Source: Magnetococcales bacterium
Lineage (GTDB): Bacteria > Pseudomonadota > Magnetococcia > Magnetococcales > Magnetaquicoccaceae
Reading direction: 5' to 3'
DNA: 64,000 bases
Assembly: GCA_015231915.1 (NCBI GenBank)
Contig: JADGAR010000006.1
Location: 1 to 64,000, forward strand
In this document: piece after piece, positions 1 to 64,000 of the stretch
Layout of the letters: each line of letters begins with the position of its first letter
Numbering within the stretch: the first letter of the stretch is position 1
The notes under the pieces: generated by a model
The model's input: only the letters and a program-made list of their open reading frames with translations
The model's database searches: none
Told to the model about the DNA's origin: nothing
Program-made: the position numbers and the translations under genes

Positions 1-2240
1 TACAAGCTGCAGCTCGATCTGGGGCGCAGCAGCCAGCGGTTTCGCCGTTCGAAAATCTGCTTGCGTATCTCGAACGCCTCACGCAGGGATTTCTTGTCCT
101 TGAGGGCCTCCAGGGCATCGGCCAGCGAATCCATGGTCTCGAAGGTGTAGGGATGCTGCGGACCCAACACCTGTTCGTCCAGTTCCAGCGCCTTTCTGAG
201 CAACTCCTCGGCATCCCTGGGGCGACCGGTCTCCACGTACAGGGCGCCCAGATCCCGCATGGTGCGCAACACGTCCATGTGACGCTCGCCCAGCACCGAC
301 TTGCGCAAGGCCAGGGTCTTTTTGAAGAGTTTTTCCGCGACCTCTTTCTCCCCCAGTTTGTGGCGCACCCTGGCAAGGTTGTTCATGGCCTTGAGGGTCT
401 TCTGATGGGCCTCGCCGTAGGTCTCGGTCCACTGCCCCATCACCTTCTCGAAGAGCGGCGCAGCCTCCTTGTAGTTGTGCTGCAACATTTGCAGATAGGC
501 CAGATTGTTGACAAAGGCCACTGCGTCCGGGTGTTTTTCGCCCATGCGCTTGCCGGCAATGGTGATGGCGCTGCGATAGAGCGGCTCGGCCTTGTCGAAG
601 TTGCCCTGGCTTTCGTGCAGCAAAGCGAGGTTGTTCAACATGGCCAGGGTTTCCGGATTCTCCTCGCCCACCAGTTTCTGGGAACTCTTCAAGGCGGCGC
701 GCAACAAAGGCTCGGCCTGGTCGTACAGCCCTTCGTTCTCGAACACCAGCCCCAGATTGTTCATGACGTTGATGGAGGCCTGATGTTCCGACCCCAACAG
801 GCGCCGATACTCGTCCAGGAGCGCGGCGTAAAGGGTTTCGGCGTCATGCAACCGCCCCTGGCGACGATAAACCCCGGCCAGGCGGCTGCGGGTGGCCAAC
901 AGATTGGGATGCTCCGCGCCGAGGAGCGCCTTCTCACCCTCCAACACCTCGTTGAGCAAAGGCTCGGCCTTGTCGTACTCCCCGGAGTCCTCGAACACTT
1001 GCGCCATGGCACCCTTGGCCTCCAGCAGGGTCTGACGCGCCGCCGGCTCCTTGGCGGCCAGGGCGATGACCTCCTCCAACTCCTTGCGGGCCTCGTTGAA
1101 ACGGGCATCGCGGCGCAGGAGTTCCGCAGCCTCGATGCGCGCCGCCAGGGCCACCGGATCACTGGCGGGCAAAGCCGCCTTGTAGATCCGGCTCGCCTGA
1201 CGGTAAAGCTTCAACGCCCCGTCCGCATCCCCCTTGCGGCCACGCGCCATGGCTTGCAGGGTCAGGCATTCCGCCCCCTGGGGATGAAACGGCCCCAGCA
1301 TCTTTTCGAATTTGCCGCAAGCCCCTTCCAACCATTGAAACGCCTGCTCGATATCCCCGCCGTTCAACAAGGAACGGGCATACGCCAGACCCGCCGCCAA
1401 GGTCAGGGGATGTTCCGCGCCCACCGCCGTCACCCAGCCGTCCCGCATCGCCTTGCGGATCCCCGCAGCCTTGGTCAGATCCCCGCCGGCCTCCGCCAGA
1501 TCGGCCTGCAGTGCCTGAACCTGCAACAACTCCGGGTGATCCGCGCCCAGCAGCGTGCTCCCCAGAGTCACCGCCTTTTCCAGCCCTGCGGCAGCCTCCG
1601 CGACCGCCCCGGCCTGGAACTGCCGCACCGCCAGATCCCGCAGGCTGACGAAAACCGCGTAATGCCCCTCGCCGAAATTGGCCTGGGCGAAGGCCAACGC
1701 CTGCGCAGCCCCCTTGACCGCTCCTGCGGCATCCCCCTTGGCCAGCAGCGTGGCCGACTCCTGGGCGATTCTGGACCACTCTGCGGCGGCCCGCCCCTTT
1801 TCGGGGGGAAACGCGGCGACCTCGGCCACCTTGGCGGTGAATTTTTCCGGCAGCGCGCCCCGCAACTCGGCGATGGCATCGTTGTATTGGGCCACATCCG
1901 CCTGCTTGCCCGCCTCGCCCGCCAGACGCACCACCTTGAGCAGGGCGTCCAGGGCCTGCTCGTTCTTGCCGAGCTTGCGGTTCAACATGGCGATGGAGTG
2001 GAGATAATCCGCATTCTCCGGGGCCAGGTTGGCGGCCTTGACGAAATGGCTCAAGGCGGTGGGCAGGTCGTTTTTCGCCACCGCCTCCTTGGCCAACTGC
2101 GCCTCCTTGGCTGCCGGATTTCCGGACGCGGGTGCGACCTGCTCCGCAGACCAGACGGACGAAGACCAGGCCAAGACCGCCCCAAGCAAACACACCGGCC
2201 AGATCCTGGCACGGATCATCCCCTCGCCAGCAACGCCCAT
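1..2240 (-). CDS. TPR (kinesin light chain-like) repeat protein with N-terminal signal peptide; 3' end beyond window start
   Basis: Minus-strand frame from ATG at 2240 (MGVAGEGMIRARIWPVCLLGAVLAWSSSVWSAEQ...) is open to base 1 with TPR-like units; listed ORFs here are shadow frames. Confidence 0.75.
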   Translation of the reverse strand, partial: MGVAGEGMIRARIWPVCLLGAVLAWSSSVWSAEQVAPASGNPAAKEAQLAKEAVAKNDLPTALSHFVKAANLAPENADYLHSIAMLNRKLGKNEQALDALLKVVRLAGEAGKQADVAQYNDAIAELRGALPEKFTAKVAEVAAFPPEKGRAAAEWSRIAQESATLLAKGDAAGAVKGAAQALAFAQANFGEGHYAVFVSLRDLAVRQFQAGAVAEAAAGLEKAVTLGSTLLGADHPELLQVQALQADLAEAGGDLTKAAGIRKAMRDGWVTAVGAEHPLTLAAGLAYARSLLNGGDIEQAFQWLEGACGKFEKMLGPFHPQGAECLTLQAMARGRKGDADGALKLYRQASRIYKAALPASDPVALAARIEAAELLRRDARFNEARKELEEVIALAAKEPAARQTLLEAKGAMAQVFEDSGEYDKAEPLLNEVLEGEKALLGAEHPNLLATRSRLAGVYRRQGRLHDAETLYAALLDEYRRLLGSEHQASINVMNNLGLVFENEGLYDQAEPLLRAALKSSQKLVGEENPETLAMLNNLALLHESQGNFDKAEPLYRSAITIAGKRMGEKHPDAVAFVNNLAYLQMLQHNYKEAAPLFEKVMGQWTETYGEAHQKTLKAMNNLARVRHKLGEKEVAEKLFKKTLALRKSVLGERHMDVLRTMRDLGALYVETGRPRDAEELLRKALELDEQVLGPQHPYTFETMDSLADALEALKDKKSLREAFEIRKQIFERRNRWLLRPRSSCSL

Positions 2241-2261
2241 AGTGCCCTCTCTGAAAAAAAA

Positions 2262-2564
2262 TTATGGATTGTTCTTGATTTTTTCGATCTCTTCGCGCAC
2301 CAGCCGTTCCGCCACATCCGGCAAGGCGTCCCTTGCCATGTCACGGACCATTTCCCTGGCGATGCGCTCCACCCGGGGGGCGAACGCCTCCCGGATCAGA
2401 CGGGAGAGCGCCTCCCCCTGGGGAAGCGCCATCTCCTCCGCACGGATGCGTTGAATCTCTTCATCGATGACCTTGCGGGCAATTTCGGGCAGCAGGGTGC
2501 GCACCAGTTCCCGCATCGCCTCTTTTGCGGATGAAGAAAGATTTGCAGTCAGGGTCTCTTGCAT
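2262..2564 (-). CDS. Small charged alpha-helical protein (C-terminus ALPDVAERLVREEIEKIKNN, weakly like PopZ/DUF2497-type ends)
   Basis: ORF with internal start MQETLTANLSSSAKEAMRELVRTLLPEIARKVIDEEIQRI; family similarity by eye only. Confidence 0.55.
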   Translation of the reverse strand: MQETLTANLSSSAKEAMRELVRTLLPEIARKVIDEEIQRIRAEEMALPQGEALSRLIREAFAPRVERIAREMVRDMARDALPDVAERLVREEIEKIKNNP

Positions 2565-2690
2565 GCGTGTCGTGCTCCCTTGGTCGATGCGATTCGGATC
2601 AGGGGCATCATAACACCTTCCTGGCGGCGAGTGATATCGATTTTTTGTCAGCCGATCGAAATCGCCCGACACATTGAGGTTGGGGCGGGA

Positions 2691-2984
2691 TCAACCCAGC
2701 AGGGTCTTCAGGATGGGAAGGACGGTGACGACGATGATCAGCGCCAGCATCCATTTGATGACGGCCAGATCCATGCGGATGGGGGCGAGTTCCTTTTCCA
2801 GCTTGTTTTCCAGCTTGGCTTCGAGTTCACGCAAATCCCCCTTGGTCGCCAGTTCTCTCAACTGGGCGTCCTGGGCTTCCTTGAACACCTCGGAGAACGC
2901 CTCCGCCTGCTTCTCCTCGACCCCGGCATCGCGGAGCCTGCGGACGAATTTCAGGGTGTCGAACGTCGCTGTCATGGCGGTCAT
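2691..2984 (-). CDS. DUF1640-like coiled-coil protein with C-terminal TM helix
   Basis: FDTLKFVRRLRDAGVEEKQAEAFSEVFKEAQ...LATKGDLRELEAKLENKLEKELAPIRMDLAVIKWMLALIIVVTVLPILKTLLG. Confidence 0.7.
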   Translation of the reverse strand: MTAMTATFDTLKFVRRLRDAGVEEKQAEAFSEVFKEAQDAQLRELATKGDLRELEAKLENKLEKELAPIRMDLAVIKWMLALIIVVTVLPILKTLLG

Positions 2985-3111
2985 GGCAGTGTCCTCGCAA
3001 CGGGTGGATGACATGGGCAGAATAGCACGATTTCTTCAAAGATCCAAAATATTGTGCGACCGGAGGACGATGCCTCCGGTCGCGAGGATTTCACGGCGAT
3101 CGGTTGGACGA

Positions 3112-5196
3112 TCAGAAGGTTTCGAACTCGTCGTCCGAATGGCCGCCGCCCATTTTCAGGTCCACCCCCCCTCCGGATTTGCGGGGCGGGGCAGGCAGCG
3201 CCTTGGGCGCGTGAGCCTTGACGGCGTGCGTGATCGCGGTGGACTTGACGCCCTTTCTGGCCTGAGGGGCGGCCTTGACCGGGGTCGAGGCGGATCTGCC
3301 GATCTTGAAAAAGGCAATGGCCTGGTGCATGAGGTCGGCCTGGGCGTTCAACTCCTCGGCAGTGGCGGCCATCTCCTCGGAGGCCCCGGCATTCTGCTGG
3401 ATCACCTGATCGAGTTGCTGGATCGCCTTGTTGATCTGCGAGGCGCCCTGATTCTGCTCCTGGCTGCCGGCAGCGATCTCCTGAATGAGTTCCGCAGTCT
3501 TCTGGATGTCCGGCACCAGCTTGTTGATGATCCCGCCGGCCTTCTCCGAGATGTCCACGCTGGTGGCGGAGAGGTGACTGATCTCCCCGGCGGCCACCTG
3601 GCTGCGTTCCGCCAGTTTTCTCACCTCGGCGGCCACCACGGCGAATCCCTTGCCATGTTCCCCGGCCCGCGCCGCCTCGATGGCGGCATTCAGCGCCAGC
3701 AGATTGGTCTGCCGTGCGATCTCCTCGATGATGCCGATCTTGGAGGCGATCTCCTTCATGGCCGCCACCGACTGATTGACCGCAGCACCCCCTTCCGCCG
3801 CATCCCTGGAGGCCTTCTGGGCGATGGTCTGGGTGGTGTTGGCGTTGTCGGTGTTCTGTTGGATGTTGCTGGTCATCTCCTCCATGGCCGAGGAGGTCTC
3901 CTCGATGGAGGCGGCCTGCTCGGTGGCCCCCTGGGAAAGATTCTGCGCGGAGTTGGAGATCTCGTTGCTGCCGGTCGCCACCTGCGCCGCCGCGTTGGAG
4001 ATGTCGCCGATCACCTCCCGCAGCTTCTCCATCATCTCCCGCAGGGCGCTGGCCAGCATACCCACCTCATCCTGCTGGTCGATGTCGATGGAGGCCGTCA
4101 GATCGCCGTTCGCCACGGTCCGCGCCAGATCCACCCCCTTGGCCAGCGGCGTGGCGATACTGCCCGCGACAAAAATGGCCAGCCCCACCACCAGAAGCGC
4201 CATGACCACGCCCAGCGTCACGATGGCCGTAATCAGGGCCACGATGGGTTCCCGCACTTCCGCCAGATCGATCTCCGCGATCACCGCCCAGGTGGCATCC
4301 CCCACCTTCAGGGAAGAGAAGCTGGAGAGCACCGGGTTGCCGTTGTAGTCCATGATCACCTTGGCTTCGTCCTTGCCGGACAAGGCGCCCCGCGACGCCT
4401 CGGTGTCCACGCCGTTCTTCTCGATGCTCCCGGCGAAGGAGGCCTTCACCGAGTGGCCCTGCTTGTCCAGGAACGAGTCGGAACGCATCCGCTTGTCGGG
4501 TCCCACCAGATAGGTCTCCCCGGTCTTGCCCATGCCATCCCGCTGCTGCATGACGGCGTTGATGGCCTCCAGGGAGAGCTGCAGCCCCACCGCGCCGGTT
4601 ACCTTGTTCCCCTGTTTGATCGGCGCCACGATGAAGCCGGCAGGCTCGTTGTTGGAGGGGGCATAGGGTGCGAAATCCGCCATCGCTGCGGCACCACTCT
4701 TCAACGCATGGTCGAAGGCCTTGCCCAGGCCGCTGTTCTTGAGATCGCCGGTGACCAGGTTCTGGCCCAGATCCTTCTCCTTGCCGTAGGAGTAGACGAT
4801 GTCCCCGTCCTCGGCGATCAGGAAAAGATCATAATAGCCGTACTCCTTGGTGAAGTGATTCAGCCATTGGGTATAGGTCTCGGCGGCCTTGTTCCAGCCT
4901 GGGCCGCCGGTTTTCTTCCCCTCCGCCTCGAAGGCCTTCTCCATGGCGTCGATGGCCCGATCCACATCCCCGGAGGCAGCCAGGACGTTGATGTCGCCAA
5001 GCCGTTCCCCGAAGAATTTCTGGATCTGGACCTTCTTGATCGCCCGCACCCCGTCCAGTTGCGCGAAGGCGCCCTTCATGAGTGCCGTCTGGGCCTCGTG
5101 CGCGGCATACCACCCGGCGGCGATCAACGGCACAAGGCCGGCCAGCAGGAACAGCCCGATCAGTTTCGGGCGCATTTTGATGTCAGCGAGTCGCAT
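3112..5196 (-). CDS. Methyl-accepting chemotaxis protein (periplasmic sensor, HAMP, MCP signalling domain)
   Basis: Signalling hairpin [42 protein letters not shown] segments; start [15 protein letters not shown]. Confidence 0.95.
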
Positions 5197-5464
5197 GTTT
5201 CCCCCTTTACTCAATAAACGTGTGAATAGCATATTCGTGATCAAATCATAATCTACCCCATCATTCCGCAAATATCAAGATCTTTATTTAATAAACAATT
5301 CTTTATATTTACTTGTTTCACACTTCCCGATTACGAAAAAAATATTGCAGTCCAATCGACATGACCGTGTCACCAATCTGGAGACAAGAACGATAACGTG
5401 GCGCACAACCAACGAACCGTCTATGATGCGCCATCACACCGCCTCCTCAACCCAGGGAACCGCC

Positions 5465-8400
5465 ATGCCTTTCGCGCCACGCACCTTGCGATCCCGCATC
5501 CTGCCGCTGCAAATCGCCATCGGACTGCTGCCCCTGCTCGTGCTCGGCGGCTGGACCTGGGACCAGACCACGACCATCATCCTGACAGGCCGCATCGCGG
5601 GATTGGCCGAAATCCGCGATGCCAAGAAAAGAGAAATCGAACTCTATTTCCAGGAACGCCTGGGCGACCTGATGCTCCTCGGCAAGGACGAACGGGTCAT
5701 GCGGATCCTGGATCCCGCGCATGCATCGCGCAACAACCAACCCCGCTGGCTGGAAAAATACAAGGCAACCTATCGATATCACGACATCATCCTGACCGCC
5801 GCCAGTGGCAAGGTGCTGTTCAGCATGCTCGACCGCGGGATCGCCGGAGAAAATCTCACCCATGACACCCTGGCGCACAGCGCTCCGGGCCGGGTGTTCG
5901 CGGCAGCCGGACAGAAGGCCACCGTCCTGGACGCCATGACCGAATCCAAAACCAGCCCATGGCAGGGAGTCTATCTCGGGATGCCCATGCACCTCGACGA
6001 TGCCTTCCTGGGCATAACCATCTTGCAGATTCCGCCGGAAATCATCGAAGAACGCATCGCAACGACTTACACACTCGGCACGCAAGGAGAGATCTTCATC
6101 GTGGGCAAAGCCGACGGGGCCGCCACCTTGCGCACCAACCGCCACCCAGGTCAGGGCCAGGCCGGCGATCCGTTCGGCTTCGCCGGGTTCGAGGATGCCT
6201 TGTCGGGCAGCCACGGGATCAAACGGCATCTGGACCGCAACGGCGTGCCCGTGCTGACTGCCCATGCCCCTCTGGCCATCCCCGGCCTGGATTGGATCCT
6301 GGTGGTCCAGACCCCCCTGGCAGAGATCGAGGCCCCGGTCCGGCAATGGGCGACGCTGTTCGCCGCTTTTGCCTGTGCGCTGCTGCTGGTTTCGGCCTGG
6401 CTCGCCTGGCTTTTGGCGCGCAATCTGGCCGCCCCGGTCGTTGCCCTGGCCCATGCCGCCGGAGAGATCGCCAGGGGCCAACGATCCGCCCGTGTCCATC
6501 TGGAGCGCACGGACGAAATCGGACAACTGGGCGAGGCATTCAACCGCATGGCCGAGGCCATCGAGACCGAACACTGGCTGAAGGGGACCAGCACCCAAAT
6601 CCGGGATCTGACGAACACGCTGGCCAGCGAAGAAGTAATCAGCCAGGCCGTGATCACGGCCCTGGCCCACGCCGTGAATGCCGGACAAGGGATCCTGTTC
6701 CTGCACGACGAGGAGGACGGACGCTATCATCCGGCAGGCCGTTTCGCCTGCCCGGCAACGCCGGACATAGGCTTTGCGCCCGGCGAAGGGCTGGTGGGAC
6801 AGTGCGCCCTGGAAAAACGCACCATCCGGCATGCGGACCTCCCCCCCGACTATCCGCACATCGGCTCCGGGCTGGGAGCAACCGGAAAAACAGACCTGAT
6901 CCTGGTCCCGATCCTGGCAGGAGGCAAGACGGCCCTGGGCGTTCTGGAACTGATCGCCTTTCACCCCTTCACGACTCCCCAAGCCGCATTGTTGGAAGGG
7001 ATCGCCCCGGCCCTCGGCCTCACCCTGGAACGGGCGCGCCAGTCCAGGCGCACCGCCGCCTTGCTGGAGGAGGTGCAAAGACAGGCCATGGAACTGGCCG
7101 TGCGGGAAGAGGAACTGCGCACCCAAAGCCACGAACTGGCCGCCTCGGAAGAGGAAATGCGCTCCCAGAACGACGTGCTGCGCGAAACCAGCCGCAACCT
7201 GAAGGAGACCAACGCCGAACTGGAGGCGGTCAGCCGCTACAAGTCCGAATTCCTCGCCAACATGTCCCACGAGTTGCGCACGCCATTGAACAGTATTCTT
7301 ATTATTTCCGGCAACTGGCTGGAAAACGGTTCGCGCAATCTCACCGACGACCAGCTCACCTCGGCACGCATCCTCCAGGAGAGCGGCCAGGAACTGTTGC
7401 AACTCATCGATGGCATCCTCGACCTCGCGAAGATCGAGGCGGGGAGGATGGATTTCGCGCCACAGGCCGTCGATACCCTGGAATTGCTGGAAGAGGCGCG
7501 ACGCGGCTTTCTGCCGGTGGCCGAGAAAAAAGGGCTGGAGTTCGTGGTGGAGCGGGATCCCTCCCTGCCGGCCAGCGCGCGGCTGGACCGGCCACGGGTA
7601 TTGCAGGTGTTGCGCAATCTGCTGTCCAATGCCTTCAAGTTCACCGAACGGGGCCGCGTGACCCTGCGCCTCGGGCAGGACGACAAACTGCCCGCAGGGT
7701 GCCTGCATGACCCGGCGCCGGAGAACACGTCGGGCCATCTGCTCTTTGCGGTGAGCGATACCGGCATCGGCATCCCGCCGGAGCAGCGCTCCCTGATCTT
7801 CGATGCCTTCCGGCAACTCGACTCCGGCAGCGACCGCAAACACGGCGGCACCGGTCTGGGACTGTCGATTTCCAAATCGCTGGCGGAGTTGATGCACGGA
7901 ACCTTGTGTCTGACCAGTATCCAGGGTTCCGGGAGCTGCTTCACCCTGGCGCTGCCGCTGGAGGTGGTCGAGGAGGAACCGACGCCAGGGCAACAGCGGG
8001 TCCTGGTGCTGGATGGCGATGCCGGCTTCCGGGCGCGGCTCGTCGAACGAACCCGCGACCTGCCGGTGGCACTGGAGTTCGTGGAGCACCTGGAACAGGC
8101 CCTGCAACATCTGACCCGGACCCCCGGGGATTGCGTGATGGTGGACCCGGAACGGTTGGGCGCGGATACCGAACATGCGCTGCGGCAACTGCGACAGGGC
8201 AGCAGGGAGCTGATTCTGTGCGCCTCCGCCCCCATGGATCGGAAGCGCTGGTCGCATCTCGACCCGTTCGTGGACCGCATCGTGATGAAGGAGGGGCCGG
8301 AGGCGCAACGGATGATGGAGGAGATCATGCTGCTGTTGCGCAATCCGGAACCGGACGCCTCCACGCCGCCGCCCCCCATCCCGCGCCTGGCCGAGGGCGG

Positions 8401-8794
8401 TCGGTTGGCCAACCGGCGCGTCCTGCTGGTGGATGACGACATGCGCAACACCTTTGCCATGACCCAGACACTGGAGGCGCGGGGCATGCGGGTGGCCATG
8501 GCCCCGGACGGGACCACGGCCCTGCGTCTGCTCGACAGCCATCCGGAGACGGAGATCGTGCTCATGGATGTGATGATGCCCGGCATGGACGGCCTGGAGA
8601 CCATCCGACGCATCCGGGCGCGGGAACGGTTCGCCGGGCTGCCGATCCTGGTGCTGACCGCCAAGGCGATGCCCGGCGACCGGGAGAAGGCCATGGCCGC
8701 AGGGGCCAACGACTATCTCGCCAAACCGGTGCGCACGGAGCAACTGTTCGCCATGCTGGATCACTGGCTGCCGCCACGCGGGGAGGAGACATGA
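5465..8794 (+). CDS. Hybrid sensor histidine kinase (periplasmic sensor-HAMP-GAF-HisKA-HATPase-REC)
   Basis: FLANMSHELRTPLNSIL H-box, GTGLGLSISKSLAELM G-box, C-terminal REC (VLLVDDDMRNT...IVLMDVMMPGMDG...VLTAKAM). Confidence 0.93.
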   Translation: MPFAPRTLRSRILPLQIAIGLLPLLVLGGWTWDQTTTIILTGRIAGLAEIRDAKKREIELYFQERLGDLMLLGKDERVMRILDPAHASRNNQPRWLEKYKATYRYHDIILTAASGKVLFSMLDRGIAGENLTHDTLAHSAPGRVFAAAGQKATVLDAMTESKTSPWQGVYLGMPMHLDDAFLGITILQIPPEIIEERIATTYTLGTQGEIFIVGKADGAATLRTNRHPGQGQAGDPFGFAGFEDALSGSHGIKRHLDRNGVPVLTAHAPLAIPGLDWILVVQTPLAEIEAPVRQWATLFAAFACALLLVSAWLAWLLARNLAAPVVALAHAAGEIARGQRSARVHLERTDEIGQLGEAFNRMAEAIETEHWLKGTSTQIRDLTNTLASEEVISQAVITALAHAVNAGQGILFLHDEEDGRYHPAGRFACPATPDIGFAPGEGLVGQCALEKRTIRHADLPPDYPHIGSGLGATGKTDLILVPILAGGKTALGVLELIAFHPFTTPQAALLEGIAPALGLTLERARQSRRTAALLEEVQRQAMELAVREEELRTQSHELAASEEEMRSQNDVLRETSRNLKETNAELEAVSRYKSEFLANMSHELRTPLNSILIISGNWLENGSRNLTDDQLTSARILQESGQELLQLIDGILDLAKIEAGRMDFAPQAVDTLELLEEARRGFLPVAEKKGLEFVVERDPSLPASARLDRPRVLQVLRNLLSNAFKFTERGRVTLRLGQDDKLPAGCLHDPAPENTSGHLLFAVSDTGIGIPPEQRSLIFDAFRQLDSGSDRKHGGTGLGLSISKSLAELMHGTLCLTSIQGSGSCFTLALPLEVVEEEPTPGQQRVLVLDGDAGFRARLVERTRDLPVALEFVEHLEQALQHLTRTPGDCVMVDPERLGADTEHALRQLRQGSRELILCASAPMDRKRWSHLDPFVDRIVMKEGPEAQRMMEEIMLLLRNPEPDASTPPPPIPRLAEGGRLANRRVLLVDDDMRNTFAMTQTLEARGMRVAMAPDGTTALRLLDSHPETEIVLMDVMMPGMDGLETIRRIRARERFAGLPILVLTAKAMPGDREKAMAAGANDYLAKPVRTEQLFAMLDHWLPPRGEET

Positions 8795-9876
8795 CGGACG
8801 AGACAACGCCATGCGTGTTGCTGGTGGATGACCATCCCAACACGCTGCACCTGATGCGCGAGGCGCTGGGCAAGACCCGAGCGGTCATTCTGACAGCCAC
8901 GTCGGGCATGGAGGCGCTGCGGCTGACGTTGCTTCACGAATGCGCCCTGATCCTCCTGGACGTGCGCATGCCGGGAATGGACGGCTACGAAACCGCACGC
9001 CTTCTGCGCGGCGCGGAGCGAACCCGCCACACCCCCATTCTGTTCATCACCGGAGCGGCGGAAGACGAAACGGCCCTGCTCAAGGGCTACGAGGCCGGCG
9101 GGGTGGACTTCCTGCGCAAACCGGTGGCAATGGATCTGCTGGTGGCCAAGGTGATGGCCTTTCTGGAACTGTACCGTCGGCAACGGGAGGAACGGCGCAG
9201 CCATCGGTTGGCGCTGGAACTGGAACGCCAGCAGGAAAACGCCGCCCGGCTGCAGGAACTGGCCGTTCTGCTCCAGAACGAACGGGAAGAAGAACGAAAA
9301 AGGATCGCCCACGAACTGCACGACGAACTGGGCAGCCGTCTGGCCAGAATCCGGCTCGATTTGCGCCAGGAAAAAAACGGGGTGGATGCCGCGTGGTTGA
9401 CGCGCATCCTCGCCCAGGTGGACGAAGTGATCGGGAGCATGCGCGGGGTGGCCCTCTCCCTGCGGCCCCCGGTGCTCGACCAGATGGGTCTTTACGCCTG
9501 CCTGGAATGGCTGGCGCAACATTTTTCCGCCTCTGGTCCGCTGCAGGTGACCCTCAGTGACCATTCCCGCAACGTGGCAACCGGAGAGCATGTCAAGACC
9601 GCGCTGTTCCGCATCGCCCAGGAGGCCCTGACCAATGCGGTGCGGCACGGGAGGGCCAGCCGGGTGGAGTTCACCTTGAAACGGGCCGCGCGGCAGATTC
9701 ACCTGACGATCGCCGACGACGGAGCGGGGTTGGGCGACCAGGCAGCCTGGGGCATGGGATTCCGGGGCATGGAGGAGCGGCTGCGTCCATTCGGTGGCAC
9801 CATCCGGCTGGAGCGTGCCCCCATGGGGGGGCTGCAACTGGTGGCCACGGTTCCGGAACCGGAGACCCGGCCATGA
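8791..9876 (+). CDS. REC domain fused to HisKA_3/NarX-type histidine kinase
   Basis: N-terminal VLLVDDHPNT...LILLDVRMPGMDG; EREEERKRIAHELHDELGSRLARIRLDL; ATGA overlap with upstream gene. Confidence 0.9.
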   Translation: MTDETTPCVLLVDDHPNTLHLMREALGKTRAVILTATSGMEALRLTLLHECALILLDVRMPGMDGYETARLLRGAERTRHTPILFITGAAEDETALLKGYEAGGVDFLRKPVAMDLLVAKVMAFLELYRRQREERRSHRLALELERQQENAARLQELAVLLQNEREEERKRIAHELHDELGSRLARIRLDLRQEKNGVDAAWLTRILAQVDEVIGSMRGVALSLRPPVLDQMGLYACLEWLAQHFSASGPLQVTLSDHSRNVATGEHVKTALFRIAQEALTNAVRHGRASRVEFTLKRAARQIHLTIADDGAGLGDQAAWGMGFRGMEERLRPFGGTIRLERAPMGGLQLVATVPEPETRP

Positions 9877-10505
9877 CCCGCATCCTGATCGCCGATGACC
9901 ATACCCTGTTTCGCGAGGGCATCCGGACGTTTCTGCGCCAGTATCCGGAATGCAGCGCCATCGAGACCGCCGTGGACGGCGAAGATGCCCTGAACCGTCT
10001 GCAGCAGCAACCCTGGGATGTCTTGTTGCTGGATGTCTCCATGCCGGGACCCGACACGCTGGACCTTTTGCGTCGGATACGCACGGCACGGCTCGCGGTA
10101 CGGGTGATCATTCTCACGATGCACAAGGATACGGCCATGGCGCTGCGTTATCTCAAGGCGGGCGCGCACGGCTTTTTGAACAAGGACAGCGATCCGGAAC
10201 TGCTGCTCGAGGCGATCCGGCGGGTGGCAGGGGGCAGGCGGTTCCTGTCGCAGGAGCTTGCCGACCGGATGCTGGATGTCTGGGACGCAGAACCCGGCAC
10301 CCATCCCCATGCCACGTTGTCGGATCGGGAACTGACGGTCCTGTGCGCCCTGGCCTCCGGGCACAACCTGAGCGAAATCGCCCGCAAGATGGGGGTGAGT
10401 CCGCGCACGGTGAGCACCTATCGCAGCCGGGTGCTGCACAAGATGAACATGACCAGCAACGCGGAGCTGACCCGTTATGCCATTGCCCACGGATTGGTGG
10501 TCTGA
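9873..10505 (+). CDS. NarL/LuxR-family response regulator
   Basis: REC domain (RILIADDHTLFREGI) plus C-terminal HTH (LSDRELTVLCALASGHNLSEIARKMGVSPRTVSTYRSRVLHKM). Confidence 0.93.
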   Translation: MTRILIADDHTLFREGIRTFLRQYPECSAIETAVDGEDALNRLQQQPWDVLLLDVSMPGPDTLDLLRRIRTARLAVRVIILTMHKDTAMALRYLKAGAHGFLNKDSDPELLLEAIRRVAGGRRFLSQELADRMLDVWDAEPGTHPHATLSDRELTVLCALASGHNLSEIARKMGVSPRTVSTYRSRVLHKMNMTSNAELTRYAIAHGLVV

Positions 10506-12543
10506 ACTGGAGCGCCTGATGGACGCCGGGCGGGCGGAGGAGGCCCGGCGTTTGCTGGCAATGGCGCACCAGGCGGGCTGGAGCGGTGCGACCCCGGAGC
10601 GCCTGGCGATCCTGGGAGAAGAGCAGGCACGCCTGATCCGGCTGTTCGAGGCGGGCCGTTGGCCGGAACTGATCACCGAAGCGGCAGGCCAGCTTGCCCA
10701 GCGCCCCGGCGACGGCTTCGTCCGCAAGGCGCTGGGCACGGCGCTGCTCCAGCAGAACCGGCTGGCCGAGGCGGATGCTTTGCTGCTGGAGGCCGTGGCC
10801 ATCCTGCCGGAGGATGTGGAACTCCTGATCACCCTGGGGGTGACGCGCTGGCGGCAAAACCTCCTGGAGGATGCCGAAACGCTCTTGCGTCACGCCCTCG
10901 CCCGGCATCCCGGCCATGTGGCGGCCCTGTTCAACCTGGCCAACCTCCTGAACGCGCGGGGCGACGCGGACGGCGCCATCGCCGCCTGGCAGGAGGTGAT
11001 CCGCCTGGACGCACGCCATGGCCAGGCTCATTTCAATCTTTTCACCCGCCTGCTCGACCTGGGCCGCATCGATGATGCGGCACTGGCCTATCGGCAGGCG
11101 CTCGCATCGGGCACCCTCCCCCCCGGCGCGCAGCTGTTGGGCGAATTGATGCTCCCCCGCATCCCCACCTCCCAGACGGAGATCGATCATTGGCGGGAAC
11201 GCTTCCGGGAGGGGATCGCCCGACTGGAGGCGCAAAGCGGGGAACCGGGTTGGGATGCGCTGCACCGGGAGGCGTCGCTCTCCTTCTATCTGGCCTATCA
11301 CGACCGTTGCGACCGGGATCTGATCGTCGCCCTGAACCGGATGCTGCGCGCCAGGGCGCCGGTTCTGGTCCATCATGCGCCCCTCCAGACCCTGCCGCGT
11401 CCCGGAGAGCGACGCATCCGCGTCGGTTTCGTCTCCCGGTACCTGAACGACCACACCATTGGCCGGCTGAACGAGGGGTGGCTGCGGCATCTGGACCGCT
11501 CCCGGTTCGAGGTGACATTGTTCCACGCCCCAGGCGCCCGGAACGATCCGTTCCGCACCCGCCTCGACGCCCTGGCCGACGCGGCCTGCACCCTGCCGCA
11601 GGAGCTGGACGACCAACGCCGCACGATCGCCGCCGCCGCACCGGATCTTCTTTTCTATCCGGAGGTCGGGATGTCCCCGGCGGTTCATCATCTGGCCCAT
11701 GCGCGGCTGGCCCCGGTGCAAGTGGTCGGCTGGGGCCATCCGGACACCACCGGGTTGCCGACCGTGGATTATTTTCTCTCTTCTGCCCTGATCGAACCGG
11801 AGGGGGCGGAGGCCCACTACAGCGAACGCCTGATCCGGCTGCACCGTCTGCCGTGTTGTTATCCGGTTCCGGAACTGCCCGCAAAAATGCCGACGCAGGC
11901 GGAACTGGGCGTGCCGGAGCACGGACGGATCTACGCCTGTCCGCAGACCCAGTTCAAACTCCATCCGGCGTTCGACCGCGTGCTGAGCGACATCGCGACG
12001 GGGGATCCCGACGGCTGCATCGTGCTGCTGGAGTGGCGTGAGCCATCCTGGACCGGGCTGCTCAGGGCGCGCTGGGCCAAAAGTCACCCGCTCCTGCCGG
12101 AACGGGTCCGCTTTCTGCCGCTGCTGCCCAGGGAGCACTATCTCGCCCTGCTCGCCCAGGTGGACGTGCTGCTGGATCCCATCCATTTCGGCAGCGGCAA
12201 CACCTTCTACGAGGCCATGGCGGTGGGGACGCCGGTGGTCACCTGGCCGGGACGGTTCATGCGTGGCCGGATCGTGGCGGGGGGCTATCGACAGATGGAA
12301 ATCGCCGCTCCCCCGGTGGCGAAGGAGCTGGCAGACTACGCCCCCCTGGCACTGGCCTTCGCCCATGACGAGGCACGGCGACTGGCCTTCACCCAAGAGG
12401 TCGCCGGCAAGCGGGCCAGCCTGTTCGACGACCGGAGCGTCGTGAGAGAATTCGCGTCCTTTCTGCAGGCCGCAGTGGCGGCGGCGGGCGCCGGAACGCG
12501 CCTGCCAGAGGGGTGGCGACCCCCGCAGGGACGCGCTGGTTGA
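10477..12543 (+). CDS. TPR protein with O-GlcNAc transferase/SPINDLY-like glycosyltransferase domain (start may be 10519)
   Basis: TPR N-terminus; RRIRVGFVSRYLNDHTIGRLNEGWLRHLDRSRFEVTLFHAPG...LLDPIHFGSGNTFYEAMAVGTPVVTWPG. Confidence 0.85.
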   Translation: MPLPTDWWSELERLMDAGRAEEARRLLAMAHQAGWSGATPERLAILGEEQARLIRLFEAGRWPELITEAAGQLAQRPGDGFVRKALGTALLQQNRLAEADALLLEAVAILPEDVELLITLGVTRWRQNLLEDAETLLRHALARHPGHVAALFNLANLLNARGDADGAIAAWQEVIRLDARHGQAHFNLFTRLLDLGRIDDAALAYRQALASGTLPPGAQLLGELMLPRIPTSQTEIDHWRERFREGIARLEAQSGEPGWDALHREASLSFYLAYHDRCDRDLIVALNRMLRARAPVLVHHAPLQTLPRPGERRIRVGFVSRYLNDHTIGRLNEGWLRHLDRSRFEVTLFHAPGARNDPFRTRLDALADAACTLPQELDDQRRTIAAAAPDLLFYPEVGMSPAVHHLAHARLAPVQVVGWGHPDTTGLPTVDYFLSSALIEPEGAEAHYSERLIRLHRLPCCYPVPELPAKMPTQAELGVPEHGRIYACPQTQFKLHPAFDRVLSDIATGDPDGCIVLLEWREPSWTGLLRARWAKSHPLLPERVRFLPLLPREHYLALLAQVDVLLDPIHFGSGNTFYEAMAVGTPVVTWPGRFMRGRIVAGGYRQMEIAAPPVAKELADYAPLALAFAHDEARRLAFTQEVAGKRASLFDDRSVVREFASFLQAAVAAAGAGTRLPEGWRPPQGRAG

Positions 12544-12973
12544 AAACGCATTCCAGAATCCGAACAATCAGCCCGTCAACGTCACATCGTCTCCGGTCAT
12601 GGGGTCTCTCCCCCGTTCGGCAAACCGGATTTCCAGAACCGGTGTGACATGGGTGGCGGTAGCATCGGACGCATCCCTTTTTGCCCGATGTTAAAGGGAC
12701 AGATATTTGGCGAGATATATATAGCAATTAATAGCGACAAGGTATCGTCCGGTTATCTCCTGAAACCTCTTGCCAAGGATGCGCACCTGGACGACAGACA
12801 CACCCTGACTTTGCACCAAATCGACACCAGAAGGGGCATGTTTTACAGAGTTCAGGAAAATTCTGGAGAGGAGAGAGAAAAGAGTACGAATTCCGATTCC
12901 TGCAGCTCTGCTCATTACCTAGGTCGTTTGCGAACTCTTTTGACCAACCATTGATAAAAAAGACTTTTTGAGA

Positions 12974-13003
12974 CAAAAAAACCGCCTGAATTGGCGGTTT
13001 TTT
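12974..13003 (-). terminator. Rho-independent terminator downstream of tRNA-Glu
   Basis: AAACCGCC-TGAATT-GGCGGTTT stem flanked by A and T tracts; works in both orientations. Confidence 0.7.
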
Positions 13004-13030
13004 ATCGTATAAAAACAACTTAACTTAAAA

Positions 13031-13106
13031 TGGCGTCCCCAACGGGAATCGAACCCGTGTTACCGGCGTGAGAGGCCAGCGTCCTAGGCCGCTAGACGAT
13101 GAGGAC
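13031..13106 (-). tRNA. tRNA-Glu (anticodon CTC)
   Basis: GTCCTCATCGTCTAGCGGCCTAGGACGCTGGCCTCTCACGCCGGTAACACGGGTTCGAATCCCGTTGGGGACGCCA; encoded CCA, anticodon loop CTCTCAC. Confidence 0.93.
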
Positions 13107-13311
13107 AGGGTGTGCGGCAAGTACGTTCTTTTACTCCGAGTCGAAGCGTGGGGCAAGCTTTTTTTTTACACAAGACGCGGTTTTTTTGCTCCTTCCAACA
13201 GCAGAGTACCCGAGGGGATCAGGCGATCACAAAGGATTGCCGGCAAATCATGTCGCTTGGCGTTTCCGGGGCGAGGGGCGCAGAGATTTTGGCAACACAT
13301 CGCCAATGCGC

Positions 13312-15303
13312 TTACCCTGCAACATCAGGCAACACCCCTTTGCAAGCCGGATAACCCGCACAGCCCAAAAACGGCCCGCGGGCGCTGCGTCTGCGACGCA
13401 TGGGGCGACCACAGGCGGGGCAAGGGGGCAGGGCCGAGGGTGCGGCGGGCGGAAATCCGGGCATCGGCAGCGCGGCGCGCTCCTTGACGCGGGCCACCAC
13501 GCGGGCAACCCACGACGCCGATTTCTGCTGAAATGCCTCCAGGGAACCGGTGCCACGGGCGATTTCGTCCAGGGCCTGCTCCCAGACCGCCGTGGTGGCC
13601 GGATCGGTGACGCTGTGCGGGAGCATGTCCACCAGCATGCGGCCAGAAGGGGCACTGACCAGATCCTTGCGACCCTCCCGGACCAACAGTGCACGTTTCA
13701 AAAGATTCTCGATGATGGTGGCACGGGTCGCCTCGGTACCGATCCCGGCGGTCTCTTTCAGAATCTTGGCAAGACTGGGGTCCTTGACACTCCGACCAAT
13801 GTTCTTCATGGCCTGTATCAACGTCCCCTCGGTATAACGGGCCGGCGGTTTGGTCGTTTTTTCTTCCAGGCGCGCTTCCGTTACCCGCGCAGGCTCGCCA
13901 GGACGCACCCGGGGAAGAAAAAAGTCCTCCTCCTTGGCCTCCGGGGACGGCTCCTCCCCCCGCATCACCCGCTTCCAGCCGGGATCGACCTCCACGCGAC
14001 CGGTGGCACGAAATTTTTCACCACAGATCGTCAACTCGATCACGGTACGATCATAACTAAATAAATTATAAAACTGTGCAATATACAAACTGGCAATAAC
14101 ATCGAACAGGCGCAACTCCTCCCCGGACAGTTTTGCCAATCCGGTCAAAGCACCGGTGGGGATGATGCCGTGATGGGCGGTGATCTTGCCGTCGTCCCAG
14201 GCACGGGAACGCAATGAGGGGTCCGCACCCTGCACGGCCTCCACCAGTGCCGGGCCGGCATCGGCCAGGGAACGCAGAATCCGAGGGGCATCGGAAAATT
14301 GGCTCACCGGCAGATGGCGACAGTCGGTGCGCGGATAGGTGATCGCCTTGTGGGTCTCGTACAAGGACTGGGCGATGTCCAGGGTCTTTTTTGCGCTCCA
14401 GCCCCAACGGCGCGAGGCCTCCTGTTGCAGGGTGGCCAGGTCCGGCGGCAACGGCGGCGGCTCCCGCATCCGTTTGGTCTCGGCCTTGTCCACCGTTCCG
14501 GTCGCCCCGGCTACCCGGCTGGCCACCGACTCGGCGGCACGCTTGTCCGTGCATCGCCCCTCCCCGTCCGCCAAGGCGGCTGGCGGCACCCACCTGGCGC
14601 GCAACTCCCCCTGCTCCACCCGCGCGCTCACCCGCACCTCGAAATAAGGCACAGGGTGAAAATTCTCGATCTCCCGGTCCCGGTCCACCACCAGCTTCAA
14701 CGTGGGGGTTTGCACCCGACCAACGGTCAACACCCCATCGTGACCGACGTTGCGCCCCAACAAGGTAAAAGCGCGGGACAGGTTGATCCCCACCAGCCAG
14801 TCGGCCCGGGCGCGACCGATGCCCGCCCGGTAGAGAGGTTCGCTCCACTGGCCGGGACGCATGGCCGCCAACGCCTTGCGAATACTGACATCATCCAGCG
14901 CGGAGAGCCACAACCGGGATACCTCGCCCCGATACCCGCACTCCTCCAGGATCTCGCGGGCAATGGTCTCCCCCTCCCGGTCGGCGTCGGTGGCGATGAC
15001 CACCGCCACGCTTTCCCGCAACAACCGTTCGATCACCGCCAACTGGCGGGCAGTGCCGGACTTCGCGCGCCTTTGCCAGCGCTCCGGCACGATGGGCAGA
15101 GACTCCAGTCGCCAGGAACGCCAGGCGGCCTGATAATCCTCCGGCATCCACATCTCCAGCAGATGCCCAAGACACCAGCTCACCCGCACCCCTCCCCCCT
15201 CCAGATAGCCCTCCCGCCTGCCGGCGGCCCCGAGAATCCGGGCGATGTCCCTGGCCTGGGAAGGCTTCTCGCACAAATAAAGGGTGGAGCGGGATGGCGG
15301 CAT
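13312..15303 (-). CDS. topB: Type IA DNA topoisomerase (topoisomerase III-like) with C-terminal zinc-finger-like motif
   Basis: [50 protein letters not shown]-terminal CPACGRPM...CAGYPAC. Confidence 0.88.
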
Positions 15304-15314
15304 GCCCGCTACCG

Positions 15315-16316
15315 TCAGATTTCCATGGCCTGCATGTGCAGGATCAGATCCAGCAACCGGTGGGCATAACCCCATTCGTTATTATACCAACTCATCACCT
15401 TGACCGTGGAGGCGATGACCCGGGTGGACAGACCATCGACAATGGAAGAACGGGCATCGTCACGGAAGTCGCTGGAGACCAGCGGCTCCATGGTGAACCC
15501 CAGATAACGGCTCTGCGCCTCCTGCAGCGCCTGATTCACCTCCTCCGTGGTGCAGTCGCGCTCCACCTCCATGACCACATCCATCAGAGAGATGTTGGCG
15601 GTGGGCACCCGCACCGAAATGCCGTCGAAACGCCCGGCCAACTCCGGGATGACCAGACCGATGGCCGCAGCCGCCCCGGTGGTGGTGGGAATGATCGAGG
15701 TGGCCGCAGCGCGGGCGCGACGCAGGTCGTTGTGCGGCGAATCGAGAAGACGCTGATCGTTGGTATAGGCATGCACCGTGGAAATCATGCCGCGCCGCAG
15801 ACCGAACCGGTCCAGAATGACCCGCGCCACCGGGGCCAGGCAGTTGGTGGTGCAGGAGGCGTTGGAAACCACCCGATCCCGGGCCGGGTCGTACTCGTCC
15901 TCGTTGATCCCCATCACCATGGTCTTGACTTCGCCCCTGGCCGGCGCGGTGATCACCACCCGGCGGGCGCCGCCTTGCAGATGCCGGCCCGCCATCTCCA
16001 GATTGACGAACCGTCCGGAGGACTCCACCACGAAATCCACCCCATGCCGATGCCAGGGAATCTCCCCGGGATCCGCGCAGGCGTGAAACTGCGTTGCCCG
16101 TCCTCCAACCCGCATCAGGCTCCCGGCCAGTTCCAACGACTGCGGCAGCGGACCCATCACCGAGTCGTATTTCAGCAAATGGGCCAGAATCTCCGGCGAC
16201 GCCGGATCGTTGATCGCCACGATCTCCATGTCGGCAAACAAGGGATCGTGCAGCGCAGCGCGGAACATGGACCTGCCGATACGTCCAAATCCGTTGATCC
16301 CAATACGAATCGTCAT
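15315..16316 (-). CDS. gap: Type I glyceraldehyde-3-phosphate (or erythrose-4-phosphate) dehydrogenase
   Basis: [50 protein letters not shown]. Confidence 0.93.
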
Positions 16317-16529
16317 CTTCCACCCTTCCTCGAGACCAATGTGTCACCCCACCCGACAAGACATCTTGCCAGATCGGGCGCCCTTTGTTCAAGTCGCTGC
16401 CGCAAGGCTGCGATTTTCACTTTCTTTCCTTCTCTCCCATGGGGTATGCTGTCAGCTTGCCGATGTTTTCGCAACTCAATCCACTTTCTTTTCGCCCCAA
16501 TAAAAACATTCTACAGCGACATCGATAAC

Positions 16530-17720
16530 ATGGAAGAATTTCAACGAATTCAGCGACTCCCTCCCTACGTCTTCGCCGTGGTCAACGATCTCAAATACGC
16601 AGCCCGGCAAAAAGGAGAGGATATCATCGATTTCGGCATGGGCAACCCGGACCAGCCCACTCCGAAACACATCGTGGACCGCCTCTGCGAAGCGGCGCAG
16701 GAGGGACGCAATCACCGCTACTCCCTCTCCAAGGGGATCCCCGGCCTGCGCAAGGCGATCTGCTCCTTCTACCAGCGCCGCTTCCAGGTGGACCTCGACC
16801 CCGCCACCGAGGCCATCGTCACCATCGGCTCCAAGGAAGGGATCTCCCACCTCGCCCTGGCCATGACCAATCCGGGCGACACGGTGATGGTCCCCAACCC
16901 CGCCTATCCCATCCATGCCTACAGCTTCGTCCTGGCCGGGGCCGACATCCGGCATGTCCCCCTGGGACCTCACTACGACTTCTTTTTCGAACTGACCAAG
17001 GCCATCAAGACCACCTGGCCAAAACCCAAGGCCATGGTGGTCAACTTCCCCTCCAACCCGACAGCACAGGTGGTCGATCTTGATTTTTATCACAAAATCA
17101 ACGAATTCGCCAAGGAACACGACCTGTTCGTCATCTCCGACATCGCCTATTCGGAAATCTGCTTCGACGGCTATCAGGCCCCCAGCATGTTGCAGGTCCC
17201 CGGCGCCAAGGAGCGCTGCATCGAGTTCCACTCCCTCTCCAAGACCTACAACATGCCCGGCTGGCGTGTCGGCTTCGCGGTGGGGTGCCCGCGCCTGATC
17301 TATGCCCTCGGACGCATCAAGTCCTATCTGGACTACGGGATGTTCCAGCCCATCCAGATTGCCGCCGCCATCGCCCTGAACGGCCCCCAGGAGTGCATCC
17401 GCGAGACCTGCGAGATCTATCAGGTCCGCCGCGACGTGCTGGTGGACGGACTCAACCGTGCCGGCTGGCAGGTGGACAAACCCCTGGCTTCCATGTTCGT
17501 CTGGGCCGAGATCCCGGAAGAATACCGCAAGCTCGGCTCGCTGGAATTCGCCAAGCTGTTGCTCAAGGAGGCCAAGGTGGCGGTCAGTCCCGGAGTGGGC
17601 TTCGGACAGTACGGCGACGACTACGTCCGCCTTGCCCTGATCGAGAACGAACACCGCACCAGACAGGCCGTTCGAGGCATCCGCCGCTTCATGAATCTCG
17701 GTGGCGACGTGGCCCAATGA
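16530..17720 (+). CDS. alaC: Class I/II PLP aminotransferase, AlaC-like
   Basis: [21 protein letters not shown]...[19 protein letters not shown]. Confidence 0.85.
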
Positions 17721-17751
17721 GCCGACGACACGAAAAATAAGGAGAACCCCT

Positions 17752-19062
17752 TTGGAAACCTTGCGTATCGGGATGTTGGGTTTTGGAACCGTGGGCCGGG
17801 GCGTGGCCGATCTGCTGCTCAACCAGCCGGAACTGCTCGCCCAGCGCACCGGCATGAAGTTGCGTCTGGTCCGTATCGCCACCCGGACCCCGGAACGGGA
17901 CCGGGGACTGCGCCTGGGCAACACCGAGGTGACCGGCAACGTCCACCGGGTCGTGGACGCCGATGACCTGGACGTGGTGGTGGAACTGATCGGCGGGATC
18001 ATTCCGACCCGCGATCTGGTCAGTCGCGCCTTGGAGACCCGCAAACACGTCATCACCGCCAACAAGGCCCTGATCGCCGAATTCGGCAGCGAACTGTTCG
18101 CCATGGCCCATGCCCATGGCGTCCAACTGAGCTTCGAGGCGGCGGTGGCCGGGGCGGTCCCGGTCATCAAGGCCCTGCGCGAGAGCCTGGCGGGCAATCG
18201 CATCGACCTGATCTACGGCATTCTCAACGGCACCTGCAATTACATCCTGACGGAAATGCGCCTCAAAAAGCTGCCGTTTCACCAGGTGCTGGCCGATGCC
18301 CAGGCCAAGGGCTTTGCCGAGGCCGATCCCTCCTTCGACGTGGACGGCATCGACGCGGCCCACAAACTGGCGATCCTTTCGGCCATCGCCTTCCGCACCC
18401 ATCTGGACTTCCCGCGCATCAGCCTGGAGGGAATCCGGCACATCTCCGACGTGGACATCCAGTGGGCGGAGAAGATGGATTACCGGATCAAGCTGCTCGC
18501 CCTGGCCCGGCTTCAGGAGGGACTGCTGGAATTCGCGGTGCGGCCAATCATGGTGCCCAAACATTCGATGGTGGCGGCGGTGGAAGGGGTCTACAACGCG
18601 GTGTTCGTGCGCGGGGATTTCTCCGGAACCACCATGTATCACGGACGCGGGGCCGGGGAGCGTCCCACGGCCAGCGCCGTGGTGGCGGATCTGGTGGATC
18701 TGGCCCGCGATCTGCGCTCGGGCGGCAAGGGACGCCTCCCGCCCCTCGGCGTCCCGTTCCACCATTTGCGCACCCTGCCGATCCAGAACGCCGCACAGCG
18801 CCATGGGACCTTTTATCTGCGCCTGGCCGTGGCGGATCGCCCCGGTGTCCTGGCAGAGGTTTCGGCAATTCTGGCAAGGCACGGGATCTCCCTGGACGCC
18901 GTGCATCAGGAAGGACGCTCCCATGTGGAGGCCGTGCCTTTGATCATGGTGACCCACGAGACCACGGAAGAGAGGATCTCCCTGGCGATGGGGGAAATCG
19001 AGACACTGGAATCGGTGCGCGAACCCCCGCGCACGATTCGCATCGAATCCGGTCTGGCCTGA
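17752..19062 (+). CDS. hom: Homoserine dehydrogenase with C-terminal ACT domain (TTG start)
   Basis: LRIGMLGFGTVGRGVADLL, VITANKALIAEFG, GILNGTCNYILTEM; upstream AAGGAG. Confidence 0.93.
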   Translation: METLRIGMLGFGTVGRGVADLLLNQPELLAQRTGMKLRLVRIATRTPERDRGLRLGNTEVTGNVHRVVDADDLDVVVELIGGIIPTRDLVSRALETRKHVITANKALIAEFGSELFAMAHAHGVQLSFEAAVAGAVPVIKALRESLAGNRIDLIYGILNGTCNYILTEMRLKKLPFHQVLADAQAKGFAEADPSFDVDGIDAAHKLAILSAIAFRTHLDFPRISLEGIRHISDVDIQWAEKMDYRIKLLALARLQEGLLEFAVRPIMVPKHSMVAAVEGVYNAVFVRGDFSGTTMYHGRGAGERPTASAVVADLVDLARDLRSGGKGRLPPLGVPFHHLRTLPIQNAAQRHGTFYLRLAVADRPGVLAEVSAILARHGISLDAVHQEGRSHVEAVPLIMVTHETTEERISLAMGEIETLESVREPPRTIRIESGLA

Positions 19063-19068
19063 AACACC

Positions 19069-20118
19069 TTGACGCTCGAGACGCTCTTCATCACCCTGAA
19101 CGGGATACGCCCGCCGGAAGGTCGCCCCCTGCTCACGCCGCAGCGACTGGCGCGCCTTGGTCGCGGTGGCCGCATCGCACCGGGGAGCGACGCGGTCGCT
19201 CTTGCCTGGCGACTGCTCGACCCTGCCGGGCGAGGGCGACGTTCGATCGGCTATCTGGCCGCCCTGGGCATGGATTTGCATCCCGATCCGGAGCGGACCT
19301 GGGCATGTCTTTCTTTTGCCCATTTGCGTCAGACGCGGGAACGTTTGGTGTTCATCGACCATGAAACAACCAGGCCGCGTCCCGACGAGCGGGAACTGCT
19401 GACCGACTCACTCGCCAGCGTGTTGGACGAGGCGGGATGGTCTCTGCATCCGACCCCGGACCCGCAGCTCTGGCTGCTCTCCACCGGACGCCATCTGGAG
19501 GTCGAGATCCCTCCCCTGGCCCATCTGGACGGGGCATCCCTGCTGGACCGACAGCCGACGGGAGCGGATGCCATGGCCATCGTGACGCTGGTGACCCATG
19601 GCCAGATGGCCCTGGCCCGTCACGAGGTCAACGGGAAACGGCAACGGGCGGGCCTGCCTCCCCTCAACACCCCCTGGATCTGGGGCGTGGGACGCGGCGT
19701 GATGGAGCCGCCCCATACCCGGCAGACGGGGACATGCTGGAGCCGGGAAGCGGCGATTTGCGGGCTGGCGCGGGCGTCCGGCTGGTCCGGTCACCGGCTG
19801 GACGGCTCCTCCTGGGAGCGGGTGATCGAAACCGTGCTGGCGGGTCGTGCAAGGATCGGGCTGTTGGATTGCGCCGGAGTGACGGCGCGGGAATGGAACG
19901 GGCTGGACGCGGGCCTGTTGGCGCCGTTGGCCGCCGCCATGGGACGGCGGGGCGGGCGACTGCTGATTGCCGGCGGCGGGGAAAAGGATGAAGGCGTGCC
20001 CTGGCATGGCTCCCGGGGATGGCGTCTGCGGATCGGAAACTGGTTGCCACCGCACCATCTGGCGGGCGGAGGGCCGGTATCGACAATCGAGGAGTTGCGT
20101 GAATCGTGGCTGGCATGA
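19069..20118 (+). CDS. RpfE/ApgM-like phosphoglycerate mutase family protein
   Basis: Internal LPPLNTPWIWGVGRG motif; location between hom and recJ matches the recJ-rpfE neighbourhood known from other proteobacteria. Confidence 0.55.
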   Translation: MTLETLFITLNGIRPPEGRPLLTPQRLARLGRGGRIAPGSDAVALAWRLLDPAGRGRRSIGYLAALGMDLHPDPERTWACLSFAHLRQTRERLVFIDHETTRPRPDERELLTDSLASVLDEAGWSLHPTPDPQLWLLSTGRHLEVEIPPLAHLDGASLLDRQPTGADAMAIVTLVTHGQMALARHEVNGKRQRAGLPPLNTPWIWGVGRGVMEPPHTRQTGTCWSREAAICGLARASGWSGHRLDGSSWERVIETVLAGRARIGLLDCAGVTAREWNGLDAGLLAPLAAAMGRRGGRLLIAGGGEKDEGVPWHGSRGWRLRIGNWLPPHHLAGGGPVSTIEELRESWLA

Positions 20119-21866
20119 GGCAATCATTCAGTGGCCGGATCTGGCGTCCCCGGGTGGAAACGGGAGAGCATCACCGTCAGTTGGCCAAGGAGGTGGGGCT
20201 GCGGGAACTGTTCGCCGGCATCCTGGCCTATCGCGCTCTGGAAACCCCAGACCAGGTGGAGGCATTCCTGCAACCCCGCTTGAGCCAACTGCCGGACCCG
20301 CTGGAATTGATGGACATGGACAAGGCCGTGGCGCGTCTGATCCGGGTGGTGGAGGAGCGGGAACCGTTCGTGATCTATGGCGATTACGACGTGGACGGCG
20401 TGACTTCCTGTGCGTTGTTGTACCGCTATTTCAAGGCGTTGGGTCATCCGCCGCGCATCTATGTCCCGGATCGGCTGTCGGAGGGCTACGGACCCAATCC
20501 CCAGGCCATGCGCACCCTGGCGGCAGAAGGGGCGCGGTTGGTGATCACGGTGGATTGCGGCATCATGGCCCACGAAGCCCTGGAAGTGGCCAGGGAGTCG
20601 GGTCTGGACGTGATCGTCACCGATCACCATCAAGGCCGGGAAAGTTTGCCTCCCGCCATTGCGGTGATCAATCCCAACCGTCTGGACGAGACCTTTCCCC
20701 ACAAGGAGTTGGCGGGAGTCGGGGTGGCCTTTTATCTGTTGTTGGCCACCAACCGGGCGTTGCGGCAGAGGGGGTTGTTTCAGGAGGGAAATCCGGCTCC
20801 GGATCTGAAATCCCTGCTGGATCTGGTGGCGGTGGGCACCATCGCCGACGTGGCGAGTCTGACCGATTTGAACCGTCCACTGACCAGCGCCGGCCTGCGC
20901 ATGGAGGGAACGCACCTGAAGCCTGGCCTGCGCGCCTTGATGGAGGTGGCGCGCCTGTCGGGAGAGCGCATGAGCGCCGGTCAGATCGGCTTTCAGATCG
21001 GTCCGCGCATCAATGCCGGCGGACGTCTGGGCAAGGGGACGCTGGGCGCCGAGTTGCTGATAACCGATGATCCCCAGCGCGCCATGGAGATCGCCCGGAT
21101 TCTGGACGACTACAATCAGGAGCGGCAAATCCTGGAAAAGAAGATCTTCCAGGAAGCGGTGGGACTGATAGAGGGGTCCGGAAGCGTGGAGGGACGCCAT
21201 GGTGTGGTCGTAGGGCATGAGGGGTGGCATCCTGGGGTCGTGGGGATCGTCGCGTCGCGTCTGGCGGAGCGGTATCATCGCCCCACGGTGGTGCTGGCCC
21301 TGGACGCGGAGGGCGGCGGCAAGGGGTCGGCCCGATCGATTCCCGGTTTGGATCTCTACTCGGCGGTGGCGGCGTGCGAGGGGCATCTGGCGGCGTTCGG
21401 CGGGCATCGGGCCGCCGCCGGACTGACCCTGCGCCCCGGACAATTGGCGCCGTTCACCTTGGCCTTCGACCAGGCGGTTCGGGAGCAGAATCCGACGGAG
21501 ACCTTCCAACCCGCGCTGCTGGTGGACGGGGAGTTGGACATCGTGCTGGCCAATCTGGAACTGGCGGGCCGCATCGAACGGTTGCAGCCCTTTGGCCGTG
21601 GCAATCCCGAACCTTTGTGGATCATCCGCAACGTGCGCCTGCTGGATGCGCGGGTGGTCAAGGACCGTCACCTGAAATGCATGTTGGCCGACCCCTGGGA
21701 AGAGGTCCTGGATGCCATCGCCTTCGGGGTCCTGCCGGGAGAACCGGGCAGCGGGATGCTGAACGCCACGGGACGTCTGGATGTGGCGGGAACCCTGTCC
21801 ATCAACCGCTTCCGCAACCGCGAGTCCGTGCAACTGCTCATCAAGGATGCCCGTCCTGCTGTGTGA
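20106..21866 (+). CDS. recJ: Single-stranded-DNA-specific exonuclease RecJ
   Basis: PFVIYGDYDVDGVTSCALLYR, VITDHHQGRESLPPAIAVINPNR, GPRINAGGRLGKGTLG. Confidence 0.95.
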   Translation: MAGMRQSFSGRIWRPRVETGEHHRQLAKEVGLRELFAGILAYRALETPDQVEAFLQPRLSQLPDPLELMDMDKAVARLIRVVEEREPFVIYGDYDVDGVTSCALLYRYFKALGHPPRIYVPDRLSEGYGPNPQAMRTLAAEGARLVITVDCGIMAHEALEVARESGLDVIVTDHHQGRESLPPAIAVINPNRLDETFPHKELAGVGVAFYLLLATNRALRQRGLFQEGNPAPDLKSLLDLVAVGTIADVASLTDLNRPLTSAGLRMEGTHLKPGLRALMEVARLSGERMSAGQIGFQIGPRINAGGRLGKGTLGAELLITDDPQRAMEIARILDDYNQERQILEKKIFQEAVGLIEGSGSVEGRHGVVVGHEGWHPGVVGIVASRLAERYHRPTVVLALDAEGGGKGSARSIPGLDLYSAVAACEGHLAAFGGHRAAAGLTLRPGQLAPFTLAFDQAVREQNPTETFQPALLVDGELDIVLANLELAGRIERLQPFGRGNPEPLWIIRNVRLLDARVVKDRHLKCMLADPWEEVLDAIAFGVLPGEPGSGMLNATGRLDVAGTLSINRFRNRESVQLLIKDARPAV

Positions 21867-21969
21867 TGCCGGCATGCACCACATACTTTAAGATTGTGAT
21901 GGACAAGTCGTCTCGCTTTCGTTTACACTGAGGGTTAATGCCAGATCATCTACCCTGGAGTCGCGCAAG

Positions 21970-23592
21970 ATGCCCACCAAGCGCCTGCAACCCACTTCCC
22001 TCCCCGCGCCATCATCCGGCACCCTGTTCGCTGGTTTGACATCTCTGTGGCGAAGCCGGTCCAAAGAGGAGTGGAACCACTGGGTATTCATGCAACTGAA
22101 CGATTACGAGGTCCATGTGGCGGGTCCCGGCGTGCCGGTGACCCCCCGTGCCATGGAGGAATGGACCCCCAGGCTGGAGGAAATTGCCACGATGACGTTC
22201 CGCCCCTGCCCGATGGTGGGGTTGGATACGCCGGCGGGCATCACCAATGCGGAGACCAGGCGGGTCACCCAGGGGATCTCCACCCTGGTGGGCAAACTGG
22301 GTCCCGTGCTCTATTCGGACCAGTTCCGCCTGGTATCCGACGCGGACGATCCGGATCCCACATTTTTGCGGGAGCTGCATGCCAAGCGCCTGGTGGCGGA
22401 GAAGGTGATCCGGGATTACGAAATCACGGAACGGATCTACCGGCGCGCCCTGGAAGAAGAACCGGACAACCCGGATTTTCTTGGGGATTTTGCATTGTTT
22501 CTGCAGGAAAAGCGCGGCGATGACGACCAGGCGGAAAATTTCTGGCGACGCGCCATCGCAGCCGACCCGGAACACGCCAGAAATCTGGGCAACTTCGCCG
22601 TTTTCCAGCACGAGGTGCGCGGCAATGACGACATGGCCGAGCAGCTCTATCTGCGGGCGATTGCCGCAGATCCGCACGAAGCGCTGCATGCGAGCAACTT
22701 CGCCTTGTTCCTGCACGAGGTCCGGGGGGAGGACGACGTGGCCGAGGAGTTCCACGAACGCGCCTTGCGCCTGAATGGGGATGACCCTTCGGTGCTGGCC
22801 AATTTTGCGCTGTTCCTGCACAACACGCGGCGGGACGACGACCGAGCCGAGGAACTCTATCGCCGGGCGATGCTGGCGGACGGCGAGGATGCCAACTGCC
22901 TGGGCAATTTTGCCTTGTTCATGAAGAACGTGCGTCACGATTACGACGTGGCCGAGAAGTATTTCCAGCTCGCCTTGCAGGTCAATCCCCGGCATGCGGG
23001 GCATCTGGGCAATTTTGCCATCTTCATGAAGCACATCCGCCACGACTACGCAGCTGCGGAGGAGTTGTATCACCGCGCCCTGCGGGCCGATCCCAGCGAC
23101 CCGCACCGTCTGGGGAGCCTCGCTTCCTTCACGCACCAGACGCGGCGCAACCAGACCAGCCTGACGGATGAACTGCTGCATGGCATGGAGATGGACCCCG
23201 GCAACGCCTCGCGACTGGGCAATTTCGTACAACTGCTGCTGGCCCAGGGCCGCATCAAGGAGGGGATGCCCCTGTTGGACAAGGTGCTGGAGATGCATGC
23301 GCCGAATCCGACGCTCAATCTGGAGTTGTGGTTCTATGCCCTGGCCCACGATCCGGAGCGTTTCGACGAGGCGTTGGGACGCATAAAGGGATACCTGCTG
23401 GCCGGGACGCGCTCCCGATGGAACCTGCGCGCCAACGCGCACCGGGCGCGTCTGAGCGGCCATCCCCAACCGGATCTGCTGGACACCGTGGCCAATGTCA
23501 TCGCCGGGCAGAAGGAGATGACGGAACTGGACGAATTCGCCTCCTGGAACCTGACCGACCCCATCGAACCGGAGGAGGAGAGCGGGGCGTGA
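21970..23592 (+). CDS. TPR-like protein with regular 35-residue NFAxFxxxxRxDDDxAExxYxRAL repeats
   Basis: Consecutive repeats, e.g. NFAVFQHEVRGNDDMAEQLYLRAIAADPHEALHAS. Confidence 0.85.
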   Translation: MPTKRLQPTSLPAPSSGTLFAGLTSLWRSRSKEEWNHWVFMQLNDYEVHVAGPGVPVTPRAMEEWTPRLEEIATMTFRPCPMVGLDTPAGITNAETRRVTQGISTLVGKLGPVLYSDQFRLVSDADDPDPTFLRELHAKRLVAEKVIRDYEITERIYRRALEEEPDNPDFLGDFALFLQEKRGDDDQAENFWRRAIAADPEHARNLGNFAVFQHEVRGNDDMAEQLYLRAIAADPHEALHASNFALFLHEVRGEDDVAEEFHERALRLNGDDPSVLANFALFLHNTRRDDDRAEELYRRAMLADGEDANCLGNFALFMKNVRHDYDVAEKYFQLALQVNPRHAGHLGNFAIFMKHIRHDYAAAEELYHRALRADPSDPHRLGSLASFTHQTRRNQTSLTDELLHGMEMDPGNASRLGNFVQLLLAQGRIKEGMPLLDKVLEMHAPNPTLNLELWFYALAHDPERFDEALGRIKGYLLAGTRSRWNLRANAHRARLSGHPQPDLLDTVANVIAGQKEMTELDEFASWNLTDPIEPEEESGA

Positions 23593-24332
23593 GGATCACC
23601 TTCCTGGGGACCAACGGCTGGTACAACAGTCCCACCGGAGATACGGTCTGCATGCTGGTGGAGGGCGAGGGTCAACGCATCTTGCTGGATGCCGGGACCG
23701 GCTTTGCCAGGCTGGAGGCGTCTGCGGAGTGGCAAGGTTGGACGACTCTTTGTCTCAGTCATTTTCATCTGGATCACATTTACGGCCTGCACCTGTTGGG
23801 CAAGCACTCTTTCACGGGGGGTCTGCGCATTCTGACGCCGGAAGGGGGACGCGACATTCTGGACGGCTTGATGCGACAACCGTTCACCTGCCGGTTTGCC
23901 CAGTTGCCCTACCCGGTGGAGGTCCTGGAGATGCCTGCCGACCGGGGGGCGCTGCCGTTCGACCTGGAGACGGGCGAGATGCTGCACGCCTCGCGCACGC
24001 TGGGCTACCGGCTGCGTTTGGAGGGCAAAACCGTGGTCTACTGTCCGGACACCGGGTATTGCGCGAGTGCCGTGCATCTGGCACGGGAGGCGGACCTGCT
24101 GATCACCGAGTGCGCCTTTCGTCCGGGTGAATCCAGCCCGGAGTGGCCGCACCTCAACCCGGAGACGGCTGCCCGCCTGGCTGCGGATGCCGGGGCCAAG
24201 AGGCTGGTGCTGGTCCATTTCGATGCCAGCCGCTATCCCACCCTGGCCGCCCGGGACGAGGCCGCCGAGGTGGCACGCCGCATCTTCCCCGATGTCACTG
24301 CCAGCCGCGACGGCATGCGGCTGGAATGGTGA
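23589..24332 (+). CDS. MBL-fold metallohydrolase, RNase Z-like (GTG start)
   Basis: VRITFLGTNGWYNSPTGDT...LSHFHLDHIYGL...VVYCPDTGY...LITECAF; GTGA overlap with upstream CDS. Confidence 0.88.
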   Translation: MRITFLGTNGWYNSPTGDTVCMLVEGEGQRILLDAGTGFARLEASAEWQGWTTLCLSHFHLDHIYGLHLLGKHSFTGGLRILTPEGGRDILDGLMRQPFTCRFAQLPYPVEVLEMPADRGALPFDLETGEMLHASRTLGYRLRLEGKTVVYCPDTGYCASAVHLAREADLLITECAFRPGESSPEWPHLNPETAARLAADAGAKRLVLVHFDASRYPTLAARDEAAEVARRIFPDVTASRDGMRLEW

Positions 24333-24346
24333 CATCCCCCCCGGAA

Positions 24347-25231
24347 CTATTTCCCCGAGTTTCCCACCTGCTCCCCCCAGCGCAGTTTCTCCCGCAACAC
24401 GGCATAGTGGTTGCGCTCCGGGGCATGCAGGACCCGCAGGGGATGCCGGGAGCGCCACACCACGATCCGGTCGCCGTCCGCAAGAGGAAAACCGGCCTGA
24501 CCATCCAGGGTCAACAGCCGCTCCGGGCCGTGCCGGGCCAGGGTGATCCTCACCTTGCCGTTGCCGGGGACCACGATGGGACGGTTGGTCAGGGTGTGCG
24601 GACAGATGGGCACCAGCAGGATCGCGTTCAGGGCGGGATGAATGATCGGACCTCCGGCAGAGAGGGCATAGGCCGTGGAACCGGTGGGGGTCGCGACGAT
24701 CAGGCCGTCGGCACGACCGGAAAAGACGAACTGCTCGTCCATGGCCACCTCGAACTCCATCATCCGGGCCAGCTCCCCCTTGTGGACCACCGCGTCGTTG
24801 AGCACCCGGCATGCCAGAGGCACCTTGCCCTCCCGCTCCACCTGCACCGAAAGCCGCATGCGCGACTCCACGCGGTACTCTCCGCGCAACGCCCGCTGCA
24901 ACGCCTCGAACATCTCGTCCCGCGAGGTGTCGGTGAGAAACCCCAGCCGCCCCATGTTGATCCCCAGCAACGGGACATCCACCTCCTCCATGGCGCGCGC
25001 CGCCGCGATGAAGGTCCCATCCCCCCCCACCACCACCACCAGATCCTGACCGTGGGGCACCAATTCCTGCGGCAGTCGCGCGGCGCACCGCACGGGAATG
25101 GCGGCCAACTCCGCAATCTCGCTGACCACCGTGACCCCGCGCCCCTGTTGCACCAGCCACTCCGCCAACAAACGGGTGGCCTCCAGGGCACGCGGATCGG
25201 AATGTTTGGTGATGATTCCAATGTTTTGCAT
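24347..25231 (-). CDS. nadK: NAD kinase
   Basis: DLVVVVGGDGTFIAAARAM, LLGINMGRLGFLTDTS, TPTGSTAYALSAGGPIIHP. Confidence 0.95.
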   Translation of the reverse strand: MQNIGIITKHSDPRALEATRLLAEWLVQQGRGVTVVSEIAELAAIPVRCAARLPQELVPHGQDLVVVVGGDGTFIAAARAMEEVDVPLLGINMGRLGFLTDTSRDEMFEALQRALRGEYRVESRMRLSVQVEREGKVPLACRVLNDAVVHKGELARMMEFEVAMDEQFVFSGRADGLIVATPTGSTAYALSAGGPIIHPALNAILLVPICPHTLTNRPIVVPGNGKVRITLARHGPERLLTLDGQAGFPLADGDRIVVWRSRHPLRVLHAPERNHYAVLREKLRWGEQVGNSGK

Positions 25232-25350
25232 GGGCTTCGATCCGATAGGCTGTCATTCCTCCTTGCCGGGTCTTGCCCGACAAGCCGGCTTCATCATACA
25301 CTGACCACGAACCACGCAAAGGGCAAATACGCAAACGAAAGGAGAAATGC

Positions 25351-26145
25351 ATGGAGCCTTTGCAGGATGTGCAGTCGCAATGGGACGACCGGCGTCTGGC
25401 CATCGACAAGGTAGGGGTCAAGGACATCCGCTATCCCATCGTGGTAAAGGATCGCAGCCGGGGCACGCAACGCACGGTGGCCTCGATCAACATGTACGTC
25501 AATCTTCCCCATCATTTCAAGGGAACGCACATGTCCCGCTTCCTGGAGGTCCTCGCCGAACACGACGAGGCGATCTCCATCGAGAGCATGCCCGACCTGC
25601 TGGGGAAGATCCGCGAGCGTCTCTCGGCAGAGGAGGCACACATCGAACTGGAATTTCCCTATTTCGTGCGCAAATCCGCACCGGTCTCCGGGGCCACCGC
25701 CCTGATGGATTACCGGGTGCGTTTCTTCGGCACCCTCCATGGGGAGCATTACCGGATGATCCTGGAAGTGATGGTCCCGGTCACCACCCTGTGCCCCTGC
25801 TCGAAGGAGATCTCCCAACGGGGCGCGCACAATCAGCGCTCCCATGTCACGGTGCGACTGCGTTTCCGTCGCTTCGTCTGGGTCGAGGAGATCATCGAAA
25901 GGGTGGAAAAAAATGCATCCTGTCAACTGTATCCCATTTTAAAACGGCCCGATGAGAAGTATGTTACGGAAATGGCGTATGACAATCCCAGGTTCGTGGA
26001 GGATATGGTCCGCTCCGTGGCCGCCGATCTGGAACTGGACCCCCGCATCGCCTGGTTTTCCGTAGCGGCGGAAAATTTCGAATCCATTCACAACCACTCG
26101 GCCTTCGCCTTCATCGACAGCGCGAAAAGCCAAAGAGCCACTTAA
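25351..26145 (+). CDS. folE2: GTP cyclohydrolase FolE2 (type IB)
   Basis: VASINMYVNLPHHFKGTHMSRFLEVL...VTTLCPCSKEISQRGAHNQRS; AAAGGAG upstream. Confidence 0.93.
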   Translation: MEPLQDVQSQWDDRRLAIDKVGVKDIRYPIVVKDRSRGTQRTVASINMYVNLPHHFKGTHMSRFLEVLAEHDEAISIESMPDLLGKIRERLSAEEAHIELEFPYFVRKSAPVSGATALMDYRVRFFGTLHGEHYRMILEVMVPVTTLCPCSKEISQRGAHNQRSHVTVRLRFRRFVWVEEIIERVEKNASCQLYPILKRPDEKYVTEMAYDNPRFVEDMVRSVAADLELDPRIAWFSVAAENFESIHNHSAFAFIDSAKSQRAT

Positions 26146-26150
26146 AGACC

Positions 26151-27887
26151 ATGAAATTCTCAAAAATTCTGATCCCGACGCTCAAGGAACCCCCCACCGA
26201 GGCGCATACCGCCTCCCATCGTCTGATGCTGCGCGCCGGCATGATCCGGCCCCTGGGGGCCGGCATCTACACCTGGCTGCCTGTGGGCCTGCGGGTCCTG
26301 CGCAAGGTGGAGGCCATCGTCCGCGAGGAGATGGACGCCGCCGGCGCCCAGGAGGTGCTGATGCCCGCCGTGCAGCCCGCCGAACTGTGGCGGGAGTCGG
26401 GCCGCTGGGACCACTACGGCAAGGAACTCCTGCGCCTGACCGACCGCCACGAACGGGAGTTCTGTTTCGGCCCGACCCACGAGGAGGTGATCACCGATCT
26501 GGCACGGCGGGAACTCAAATCCTACCGGCAACTCCCGGTCAACTTCTACCAGATTCAGACCAAATTCCGCGACGAGATCCGTCCCCGCTTCGGCATCATG
26601 CGCGGTCGGGAGTTCCTGATGAAGGACGCCTACTCCTTCGACATGGACGAGGCGAGCCTGGAGGAGAGCTACCGGGCGATGTACGAGGCCTACAACCGCA
26701 TTTTCCGGCGTTGCGGCTTGCGCTTCCGTCCGGTGGAGGCGGACACCGGGACCATCGGCGGATCCTTTTCCCATGAATTCCATGTCCTGGCCGCCTCCGG
26801 CGAGGACGGGATCGCCTCCTGCACGGATTGCGATTACGCGGCCAATCTGGAAAAGGCCTCCAGCGCCCCCCTGCCCCCCCTGGATCTCGGCGACCACCCC
26901 ATGCGCCGCGTGGAGACCCCCGGCAAAAAGAGCATCCAGGCAGTGAGCGAATTCCTGGGGATCGGGGTGGAGGGCGTGGTAAAATCCCTGGTGGTGGAGA
27001 CCCCCAACGGGCCTTGCCTGCTGCTGCTGCGCGGGGATCACGAATTGAACCCGATCAAGGCAGCCGGGGCGTTGGGACTCGCCCAGGTGGTGATGCCCGA
27101 TCCGGCGCGGGGGGTGGAACTGACCGGAGGAATCCCCATCGGCTTCCTGGGTCCGGTGGGGGCGACCCTGCCGGTGGTGGCGGATACGGCCCTGGCCGGG
27201 TTGAACGGCTTTGCCTGCGGGGCCAACGTGGCGGATGCTCACCTGACCGGGGTGCGCTGGGAACGGGATCTGCCGATGCCCCGTTTCGCGGATTTGCGCA
27301 GCGTGACCGCCGGCGATCCCTGTCCCCGTTGCCACACGGGGAAACTCGCGCTGGATCGGGGCATCGAGGTGGGGCATGTCTTCAAGCTGGGAGACAAGTA
27401 TTCCAAATCCATGGGAATCGTGGTATTGGATCATGAGGGCAAGGAGCGGACTCCTGTCATGGGGTGTTACGGCATCGGGGTTTCCCGCATCGTTGCCGCC
27501 GCCATCGAGCAGAATCACGACGCCAACGGGATCATCTGGCCGGTGGCCCTGGCCCCCTTCGAGGTGGAAATCCTGCTGGCCAACCCCAACGAACCGGAAG
27601 CGGTTCGCACTGCCGAAACCCTGTACGCGGAACTGCGCGCCAGGGGTCTGGCGGTCCTGCTGGACGATCGGGACGATCGATTGGGGATCAAGTTCAAGGA
27701 TGCCGATCTGCTGGGGTGTCCGGTACGGCTGGTGGCCGGGGGACGCGCCCTGAAGGAGGGCAAGGTGGAGATTCAGACCCGCCGTGGCGGTGCTTCGGTG
27801 CAGGCCCCGCTTGCCGACGCGGTCGCAGTGACGCGGCAGCAACTGGAGAGGTGCGATGGACGCGACGGTCAAGAAATTTCTGCATGA
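26151..27887 (+). CDS. proS: Prolyl-tRNA synthetase
   Basis: SKILIPTLKEPPTEAHTASHRLMLRAGMIRPLGAGIYTWLPVGLRVLRKVE; FGPTHEEVITDLAR; CYGIGVSR. Confidence 0.97.
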   Translation: MKFSKILIPTLKEPPTEAHTASHRLMLRAGMIRPLGAGIYTWLPVGLRVLRKVEAIVREEMDAAGAQEVLMPAVQPAELWRESGRWDHYGKELLRLTDRHEREFCFGPTHEEVITDLARRELKSYRQLPVNFYQIQTKFRDEIRPRFGIMRGREFLMKDAYSFDMDEASLEESYRAMYEAYNRIFRRCGLRFRPVEADTGTIGGSFSHEFHVLAASGEDGIASCTDCDYAANLEKASSAPLPPLDLGDHPMRRVETPGKKSIQAVSEFLGIGVEGVVKSLVVETPNGPCLLLLRGDHELNPIKAAGALGLAQVVMPDPARGVELTGGIPIGFLGPVGATLPVVADTALAGLNGFACGANVADAHLTGVRWERDLPMPRFADLRSVTAGDPCPRCHTGKLALDRGIEVGHVFKLGDKYSKSMGIVVLDHEGKERTPVMGCYGIGVSRIVAAAIEQNHDANGIIWPVALAPFEVEILLANPNEPEAVRTAETLYAELRARGLAVLLDDRDDRLGIKFKDADLLGCPVRLVAGGRALKEGKVEIQTRRGGASVQAPLADAVAVTRQQLERCDGRDGQEISA

Positions 27888-28356
27888 GATGGGGGCCACC
27901 ATCGGCGAGGCGTTGCAGGAGATCGCCGAAACCATGCTTTTCGTGGAGATCGAGGCAGGTCCCCTCTCCACGGAGGCGTGCGATGTCCCCCCGGAACATT
28001 GCGCCATCATCGATTTCGGCGACGGGATTCAAGGGTGTTTCCTGCTGGTGGCCAGCGAGCGCGCGGCCATCAAGCTGGCCGGCGCCCTGCTGGGCGAAGA
28101 ACGCGGAGAGATGGATGCCGATATGGGGGACTCCTTCGGCGAGGTGGCCAACATGATCGCGGGGGGCCTGGTCTCCAGGGTGGAGAGCCGGTACGGCTCG
28201 GTCTCCATGACCCCTCCCGAACGGGTCGAGGGTCGCCATCCCATGGCTGGCGAGATGGAATGGTGGCGCATTCATCACGGGTTTGCCCTGGATGGCGTCC
28301 CGTTTTGCACCGAGTTCTTCATTGCCAGGGAGTGTCTGCTGAACAAGGTCTCGTGA
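27856..28356 (+). CDS. CheX/CheC-like chemotaxis phosphatase domain protein
   Basis: CheX-like layout (GEALQEIAETMLFVEIEA...GDSFGEVANMIAGGLVSRVE); short overlap with proS. Confidence 0.65.
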   Translation: MDATVKKFLHEMGATIGEALQEIAETMLFVEIEAGPLSTEACDVPPEHCAIIDFGDGIQGCFLLVASERAAIKLAGALLGEERGEMDADMGDSFGEVANMIAGGLVSRVESRYGSVSMTPPERVEGRHPMAGEMEWWRIHHGFALDGVPFCTEFFIARECLLNKVS

Positions 28357-28357
28357 G

Positions 28358-29224
28358 ATGAACATGCCTGCGGACCCGATTGCGCGGGCGGCACGGGAGA
28401 TCGCGGCTGCGGATGGACTGCTGGTGACCGCCGGGGCCGGGATGGGGGTGGATTCCGGGTTGCCGGACTTTCGTGGCGAGAGTGGTTTCTGGCGCGCCTA
28501 TCCGGTCATCGCCAGGCTGGGCATCTCCTTTCCCCAGATGGCCAACCCCTCCTGGTTCCGGAGGGATCCAAGGCTGGCCTGGGCCTTTTACGGCCACCGT
28601 CTGTCGCTCTACCGCGCCACACCGCCCCACGTCGGCTTTCGCCACCTTCTGGAGATGGGCGCCGGTCTGCCTTTCGGCTGTCATGTACTCACATCGAACG
28701 TGGACGGTCATTTCCAGCAGGCCGGTTTCGATCCGGAGCGGATCGAGGAGTGTCACGGTTCGATTCACCATCTGCAATGCACCCTGCCCTGCTCCGAGGA
28801 GATCTGGGAGGCTGCCGGGACCGACATCGCGATCGACGAGGAACATTTTCGCGCCGTGGGTTCCCTCCCCACGTGTCCCCGTTGCGGCGCCCTGGCCCGC
28901 CCGAACATCCTGATGTTCGGGGACGGCGCCTGGCTGGCGTGGCGCACGGAGCGGCAGACGGACCTGCTGCGCCGCTGGCTGGCGAATCTGGCCGCCGGCA
29001 ACCGGCGTCTGGTGATCGTGGAGATCGGCGCCGGACACGCAGTCCCCACCATCCGGCAAAGCTCGGAGTATTACGCAGCCCGGCTTCAGGCCACGCTGAT
29101 CCGCATCAATCCCCGGGATCACGACATTCCCGGACCGCCGCACATCGCGCTGCCCATGGGGGGATTGGCGGGGATCGAGGGGATCAAACGGGCTTGGGGC
29201 AACGCCCTGACCCGGCCAATGTGA
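28358..29224 (+). CDS. Sir2-family NAD-dependent protein deacetylase-like
   Basis: LLVTAGAGMGVDSGLPDFRG, HVLTSNVDGHFQQAGF, ECHGSIHHLQC, CPRCGALARPNILMFGD. Confidence 0.88.
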   Translation: MNMPADPIARAAREIAAADGLLVTAGAGMGVDSGLPDFRGESGFWRAYPVIARLGISFPQMANPSWFRRDPRLAWAFYGHRLSLYRATPPHVGFRHLLEMGAGLPFGCHVLTSNVDGHFQQAGFDPERIEECHGSIHHLQCTLPCSEEIWEAAGTDIAIDEEHFRAVGSLPTCPRCGALARPNILMFGDGAWLAWRTERQTDLLRRWLANLAAGNRRLVIVEIGAGHAVPTIRQSSEYYAARLQATLIRINPRDHDIPGPPHIALPMGGLAGIEGIKRAWGNALTRPM

Positions 29225-29247
29225 CAGGAACGATCCTCGGTTGGAGC

Positions 29248-30522
29248 ATGCCAATGAACAAACATGACAAGAAACCATTGATTCAATCCATTCAGGTTCG
29301 GAATCTGCTTTCGTTCGGACCGGATACGCCTGCAATGAATCTGCGTTCCCTGAATGTCCTGATTGGCGAAAATGGAGCCGGAAAATCCAATTTGATTGAT
29401 GTCATTGGCATTCTTCAAGCTGCGCCCACGAACCTTCTGATCCCCTTCAAGGGGAAAGCGTCTGGTGGCATTGCGGAATGGTTATGGAAGGGCGGCCATG
29501 GAGAGTCGGACAGTGAGCCTGTTCAAGCCTCGATTGAAGTACAACTGCACCATCCTGACACGCGTAAAGAAATCTTATTAAGACACAGACTCTCTTTTTC
29601 TGTGGCTGGACAAAAACTCGAATTGACGGACGAGGCCGTTGAAGATGCCCGTCCAGAACAGCAATATCATCATGACGTTCGTTTTTATTATCGCTTTCAG
29701 AGTGGTCGCCCGGTCCTGAGCGTATTTGCCTCGGATGAGGAGGAGGATGCGGGACGACAGCGTGGCAAGAGGGAACTCAAAAAGCAGGACGTGTCATTTG
29801 ATCAGTCGATTCTTTCTCAACGCAAAGATCCGGATCAGTATCCAGAGATCACCTATATTGCGAAACAATACACAGGCATCAAACTTTATCGCGAATGGCA
29901 TTTAGGGCGTAATGCACCACCCCGGCAACCGCATCCCTCCGACATGCCAGGCGACCATCTCAATGAAGACGCCAGTAATCTGGTTTTGGTTCTCAACGCA
30001 TTGGAGATGAATCCCCGTGCTCGCGAACGGTTATTGGACAAGATCAAGGAATTCAATGGCCGTTTTACGCGCATCTACCCAAAAGTGGAAATGGGGTCCA
30101 TTCAACTGTACCTGGAAGAAATCTTGTCGGCAGATACCAGACATTCCGCATTGATTCCCGCGAGTCGACTGTCCGATGGCACCATGCGATTCTTGTGTCT
30201 CCTGGCTGTGCTTTGCCATCCCAATCCTCCACCCCTGGTGTGCATCGAGGAACCGGAAATGGGGCTTCATCCGGATATTCTGCCTACGGTTGCGCAGTTG
30301 CTTCTTGAAGCCTCCGAGCGCACCCAACTGATTGTCACAACCCACTCCGACATCATTGTCGATGCGTTGACGGAAACCCCGGAAGCTGTTGTCGTCTGCG
30401 AGAAACAAAATGGCCAGACGCGAATGCGGCGCCTGGAACAAAAGGATTTGCAAGCTTGGATCACGGACTACCGCCTGGGTCAGGCATGGTTGAATGGCAA
30501 AGTTGGAGCCACCAGATGGTAA
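29248..30522 (+). CDS. AAA family (RecF/OLD-like AAA_21) ATPase without TOPRIM (start 29248 or 29254)
   Basis: IQVRNLLSFGPDTPAMNLRSLNVLIGENGAGKSNLIDVI; LVCIEEPEMGLHPDILPTVAQLL; LIVTTHSD. Confidence 0.9.
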   Translation: MPMNKHDKKPLIQSIQVRNLLSFGPDTPAMNLRSLNVLIGENGAGKSNLIDVIGILQAAPTNLLIPFKGKASGGIAEWLWKGGHGESDSEPVQASIEVQLHHPDTRKEILLRHRLSFSVAGQKLELTDEAVEDARPEQQYHHDVRFYYRFQSGRPVLSVFASDEEEDAGRQRGKRELKKQDVSFDQSILSQRKDPDQYPEITYIAKQYTGIKLYREWHLGRNAPPRQPHPSDMPGDHLNEDASNLVLVLNALEMNPRARERLLDKIKEFNGRFTRIYPKVEMGSIQLYLEEILSADTRHSALIPASRLSDGTMRFLCLLAVLCHPNPPPLVCIEEPEMGLHPDILPTVAQLLLEASERTQLIVTTHSDIIVDALTETPEAVVVCEKQNGQTRMRRLEQKDLQAWITDYRLGQAWLNGKVGATRW

Positions 30523-30774
30523 CCGTGAAGCTGTATTATCGAAGGAGGTGGAGAGAAGGATCAGGCAGGCAAGGATCTCCCGATCAAAATTTTTGCCATT
30601 TTGGAGCCTCCGGATCCAGAAAAGGTTGCGAAGGCATCTCCTTGGGCTTGCCGCCTATTGCGGACTCTTGCAGACAAACTCAAGGCACCATGCAAACAAA
30701 AATGGCAAAACTGTTCCATTCCAATTATTGCGCGCCCGTCAACGGAATCTCCGCCCCATCAATGTAAAGATTGA
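30516..30774 (+). pseudogene. DUF4276-like remnant, partner of the upstream ATPase (frameshift and probable internal deletion)
   Basis: ATG overlaps the ATPase stop: MVTVKLY then +1 to IEGGGEKDQAGKD...FAILEPPDPEKVAKASPWACRLLRTLADKLK; start and end resemble DUF4276 termini, middle missing. Confidence 0.55.
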
Positions 30775-31051
30775 CATCCGGCGCAAACATCCCCTGCTTG
30801 ATGGTGACCAGCCCCTTGCGGCCATTCACCTGAAACGGGACCTTGTGCAGCCCGCCCATGCCGCTGACACGACCGGAGCCGACATCGGCGGCATCCAGGA
30901 CCACCCGGTAGACACTCACCGTGAAATCCTGCTGCACCTCGACGGCGATCTCATGGCCGTCGTAGCGGGCCAGCCAGACGCCGTTCACCCCGGCGAGGGC
31001 ATCGCACGACAAGAACCCCCACAGCGACAACGCCAGCCAAAATGTTCGCAT
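30725..31051 (-). CDS. Small secreted protein of unknown function
   Basis: MRTFWLALSLWGFLSCDALAG signal peptide then ~88 aa mature part; listed ORF extends further upstream out of context. Confidence 0.6.
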   Translation of the reverse strand: MRTFWLALSLWGFLSCDALAGVNGVWLARYDGHEIAVEVQQDFTVSVYRVVLDAADVGSGRVSGMGGLHKVPFQVNGRKGLVTIKQGMFAPDVNLYIDGAEIPLTGAQ

Positions 31052-31217
31052 CCCACACGCCTCCTCTTCAGAACAACTCCCTGGTATACCCCTTGCCCGC
31101 CTCCACCGGGGAGGCGCCCGTGCCGACGAACACCGCCCCGAAAAGAAATCCATGGGGCAGCATCATCCCACAGGTGCCTGTCTGGCCCGCCACCCCGCCA
31201 GATCGATCACCGGCTTG
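31029..31217. repeat. Duplicate of the parC 3' end plus adjacent downstream sequence (copy A)
   Basis: Near-identical to 31609-31798 at ~580 bp offset, e.g. CCCACACGCCTCCTCTTCAGAACAACTCCCTGGTATACCCCTTGCCCGCCTCCACCGGGGAGGCGCCCGTGCC. Confidence 0.9.
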
Positions 31218-31259
31218 TGCCATGGTCAACAGCATGCGGGCGGTTTCAAGATCGCTCAT
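31068..31259 (-). pseudogene. HEPN-domain N-terminal remnant (MSDLETARMLLTMAQ) fused to duplicated parC tail
   Basis: ATG overlaps MNT stop as in MNT-HEPN operons; after ~15 codons the sequence becomes parC tail ([33 protein letters not shown]). Confidence 0.65.
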
Positions 31260-31581
31260 ACAGCACCCGCCCTTCTCGCAAGGCCTGATGCACCAGATGA
31301 CAGCTTGCTCCCCGGAATTTCTCGATCTCCTCCCGACTGTAAATCAGGATATCCGCAGCCACAGGAAAACGCATCATGGCCCTTGCCAATCGCGCCATCT
31401 CCCGGTAACGGCTGCGCTCCGGGCCGAAGGGGGCGGACTCCACGACCAACAGATCGATATCGGAGTCGCTTTGCGCCTCGCCACGGGCATGAGAGCCGAA
31501 GAGGATCACCTGTTCCGGGTCCGCCATCTCGACGATGATCCGGGTCGCTTCTTTCAACAGATCCGCAGTTTCGGCGTTCAT
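31246..31581 (-). CDS. MNT-type minimal nucleotidyltransferase (MntA-like antitoxin)
   Basis: VILFGSHARGEAQSDSDIDLLVVES motif; start MNAETADLLKEA. Confidence 0.88.
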   Translation of the reverse strand: MNAETADLLKEATRIIVEMADPEQVILFGSHARGEAQSDSDIDLLVVESAPFGPERSRYREMARLARAMMRFPVAADILIYSREEIEKFRGASCHLVHQALREGRVLYERS

Positions 31582-31608
31582 GCCGACACCCCCTCCACGC
31601 CATTCGCC

Positions 31609-31798
31609 AGCGCGAGCCACAAGGTTCGCAGCCCACACGCCTCCTCTTCAGAACAACTCCCTGGTATACCCCTTGCCCGCCTCCACCGGGGAGGCGCCCG
31701 TGCCGGCGAACACCGCCCCGGAGAGAAATCCATGGGGCAGCATCATCCCACGGGTGCCCCGCCTGGCCTGCCACACCGCCAGATCGATCACCTGCTTC
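31609..31798. repeat. parC 3' end and downstream flank (copy B of the direct repeat)
   Basis: Matches 31029-31217 with substitutions and a 1-nt indel. Confidence 0.9.
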
Positions 31799-33909
31799 TG
31801 CCTCCTGCCCGTGTCCAGGGTCACCCCCTGCGCCGGATCGAAGGTCACCACGTCCACTTGCACCTCATCGCTGAGCAGCCGCTGAATGCGTACCCCCTGG
31901 CCACGGGACATCAGAGGAAATTCCTCCAGGTTGCACACCAGCATGCGCCGCCCCTGCCCGATGGCCGCCACCCCGCTCCCCTTGACGGGATGCAGATGCA
32001 ACAGGCGATCCCCCTCCTTGAGGATCAACCATTGCTTGCCATCGCGCCGGCTGGCGATCAGGTCGGACCCCAAAATGCGAAACCCCTGCCCCTGACGCGT
32101 GACAACGAAATACTCCTGCTCGGCTGCGGGGGCGAGCATCCACACCACCGCATCCCCCCCCTCGATGCCGAACAGCACCGTCAACGGATCCCCGAACCCC
32201 TTGCCCGAGGACAACTTGTCCGCCAGCGTGGAATAGGCCTTTCCCGAAGAGGTGATGAACGTGATCCAGTCGTTGGCATACGCCTTGATCGCCATCAAAA
32301 ACCCGTCCTCGCCCTTGAAACGGAGTTTTTCCGGATCCAGGTCGTCGTGCCCCCGCACGCTGCGCACCCAACCCAGTCGGGACAGAATCACGGTGAGCGG
32401 CTCACGGGGGGCGAGATCCTCCGGCTTGAGGACCACCTCCCCGCTCGGGGCCGCCAGCAACTCGGTGCGGCGGGGATCGACGAACTCTGTCCGGGTCCGG
32501 CGCAACTCCCCGCCGATCACCTCCCACAGTTTGGCATCGTCGGCCAGCAGGGCCTCCAGTTCCCTGGCCCTGGCCTCCTTCTCCGCCATCTCCTTGCGGA
32601 TTTCCATCTCCTCCAGACGCCGCAAGGCGCGCAGACGCAGATTCAGGATCGCCTCGGCCTGCCCGGCGTCCAGCGCGAAACGGGCCATCAACACCGGGGC
32701 CGGATGATCGTGCTCCTTGATGATGGCGATCACTTCGTCGATGTTCAGATGGGCCAGCAGATGGGCCGCCAACAGATGCAGCCGCTCCCCGATGCGGGCC
32801 AGCTCGAAACGGGAATGGCGCTGGTGGACCTCGAAACGGTGATCCAGCCAGGCCCGCAGGAGTTGCCGCAGGTCCATCACCTGGGGACGCCCGTGATCGA
32901 TGACGTTGAAATTCATCGTCACCCGGGTCTCCAGGTCGGTGTTCTTGTACAGATAGGCCAGGAGCATCTCCGGATCCTGGCGGATCGACTTGGGTTCCAG
33001 GACGATGCGGATTTTCTCGTCCGATTCGTCGCGCACGTCCTCCAGAAAGGTGCTCTTCTGTTCGACGATCAACTGCGCGATGCGTTCGATCAGCCGGGAT
33101 TTCTGGACCTGATAGGGAATCTCGGTCACCACCAGCCGCCAGGCCCCGCGCGGCAGATCCTCCCTGGCGATGCGGGCGCGCAAGCGCAGGGTGCCGCGAC
33201 CGCTCTCGTAGACCGCCAGCCGCTCGGCAAAATCGGAGACCAGCACCCCTCCGGTGGGAAAATCGGGGCCGGGCAACACCGACAACAGTCGGGCGACCGG
33301 CGCCTGCGGTTCCTGGATCAACAGCAGGCAGGCATCGATCACCTCTCCCACATTGTGGGGAGGCAACGAGGTGGACATCCCCACCGCAATCCCGGTGGAA
33401 CCGTTGGCCAGCAGATTGGGAAAACGGGCAGGCAATACCACCGGCTCCCGCAACGAGCCGTCGTAGGTGTCGGAAAAATCCACCACCTCGGCGTCGAGGT
33501 GCTCCATCAGGGCCTGGGCGACCCGCGTGAGCCGGGCCTCGGTATAACGCATGGCCGCTGCGCCGTCCCCGTCGATGTTGCCGAAATTGCCCTGACCGTC
33601 CACCAGGGGATAACGAACCGCGAACTCCTGGGCCAGACGGACCATGGCGTCGTAGGCGGCCTGATCGCCGTGGGGATGGAACTTGCCGATCACATCCCCC
33701 ACCACCCGCGCCGACTTCTTGAAGGTGGAGCCGGGATCCAGATTCAAGGCGCGCATGGCGAACAGAATGCGCCGGTGAACCGGCTTCAGCCCGTCGCGAA
33801 CGTCGGGCAGGGAGCGGCTGATGATGGTGGAAAGGGCATAGGCGAGATAACGGGTCTCCAGTTCCACCCGGAGCGGGGCATCCGCCACATGACCGGCATC
33901 GGATCTCAA
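31648..33909 (-). CDS. parC: DNA topoisomerase IV subunit A
   Basis: [69 protein letters not shown]. Confidence 0.95.
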
Positions 33910-35054
33910 GAATCCCCTCCCTCGTACTCACTCGCCTCGTCCGTGGATGCGACCGGACGACCCGATGCGCGGGCCGACGGACGGCCACTTCCCTTGCCTC
34001 CCTTGGGCGAAGCCTGCCCGCCGGAAAACAGACGTCCCTCGCCACCCGGACCACGCTTGGAGGGCAGACCCACATGCTCCCGCAGGCGATCCTCGAGGCG
34101 GTAGAGCACCTCCGGGTTCTCCTGGAGATACTGCTTGACGTTCTCCCTGCCCTGGCCGATGCGATCCCCATCCAGGGCGAACCAGGCGCCGGACTTCTCG
34201 ATCAGCTTCTCCTCCACGGCCATATCCAGGACCTCCCCCGCCAGGGAGATCCCCTCGCCGTAATTGATGTCGAACTCGACACTGCGAAACGGCGGTGCGT
34301 GCTTGTTCTTGACCACCTTCACCTTGCAGCGGGCGCCAACCACCTGATCCTTGTCCTTGATCCCCGCGATGCGCCGGATGTCCAGCCGCACCGAGGCATA
34401 GAACTTCAGGGCGTTGCCGCCGGTGGTGGTCTCGGGATTGCCGAACATCACCCCGATCTTCTGCCGGATCTGGTTGATGAACAACACCACGGCCTGGGAG
34501 CGGCTGATGGAGCCGGTCAGCTTGCGCAGCGCCTGGGACATCAGACGGGCCTGCAACCCCATGTGGGAATCCCCCATCTCGCCGTCGAGTTCGGCCTTGG
34601 GGGTCAATGCGGCCACCGAGTCCACCACCACCAGTTCCACCGCGCCGGAACGGACCAGCATGTCCACGATCTCCAGGGCCTGTTCCCCGGTGTCGGGCTG
34701 ACTGATGAGCAGTTCCTCGATGTTCACCCCCAGCTTGCGGGCGTATCCGGGATCCAGGGCATGTTCCGCGTCCACGAAGGCGGCGACCCCTCCGGCCTTC
34801 TGCACCTCAGCGGCCACGTGCAACGCCAGGGTGGTCTTGCCGGAGGCCTCCGGCCCGAACACCTCCACCACCCGCCCCCGCGGCAGACCGCCGATCCCCA
34901 GGGCGATGTCCACCCCCAGCGAACCGGTGGAGATCACCGGGACATCCGCCGCCGCCGCCGCGCTCATGCGCATGATGGCCCCCTTGCCGCACTGCCGTTC
35001 GATCTGCGCGATGGCCGCTTCCAGCGCCTTGGCCTTTTCCGTATCGAGTGCCAT
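33906..35054 (-). CDS. recA: RecA recombinase
   Basis: [62 protein letters not shown]; start [14 protein letters not shown]. Confidence 0.98.
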
Positions 35055-35206
35055 CCTTACCTGACTCCTTTTTTTTATGTCAAAATGTCGATACCCCGGT
35101 TGCCCAACTCCCGGGAAACCGTGTAAGATGATCCTTCCCATTTTTACGAAACGCAATCGTTTTTCGGTAATTTTCTCCAAATGGCCCGAAAAAAGGAACC
35201 CCCGTC

Positions 35207-36256
35207 ATGAGCAAGAAAGTCGATATTTCCGAACTGTTGGCCTTCAGCGTCAAGAACAAGGCCTCGGACCTGCACATCTCCTCCGGCATGCCGCCTTTGA
35301 TCCGGGTGGACGGCGACATCCGGCGCATCGATGTCCCCAACCTGGAAGCCGACGAGGTGAAGGGGATGATCTACGACATCATGAACGACAAACAGCGCAA
35401 GGAATACGAAGAAGAGTACGAAAACGACTTCTCCTTCGCAATCCCCGGCCTGGCGCGCTTCCGTGTCAACGCCTTCAACCAGCATCGCGGCCCGGCGGCG
35501 GTCTTCCGGACCATCCCCTCGGAGATCCTCACCCTGGAACAGCTCGGCGCCCCGGAAATCTTCAAGGAGTTCGCCGATACCCCCCGCGGTCTGGTGCTGG
35601 TCACCGGGCCGACCGGCTCCGGCAAATCCACCACCCTGGCCGCCATGATCGACTACAAGAACAAATCCGAATACGGCCACATCCTCACCATGGAGGATCC
35701 CATCGAGTTCGTGCATGAGTCAAAAAAATGTCTCATCAATCAGCGCGAGATCCACCGGGACAGCAAATCCTTCGCCGCAGCCCTGCGCTCCGCGCTCCGC
35801 GAAGACCCGGATGTCATCCTGGTGGGCGAAATGCGCGACCTGGAAACCATCCGCCTGGCCCTGAGCGCGGCGGAAACCGGCCACCTGGTCTTCGGCACCC
35901 TCCACACCACCTCGGCGGCCAAGACCATCGACCGTATCGTGGATGTCTTCCCCGCAGCGGAAAAGGACATGATCCGCACCATGCTCTCGGAGTCCATCCG
36001 CGCCATTATCTCCCAGAACCTGCTCAAGAAAAAAGGTGGCGGACGGATCGCAGCCCACGAAATCCTGGTTGGCTCCCCGGCCATCCGCAACCTGATCCGG
36101 GAAAACAAGGTGGCGCAAATGTATTCCTCCATCCAGACCGGTCGCGCCTTGGGCATGCAAACCTTGGAACAATGTTTGCAAGAATTGCTCGCCAAGGGCC
36201 TCATTTCCAAGGAAGCGGCTCGCGACAAGGCCAACATCAAAGACGGGTTCAAATAA
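35207..36256 (+). CDS. pilT: PilT twitching motility ATPase
   Basis: LAFSVKNKASDLHISSGMPPLIRVDGDIRRID; GLVLVTGPTGSGKSTTLAAMIDYKN; VGEMRDLETIRLALSAAETGHLVFGTLHT. Confidence 0.95.
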   Translation: MSKKVDISELLAFSVKNKASDLHISSGMPPLIRVDGDIRRIDVPNLEADEVKGMIYDIMNDKQRKEYEEEYENDFSFAIPGLARFRVNAFNQHRGPAAVFRTIPSEILTLEQLGAPEIFKEFADTPRGLVLVTGPTGSGKSTTLAAMIDYKNKSEYGHILTMEDPIEFVHESKKCLINQREIHRDSKSFAAALRSALREDPDVILVGEMRDLETIRLALSAAETGHLVFGTLHTTSAAKTIDRIVDVFPAAEKDMIRTMLSESIRAIISQNLLKKKGGGRIAAHEILVGSPAIRNLIRENKVAQMYSSIQTGRALGMQTLEQCLQELLAKGLISKEAARDKANIKDGFK

Positions 36257-36284
36257 GCTCCATTGCACGAGGGTAAAGAGTTCC

Positions 36285-36896
36285 ATGAACAAGGTCCGCT
36301 CCACCATTACCGCCCTGCTGAGCGCCGCGCTCATCGGGGGGTGCGCCTACATGAACGACCTGCAAAACCAGTTGCAGCTCACTACCGAACCGCAGGTCAT
36401 TCAAAGCGAGGTGGATCTGATCCGCATGAGTCATGCCCTGACCGATGCGCTGGTGGCGGAGTTGCGCAAGAATCACCCCTCCTTCCACCAGCGCAAACCC
36501 ATTCTTGTCACCAGCTTCGTGGACCGCAGCCAGTTGGACAGCACCTCCGAACTGGGCAACCTCCTCTCCGACCACGTCGCCTCCCGCTTCACCCAGCAGG
36601 GGTTCACCGTGGTGGAACCCAAGCTGCGCAAATCCCTGGCCATCCGCCAGAATCAGGGTGAGTTCATCCTCTCCCGCGACATCGAAAAGATCAGCCAGGA
36701 CAACAAGGCCTACGCCGTGGTCACCGGAACCTATACCGAAACCCGCGAAACCCTGGACTTCACCTCGCGCATCATCGCCCTCAACAGCCGGCAGGTCCTG
36801 GCCTCCGTGGATGCCAAGGTCCCCATGGGCCCCAACACCCGCAATCTGCTGCTCAACCTGAACAACGGCACCGACATGAAGGTCGTCACGCAATGA
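36285..36896 (+). CDS. FlgO-like lipoprotein
   Basis: Lipobox LIGGC; PILVTSFVDRSQLDSTSELGNLLSDHVASRFTQQGFTVVE. Confidence 0.75.
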   Translation: MNKVRSTITALLSAALIGGCAYMNDLQNQLQLTTEPQVIQSEVDLIRMSHALTDALVAELRKNHPSFHQRKPILVTSFVDRSQLDSTSELGNLLSDHVASRFTQQGFTVVEPKLRKSLAIRQNQGEFILSRDIEKISQDNKAYAVVTGTYTETRETLDFTSRIIALNSRQVLASVDAKVPMGPNTRNLLLNLNNGTDMKVVTQ

Positions 36897-37441
36897 AACC
36901 GGTCTTTTTCGCCCTGACCCTGGCTGCCCTGCTGACCGCCGGCTGCTCGACAGGACCGGATCCCTATCCCCTGGTGTCGGTCCCCCTGACCGCCACCCAG
37001 GAGGTGGAACCCGCCGAGGTCGCCCATCAGGCCGCCGATGCCATGATCACCGACCTCAAGGACAGGCTGGACCAACGGGAAGTGATCCTCCCCGCCTCCT
37101 TCGTGGACGAGGGGAACATGGAAAAGAGCTCGGCGCTCGGTCGCCTGCTCGCCAGACAGATGGCCTCGCGCTTCACCCAGGCCGGCCACTCCATGGTGGA
37201 GATCGCCCTGCGCAAGGACGTGCTCCTCAAGAAGGGCGCGGGTCAGTTCGCCCTCTCCCAGGAGATCAAGGAGATCCGCAAGACCCACAAGGTCTCGGCG
37301 GTCCTGGCCGGCAGTTACGTCACGGCCCGCAACCGCATCTACGTCAATGCCCAGCTCATCCGGGCCAGGGACGGCGTGGTGCTGGCCTCCAACGATTTCA
37401 GCATGCCCCTGACCACCAACCTCCGCGTCCTGCTGCGTTAG
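36893..37441 (+). CDS. FlgO-like lipoprotein, paralogue of preceding gene
   Basis: Lipobox LLTAGC; ILPASFVDEGNMEKSSALGRLLARQMASRFTQAGHSMVE; ATGA overlap. Confidence 0.72.
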   Translation: MKPVFFALTLAALLTAGCSTGPDPYPLVSVPLTATQEVEPAEVAHQAADAMITDLKDRLDQREVILPASFVDEGNMEKSSALGRLLARQMASRFTQAGHSMVEIALRKDVLLKKGAGQFALSQEIKEIRKTHKVSAVLAGSYVTARNRIYVNAQLIRARDGVVLASNDFSMPLTTNLRVLLR

Positions 37442-37472
37442 TTCCCCGGCAGGGCGCGGAAGCGCTCTCCAC

Positions 37473-38450
37473 TCACCGGAACACGGCCTGCAACGAATCG
37501 GCCTGGAACAGCCTGTCCGACCAGGTATCGATGTCGTTCGATGCGGCGGAAGCCACCTGGCGCCGGATCGAGTCGGGCAGCATGCCAAAACGCATCTGGA
37601 GCATGTGCAAAAACAGCTCGGCCTTGCCTTCCTGCCTGCCTTCCTGCCTGCCTTCCTGCCTGCCTTCCTGAATGAATGCGTCCTTGTGCTTTTCGAGAAT
37701 CTCTCGCGCGAATATGGACATCATCTGGTTTTCCTCCTCGGGTTGGACACGAACCACGATCTGACGCACATGGTCCGCGCGCAGGGTTGAAAACGTATGA
37801 ATCAGATAGAGCATGACCGGCTCGAACAGTTCCGGAACCTCCCAAACCGCCTTGACGATCTCCTCCAGCACCGCCATCTGGGTTTCGGCGTCGCGGGTGC
37901 CGTATTTCAACGCCAGCAAGCCGGCCTTGAGGCGCGCATGCGCCGACAACCGGTCATCCGGGATCGCGCCGAGATTGATCACCGGAAAGGCGAAATTCAT
38001 CAGCCAGGGTCGCAGCGCCGCGTCGGCATCCACCAGGGCGAGAAACTCGTTGGGAATTGTCCAGTCCCGTTCCCCGTGATAGACTACCAATGGGACAATG
38101 GCCGGCAGGGTGAGCCAGTCCGGCTGTTCCCGCGCCTTTTGCTCCAGAAAGCGGTGACGCCCGCAATCCAACTGCCACGCCACCCTGCGATCGAAATGGC
38201 TCTTGTGCTCGATCAGGAGATAAAAATGGAGATCCCTGCCACTCACGGTCCTGGCCTTGAGGATCCTGTCCGCATAAAAAGGACGCAACGCATTGCCGAT
38301 GAATGATCCCGGCACCCATTCCGGATCGCCCGGCGCCAACAGCGCCACGATCTCGCGGGGCAGATGCTCGCGCAGCAAGGCGCCCGCCGTCTCCGGGTGG
38401 GACATCAACACCTTGAACAGTCTGTCGTGGGGCTGGAACCGTTCGGTCAT
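37473..38450 (-). CDS. Rpn-family (YhgA-like) PD-(D/E)XK nuclease/putative transposase
   Basis: MTERFQPHDRLFKVLMSHPETAGALLREHLP...LHFYLLIEHKSHFDRRVAWQL...IVPLVVYHGERDW. Confidence 0.85.
   Translation of the reverse strand: MTERFQPHDRLFKVLMSHPETAGALLREHLPREIVALLAPGDPEWVPGSFIGNALRPFYADRILKARTVSGRDLHFYLLIEHKSHFDRRVAWQLDCGRHRFLEQKAREQPDWLTLPAIVPLVVYHGERDWTIPNEFLALVDADAALRPWLMNFAFPVINLGAIPDDRLSAHARLKAGLLALKYGTRDAETQMAVLEEIVKAVWEVPELFEPVMLYLIHTFSTLRADHVRQIVVRVQPEEENQMMSIFAREILEKHKDAFIQEGRQEGRQEGRQEGKAELFLHMLQMRFGMLPDSIRRQVASAASNDIDTWSDRLFQADSLQAVFR
37621..37672. repeat. 12-bp tandem repeat encoding QEGR units in the Rpn gene
   Basis: CCTTCCTGCCTG repeated about four times; encodes QEGRQEGRQEGRQEGK. 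Confidence 0.9.
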
Positions 38451-38543
38451 GACACCCTTCTCCCTCCGGATGGCCATTTTCCATTGCAAAAACATACCGC
38501 ATTGCCGAATCCCGGTCAATAGCCATCGGGAGAAAAACCGGCC

Positions 38544-39383
38544 ATGAGCGACCTCGGCTTCCTCCCGGCGTGGACCACCGTCACCTTTCCGGTGTCCGGG
38601 GTGGTGACGCATGTGTGGCTGCCGCCTCTGGTGGCGTTCGTGGTCTCTTTTTTCACCTCGATGGTGGGCATCTCCGGCGCGGTCCTGCTGTTGCCCTTTC
38701 AGGTCAGCGTGCTGCACTTCGTCACCCCGGCGGTGAGCGCCACCAATCTGGTCTTCAATCTGGTGGCCATCCCCGGCGGGGTGTGGCGCTACATCCGGGA
38801 GGGACGCATGCACTGGCCTTTGACCCGGATCATCGTCATCGGCACCCTGCCCGGCATTGTCATCGGCTATTTCCTGCGCATCGCCTGGCTGCCGGACCCG
38901 GCATCCTTCAAGCGTTTCGTGGGATGGGTTTTGCTTTATCTCGCCGTGCGGCTGCTCGCCGACCCAGGCTTGCGCAAAACCGCCGCACCCCCTGCGGACA
39001 ACCCGGAATGCCATTTCCACAAGGGCGGCATGTTGCTGCTTGCCGGGGTCGTCGGGGTCATCGGCGGGATTTACGGCATCGGCGGCGGGGCGATCATCGC
39101 CCCCTTCTGCGTGACCCTGTTCCGTCTGCCCGTCCACGCCATCGCCGGGGCGACCCTGATGGGGACCTTCCTGACCTCGGTGGTCGGGGTACTGCTCTAC
39201 TCCCTGCTGCCCGCCCCTCCCGGCCTGCCCACCGCCCCGGACTGGGCGTTGGGCGCTCTGTTCGGCCTGGGCGGCCTGGGGGGGATGTATCTGGGGGCGC
39301 GCTGCCAAAAATTCGTGCCACAAAAATGGCTCAAATGGCTGCTCGGCGGGATGTTGACCCTGTTGGCCCTGCATTACGTTTGA
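38544..39383 (+). CDS. TauE/SafE-family membrane permease
   Basis: Multi-TM protein with VVSFFTSMVGISGAVLLLPFQ and GVIGGIYGIGGGAIIAP repeats. Confidence 0.85.
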   Translation: MSDLGFLPAWTTVTFPVSGVVTHVWLPPLVAFVVSFFTSMVGISGAVLLLPFQVSVLHFVTPAVSATNLVFNLVAIPGGVWRYIREGRMHWPLTRIIVIGTLPGIVIGYFLRIAWLPDPASFKRFVGWVLLYLAVRLLADPGLRKTAAPPADNPECHFHKGGMLLLAGVVGVIGGIYGIGGGAIIAPFCVTLFRLPVHAIAGATLMGTFLTSVVGVLLYSLLPAPPGLPTAPDWALGALFGLGGLGGMYLGARCQKFVPQKWLKWLLGGMLTLLALHYV

Positions 39384-39483
39384 GGATGGGGTCCTTGCAA
39401 ATACGCGAAAGTCCATTATAGTAAATGAACTCACCTATTTCTTAACGCCAACCCGATATCCTTCGTTTGGGAGAATGATCCTA

Positions 39484-40632
39484 ATGGAACGCGATCAAGC
39501 CATCAAATTCATGCTGGACGCCTTGAGGACCATGCTGAGCAAAGGCGGTTCGGACCTCTTCATCACCGCCGGCTTTCCCCCGGCTGCCAAGCTGGATGGC
39601 AAGATGACCCCCCTGGCCAAGGCTCCCCTGGACGAAAACCAAAGCCTGATGCTGGTGCGAGCCATCATGAACGACCGACAGATCAAGGAGTTCGACTCCA
39701 CCAAGGAGTGCAATTTCGCCATCCATCCCCAGGGGATCGGGCGGTTTCGCGTCAATGCCTTCATCCAGCAGCAACGGGCGGGGATGGTGTTGCGCACCAT
39801 CACCACCGATATCCCCGATTTCGACAAACTGAGCCTGCCTCCGGTGCTCAAGGACGTGGTGATGAGCAAGACCGGACTGGTCCTGGTGGTGGGAGGCACC
39901 GGTTCCGGGAAATCGACCACTTTGGCGGCCATGCTGGGCATCCGCAATCAACTGAGCCACGACCATATCATCACCATCGAGGATCCCATCGAATACGTCC
40001 ATCCTCACGTCAACTGCATGATCACGCAGCGGGAGGTGGGGGTGGACACCCTGAGCTGGCATGCGGCCCTCAAGAACACCCTGCGCCAGGCGCCCAGCGT
40101 GATCCTGATCGGCGAAATCCGCGACCAGGAGACCATGGAACACGCCATCAACTTCGCGGAGACCGGGCATTTGTGTCTCTCCACGCTGCACGCCAACAGC
40201 GCCAACCAGACCCTGGACCGCATCATCAACATGTTTCCGTCGGAAAAGCGGCATCAACTGCTGATGGACCTCTCCCTGAACCTGCGCGCCATCGTTTCGC
40301 AGCGACTGATCAAACGCAAGAACGGCGGGCGGGTGGCGGCCATCGAGGTCCTGCTCAAATCGCCGCTGGTCTCCGACCTGATTTTCAAGGGGGAGGTGGC
40401 CAGCCTCAAGGAGATCATGGCCAAATCCAACGACCTGGGGATGAAGACCTTCGATCAGGCCCTGTTCGATCTTTACGAGGCCGACCTGATCACCTACGAG
40501 GACGCCCTGCGCAGCGCCGACTCCGCCAACGAACTGCGACTGAAGATCAAGCTGGAGGGCAAGGACGCCAAGAAGGGCGACATCAACAAGGGGCTGGATG
40601 GCCTCAGCCTGATCCGCAAGGATGACGAGTGA
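39484..40632 (+). CDS. pilU: PilT/PilU-family ATPase (PilU-like)
   Basis: MLSKGGSDLFITAGFPPAAKLDGKMTPL; VGGTGSGKSTTLAAMLG; IGEIRDQETMEHAINFAETGHLCLSTLHANS. Confidence 0.9.
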   Translation: MERDQAIKFMLDALRTMLSKGGSDLFITAGFPPAAKLDGKMTPLAKAPLDENQSLMLVRAIMNDRQIKEFDSTKECNFAIHPQGIGRFRVNAFIQQQRAGMVLRTITTDIPDFDKLSLPPVLKDVVMSKTGLVLVVGGTGSGKSTTLAAMLGIRNQLSHDHIITIEDPIEYVHPHVNCMITQREVGVDTLSWHAALKNTLRQAPSVILIGEIRDQETMEHAINFAETGHLCLSTLHANSANQTLDRIINMFPSEKRHQLLMDLSLNLRAIVSQRLIKRKNGGRVAAIEVLLKSPLVSDLIFKGEVASLKEIMAKSNDLGMKTFDQALFDLYEADLITYEDALRSADSANELRLKIKLEGKDAKKGDINKGLDGLSLIRKDDE

Positions 40633-40640
40633 CATAACGC

Positions 40641-41696
40641 ATGAACATCACGCCCTATCTCAAACTGATGATCGAAAAGGGGGCCTCGGACCTGTTTCTC
40701 ACACCGGGGACCACGGTACGCATGAAGCTGGATGGCCGACTGGCCTCGGTGGGCAAGGATATCCTGACTCCGGAGACGGTCCGGGAGGCGGCCCTGGGGA
40801 TCATGGACGAGACCCAGGCGGAGCACTACCTGAAACACCTGGAGATCGACTTCGCCATTTCGCTGGGCGAGGAGGGGCGTTTTCGGGTCAACGCCTTTCA
40901 TCAAAAGAACCATCCGGCCATGGTGCTCCGTTACATCCGCGCGCAGATTCCCAGCCTGGAGAGTCTCAAGGTGCCTGCGGTTCTGGCGGAATTGATCATG
41001 CACAAGCGGGGCCTGCTGCTGATGGTGGGGGCGACGGGTTCCGGGAAGTCCACGACGCTGGCGGCCATGGTGGACCACCGCAACGCCACCCAGGGGGGTC
41101 ACATCCTGACCATCGAGGACCCGGTGGAGTTCGTGCATCCGCACAAAAAGTCGATTGTGAATCAGCGGGAAGTGGGGATCGATACCCTGTCGTATGCCAG
41201 GGCGCTGAAAAGCAGCCTGCGTGAGGCCCCGGACGTGATCCTGATCGGCGAAATCCGCGACCGGGAAACCATGGAGGCGGCCCTGGAGTTGGCCGGGACC
41301 GGACATCTGGCCATTTCGACGCTGCATGCCAACAACGCCTATCAGGCCTTGACGCGCATCATCAACCTCTTTCCCGAGGCATTGCACAAGCAGTTGTTCA
41401 TGGACTTGTCGCTCTATCTGCGCGCCATTCTGTCACAGCGGCTGGTGCCCAGCCAGGACGGCAAGCGGCGGGCTGCCGTGGAGGTGATGATCAACACCCC
41501 GCACATCGCGGAGATGATCCTCAAGGGGGACATCGACTCGGTCAAGGAGGCGCTGAGCCACTCCACGGAGCAGGGGATGCAGTCCTTCGACCAGGCGCTG
41601 TACAACCTCTACAAGGAGGGAGCGGTCTCCATGGAGGATGCCTTGAACAGCGCCGATTCGCGGGCCAATCTGGAAGCCAGGGTCCATTTCGGTTAG
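40641..41696 (+). CDS. PilU-like ATPase, second copy
   Basis: MIEKGASDLFLTPGTTVRMKLDGRLASV; VGATGSGKSTTLAAMVD; IGEIRDRETMEAALELAGTGHLAISTLHANN. Confidence 0.9.
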   Translation: MNITPYLKLMIEKGASDLFLTPGTTVRMKLDGRLASVGKDILTPETVREAALGIMDETQAEHYLKHLEIDFAISLGEEGRFRVNAFHQKNHPAMVLRYIRAQIPSLESLKVPAVLAELIMHKRGLLLMVGATGSGKSTTLAAMVDHRNATQGGHILTIEDPVEFVHPHKKSIVNQREVGIDTLSYARALKSSLREAPDVILIGEIRDRETMEAALELAGTGHLAISTLHANNAYQALTRIINLFPEALHKQLFMDLSLYLRAILSQRLVPSQDGKRRAAVEVMINTPHIAEMILKGDIDSVKEALSHSTEQGMQSFDQALYNLYKEGAVSMEDALNSADSRANLEARVHFG

Positions 41697-41711
41697 GGAG
41701 AGAGCGGGAGA

Positions 41712-43040
41712 ATGGCGACGATCCTGGTGGTGGACGACGACGGACAGGCGATCGAGGCGAGCGCGCGCCTGATCACGCAGGCGGGCCATGTGGCGGATTT
41801 CCTGCTGGAGTCGGGGATGCTGCTCGACAAGCTGGCGGCATCCCGTCCGGATCTTCTGTTGTTGGATGTCAACATGCCGGAGATCGACGGGATCACGCTG
41901 TTGAAGCGGATCAAGGCGATACCAAAGCTGCGGGATTTGCCGGTGATCATGATCACCGGGGAGACCGAGGAGTCTTTGGTGCAGGAGTGTTTTCAACTGG
42001 GGGCGGTGGATTTCGTCAACAAGCCGATCCGGCCATTGGAGTTGATCTCGCGGATCCGGATCGCGCTGGAGACCCAGGCCTACATCGATGCACTGCATGC
42101 CAGGACCCACGAGTTGCAGCGTGCGCATTCGTTCATCACGGCGATTCTGGACAGCATGGAGGACGCCATTTGCGTCATCGACCGGCGCACCCTGACGATG
42201 CTGGAGGCCAACCGGGTGTTTCTGGAACACATGGGCCATACCCGGGAGGAGGTGCTGGGGCGCAGGTGCATGGATCTGCTGGCGCGGACGAGTCACTCCT
42301 GTCTGCACTGCACCGGGGGGAATCCGGAAGAGTGCATCCTGAAGGAGACCCTGGAAACCGGGAATGCCACCTGCCGGGAGGTATCCTGCCGCGGCCCGAG
42401 CGGGGAATCGCTGCACTCCAAGGTGTACACGTTTCCGATTCACGACGCGGAGGGGTTGCCGGAGCGTGTGGTTTGTCTGGAGCGGGACATCACCAAGACC
42501 CGTGAGTTGGAAGAGCGGTTGAAGCATCTGGCCTTTCACGATCCGTTGACCGCCTTGCCGAACCGGCAGTTGTTCGATGACCGGCTGAGGCAGGCCTTGG
42601 CGCAGGGGCGGCGGCACAACCGGATGGTGGGGGTGATGCTGTTCGATCTGGACCATTTCAAGACGATCAACGACACCCATGGCCATGCCGCCGGGGATCA
42701 ACTGCTCAAGGAGGTGGCCAGACGGCTGGGGAGTTGCATTCGGGAGAGCGACACCGTGGCGCGACTGGGAGGGGACGAGTTCACGGCGGTGTTGACCAAC
42801 GTTTCGGACGCGGAGCAGGTACACAAGGTGGCGCGCAAGATCCTCAAGGCGTTGGGGCGGAAGGTGGCATTGGATGCGGCCAAGATCGCCATCACCTCTT
42901 CGATCGGCGTGAGTCTGTATCCCGTGGACGGCGATGGGATGGAGGAACTGCTGGAGAAGGCGGATCAGGCCTTGTATCGCGCCAAGAACGCGGGTCGGAA
43001 CAACGTGCACTTTTTTTCGCCAGTGGTGGTTCGCAAGTGA
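41712..43040 (+). CDS. REC-PAS-GGDEF protein (putative diguanylate cyclase)
   Basis: ILVVDDDGQAIEAS...LLLDVNMPEIDG; ALPNRQLFDDRLRQAL; VARLGGDEFTAVL. Confidence 0.93.
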   Translation: MATILVVDDDGQAIEASARLITQAGHVADFLLESGMLLDKLAASRPDLLLLDVNMPEIDGITLLKRIKAIPKLRDLPVIMITGETEESLVQECFQLGAVDFVNKPIRPLELISRIRIALETQAYIDALHARTHELQRAHSFITAILDSMEDAICVIDRRTLTMLEANRVFLEHMGHTREEVLGRRCMDLLARTSHSCLHCTGGNPEECILKETLETGNATCREVSCRGPSGESLHSKVYTFPIHDAEGLPERVVCLERDITKTRELEERLKHLAFHDPLTALPNRQLFDDRLRQALAQGRRHNRMVGVMLFDLDHFKTINDTHGHAAGDQLLKEVARRLGSCIRESDTVARLGGDEFTAVLTNVSDAEQVHKVARKILKALGRKVALDAAKIAITSSIGVSLYPVDGDGMEELLEKADQALYRAKNAGRNNVHFFSPVVVRK

Positions 43041-44047
43041 GGCCCCTGGCGAAATGGTTCTGTGGGTTGCTGCTGTTTGCGCCGGTCGTGGGATGGGCGG
43101 CTGGGGTGGACGAGGAGGTGTCGGCGTTGTTGCGGGAGCGGGCGTTCTGCGCGCCCAACGAGACCTTTCCGCCGCCGGCAGGGTGGCTGGAGCGTCCGAT
43201 CCGTTATGATCAATGGGCGCGGCGCGCGGATGTGGCCATTTCGTTGGACCAGCAGATTCATCAACTGTTGCACCCTCTGATCAAGGCTTACGCGCAGGCG
43301 AAGGGGCTGGACATCCCGACCCAGGAGGGAAATTGTGGTCTCTCCTCCGGGCAGGTGATGCGCAAGCAGGTGGACATTGCCGGCTATTGTTGTCCGCCGG
43401 GCCGCTCCGACCGGCTGCCTGGGGTGAGTCATCACACGCTTGGGATTGCGAGTATTGCGATTCTGGTGCATCCGGACAATCCGTTGCGCAACCTGTCGCT
43501 CAAGCAGGCCCGGACCATTTTCCGGGGTCAGGCCCATTACTGGTCGCAATTCCTGGACGGTTCGGGACAGCCCGGCCCCCACTGGCCGATTCAGACGATC
43601 GGTCGGTTGCATTGTCGGCTGCGTCCGGGTCACTGGCGTGCGTTGCTGAAGGAACCGGACGATTTCAGTCCGCGCATGGAGGAGGTGGGGACCATTTCGG
43701 ACATGCTGCAACGGATCATGGCCCAGCGTGGCAGCATCGGTTACGAGACCATGTGGCATGTGGACCGTTACAAGGGGGTTGGCCGCCCCAGGGCGCTCAC
43801 CATCGACGGCCACGCCCCGGATGAAATGGCGGCGTTGTCGTCCGGTCATTATCCCTTTTATCATGTCTTCAATCTGACGCTCTGGGAGGGGACGCTGGCC
43901 AATCCCCATGCGCGCGAACTGGTCAAACATCTCATGGAGGCGGTGGAGAAGATGGACCCGGCCAGCAGCATGGTGTCGGCCAGCGCCTTGCGCAAGGCGG
44001 GGTGGCGGTTTCAGGGGAACGAGCTGATCGGGGAGCCGGAGAAATAA
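43037..44047 (+). CDS. Periplasmic PstS/PBP-like substrate-binding protein (GTG start)
   Basis: Signal peptide LAKWFCGLLLFAPVVGWAAG; LGIASIAILVHPDNPLRNLSLKQARTIFRGQ; GSIGYETMW. Confidence 0.7.
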   Translation: MRPLAKWFCGLLLFAPVVGWAAGVDEEVSALLRERAFCAPNETFPPPAGWLERPIRYDQWARRADVAISLDQQIHQLLHPLIKAYAQAKGLDIPTQEGNCGLSSGQVMRKQVDIAGYCCPPGRSDRLPGVSHHTLGIASIAILVHPDNPLRNLSLKQARTIFRGQAHYWSQFLDGSGQPGPHWPIQTIGRLHCRLRPGHWRALLKEPDDFSPRMEEVGTISDMLQRIMAQRGSIGYETMWHVDRYKGVGRPRALTIDGHAPDEMAALSSGHYPFYHVFNLTLWEGTLANPHARELVKHLMEAVEKMDPASSMVSASALRKAGWRFQGNELIGEPEK

Positions 44048-45048
44048 TGTATACCAAGCTCTTACTGGAGAATTTTACCGTTTTTCAAGAACTGGCCATG
44101 AACTTTTCACCAGGGATCAATGTATTTATCGGCGCCAACGGCACTGGAAAGACTCATATTTTAAAACTTCTCTATTGTTTACAAGGGAGTTGCCTCCCTA
44201 ACCAGCCGCCATTGGAAAAAAAACTGGGCACGGTGTTCAGGCCGGAAAATAATGATTTCAGACGACTGACCAGACGCCGCCCCGGAGGGATCTCCACACA
44301 CATCCAGGCCGCGTGGAACGGGGAGGCCATGGACGTTTCCTGGCACACTGCTTCACCGTCCCTGAATTTCGGAGCCTGCAGAATGGTTCCGCCGGAGCCG
44401 CCGGTCTACATCCCGGTCAAGGAGGTACTCTCCTTCGCGCCCGGCTTCATCTCGCTGTATGACAAGTACGAAATGGCTTTCGAGGAGATTTATTATGATA
44501 TTTTGAAGCTTGCCTATCTGCCGGTCAGAAAGGATCGGCGCGTCGAGGAGGACCAGAAACTGTTGGACCAGATCGGCGAACGGATCGGCGGCAGGGTCGT
44601 CATGGAGGGAGACCGCTTTTTCGTGCGCTCCCGCAATGCCAACCTGGAGATGCATCTGGTGGCCGAGGGTTATCGCAAGCTGGCGCTGCTTTGGCAACTC
44701 ATTCACAACGGCGCCTTGATGGAGGGCGTCACCCTGTTCTGGGACGAACCGGAGGCCAATCTCAACCCGTTCTTGATGCAGGAAGTGGTCAAGATTCTGG
44801 TCATGCTGGCCAATCGGGGCATTCAGGTATTCCTGGCCACCCACAACTACGCCTTGCTCAAGGAGTTGGATCTGAGCAAAGAGGCAGCATCCATCACGTT
44901 TTTTGCCATGGATGACGCCGGGGAACAAGGTGTCACGGTCAAGCCGTGCCGCCACTACGCGGACATCTCTCCCAACAAGATCGCGGACGAGTATCTGCGC
45001 CTGTACGACCAGGAGATCCTGCGGACCTTGCAGAGGACGCGGCCATGA
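44047..45048 (+). CDS. AAA family ATPase (AAA_21/ABC-like), first gene of two-gene operon
   Basis: MYTKLLLENFTVFQELAMNFSPGINVFIGANGTGKTHILKLLY; VTLFWDEPEANLNPFLMQEVV; VFLATHNYALLKEL; TAATG junction upstream. Confidence 0.9.
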   Translation: MYTKLLLENFTVFQELAMNFSPGINVFIGANGTGKTHILKLLYCLQGSCLPNQPPLEKKLGTVFRPENNDFRRLTRRRPGGISTHIQAAWNGEAMDVSWHTASPSLNFGACRMVPPEPPVYIPVKEVLSFAPGFISLYDKYEMAFEEIYYDILKLAYLPVRKDRRVEEDQKLLDQIGERIGGRVVMEGDRFFVRSRNANLEMHLVAEGYRKLALLWQLIHNGALMEGVTLFWDEPEANLNPFLMQEVVKILVMLANRGIQVFLATHNYALLKELDLSKEAASITFFAMDDAGEQGVTVKPCRHYADISPNKIADEYLRLYDQEILRTLQRTRP

Positions 45049-45584
45049 CCTCCTCCGCGAGTGTCTGGGCGGAAAAGGATCTCCGGATTGATTTTGCCGG
45101 GGCTGTGGCTGTGTTTTCCCTGGACCAGCACGGCAAGGGTCATGGTTTGACCCATCGATTCAAGGGGGTGGACATCGTTGTGGAATGGCAAGATGCCATC
45201 TGGCTGGTAGAGGTCAAGGATCCTGAGAACTCCCGCATTCCTCCACAACACCTGACAATGCAGCAAAAAAATTTTCAGGAAACGGTGGCGTCGAAATCCC
45301 TGATCGAACAGGAACTTTACCCGAAACTGATCGACACTCTGCTGTTTCTGGCGCTGGATCGGGGCATTCCCGCCAAGCCTTTGCGATATTTTGCCATCCT
45401 TTGCCTTTCCAGCCTGGATCCGGTCCAGTTGAGCCATTTGCAGGACAAATTGCTGCGACACGATGGCGACTGGCTGAAGGGTCCTTCCGAAGGCTGGGGC
45501 AAGGCGTTTTCCGCACACATATTCAATCTGGAATCATGGAACCGGAATTTTCCCAAGTATCCGTTAACCCGAATCGGCGGTTGA
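45045..45584 (+). CDS. PD-(D/E)XK nuclease-like protein, second gene of operon
   Basis: D43...E56-V-K58 in FKGVDIVVEWQDAIWLVEVKDP; ATGA overlap with ATPase. Confidence 0.65.
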   Translation: MTSSASVWAEKDLRIDFAGAVAVFSLDQHGKGHGLTHRFKGVDIVVEWQDAIWLVEVKDPENSRIPPQHLTMQQKNFQETVASKSLIEQELYPKLIDTLLFLALDRGIPAKPLRYFAILCLSSLDPVQLSHLQDKLLRHDGDWLKGPSEGWGKAFSAHIFNLESWNRNFPKYPLTRIGG

Positions 45585-45764
45585 TGGTGTGTCGGTCTGG
45601 CGTTTTTCCTCGCGAAACGGATCCGGCTTGATCACTTTTTTAATGATTTGCAATGGCTTCTCCGGTACGCTCCTGGCCGCTTCGGCGGCCAGGAGGCGTT
45701 CCCCGCGCAGGTTGATCTGCTTGAACAGTTGATCAATGAACAGGTCCGTTTGTTCGACAATCAT
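45564..45764 (-). CDS. Possible 66-aa protein of unknown function
   Basis: ATG preceded by GGGGGGAAGG; MIVEQTDLFIDQLFKQINLRGERLLAAEAARS; no recognised family. Confidence 0.35.
   Translation of the reverse strand: MIVEQTDLFIDQLFKQINLRGERLLAAEAARSVPEKPLQIIKKVIKPDPFREEKRQTDTPSTADSG
45670..45695. other. Perfect 11-bp hairpin with TTCG tetraloop
   Basis: CTCCTGGCCGC-TTCG-GCGGCCAGGAG; no T tract on either side. Confidence 0.8.
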
Positions 45765-45941
45765 CGCGCCTTCCCCCCAGGCAAATCCATTTTACCAGTC
45801 CTTCTGATTGATAAGATTTTAGCAAAAATATGAACGAATGTCAACGCAAAAATGGCATGGCGTTTCGCTTCCATGCGCCACGTCAAGGTGATATCATGAA
45901 GACATACTTGCCATCTCTACCAAACAAAACCGGCGGAAAAG

Positions 45942-48900
45942 ATGCCACTTAACATTTTCATCTCCTATGCGCATAAGGACGAGGCGTTCAAGGATGCGTT
46001 GATCGAACACCTGCGCGATCTTGAAAACAGCGGCCTCATTCAGCCTTGGACCGACCGGGTGATGGAGATCGGGGATGAGTGGCAAAAGAGGATCCAGGAG
46101 GCCATGCAATCCTGTCACATGGCGCTCTTCCTGGTCAGTTCCTCGTTCAACGCCTCCTCCTTCATCCGCGCACGGGAACTGCCCACCTTGCTGGAACGTT
46201 GGGAAAAGGAGGGCATCGACATCGTTCCCATCATCATCCGCCCCTGCCGATGGAACACTGGCCCATTGGGAAAATTCCTCTCCTTGCCGAAGGATGGGGA
46301 GCCGGTCAACAAACATACAAAAGGCAGCTACGAGTGGGACAAGGCATGGACGGACATTGCGGAAGCCATAGCCAAAAAGGCGGAAAAATTTCGTGAGGTC
46401 ACCGAACCGGACGCTTTTGTGACGGCGTATCGCAAACGTTTCCATGGCAAATTCCAGAAATGGGACCTGGCCCATACCGGAGTGGTGCAGGCCGGTGGAG
46501 CGGGCGCGCCGATCGAGGCCGGGCTGGAGGAGATGTACACCCCGTTGCGCATGGGAGAAGAATACGACATTGAAGAACTTGATCATGGGGCCATCATTGC
46601 CCCGGATGATCTCAAGGTGCGAAAAAAACCATTGATCGTCAAGGGGATCGCCGGATCCGGCAAGACCACCTGGTTGCGCTGGACCTTCCGCAGGATGTTG
46701 TCGGATCCGGAGGTGTTGCCCCTGTTCGTGGAACTGCGCACCCTGGCGAAAAACTGGTCGGAAGTGAAACCGGGAGAACGCTCCCTGGACCATTTTCTTG
46801 CCACGGAACTGGCCGACAACGGCCTGCCCGACCGCGCCGGGGATCTGACCCGTCTGCTGAAAGACCAGAATGGCCCCCGGCCCGTGCTGCTGGTGGATGG
46901 CTGGGATGAGTTGGGTGAGATCGGAAAAGCGTTCCGGGACAAGCTGATGGGGTTCCTGAAGGCCCATCCCCGCGTCCTGGCGGTTGCCACCAGCCGGCCT
47001 TATGGCGAGGGGCGGCCATCGCAGGCCGAGAATTTCGAGACGCTGGAGATTCAACCCCTGAACGACGAAGAAATCCGGCAACTGAGCGACAAATTTTTTC
47101 GGCACTGTGATGGCCAGGATGGGCAGGAGCACAAACGATCCATGGAGGGATTCCTGGCGGCGTTGACCCACTCCCAGGATGCCCAGACCCTGGCCCGCAC
47201 CGCCCTGCTGTTGACCATGATGCTGCTCATCAGCCGCCACCACCCCCTGCCCGACAAGCGCCACAAGCTCTATCAGGTCTGCATCGAAAATCTCCTGACC
47301 GCCCTACCCAAACGCAAGGAAGAACAAGGCGCCCGCATCGGATCGGACCGGTGGCGACCCAAAAACAGCGACGAAAGAATGCGTGCCGTGGCCAGGATGG
47401 CCTATCATGCCAAAGGGCAAGGCGGCGAAGATGACCAGGGTCGCATCGTGCGCACGTGGGAGGAACTGGAAAAGGAACTACCGCAAGAGTGGACCCACGC
47501 ACAACGACAAGGTTTTCTCCTCTGGCTCGCCGGCCCCGCCGGACTGCTCAACGACCGCAGCGACGGCACCCTGGTCTTTGTCCACCTGAGTTTCCAGGAG
47601 TTTCTCTCCGCATGGCATCTCAACGCCACGGTGGAAGGGGACGAAAACCGTGCCAGAGTCTTTCTGGAGCACAGTAAAGATCAATCATGGTGGGAGACCT
47701 TGCGCCTGTGGGGCGCCCTGGTGGAGACGGCCAACCCATCCCGCATGGAACCGGTGTTTCAGCAATTGATTGAAGAGAAAGACTCCGGCCTCTGGTGCGC
47801 CGGGGCCATGATGGCCGATGGTCTGGGCGCCACATCACTGGAAAACTGGTCCCGCCAGGCTGCGGATCGGGTCGTGCAGGCATGGAGTGAGGAGGCGGAA
47901 CGCTGTTTCCAGGCTTGGGGCGCCAGCCGCCAGGAAGCAGCCAAAAAGACGATACTGAAAAACGCCCTGGACAAAGCGGCACTGAATACAACCTGGCTCT
48001 CCTGGTTCCGCTTCAAACTGGTAACAAAAATTGCATATTTGGATCCCCCACCGACTTCACAACATTGGAGTGCCGGCACACTGCTGTCCGCCATGGATCG
48101 TCCGATATTACCTAAGCATTGGGCCATCGGACGTATCCTCTCCGGTGTCACGCCCCATTGGCCAGGTTTGGACGAACCATGCATTCCACTCCTGCAACTC
48201 TGGCCTGGGCAGCGCCGTCTGGCTGGGATCCGGTTACAATCTTTCGCTTCACTCAACACAAACCGTAGCACATTTCTGTCGCTGTCTAAAAAAATAATTT
48301 TATTGCCAATTCCAATGCATGAGATATACGAAGCAGAAGAAGTCGCATGGCATTCCCCCCCCACCAGCTCACACGAGATAACAAACCATTTTATACGAAA
48401 AAATATCATAAGATACACCGAAATTACATTAGCAAGCAAAATGACATATGACTACAAAGACCTTGAAATATATAATTTTATTATAAATTTAGACTTAAGC
48501 GAAAAAGATTCAAATCATATTGATTTTGCAATAATAGAGCAATGCTCCCTAAACCGAGTAGGCCTTCGTGTTCTCCTCGCTCAAATAAAACCAGCCTCCC
48601 CGCTTCTTGCACTTTTTCACCACGCTGCCAAAGTCTCCGTCGGCTACACGGAACACATGATTCAACTGAAAACCAGCCTAAAAAACTACCAGGGCGACCC
48701 CCTGTGGCCCGCCCTGGCCAGACATGTCGCCCGGTGCTCCACGAATGACGACAAAAAACTCCTGGAAAATCTGGCACAAAACCCGGAACAGAGAGAAGCG
48801 CCTTTGCAATGGGGTCTGAAATACATCGTACGCGGGGACGTGATGCTCAATGACGGGAGCGAAATCACCCTGGATGAGATATGCGACGAACACGGCTTGG

Positions 48901-48950
48901 AGCGGCTCCCCTACCTGGAAGAGATGCCCCCGGAACCGGGATGCGATTGA
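45942..48950 (+). CDS. TIR-NACHT STAND NTPase (bacterial NLR-like, putative anti-phage protein)
   Basis: TIR-like N-terminus MPLNIFISYAHKDEAFKDALIEHL; Walker A LIVKGIAGSGKTTWLRW; Walker B VLLVDGWDEL; VLAVATSRP. Confidence 0.88.
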   Translation: MPLNIFISYAHKDEAFKDALIEHLRDLENSGLIQPWTDRVMEIGDEWQKRIQEAMQSCHMALFLVSSSFNASSFIRARELPTLLERWEKEGIDIVPIIIRPCRWNTGPLGKFLSLPKDGEPVNKHTKGSYEWDKAWTDIAEAIAKKAEKFREVTEPDAFVTAYRKRFHGKFQKWDLAHTGVVQAGGAGAPIEAGLEEMYTPLRMGEEYDIEELDHGAIIAPDDLKVRKKPLIVKGIAGSGKTTWLRWTFRRMLSDPEVLPLFVELRTLAKNWSEVKPGERSLDHFLATELADNGLPDRAGDLTRLLKDQNGPRPVLLVDGWDELGEIGKAFRDKLMGFLKAHPRVLAVATSRPYGEGRPSQAENFETLEIQPLNDEEIRQLSDKFFRHCDGQDGQEHKRSMEGFLAALTHSQDAQTLARTALLLTMMLLISRHHPLPDKRHKLYQVCIENLLTALPKRKEEQGARIGSDRWRPKNSDERMRAVARMAYHAKGQGGEDDQGRIVRTWEELEKELPQEWTHAQRQGFLLWLAGPAGLLNDRSDGTLVFVHLSFQEFLSAWHLNATVEGDENRARVFLEHSKDQSWWETLRLWGALVETANPSRMEPVFQQLIEEKDSGLWCAGAMMADGLGATSLENWSRQAADRVVQAWSEEAERCFQAWGASRQEAAKKTILKNALDKAALNTTWLSWFRFKLVTKIAYLDPPPTSQHWSAGTLLSAMDRPILPKHWAIGRILSGVTPHWPGLDEPCIPLLQLWPGQRRLAGIRLQSFASLNTNRSTFLSLSKKIILLPIPMHEIYEAEEVAWHSPPTSSHEITNHFIRKNIIRYTEITLASKMTYDYKDLEIYNFIINLDLSEKDSNHIDFAIIEQCSLNRVGLRVLLAQIKPASPLLALFHHAAKVSVGYTEHMIQLKTSLKNYQGDPLWPALARHVARCSTNDDKKLLENLAQNPEQREAPLQWGLKYIVRGDVMLNDGSEITLDEICDEHGLERLPYLEEMPPEPGCD

Positions 48951-49003
48951 AATAAAAACAATAAAACTAATATATAATAAAAATAAATATGACACTAGAA
49001 ATC

Positions 49004-49330
49004 TTAAGATCGAACATACACCACCCGCCCTTCGCGCAGCGCATGCGCGACCACATGGGTTGCGGATCCGGTCAACCGATCCACCTCGTCATGGGAAAAC
49101 AACAAAAAATCCGTGGCCACGGGGATCATGCCCATGGCGTTCTCCAAAGCGGTGTACGCCTGAAAACGGCTGAGACCCGGACCAAAAGTCTCGGAGGCGA
49201 TGACCAGCAAGTCCACGTCGGAATCCGCCCGCGCATCGCCCCGCGCATGGGAACCGAACAGGACGATCCGCTCCGGGGCCACCGCATCCACGATCCGATT
49301 CACCATTGTTTTCAATAATGCCTCATCCAT
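49004..49330 (-). CDS. MNT-type nucleotidyltransferase (MntA-like), orphan
   Basis: IVLFGSHARGDARADSDVDLLVIASE; C-terminus HALREGRVVYVRS parallels first MNT (QALREGRVLYERS). Confidence 0.88.
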   Translation of the reverse strand: MDEALLKTMVNRIVDAVAPERIVLFGSHARGDARADSDVDLLVIASETFGPGLSRFQAYTALENAMGMIPVATDFLLFSHDEVDRLTGSATHVVAHALREGRVVYVRS

Positions 49331-50078
49331 CTCCCCTCCTCCCGACCTGCAATTTTTTCAATTCCTCCCAGGCCAGCCCCATCTCCTCCGGACGGTGGGC
49401 ATTCGAACCCGGCGAGATCAGCGCGCCATGCTTGCGGCAGATCTCCAAATAGGGCAAAAGAGGCTCATGATAGGCCGGGTTCAACTCGATGGCCTTGCCA
49501 TTGGCTGCCGCCTGCCGCACCACCTCGTCGAACAGCTCCATGGGAAACGGGGTGACGTACTTGGTGCATACCCCGCCCGGATGGGCAATGGCGTCCACAT
49601 CGGGATGACGGGTCAGGGCCAGCAGCGCACGATACTCCAGATCGATGGCCCGCGCCGGCTCGATGGTGTCCAGATTCCAGCCGTGGCCGGGATACGCATG
49701 CACCGCGCCCAGAATGAATTCCGCCTGGGCCAGCATCGCGTCGTTGATCAACAAATGACCCGACATGTCCAGTATCGGCACCTCCAGTCCGATCAGGACC
49801 GTCAACTCGTCTCGCACCGCCGCCCGCAACTCCCGTACCGTCCTGACATAGGCCACAAACCAGCCCGGACCGGCCACCAGCTCCGGCTCGGTGTGCTCGG
49901 TCAGAATCAGACGCTCGATCCCCTGCGCCAATGCCCGCGCGATGATCTCCGCCACCGGGGAGGTGCCATCGGAATACTCCGAATGGACATGATGCTCCCA
50001 ACAAGGCAAAGCGGCCATGGGACGATCCGCCGGATAGAACAGTTTGTCCAATTGCCAATGTCTTTTTTTTCGAATCAT
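49323..50078 (-). CDS. PHP-domain metal-dependent phosphoesterase
   Basis: WEHHVHSEYSDGTSPVAEIIARA; ILTEHTEPEL; AIAHPGG; PGSNAHRPEEMGLAW. Confidence 0.85.
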   Translation of the reverse strand: MIRKKRHWQLDKLFYPADRPMAALPCWEHHVHSEYSDGTSPVAEIIARALAQGIERLILTEHTEPELVAGPGWFVAYVRTVRELRAAVRDELTVLIGLEVPILDMSGHLLINDAMLAQAEFILGAVHAYPGHGWNLDTIEPARAIDLEYRALLALTRHPDVDAIAHPGGVCTKYVTPFPMELFDEVVRQAAANGKAIELNPAYHEPLLPYLEICRKHGALISPGSNAHRPEEMGLAWEELKKLQVGRRGDG

Positions 50079-50178
50079 GATCCATCCGCATCAAAAACGG
50101 TTTCCAAGGCTCCATACTGTGCGATAAGATTGTAAACGCATTTATGCAAACAGCAACCGATTCATTACAGCCTGGGGG

Positions 50179-52056
50179 GTGGAAATCATGGCGATCCTCG
50201 GACAAATCAAGCTGCGCACCCAAATCCTGATCATGCTCTTTCTGCCCATGGCAGTCATGATCGGCTTCGGCGGGGCCGGCATCTACGACAAACACATCCT
50301 GATGGACCGCATGGAAGCCATGAGCGGTCTTTCCAGCCTGGGCGTGCGCATCAGCGCCCTGGTCCACGAACTGCAAAAGGAACGCGGCATGAGCGCCGGA
50401 TTCCTGGGCAGCCAGGGCAAGAAATTCACCGACCAACTGCCAAAACAGCAACAGGACTCCGACGAAAAGGCCAAACTGCTGCAAACCTTCCTGACGGGAT
50501 TCGATGGCCGCGCCTACGGAGCGCAACTCAACGATTCCCTCACCAGTGGCCTGGCCAACCTGGCAAAAACTCCGGAAATGCGCAAACAGGTGCTGGCACT
50601 CTCCATCACCGGGCCGGAGGCCATCGGATTCTACACCAAAATGATCGCCGAACTGCTCAACGTGGTCGGCGCCCTGCCGAAACTCTCCTCCACCCCGGAA
50701 CTGGCCGCCATGACCGGCGGCTATGTCCATTTCCTGCTCGCCAAGGAACGGGCCGGACAGGAGCGGGCCGTCATCACCAACACCTTCGCCAAGAACGCCT
50801 TCGCCGAAGGAATGTATCCGCGCTTCATCGCCCTGGTCACCGAACAGAACGCCTACCTGGGGGTGTTCGACTCCCTGGCCAACCCGGAGCAGCGGGATTT
50901 CTACAAAACCAAAATGGCCGCACCGGCAGTGGCCGAAGTGGACAAAATGCGCGCCATCGCCATGGCCAAGGCCACCGAGGGCAAATTCGGCGTGGATCCC
51001 AACCAGTGGTTCGCCACCATCACCGACAAGATCAACCTCCTCAAGGAGGTGGAAGACCGCCTCTCTTCCGACCTGGAAAACCGCACCCGGACGCTGGGCA
51101 CCGAGGCCGCATCCTTCTTCTGGGGCTATCTGCTCTTCACCTCCATCGTGGTGGTGATCGGCGTTCTGATCGGCATGCTCGTGGCCAGGGAGATCCTGCG
51201 GCAGATGGGGGGGGAACCCTCCGAGGTGGCCTCCATGGTGTCACGCATCGCCACGGGCGAATTGAACGTCACCTTCGACTCCCGTCCCAAAACCGGCATC
51301 TATGCCGCCATGGAAACCATGGTCACCAATCTGCGCGCGACCGTCTCCACCCTCCTGGAGGTGGGCGTCAACATCGTTGCGCAAAGCAATACCACCAGCG
51401 CCGGATCGCAAACCCTCTCCCAGGGCGCCACGGAACAGGCCGCCTCCATCGAGGAGACCTCCGCCGCCATGGAGCAAATGGCCGCCAACATCCAACAAAA
51501 CACCGACAACGCCCAGACCACCGAAAAGATGGCCCGTGTCGCTGCCGACGAGGCACAAAAAAGCGGCGAGGCCGTGACGCAAGCCGTGGATGCCATGCGC
51601 CAGATCGCAAGCAAGATCAACATCATCGAGGAGATCGCCCGTCAGACCAATCTGTTGGCGCTCAACGCCGCCATCGAGGCGGCCCGCGCCGGGGAACACG
51701 GCAAAGGGTTCGCCGTGGTGGCCGCCGAGGTGAGAAAACTGGCGGAACGCAGCCAGACCGCTGCCGGCGAGATCACCCGGCTCTCCGCCACCAGCGTCCA
51801 TGTCTCGGAACAGGCGGGACAACTCCTCGCCCAACTGGTCCCCAACATAAGCAACACCGCCCAACTCGTCGCCGAGATCGCCAACGGCTCCGTGGAGCAG
51901 TCCCAGGGCGCCTCCCAGGTCAACGGCGCGATCCAGCAGCTCGATCAGGTCCTCCAGCAGAACGCCGCTTCCGCCGAGGAACTGGCGGCCACCGCCGACG
52001 ACCTCGCCTCCCAGGCCGGCACCCTGCAACAGGCGTTGGAGTTCTTCAAACTGTAA
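50179..52056 (+). CDS. Methyl-accepting chemotaxis protein with NIT-like sensor domain
   Basis: [23 protein letters not shown] (NIT-like); [40 protein letters not shown]. Confidence 0.93.
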
Positions 52057-52062
52057 ACCTCG

Positions 52063-53751
52063 ATGACGCCCCGACCCGCCACCCTGGAGGAGGTCCGCAA
52101 GGTCGCCATCGACCATTTCGCGGCGGGCAGGCCGGAAATGGCCCTGAACGCCGCTTGCGCCTGGATGGACCGGGTGTGCCCCGATCCGGTTCTGCTCAAT
52201 CTGGCCGCCGCCTGCCGCATGAACCTGGGCGAACCGGGGCTGGCCGAACAGCTGTGGCGTCAGGCGCTGCGCCTGCACCCCGCCTATGCCGAAGCATACA
52301 ACAATCTCGGCAATCTGCTGGCCGAGGCAGGCCGCACCGAAGAGGCCGAGGCCGCCTTGCGCGAGGCCCTGCGGCTCAACCCCAACTTCGCCGAGGTTTG
52401 TTACCATTTGGGGACGCTCCTGCACGGGACCGGCAGGACGGACGAGGCCCTCGCGCTCCTGGAACGGGCCGTGTCGCTCAAGCCTCATCTGGCGGCGGCC
52501 CATGACCTGCTCGGCGTGATCCTGCACCGGCGCGGACGATTGGCCGAGGCCGAGACCGCCTTTTGTCGCGCCATCGCCGCGCAACCCGCCGACGCGACGC
52601 CCTGCCAGAACCTCGCCATCCTCCTGCACGAACAGGAACGCTACGCCGAAGCCGAGGCCGTATTGCAAGACGCCTTGACCCGACACCCGGATCAGGCGGA
52701 TCTGCACAACCTCCATGGCTGCGTGCTGCGCGAACTCGACCGTCAACCGGAAGCGGAGGCAGCCTTCGTGAGGGCGTTGAGGCCGGGTCATGCGGAGGCT
52801 TATTGGCATCTGGGCATGCTCCTGCTCTCCCAGGGCCGCTTCGCGCAAGGATGGCCCTGCTACGAAGCCCGTTTTCACCTCGATCCGGCCAAGGGGGGGG
52901 TGCGGCTCGCCACCCCGCCCTTGCCCCTCTGGCAGGGGGAGGATCCGACCGGCAGGGATTTTCTGATTCTGGCGGAACAAGGGTGCGGGGATCAGATCCA
53001 ATTCTGTCGCTACGTGCCGTGGCTGCTCGAACAAGGCGCGCGCCACATCACCCTGGTCTGCCATCCCTCGCTGGAGCGATTGCTGCGCTCCCTGGCCGAT
53101 CCAGGGCGGTTGACGGTCACCTGCCACGCCCCGGAGCACCCGGAACACGATTATTACACCCCCCTGCTCTCCCTGCCCCGGTGGTTTGACGCCATTCCCG
53201 CCCACCTGCCCTATCTGGCCCCGCCGCCTCAGCTTGCCGAGGCGTGGGGAGAACGCCTCGGCCCCAGACGAGGGTTCCGGGTGGGGCTGGTCTGGCGGGG
53301 CAATCCGGCCTTGCGCCATGACGCCAAACGCAGCCTGCCGGGTCTGGCGGTGCTGGCCCCTTTGTGGGAGATCCCGGGAGTGGCGTTCTTCTCCCTGCAA
53401 AAAGGTCCCAGCGAGGAGGAGGCGCGCACCCCGCCGCCGGGTCAGCCCTTGCATTGCATGGCCGAGGCCCTCCATGATTTCGCGGACACGGCGGCGTTGC
53501 TCGCCCATCTGGACCTGGTGATCGGCGTCGATACCGCTGTGCTCCATCTGGCCGGGGCCATGAACACACCCTGCCGGCTGTTGCTGCATGCCGGGGTGAC
53601 CGATTGGCGCTGGCAACAACAACGTTGCGACTCGCCCTGGTATCCGGAGGCAATGCGCATTTTCCGCCAGACCGCGCCCGGCGACTGGGCGGGAGTGGTG
53701 CGATTGGTGAAAAACAATGTGATGCAAACCATGACGGGAGGTGTCTCATGA
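52063..53751 (+). CDS. TPR protein with C-terminal glycosyltransferase (GT9/heptosyltransferase-like) domain
   Basis: TPR units in first ~300 aa; RVGLVWRGNPALRHDAKRSLPGLAVLAPL...LVIGVDTAVLHLAGAMNTP. Confidence 0.85.
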   Translation: MTPRPATLEEVRKVAIDHFAAGRPEMALNAACAWMDRVCPDPVLLNLAAACRMNLGEPGLAEQLWRQALRLHPAYAEAYNNLGNLLAEAGRTEEAEAALREALRLNPNFAEVCYHLGTLLHGTGRTDEALALLERAVSLKPHLAAAHDLLGVILHRRGRLAEAETAFCRAIAAQPADATPCQNLAILLHEQERYAEAEAVLQDALTRHPDQADLHNLHGCVLRELDRQPEAEAAFVRALRPGHAEAYWHLGMLLLSQGRFAQGWPCYEARFHLDPAKGGVRLATPPLPLWQGEDPTGRDFLILAEQGCGDQIQFCRYVPWLLEQGARHITLVCHPSLERLLRSLADPGRLTVTCHAPEHPEHDYYTPLLSLPRWFDAIPAHLPYLAPPPQLAEAWGERLGPRRGFRVGLVWRGNPALRHDAKRSLPGLAVLAPLWEIPGVAFFSLQKGPSEEEARTPPPGQPLHCMAEALHDFADTAALLAHLDLVIGVDTAVLHLAGAMNTPCRLLLHAGVTDWRWQQQRCDSPWYPEAMRIFRQTAPGDWAGVVRLVKNNVMQTMTGGVS

Positions 53752-54344
53752 GCGAGGAGTGGATCGCCGCAGCCCGGCAGGAAGGACCGCACGCCTTGTA
53801 CCTGCTCGGCGGAAAATACCGCGACGGCATCGGCACGGCCAGAAATCCCGAACGGGCGCTGCGCTGTTTTCAACTGGCTGCGGAGCTGGGCGACGCCTAT
53901 GCCCAGAACAGCCTGGCATGCCTCTACCGGGACGGGGACGGCGTACCGACAGATGGCCTGGAGGCGGTTCGCTGGTTCCGCATGGCCGCCGACCAGGGGG
54001 ATCTCTACGCCCGGCTCAATCTTGGACAGATGCTGCGCGACGGGGACGGGGTACCCGAGGACCAGGCCGAGGCGGCCAGACATCTGCTCCAGGCGGCCCG
54101 GCAAGGGGACGGTTATGCCATGTACCACATCGGCCTGATGTATCATCGCGGCCAGGGTCTGCCGCAAGACGACCTGCAGGCCTTGCTCTGGCTGGAGAGG
54201 GCCGTTGCGCAACACTATCCGGATGCCCAGCCGGATCGGGACCGCCTCGCCTGCCTCATCCCCCCGGAGCGTCTCGACGCAACCATCCGCATGGCGCGCG
54301 ACTGGCAACCGGACCCCGTTGCATCATGCTCCGCCCCCTCCTGA
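53748..54344 (+). CDS. SEL1-like repeat protein
   Basis: GTARNPERALRCFQLAAELGDAYAQNSLACLYRDGDGVPTDGLEAVRWFRMAADQGD; ATGA overlap. Confidence 0.88.
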   Translation: MSEEWIAAARQEGPHALYLLGGKYRDGIGTARNPERALRCFQLAAELGDAYAQNSLACLYRDGDGVPTDGLEAVRWFRMAADQGDLYARLNLGQMLRDGDGVPEDQAEAARHLLQAARQGDGYAMYHIGLMYHRGQGLPQDDLQALLWLERAVAQHYPDAQPDRDRLACLIPPERLDATIRMARDWQPDPVASCSAPS

Positions 54345-56605
54345 TCGCGCTGCCGATCCTGGCCTGCCTGTTGCCCGGCGCGGCCTGGCCGGTGACCATC
54401 GACATGGGCGTGGATGCCGCCACCCGGCAGCGTTTCACGGCGCGGGACTGGCGGGATCAGCAACGCGACTGGCTGATGCTGGGCGCCCTGCTCATGGACA
54501 AGACCCTCCCCGCCGCCACGCTCCAACGGGAACTCACCGCCATGCCCACACTGCGCCTGGGGTATCTGCGCTCCCTGGGGGATTGGGAATTCGGCGTCAC
54601 CAGGGAGCGATCCCTCGACGCTCACACCCTGCTGGCCCTGCTCCCCGCCGGTCTCGATGCGCAGCAGCGTCAGAATCTGCTGGCGGGCATGGCCGACCGG
54701 CACCGTCTGCGTGTTGGCGTTGTCCCGAAGGTGGTGCGCCCCTTCGTCTACCGCCTCGCGGACGACCATTCCGCCACCCTGATCCGGGAAGAGGAGGCAG
54801 CGGGAGACGCACTCTTCACCACCGCCAGCGGCTACCGGGAACGCACCGTCGCAACCCTTGCCGACCTGGAGGGGTTTCTGCGCGACACGGACCTCCTGTC
54901 GGGTCTGGCCCTGGAGCGGGATGGCCGGGTGCGGCTCATGGGGCGCAAACTCCTCGCCGCCTCCCGCCTGGGGGTGAACCCGGAGGATGTGGCAGCCCTG
55001 TGGCAGGCCGAACGCGCCCTGCGCGACGACCAGAAAGCGGGCATGGGTTTCTCCCTGGAACCGGTGTTCGACCACGAGACGCTGCCCCGCTTCTTCCGGG
55101 AACGCCTGGCACCATTGCTGCGCCACATGGTGCTCACGGAGCCGGAACAGGCCATGGTGGAGACCGAAGCGGCCTTGCGTCGCCAGGAGACCGATCGTCT
55201 GTTCGAATTATGGAACAAAATCGAAAACCAGGGCGCGGATTCGCCTGTGCCGGACGATGCCCTGGCGATCCGGTTTCTGGAGTTCCTCGCTGCCTGCGCC
55301 GACAGGCCGGTGGAGAGCGCCCGGAACCCGGAACGGGTGGCCCGTTTCCGGCAGACGGTGCGCGACGCGGGATGGGGACGCTTCGTCCGGGAGATGGCCT
55401 CCTGCACGGTGCTGAAAAACCGTTTCCAGTACGCGCGCTACGATGGCAACCTGCAGGGAACCGGCGTGGGCATGACCCTGTTTCTGACCGATCTGCTGGC
55501 CAAATTGTGGGGCATGGACGACGGATCCCTGGCCCCGGTACGGGAGATCGACGGTTTCGTGCCGATCCCGCGTGTGGCGGTGTCGCCTTTGTTCTGGAAG
55601 GAGATGGAGACGCGGCCCGACACCCGCCTGTGGTTTGGACCGCGCCGTTCCGGGTATGCTGCGGGTCAGGAGGAACTGCGGCTGGCAGGGAGCACGACCC
55701 GGGTGCATGCCGCCTCCTCGGATCCCTTGCGCCCTGGGCGGGAGGAGGCAGCCAACGCCGCCACGGCGGCCTTTTTGGGATGGTGGAACGACCATTACGA
55801 CGAGGTGGCCCATTACGAACCGGAATTCCAGCGTCTCGACGCCATCATGCGCTGGAGCCTGGCGCTGGGCTGGCTCGCGCAACGCCAGGCCTCGGAACGG
55901 CTGGGATTCCTGGCGCAGGTTGCGGTGGACCGTTCCGCCTGGTTTCCGGACTGGGCCAGGGGACAACCCCGTTTTCCCCAGCCTCCCGAGGCGCGGGTGG
56001 CCTTCTTTGCACGCGGTCACCGGGGGATCGACACGGAGAGTTTTCCTGTTTTGCAATCCGCGCCTTACGCCCAGGGGGGGGGATGGCGGTTTCTTCACGG
56101 CGGGGTATCGCTGGGAGACCGCAGCGATTTCGCGCCTTCTTCCGGCGAATGGAGCGACCCGGCTCCCCCCGACCCACTGCGCAGCCCCGTGGAGGAGATC
56201 GCCCCCCGCGCGGTCCCCCCCACCGCGCTGTTGGCAACAGACCCCCCCTGGCTGGAAAACCGGGTCGGCGACCTGCCGGTGGGCCGTTTGCGCATCGAGA
56301 GCACCACTTCAGAAACGTTGCGGATGGTCTGGGAAAGCCGGGAGTGGCTGTGGGGTCAGGACCTGGCCCGCCGCCTCGGCCTGCCGGGCGATCCCGCCGA
56401 ATGGATGCGTTCCTGGCCGGAACTGGCCGAGTTCACTGCTTTGGATTGCCGGCGCTGTTATCTCGTCCGGATGCGGGACGCCTCACGCTGGCTGCGCCTT
56501 GCGCCGGAGCCTCCTGCCGCCGATGGGGCATGGGATGGCCGGGTGGCCGATCCCGCCGGGGAGGTGGTGCGCATGGTCTGGCTGGACGAAACGGGAGCCC
56601 GTTGA
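54326..56605 (+). CDS. Large secreted protein of unknown function (759 aa)
   Basis: Signal peptide MLRPLLIALPILACLLPGAAWP; open frame without recognised domain, flanked by SEL1 genes. Confidence 0.75.
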   Translation: MLRPLLIALPILACLLPGAAWPVTIDMGVDAATRQRFTARDWRDQQRDWLMLGALLMDKTLPAATLQRELTAMPTLRLGYLRSLGDWEFGVTRERSLDAHTLLALLPAGLDAQQRQNLLAGMADRHRLRVGVVPKVVRPFVYRLADDHSATLIREEEAAGDALFTTASGYRERTVATLADLEGFLRDTDLLSGLALERDGRVRLMGRKLLAASRLGVNPEDVAALWQAERALRDDQKAGMGFSLEPVFDHETLPRFFRERLAPLLRHMVLTEPEQAMVETEAALRRQETDRLFELWNKIENQGADSPVPDDALAIRFLEFLAACADRPVESARNPERVARFRQTVRDAGWGRFVREMASCTVLKNRFQYARYDGNLQGTGVGMTLFLTDLLAKLWGMDDGSLAPVREIDGFVPIPRVAVSPLFWKEMETRPDTRLWFGPRRSGYAAGQEELRLAGSTTRVHAASSDPLRPGREEAANAATAAFLGWWNDHYDEVAHYEPEFQRLDAIMRWSLALGWLAQRQASERLGFLAQVAVDRSAWFPDWARGQPRFPQPPEARVAFFARGHRGIDTESFPVLQSAPYAQGGGWRFLHGGVSLGDRSDFAPSSGEWSDPAPPDPLRSPVEEIAPRAVPPTALLATDPPWLENRVGDLPVGRLRIESTTSETLRMVWESREWLWGQDLARRLGLPGDPAEWMRSWPELAEFTALDCRRCYLVRMRDASRWLRLAPEPPAADGAWDGRVADPAGEVVRMVWLDETGAR

Positions 56606-56734
56606 TGCCCTGTTCCCGGAGGCAGGCAATTCCCATTGCGCAGACGAGCCGGGCGCAATAAAATCCTGCTCATGCCCGACGCCGCTACCGGACAGGGACG
56701 ACGCGGATCCTCCCTCTCCAAAGGTCCAGCCGCA

Positions 56735-57322
56735 ATGAACAGACCCGCAACACCCTGCACCCCGCGCCTCCTTGCCTGCACCCTCCTGATCCTTCACGGC
56801 ATCAGCCAGCCGCACTCCTCCTGGGCCGAAAAGCCGCCCCCCCTCCCTCCTTCGCTGAGCACGGAACAGAATCCGGAGGCCGATTCCCGCATGGGCCACA
56901 AAAAATTTCGGGAGGGAAATTATCAGCAGGCCATGATCTACCTGCGCTATGCGGAAAAAGATGGCGATCTGGAAGCGGCCTACCTGATCGGCTTGATGTA
57001 CTACAAGGGCCTGGGGATGCAACAGCCCGATCTCAACGAGGCGCGCAAATGGCTGATCAAGGCCGCATGGGGGAAAAACATCCATGCCCAGATCCTGGTG
57101 GGGGGGATGTTCGAATCCGGCACCGGTGTCACCAAGGACATCAAGAATGCCATCAAATGGTATGGCAGGGCTGCCCGACTGGGCAGTCGCGAGGCAGCGA
57201 CCATCATGGCGCGACTAAAAATCACCCATCCTGATCTTGTCAACGAACATCTCAAACATTGCACACCAAGGCCCCATGAGGGGATCATTCCCCAGATCAA
57301 AAAATTCTTCTACGGATGTTGA
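56735..57322 (+). CDS. Secreted SEL1-like repeat protein
   Basis: MNRPATPCTPRLLACTLLILHGISQPHSSWAE; GDLEAAYLIGLMYYKGLGMQQPDLNEARKWLIKAA. Confidence 0.8.
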   Translation: MNRPATPCTPRLLACTLLILHGISQPHSSWAEKPPPLPPSLSTEQNPEADSRMGHKKFREGNYQQAMIYLRYAEKDGDLEAAYLIGLMYYKGLGMQQPDLNEARKWLIKAAWGKNIHAQILVGGMFESGTGVTKDIKNAIKWYGRAARLGSREAATIMARLKITHPDLVNEHLKHCTPRPHEGIIPQIKKFFYGC

Positions 57323-57334
57323 TCCCCGTCGCCC

Positions 57335-58399
57335 TCAGGCCGCAAACACTTCCGGATAGTCCCGGCAAGCCTGCCGAAAATCCCCCATGCGACCGATGTC
57401 CATCCAGTAATCCAGAAACGGAAACGCCGCCGTGACCTCGCCCTGCTTGATGATGCGCTGAAACAGCGTCGGCATGTCGAAATACTGTCCGTGGGGAATC
57501 AGGGAGAGCACCTCCGGATCCAGGAGATAAATTCCGGCATTGACGAAATACTCCTGCACCGGTTTCTCCTCGATGGTCAACAGCCGGTGGTTGTCGAGAC
57601 GCACCACCCCATACGGCACGGTCTGCTCCACCTTGCGCACGCACAGGGTGGCGCGGGATTGATGCTCCAGATGAAAATCCAGCACGTGCTGAAAGTTGAT
57701 CCGGGTCAACAGGTCGCCGTTCATGACGAAAAAGGGTTTTTCCGGAGGCTCCGGCAGCAAGGAAAGGGAACCCGCCGTGCCCAGCCGACCGTTCTCCTCC
57801 AGGTATTCGATCTCCACGCCCCAGGCGGCACCATCGCCGAAATACTCCTTGATCATCTCCTTGCGGTAATTGACCGACAGGAAGAACCTGCGGAAACCAT
57901 GGGCGATGAAGCTTTCCAGGATCACCTCCAGAATCGGCTTGGAACCCACCTTGAGCAACGGTTTGGGCACCATGTCGGTCAGCGGGGAGAGACGCGAGCC
58001 AAGCCCGCCGGCCATCAACGTCACCCAGTTGTCCCGCGGCATGGGGGTGGCGAGGTTGTGCATCGTCTCCAGACCCACCACGGCGCCGTCGTCATCCAGG
58101 ATCGGCATATGTTCGATGGTCTTGAGGTTCATCATCGCCAGGATGCGCTCCCTGGAATCCGCCTTGCGGGCAAAGGTGGGCGTGGCGTTCATGATGTTCA
58201 TAACCGGCTCCTTCATGTCTATCCGTTTCAGCAGGGCGCGGCGCACATCCCCATCGGTCACCACGCCTTGCAAACGACGGTCGGCATCGGTCACCAGCGC
58301 CAGACGCAGCGCCCCTTTGTCTATCACGCGAATCGCATCCAGGACCGTGGTTTCGGGCCGGATCAGAATGTGTTGCCAGCGTTCCCGAGTCAGAGTCAT
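57335..58399 (-). CDS. CBS-domain sugar-1-phosphate nucleotidyltransferase (PtmE-like)
   Basis: CBS pair at N-terminus; LMAGGLGSRLSPLTDMVPKPLLKVGSKPILEVIL; PFFVMNGDLLT. Confidence 0.85.
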   Translation of the reverse strand: MTLTRERWQHILIRPETTVLDAIRVIDKGALRLALVTDADRRLQGVVTDGDVRRALLKRIDMKEPVMNIMNATPTFARKADSRERILAMMNLKTIEHMPILDDDGAVVGLETMHNLATPMPRDNWVTLMAGGLGSRLSPLTDMVPKPLLKVGSKPILEVILESFIAHGFRRFFLSVNYRKEMIKEYFGDGAAWGVEIEYLEENGRLGTAGSLSLLPEPPEKPFFVMNGDLLTRINFQHVLDFHLEHQSRATLCVRKVEQTVPYGVVRLDNHRLLTIEEKPVQEYFVNAGIYLLDPEVLSLIPHGQYFDMPTLFQRIIKQGEVTAAFPFLDYWMDIGRMGDFRQACRDYPEVFAA

Positions 58400-58519
58400 C
58401 TTTCACAGTCTCCCTTCACGCACGCATCGTCATGCCGATCTTCCCCGCCAGGCGGGGGCTGTTTTTACGATTGCAAAAAGAAGACCATGTTATTAATTAA
58501 ATAAAATCAATAAAATAAT

Positions 58520-59683
58520 TCAAAAATTCCCCTCGGCAAAAAGGGACAGCACGGCAGAAACGACCCGGTCCTGATCTGCCTCGGCAAGACCGGAAGCACA
58601 CGGCAGGGTCACGATCCGCTGCCAAAGGGAGTCGCTCACCGGCTGCGGGGTGCGGGGCGCCTCCCGATAGGGCGCCTGCAAATGGACCGGCTTCCAGAAA
58701 GGCCGGGCATCGATCCCGGCTTGGCACAAAGCGGCGCGCACCCTGCCGGGCAGCTCCGCATCCGTGGCGCGCAGCAAAAAACCGGAAAACCAGCAGGCGC
58801 TCTCGCTCTCGCCGGGAGCGGGAAAGGGCAGCACGCCGGACAGACCGGCGAAGGCGCGGTCATAACGGGCGCGAATGCGCCGCTTGGCCGCCACCAGTTG
58901 CTCCAGACGCTCCATCTGGGCGCATCCCACGGCGGCCTGCAGATTGGTCATGCGGTAGTTGAACCCCACCCGGTCATGCTCGTAGTCGGCGCCCAGCCGC
59001 GCCGTGGTGGTGAGATGGCGCACCAGGGCCAGCAACTCCGGATCGTCGCCGGTCACGGCCCCACCCCCGCCACAGGTGACGGTCTTGTTGCCGTTGAAGG
59101 AAAAGACCGTCAAATCGGCCCCCAGGGCCGCCACGGGCCGGCCATGCCGGGTGGCCCCCAAGGCGGCGGCGGCATCGGCGATCACCGGCAGCCCCCGGCC
59201 CCGCGCCGCCGGGACGATCGTCTCCATGGCCGCAGGCAGACCCAGGGTATGCACGGCCATCACCGCCGCCACCCGCCGCCCGCTGGCCGCATGGATCACC
59301 TGCCCCCCGCGCGTGACGGTCTGGCGCTCCAGAGACTCCTCCAACAGGTTGCACGAGAGATTCCAACTCGCCTGGTCCACATCCAGCAGCCAGGGCGAGG
59401 CGCCGCAATGGGCCACCGCATTGGCGCTGGCGATGAAGGTCAACGACGGCACGATCACCAGGTCGTCCCGGCCCACCCCCAAGGCGGTCAGGGCCGCGTG
59501 CAGCCCGCAGGTTCCGGAGGAGACCGCCACCGCGTGACGCGCCCCGCTCGCTTGCGCCACCATCGCCTCGAAACGGTCCACGAACGGTCCCACCGACGAC
59601 ACGAAGGTCGAACGGATGCATTCGGCCAGATAGGCGGCCTCGTTGCCGGTCAAATCCGGCACCGCCAGGGGAATCCGGGTCAT
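58520..59683 (-). CDS. DegT/DnrJ/EryC1/StrS aminotransferase (LegC-like)
   Basis: MTRIPLAVPDLTGNEAAYLAECIRSTFVSSVGPFVDRFE; SSGTCGLHAALTALGV; FSFNGNKTVTCGGGGAV. Confidence 0.88.
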   Translation of the reverse strand: MTRIPLAVPDLTGNEAAYLAECIRSTFVSSVGPFVDRFEAMVAQASGARHAVAVSSGTCGLHAALTALGVGRDDLVIVPSLTFIASANAVAHCGASPWLLDVDQASWNLSCNLLEESLERQTVTRGGQVIHAASGRRVAAVMAVHTLGLPAAMETIVPAARGRGLPVIADAAAALGATRHGRPVAALGADLTVFSFNGNKTVTCGGGGAVTGDDPELLALVRHLTTTARLGADYEHDRVGFNYRMTNLQAAVGCAQMERLEQLVAAKRRIRARYDRAFAGLSGVLPFPAPGESESACWFSGFLLRATDAELPGRVRAALCQAGIDARPFWKPVHLQAPYREAPRTPQPVSDSLWQRIVTLPCASGLAEADQDRVVSAVLSLFAEGNF

Positions 59684-59692
59684 GGGGCGATC

Positions 59693-60892
59693 CTACATCT
59701 TGCCGTCCAGGTCACGGCCCGTGTCCAGATGGGCCAGGGTGGGCACCGCCTGTTGCAGCGCGGAGACCATCTCCTCCATGCGCCAGCGGGGTGCCTCGCG
59801 CATCTGCCGCATGCCCACCAGAAATCTCGCCAGCGCCTCATCCTGGCCGGCCAGCGCCCTGGTGACGACGCCGACACGCGCAAAACGTCCCCAATCCACC
59901 TCTTCCCCAGGGGCGTGAAACTCCTCTTCCTCTTTTTCGCCGGAGGTATCGCTGCCGGAAAAACGACAAGGCCACTCCCGGCAACCGGGGGCCATGGAAC
60001 CGGCGAAAAGACGTGCCTCCTCGTCCGATTCGAAGCAGCGCGGACGATAGCCATGCTCTTCCAGAAAGATCTCGGCGATGCGGGCGAACGTGACCAGATC
60101 GACGCCCCTGTCCAGTTTCGGCAGGTAGATCTCCCGGTTGCCCCCGCTGGCCAGGGCCAACAGACAGAGCTGACCGGCCTCCTCGTGGGAGATGAAATAA
60201 CGCCGCACATCCAGCGGCGCGGCGAGGGGCTGCCGTTTCTCCAGACGCCGGACAAAGCCGTGCAACAGGCTCCCGTCGGAAAAGGCCACGTTGGCGAACC
60301 GGGAGCTGACCGCCGTCACATCCCCGGACCAGCGCCACATCACCCGCTCCATCAACGCCTTGCTCGCTCCCATGAGATTGACCGGATTGACCGCCTTGTC
60401 CGACGAGACCGAAAAGAACTTCCCTGGCGGTCGCACCGCCAATACCGCCAGCAGTTCATCCAGGGCCAGGATGTTGACATGCAGCATGCGCATCAGGGTG
60501 AAGGGATCCCGCTCGGCCCGCACATGCTTGAGGGCGGCAAAGTTCACCACCAGGTCGAACGGCTTTTGCGCGGCCCAGAAATGCTCGAACTCCACGCTCC
60601 CCAGGGCGATGGCGCTGGTGGCGAAATCGTCGGGAAGTCTCGCATCGGCGGCCCGCAACTCCCGCACCAGCTCCACCAGGTTGTTCTCGCCGGGATCCAC
60701 CAGCCGCAACCCCCCCAGCGGATAACGGGCCGCCACCCGCACGAAGGCCGCCCCGATGGAGCCTGCCGCGCCGATCACCAGCATCCGCGCGCCGCGCAAA
60801 TGCCCGGCGATCTGGGCCGCCTGTGCCTCCATGTCCGCCTGGAACAAAGACTCCTCCCGGCCCAGGATCCTGCGCAAGATCGCCGGGGTCAT
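59693..60892 (-). CDS. NAD-dependent nucleotide-sugar epimerase/dehydratase (Polysacc_synt_2-like)
   Basis: MLVIGAAGSIGAAFVRVAA; VVNFAALKHVRAERDPFTLMRMLHVNI; FFSVSSDKAVNPVNLMGASKALMERV. Confidence 0.88.
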   Translation of the reverse strand: MTPAILRRILGREESLFQADMEAQAAQIAGHLRGARMLVIGAAGSIGAAFVRVAARYPLGGLRLVDPGENNLVELVRELRAADARLPDDFATSAIALGSVEFEHFWAAQKPFDLVVNFAALKHVRAERDPFTLMRMLHVNILALDELLAVLAVRPPGKFFSVSSDKAVNPVNLMGASKALMERVMWRWSGDVTAVSSRFANVAFSDGSLLHGFVRRLEKRQPLAAPLDVRRYFISHEEAGQLCLLALASGGNREIYLPKLDRGVDLVTFARIAEIFLEEHGYRPRCFESDEEARLFAGSMAPGCREWPCRFSGSDTSGEKEEEEFHAPGEEVDWGRFARVGVVTRALAGQDEALARFLVGMRQMREAPRWRMEEMVSALQQAVPTLAHLDTGRDLDGKM

Positions 60893-63387
60893 GGCTCGCC
60901 TCCTGCCACGGCCAGTTCTTCCAGCAAAGTGCGCGCCGCTTTGTTCTCCGGGTCCTCCTCCAGGATTCGCCCGAAAGTCCGCGCCGCCGCCTCCCGTTGT
61001 CCCAACTCCAGATAGAGCCGTCCCAGCTTCATCATGGTCAAGAAATCCTTGCGCACCACCTTGAGATAATCCTCGAAGACGCCCACCGCCCCTTGGCCAT
61101 CCCCGGTCAGGCGCAACAGCTCGGCAAAATAGGGCACATGGAAGAACGACACCTCCGACAACCGCCTGGAGACCGCCAGGGCGGTCAGCAGGTCATGCCC
61201 CTGGAGCGCGATGGTGAACAGGCGTTGCAGGCTCTCCGGCAGCAAAATCGGCAGCGTCACCTGGCGGTAATGGCGCATGGCCGTTTCCGGCTGTCGTTCC
61301 ATCTCCGCCAGATAGCCGCGGATCAGATGCAGGTACTCGCCCCGCTCCGGCAGCGCGCTTTGCTCCAACCCGTCGCCGAAGCGCCGCAGCCGTTCCGTTT
61401 CCCTGGTGCGGAACAGGGCGGCTGCCTTGGCGCGCACCATCAGCGGGGAACTCTGCTGGGCCAGGATGTAGTGCTTGTAGTCGTGCTCGGTTTGTGTCAT
61501 CGATGCGGCAAAGGCGCTCTCCAGTTCCAGCATGCCGGCGCGGATGGCGGGCGGGAAATCGTCGATCGTCTGGCCCCGCCGGTCGAGAAACACCCGATAT
61601 CGACCGGGCTGCTTGTCCTGGCGCCATTGCTGGAGCAGGGATTTGCCATCGGGACGGGGTTTTTCCTCCTCCAGGCGGGAGCGGACGCGCTGCCGCGCCG
61701 CGTCGAGCAGCCGGATCAGCGAGACGGCGTTGTCCCGGTAGATGGTATAATAATCGCGGCCCGCCTTTTCGATCTCCGCGTCGCTCCACTCCCGGTCCCT
61801 GTCCGGGCGGCTCAGCTTCAGCAAAGCGGCCAGGCCCCAGCGTTTGACCAGCCGGCTCTCCTCGCGCAACTCCTCGTCGAGGGTCTGCTCGATGGCGTCC
61901 ATGCGCCGCTTGTATTTGAAATCGGGCTTCTTGCCCTTGCGACCGAACAGGCCGTCGTTGCAGGCCAGCCCCTCGGTGGCCAGATCCCGGACCCGGACCA
62001 CCCGTGCCCGCATCCGGTTGAGTTCCTCCTCCATGGCCTGGCAGTGGGCGACGCGGGTGGCGGCACTCTCCTCCGGGAGCGAAGCCTCCAGCAGCGCCCT
62101 TGCCGATCCCTCTCCGGCGGGGGGGGCGAGTTCCTCCCAGGGCAGGTGCGCCACCCCGTCGATGCGGGCAGCGGAGAGGGCCGGATTGATCAGGCGGCAA
62201 CCCCGATCCGCCGCGTATCCCGCCAGGGCGGCCAGGCTGGGAATGGCATTGAGAAAATCGTAGCGGGTCTCCGCCATCCAGCCGCCGTAGGTTTCCACCA
62301 TCAGGTCGCCGCGGGCGATATAGGGGCCGATGGACTGCTCCACGCTCCCGGCCACATGGGTGAACCCCTCGCGGCTGAAGCACAGGTCGAATCCCGCCAG
62401 CACCACCCGCTCGAATCCCATGTCGATGGCCACCCCCAGGGCCTGATGCCCCACGGTGATGCCGGGATAGTTGACCACCAGCGGATTCCGCGCCGACTCC
62501 CAGGGCAGCAGCCCCCCCATGTAGACCCCGCGCCCCCGCCACTGACCCAACAACGCAGGGTTGAGATGATACATGTTGACCAGCAGACTCCGCTGCCAAA
62601 AGGGCAGGATCCCCTTGCTCTGATGGAAGATGACATCGTGGGGGTCGATGGCAAAGAAGAGATCCGGCTCGATCCCTGCCTGACGCAGATGGTCGGCCAC
62701 CCGCGCCACGGCCAGGACCACGATCCGATCCCGGTGGGCGACGATCCAGGGAAAGCTCTCCGGCAACGAGGGACCGCCGGCGAGCAGAACTGCGGTACGA
62801 CCCTGAAACCGACCGGACAGAACCGACACCGGAGTGCGGTTCTCGCTGAGATTCTCCAGGCATTTCACCATGAAGACCCGGTTGCCGATCTCCTGGTTCA
62901 CCTGCAGCCGGTATTGACCCAGCGCGGTTTCCAGGCCGTTGTACATGGCCACGTATCCGTCATGCTGTCCGTCCATGACGGCCAGGGATTGGACCGGATA
63001 GACCTGTCCGAGATAAAAATAGTCCTTGAGGGAGAGTGTTTCGGCGTCGTTCGCCCAGGCATCGGGCGGGCACAGGGTCACCCATGGGGGGAGTTCGGCG
63101 GGCAGGATCGCCTCTTCGGTCAGGCGGGCGATCAGTTCCGGGAACTCCAGAAAAACGAAGCGCGAACCCTCCGGTCGCTTGCGCTTCACGACCCAGTCCA
63201 CCAGCAGGCCGGAATCGGTGCCCGCCACCAGAAAAAGGGACTCGGTCTTGGCGAAGAGTTCGGAGAACTGCTGCCCGAACAGCGTGTCCGACCCCACCCT
63301 GGAAAAGGCTTCCTGGTTGACCTCGGGGAGATAGCGTTCCCCGAAGCGGTTCATGAGAAACGAACCGAATGGCTTGTCATTCGTCAT
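60889..63387 (-). CDS. Motility-associated (Maf) glycosyltransferase-like protein, DUF115/MptE-like
   Basis: GRTAVLLAGGPSLPESFPWIVAHRDRIVVLAVARVADHLRQAGIEPDLFFAIDPHD; C-terminal TPR-like region. Confidence 0.85.
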   Translation of the reverse strand: MTNDKPFGSFLMNRFGERYLPEVNQEAFSRVGSDTLFGQQFSELFAKTESLFLVAGTDSGLLVDWVVKRKRPEGSRFVFLEFPELIARLTEEAILPAELPPWVTLCPPDAWANDAETLSLKDYFYLGQVYPVQSLAVMDGQHDGYVAMYNGLETALGQYRLQVNQEIGNRVFMVKCLENLSENRTPVSVLSGRFQGRTAVLLAGGPSLPESFPWIVAHRDRIVVLAVARVADHLRQAGIEPDLFFAIDPHDVIFHQSKGILPFWQRSLLVNMYHLNPALLGQWRGRGVYMGGLLPWESARNPLVVNYPGITVGHQALGVAIDMGFERVVLAGFDLCFSREGFTHVAGSVEQSIGPYIARGDLMVETYGGWMAETRYDFLNAIPSLAALAGYAADRGCRLINPALSAARIDGVAHLPWEELAPPAGEGSARALLEASLPEESAATRVAHCQAMEEELNRMRARVVRVRDLATEGLACNDGLFGRKGKKPDFKYKRRMDAIEQTLDEELREESRLVKRWGLAALLKLSRPDRDREWSDAEIEKAGRDYYTIYRDNAVSLIRLLDAARQRVRSRLEEEKPRPDGKSLLQQWRQDKQPGRYRVFLDRRGQTIDDFPPAIRAGMLELESAFAASMTQTEHDYKHYILAQQSSPLMVRAKAAALFRTRETERLRRFGDGLEQSALPERGEYLHLIRGYLAEMERQPETAMRHYRQVTLPILLPESLQRLFTIALQGHDLLTALAVSRRLSEVSFFHVPYFAELLRLTGDGQGAVGVFEDYLKVVRKDFLTMMKLGRLYLELGQREAAARTFGRILEEDPENKAARTLLEELAVAGGEP

Positions 63388-63460
63388 GGGCGGTCTGGCC
63401 TTCCTGCACGCAGAGGGTGAGAACTCACCGCACCCCAAGCAATTTTCCGGCCATTTTTGA

Positions 63461-64000
63461 TTACGGCGTGGGCAGATGAATGGTGGCGCGCACCTCGTTG
63501 CCGCGCCCGAGATATTCGATGTGATCGAAGCTGAGCATGTTGGCCATGGCGATGCCGCGACCGTGGCTGTGGAAGGCGCGGGCCGGGTCGATGCTCAGAA
63601 AGCCACGCCAATCGAAGCCTGCGCCCTCGTCCCGGATCCGGAAAACGATCTGCCCCCGGGTCCGTTCGAACGCGACGGTGGCGCTCCTGCCGCGATACTC
63701 CGGCAAATCCAGCCGGCGATGCACCTCGGGATACCACCCCTCCTCGGCCTGCAAACGACTCTTGTCCTCGTAGGTCAGGCCCAGGTTGCCGTGTTCGACG
63801 GCATTGAGCATCAATTCGGTCAAACCGATCACACACCGCTCCGGATCCGGACAGGCCCTGGACAACAACACCACCAAGCCATAGACATCATCCAGGGTCC
63901 GGAAGCGAAAACGGCCATTCTCCAGCAAGGAGAGGCTGCCGATGGTCTTGTCGATCTCGGCCCGCAGGGAGCGCGTCATGCGGGATTCCCGCAAGGCGGC
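63461..64000 (-). CDS. ATP-binding protein with RsbW-like HATPase domain; 5' end beyond window
   Basis: VIGLTELMLNAVEHGNLGLTYEDK...IRDEGAGFDWRGFLSIDPARAFHSHGRGIAMANMLSFD; frame open to window edge. Confidence 0.8.
   Translation of the reverse strand, partial: AALRESRMTRSLRAEIDKTIGSLSLLENGRFRFRTLDDVYGLVVLLSRACPDPERCVIGLTELMLNAVEHGNLGLTYEDKSRLQAEEGWYPEVHRRLDLPEYRGRSATVAFERTRGQIVFRIRDEGAGFDWRGFLSIDPARAFHSHGRGIAMANMLSFDHIEYLGRGNEVRATIHLPTP

Follow-up and report, generated by a model that had tools for sequence, protein, structure and literature searches.

RESULTS

Architecture of the locus

The stretch of DNA analyzed here (64,000 nucleotides of contig JADGAR010000006.1 from a Magnetococcales bacterium, referred to below as the window) carries two consecutive genes on its forward strand: gene A (positions 44047 to 45048), encoding an OLD/PtuA-like ABC-type ATPase of 333 aa, and gene B (45045 to 45584), encoding a small PD-(D/E)XK-like protein of 179 aa. 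The two genes share the start/stop tetranucleotide ATGA (45045 to 45048), and their coordinates, lengths and overlap are exactly as first noted from the sequence. The motifs reported at that time were found as well, namely, the Walker A motif GANGTGKT (A residues 29 to 36; 44131 to 44154), in which G29, G34 and K35 are invariant in 26 homologues, the Walker B and D-loop segment LFWDEPEANLNP (A residues 230 to 241; 44734 to 44769), in which the same holds for D233, E234, P235 and E236, and the D43-x12-E56-V-K58 arrangement of B (45171 to 45218), a candidate catalytic hairpin that is followed by a helix containing Lys94 (45324 to 45326). Upstream of A, on the same strand, lies a periplasmic-binding-like gene (43067 to 44047) whose TAA stop codon has one A in common with the ATG of A (TAATG, 44045 to 44049); in the sibling genome G001 (locus L045) the corresponding binding-protein gene and A likewise overlap by 1 nt, and A and B may be transcribed from a promoter farther upstream. 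Both A and B are more than chance open reading frames, since they have family matches with E values of 1e-111 and 1e-64, respectively, and many homologues.

Membership of the HEC-02 family

Comparison with the family models of PADLOC-DB 2.0 assigned A to HEC-02A (PDLC04213; residues 1 to 328 against model positions 1 to 334 of 337, E 4.3e-111) and B to HEC-02B (PDLC04227; residues 5 to 177 against positions 7 to 179 of 184, E 1.8e-64). Both models are matched over almost their whole length, and the pair agrees with HEC-02 in every respect of family membership. The earlier note had taken the pair for an undescribed system; these matches, which are HMM matches to a named system of the kind that the note itself had set against its proposal, remove the novelty and leave the proposed function untouched. 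According to works that cite the 2024 source preprint of Payne et al. (10.1101/2024.01.29.577857), HEC stands for Hma-embedded candidate, and several HECs are reported as active against phages (PMC12988326, PMC12111858); HEC-04, as presented in one of them, is an ABC-TOPRIM fusion active against T4 and T5 (PMC12111858). For HEC-02, no report of function was found in the literature searched, a search that did not include the preprint of Payne et al. Homologues of A-B occur within Hma (L061 and L167), whereas the window copy is standalone and lies outside Hma. We also observed that the component labels of two further PADLOC-DB models look swapped (PDLC04146/PDLC04145): a 344-position model named HEC-02B matches the ATPase and a 170-position model named HEC-02A matches the small protein.

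Gene A, an ABC-type ATPase

The product of gene A matched Pfam AAA_21 (E 1e-19), and its AlphaFold model (pLDDT 89.5, pTM 0.90) was closest in the PDB to PtuA chains (of Septu and of retrons) and to Rad50, with E values of about 1e-14 to 1e-12. Among solved sequences its profile matched PtuA, OLD, Rad50 and AriA chains, and its ABC motifs, which comprise Walker A, Walker B, the signature and the switch His266, are invariant in 26 sequences. The earlier designation of the protein as an AAA ATPase is corrected here to an ABC-type ATPase like OLD, PtuA and Rad50, the Pfam name AAA_21 notwithstanding. The long N-terminal extension of A in locus L104 was considered as a possible fusion and discarded, as the stretch represents upstream sequence outside the gene.

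Gene B, a probable nuclease

The product of gene B had no match in Pfam, NCBIfam or PHROG, and a search of PDB sequences gave none that was significant. Its AlphaFold model (pLDDT 88.6, pTM 0.86) was closest, among solved folds, to the nickase N.BspD6I and the small subunit of R.BspD6I (probability 0.63 to 0.92, E 0.01 to 0.07), with Holliday-junction resolvases lower among the matches, while a viral structure library returned endodeoxyribonuclease I, a restriction endonuclease and resolvases. The top ranks of these fold matches are largely PD-(D/E)XK nucleases with unrelated proteins interspersed, and none was obtained at an E of 1e-3 or below. The best match of the B profile to a solved sequence, weak at E 0.12, was the VRR-type nuclease 4qbn, in an alignment that pairs D43 and E56-V-K58 of B with 4qbn's own motif.

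The D-x12-E-x-K spacing alone is weak evidence, since shuffling of B reproduces it exactly in 4.2% of cases and in a loose form in 85%; given these frequencies, its presence by itself was dropped as an argument for a nuclease, and conservation was relied on instead. Over 34 A-B pairs, E56 is retained in all, D43 in 31 and K58 in 32, and K94 is invariant (34/34), with a dN/dS for B of about 0.2 in intact pairs. Judged by these residues and by the predicted fold, B is a probable, though not a proven, PD-(D/E)XK nuclease.

Coupling and spread of the pair

In a sample of 61 genomes, consisting of the window's own genome and 60 relatives, A was present in 21 and B in 16. Wherever both flanks of a B homologue were visible, B directly followed A, nearly always with the 4-nt overlap; the exceptions in spacing are L061, L099 and L103, which have other spacings, and L039, in which the genes abut, and a piece of B without A was seen in L064. 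The same gene order recurs in Enterovibrio, Xenorhabdus, Halomonas/Vreelandella, Pokkaliibacter, Desulfobacterales, Chthonomonas and Polyangium, and the range of the pair takes in Magnetococcales, Gammaproteobacteria, Desulfobacterales, Armatimonadota and Myxococcota. The gene-neighbor conservation that the earlier note had proposed to check was seen across phyla, with A directly upstream of almost every B homologue examined. The two proteins also diverge together: their pairwise distances correlate with r=0.88 (34 pairs), the largest value in 2000 permutations being 0.35.

Beyond the sample, B was found in 7 of 385 genomes from a different class and in 2 of 72,556 plasmid records, both distant homologues, and in none of the phage records searched. 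A contig scan with a single B sequence as the query returned nothing, whereas the alignment used as the query did find homologues. The genome of the window (G000) contains a further, distant copy of HEC-02 whose B is damaged (L057, at G000:C90:2254-3605), the nearest relative of which outside the genus is L160, an intact-B copy within a type 3 BREX cluster.

Embedding in methylation-based systems

PADLOC scans combined with local searches showed that A-B lies within or directly beside a methylation-based system at 11 of the 44 loci: BREX type 1 in four, BREX type 3 in one, Hma in two, type III restriction-modification (R-M) in three and a IIG-like methyltransferase in one. In type 1 BREX, the gene order is BrxC-A-B-PglX-PglZ-BrxL in L063 and L166 and PglX-A-B-PglZ-BrxL in L046 and L049 ("Ca. 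Magnetaquicoccus inordinatus"); in type 3 BREX it is PglXI-A-B-BrxHII-PglZ (L160). The Hma loci read HmaB-A-B-HmaC (L061) and HmaB-A-B-two genes-HmaC (L167), and the type III R-M loci read mod-res-A-B in Vreelandella (L092) and Halomonas (L096) and mod-A-B-res in L165; in L099, A-B is followed by the type IIG-like methyltransferase. Many of the junctions between the embedded pair and the genes of the host system are start/stop overlaps of 1 to 4 nt. The Hma cases are partly circular, because HEC-02 was named from Hma; this circularity does not extend to BREX or type III R-M. A tree built from 44 A proteins requires 9 changes for the 11 embedded copies, at least 7 of them forced by well-supported branches; the clade of the window's A has four members (98/97) and includes a BREX-embedded copy. 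The other 33 loci, the window copy included, are standalone within the range searched, many of them among housekeeping genes.

As a separate observation, the pair in L099 (Desulfobacterales HSG2) lies within a run of several very large open reading frames of much the same size (1115, 1274, 1212 and 1219 aa), one of which matches type IIG methyltransferases, and frames of 190 aa recur between them; the run is possibly a tandem array.

Decay of B and possible exchange of the effector

B is broken or mutated in its active site in seven loci in which the ATPase core of A is open. The lesions comprise a deletion at the A/B junction that also alters the tail of A (G001:C69), the reduction of B to about 25 codons (G014:C2), a large deletion across the active site (G001:C107), an altered C terminus (G000:C90, the second copy of the window's genome), a frameshift at the catalytic stretch (Xenorhabdus budapestensis) and replacement of the catalytic Lys by Arg (G007) or by Thr (G011:C50). 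Three close copies, G000:C90, G001:C107 and G007, carry three different lesions of B, with a dN/dS of A of 0.10 to 0.17, and A is under purifying selection in the copies tested. Frameshifts seen in draft genomes may reflect errors of sequencing, and the lesions may have arisen recently. Loss or mutation of B with A left open is what would be expected if A restrains B, and it fits a costly effector held by A; the opposite case, a frameshifted A with an intact B, was seen once (L094) and counts against a strict antitoxin-like order of loss.

In one of these loci (L044, in G011:C50) the ATPase gene (1483 to 3054) encodes an N-terminal TIR domain fused to the HEC-02 ATPase (TIR_2, E 7e-17). This single case suggests that the ATPase can be rearmed with another effector.

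DISCUSSION

The window locus is a real, intact copy of HEC-02, a catalogued and functionally unproven defense family. The earlier reading of the pair is borne out in part, in the kind of system proposed and not in its novelty: homology, co-occurrence and genomic context strongly support a defense role. They also support well its division of labor between an ATPase sensor and a nuclease effector, with the nuclease activity of B predicted from its conserved residues and modeled fold.

PARIS offers a functional precedent: it combines an ABC/OLD-type ATPase with a small nuclease, is associated with restriction systems, and is described as a toxin-antitoxin system whose ATPase keeps the nuclease in check until an anti-restriction protein has been detected (PMC11455837). 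It differs in that its effector, AriB, is a TOPRIM protein whereas B is PD-(D/E)XK-like, and in that A is shorter and matches AriA weakly (E 1e-20 versus 1e-111 for HEC-02A); since B matches only HEC-02 models and has no TOPRIM match, membership of PARIS was rejected. Septu (PtuA-PtuB) and the PtuAB pair of retron I-A resemble the locus through the PtuA chains that are the best fold matches of A, but A-B has neither an HNH nuclease nor a retron and the sequence match of A is weak; the absence of an HNH (PtuB) match in B led us to reject Septu. Gabija was likewise rejected, as A, at 333 aa, has no TOPRIM match and no helicase gene (GajB) is adjacent. Lamassu (LmuB-LmuA) consists of an SMC-type ATPase and, in some types, a PD-(D/E)XK-type effector; A, by contrast, lacks coiled-coil arms, and its best PADLOC matches include no Lamassu model. 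The earlier note named no known system that pairs a short AAA_21 ATPase with such a small nuclease. The pairing is not new, as HEC-02 is already catalogued and a 2026 survey of BREX describes OLD-ABC ATPases and PD-(D/E)XK nucleases paired as backup effectors (PMC12839542). As described there, these dyads show the same pairing and the same proposed backup role as A-B; the survey is confined to BREX and related systems, whereas the A-B family occurs also in Hma and in type III R-M clusters, and most of its copies are standalone.

We consider it probable that the window pair is a standalone HEC-02 anti-phage module, similar to PARIS and Septu, in which A restrains the nuclease B until a phage trigger appears. 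Such a translationally coupled two-gene module could work as follows: (i) A, a head-only ABC-type ATPase, would sense infection and hold B, the ATP-bound form assembling into an oligomer that binds and silences B; (ii) a phage factor, plausibly an inhibitor of methylation-based restriction, would change A, so that B is freed or activated; and (iii) B, as a small PD-(D/E)XK nuclease, would cut nucleic acid and abort the infection, probably at the expense of the cell. Weighing against this reading are the fold matches of B, all short of significance, the 33 of 44 loci, the window's among them, that lie outside any recognized methylation system, and the frameshifted A beside an intact B in L094.

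The main rival, to which we give a real but clearly minor share of probability, is that the pair acts as an auxiliary restriction factor: A would load on phage DNA, at ends, replication forks or unmodified DNA, and direct B to cut the invader without cell suicide, comparably to Lamassu- or Hachiman-like and type IV systems. The fold of A is near that of Rad50, PD-(D/E)XK enzymes are usually DNases, and a DNA methyltransferase gene adjoins A-B in most of the embedded loci; auxiliary DNases in BREX have been proposed as well (PMC12839542). However, A and B are both small and have no DNA-recognition domain or coiled coil, the discrimination of self from nonself would be unexplained in the majority of copies, which are standalone without a methyltransferase, and B appears to be costly, to judge by its repeated loss from loci that retain A.

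Two further explanations fare worse. That A-B is a stability module in the style of toxin-antitoxin systems, with B neutralized by A and defense secondary or absent, is improbable: the overlapping genes, the retention of A where B is lost and the description of PARIS itself in these terms (PMC11455837) agree with it, but the recurrent placement within BREX, Hma and type III R-M operons, the scarcity on plasmids and absence from the phage records searched, and the strong conservation of ABC hydrolysis motifs, for which a plain antitoxin has no need, argue against it. Even less credible is a pair serving DNA repair or housekeeping, as a small Rad50/Mre11-like or RecF-like operon, for the Rad50/RecF-like head of A and the many copies among housekeeping genes are outweighed by the patchiness of B (present in 16 of the 61 near relatives and in 7 of the 385 genomes from the other class), a site that varies within the genus, frequent decay and embedding in defense operons.

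The preferred reading, that of a nuclease guarded by its ATPase, bears on HEC-02 as a whole. The family is listed in defense databases, with no mechanism found reported, and the genomic context now provides a testable mechanism, in which the pair serves as a backup guarding methylation-based restriction, analogous to PARIS and built on a different nuclease fold. The repeated independent insertion into unrelated methylation systems, together with the TIR fusion beside a degenerate nuclease, suggests a general design in which one family of ATPase sensors is combined with interchangeable killers. We raise, as a tentative generalization about which we remain doubtful, the idea that HEC-02 might be a portable guard cassette, inserted between genes through start/stop overlaps at BREX (types 1 and 3), Hma and type III R-M loci, that senses inhibition of the barrier and keeps its ATPase constant while its effector is exchangeable, being either the nuclease or, in L044, where the nuclease has no catalytic Lys, a TIR domain fused to the ATPase.

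Neighboring genes in the window

In the window, A-B is flanked by the periplasmic-binding-like gene and a PHP-domain gene, and between the module and the latter lies a gene for a TIR-NACHT protein of 1002 aa (45942 to 48950, forward strand; Pfam TIR_2 and NACHT). The same interval varies within the genus: it measures about 1.7 kb and is free of defense genes in G005, holds other genes in G010 and G009, is occupied by a lone TIR-NACHT gene in G004 (52% identity to that of the window) and in G001 shows TIR-NACHT together with A, a broken B and the binding-protein gene. This variable composition marks TIR-NACHT as a separate neighbor; the adjacency to which the earlier note drew attention is real, and a functional link is not supported. 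A single three-gene system made up of A-B and TIR-NACHT is highly improbable here, and TIR-NACHT was rejected as a third component, for although the genes are adjacent on the same strand in the window and keep that order in G001, G004 has TIR-NACHT but no A-B at this site, and TIR-NACHT is absent from all other A-B loci searched and is still recognizable in G001, where B is broken.

Several other features of the window were recorded. The TIR part of the TIR-NACHT protein matches Thoeris ThsB in PADLOC (E 2e-31). A second ABC-type ATPase (29254 to 30522, forward strand) matches HEC-01A (E 1e-157); the frame that follows it (30494 to 31288) has no PADLOC match, so the partner of HEC-01A may be missing. 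Two small nucleotidyltransferase-like proteins on the reverse strand (49004 to 49330 and 31246 to 31581) both match the PADLOC candidate PDC-S09. Finally, a short reverse-strand frame at 45564 to 45764 and a frame at 6288 to 6488 of L152 begin similarly (DLFIDQLFKQINLRGE and DLLIDQLFKRINLRGE, respectively) in two genomes at this variable site, and they possibly encode a small unannotated protein.
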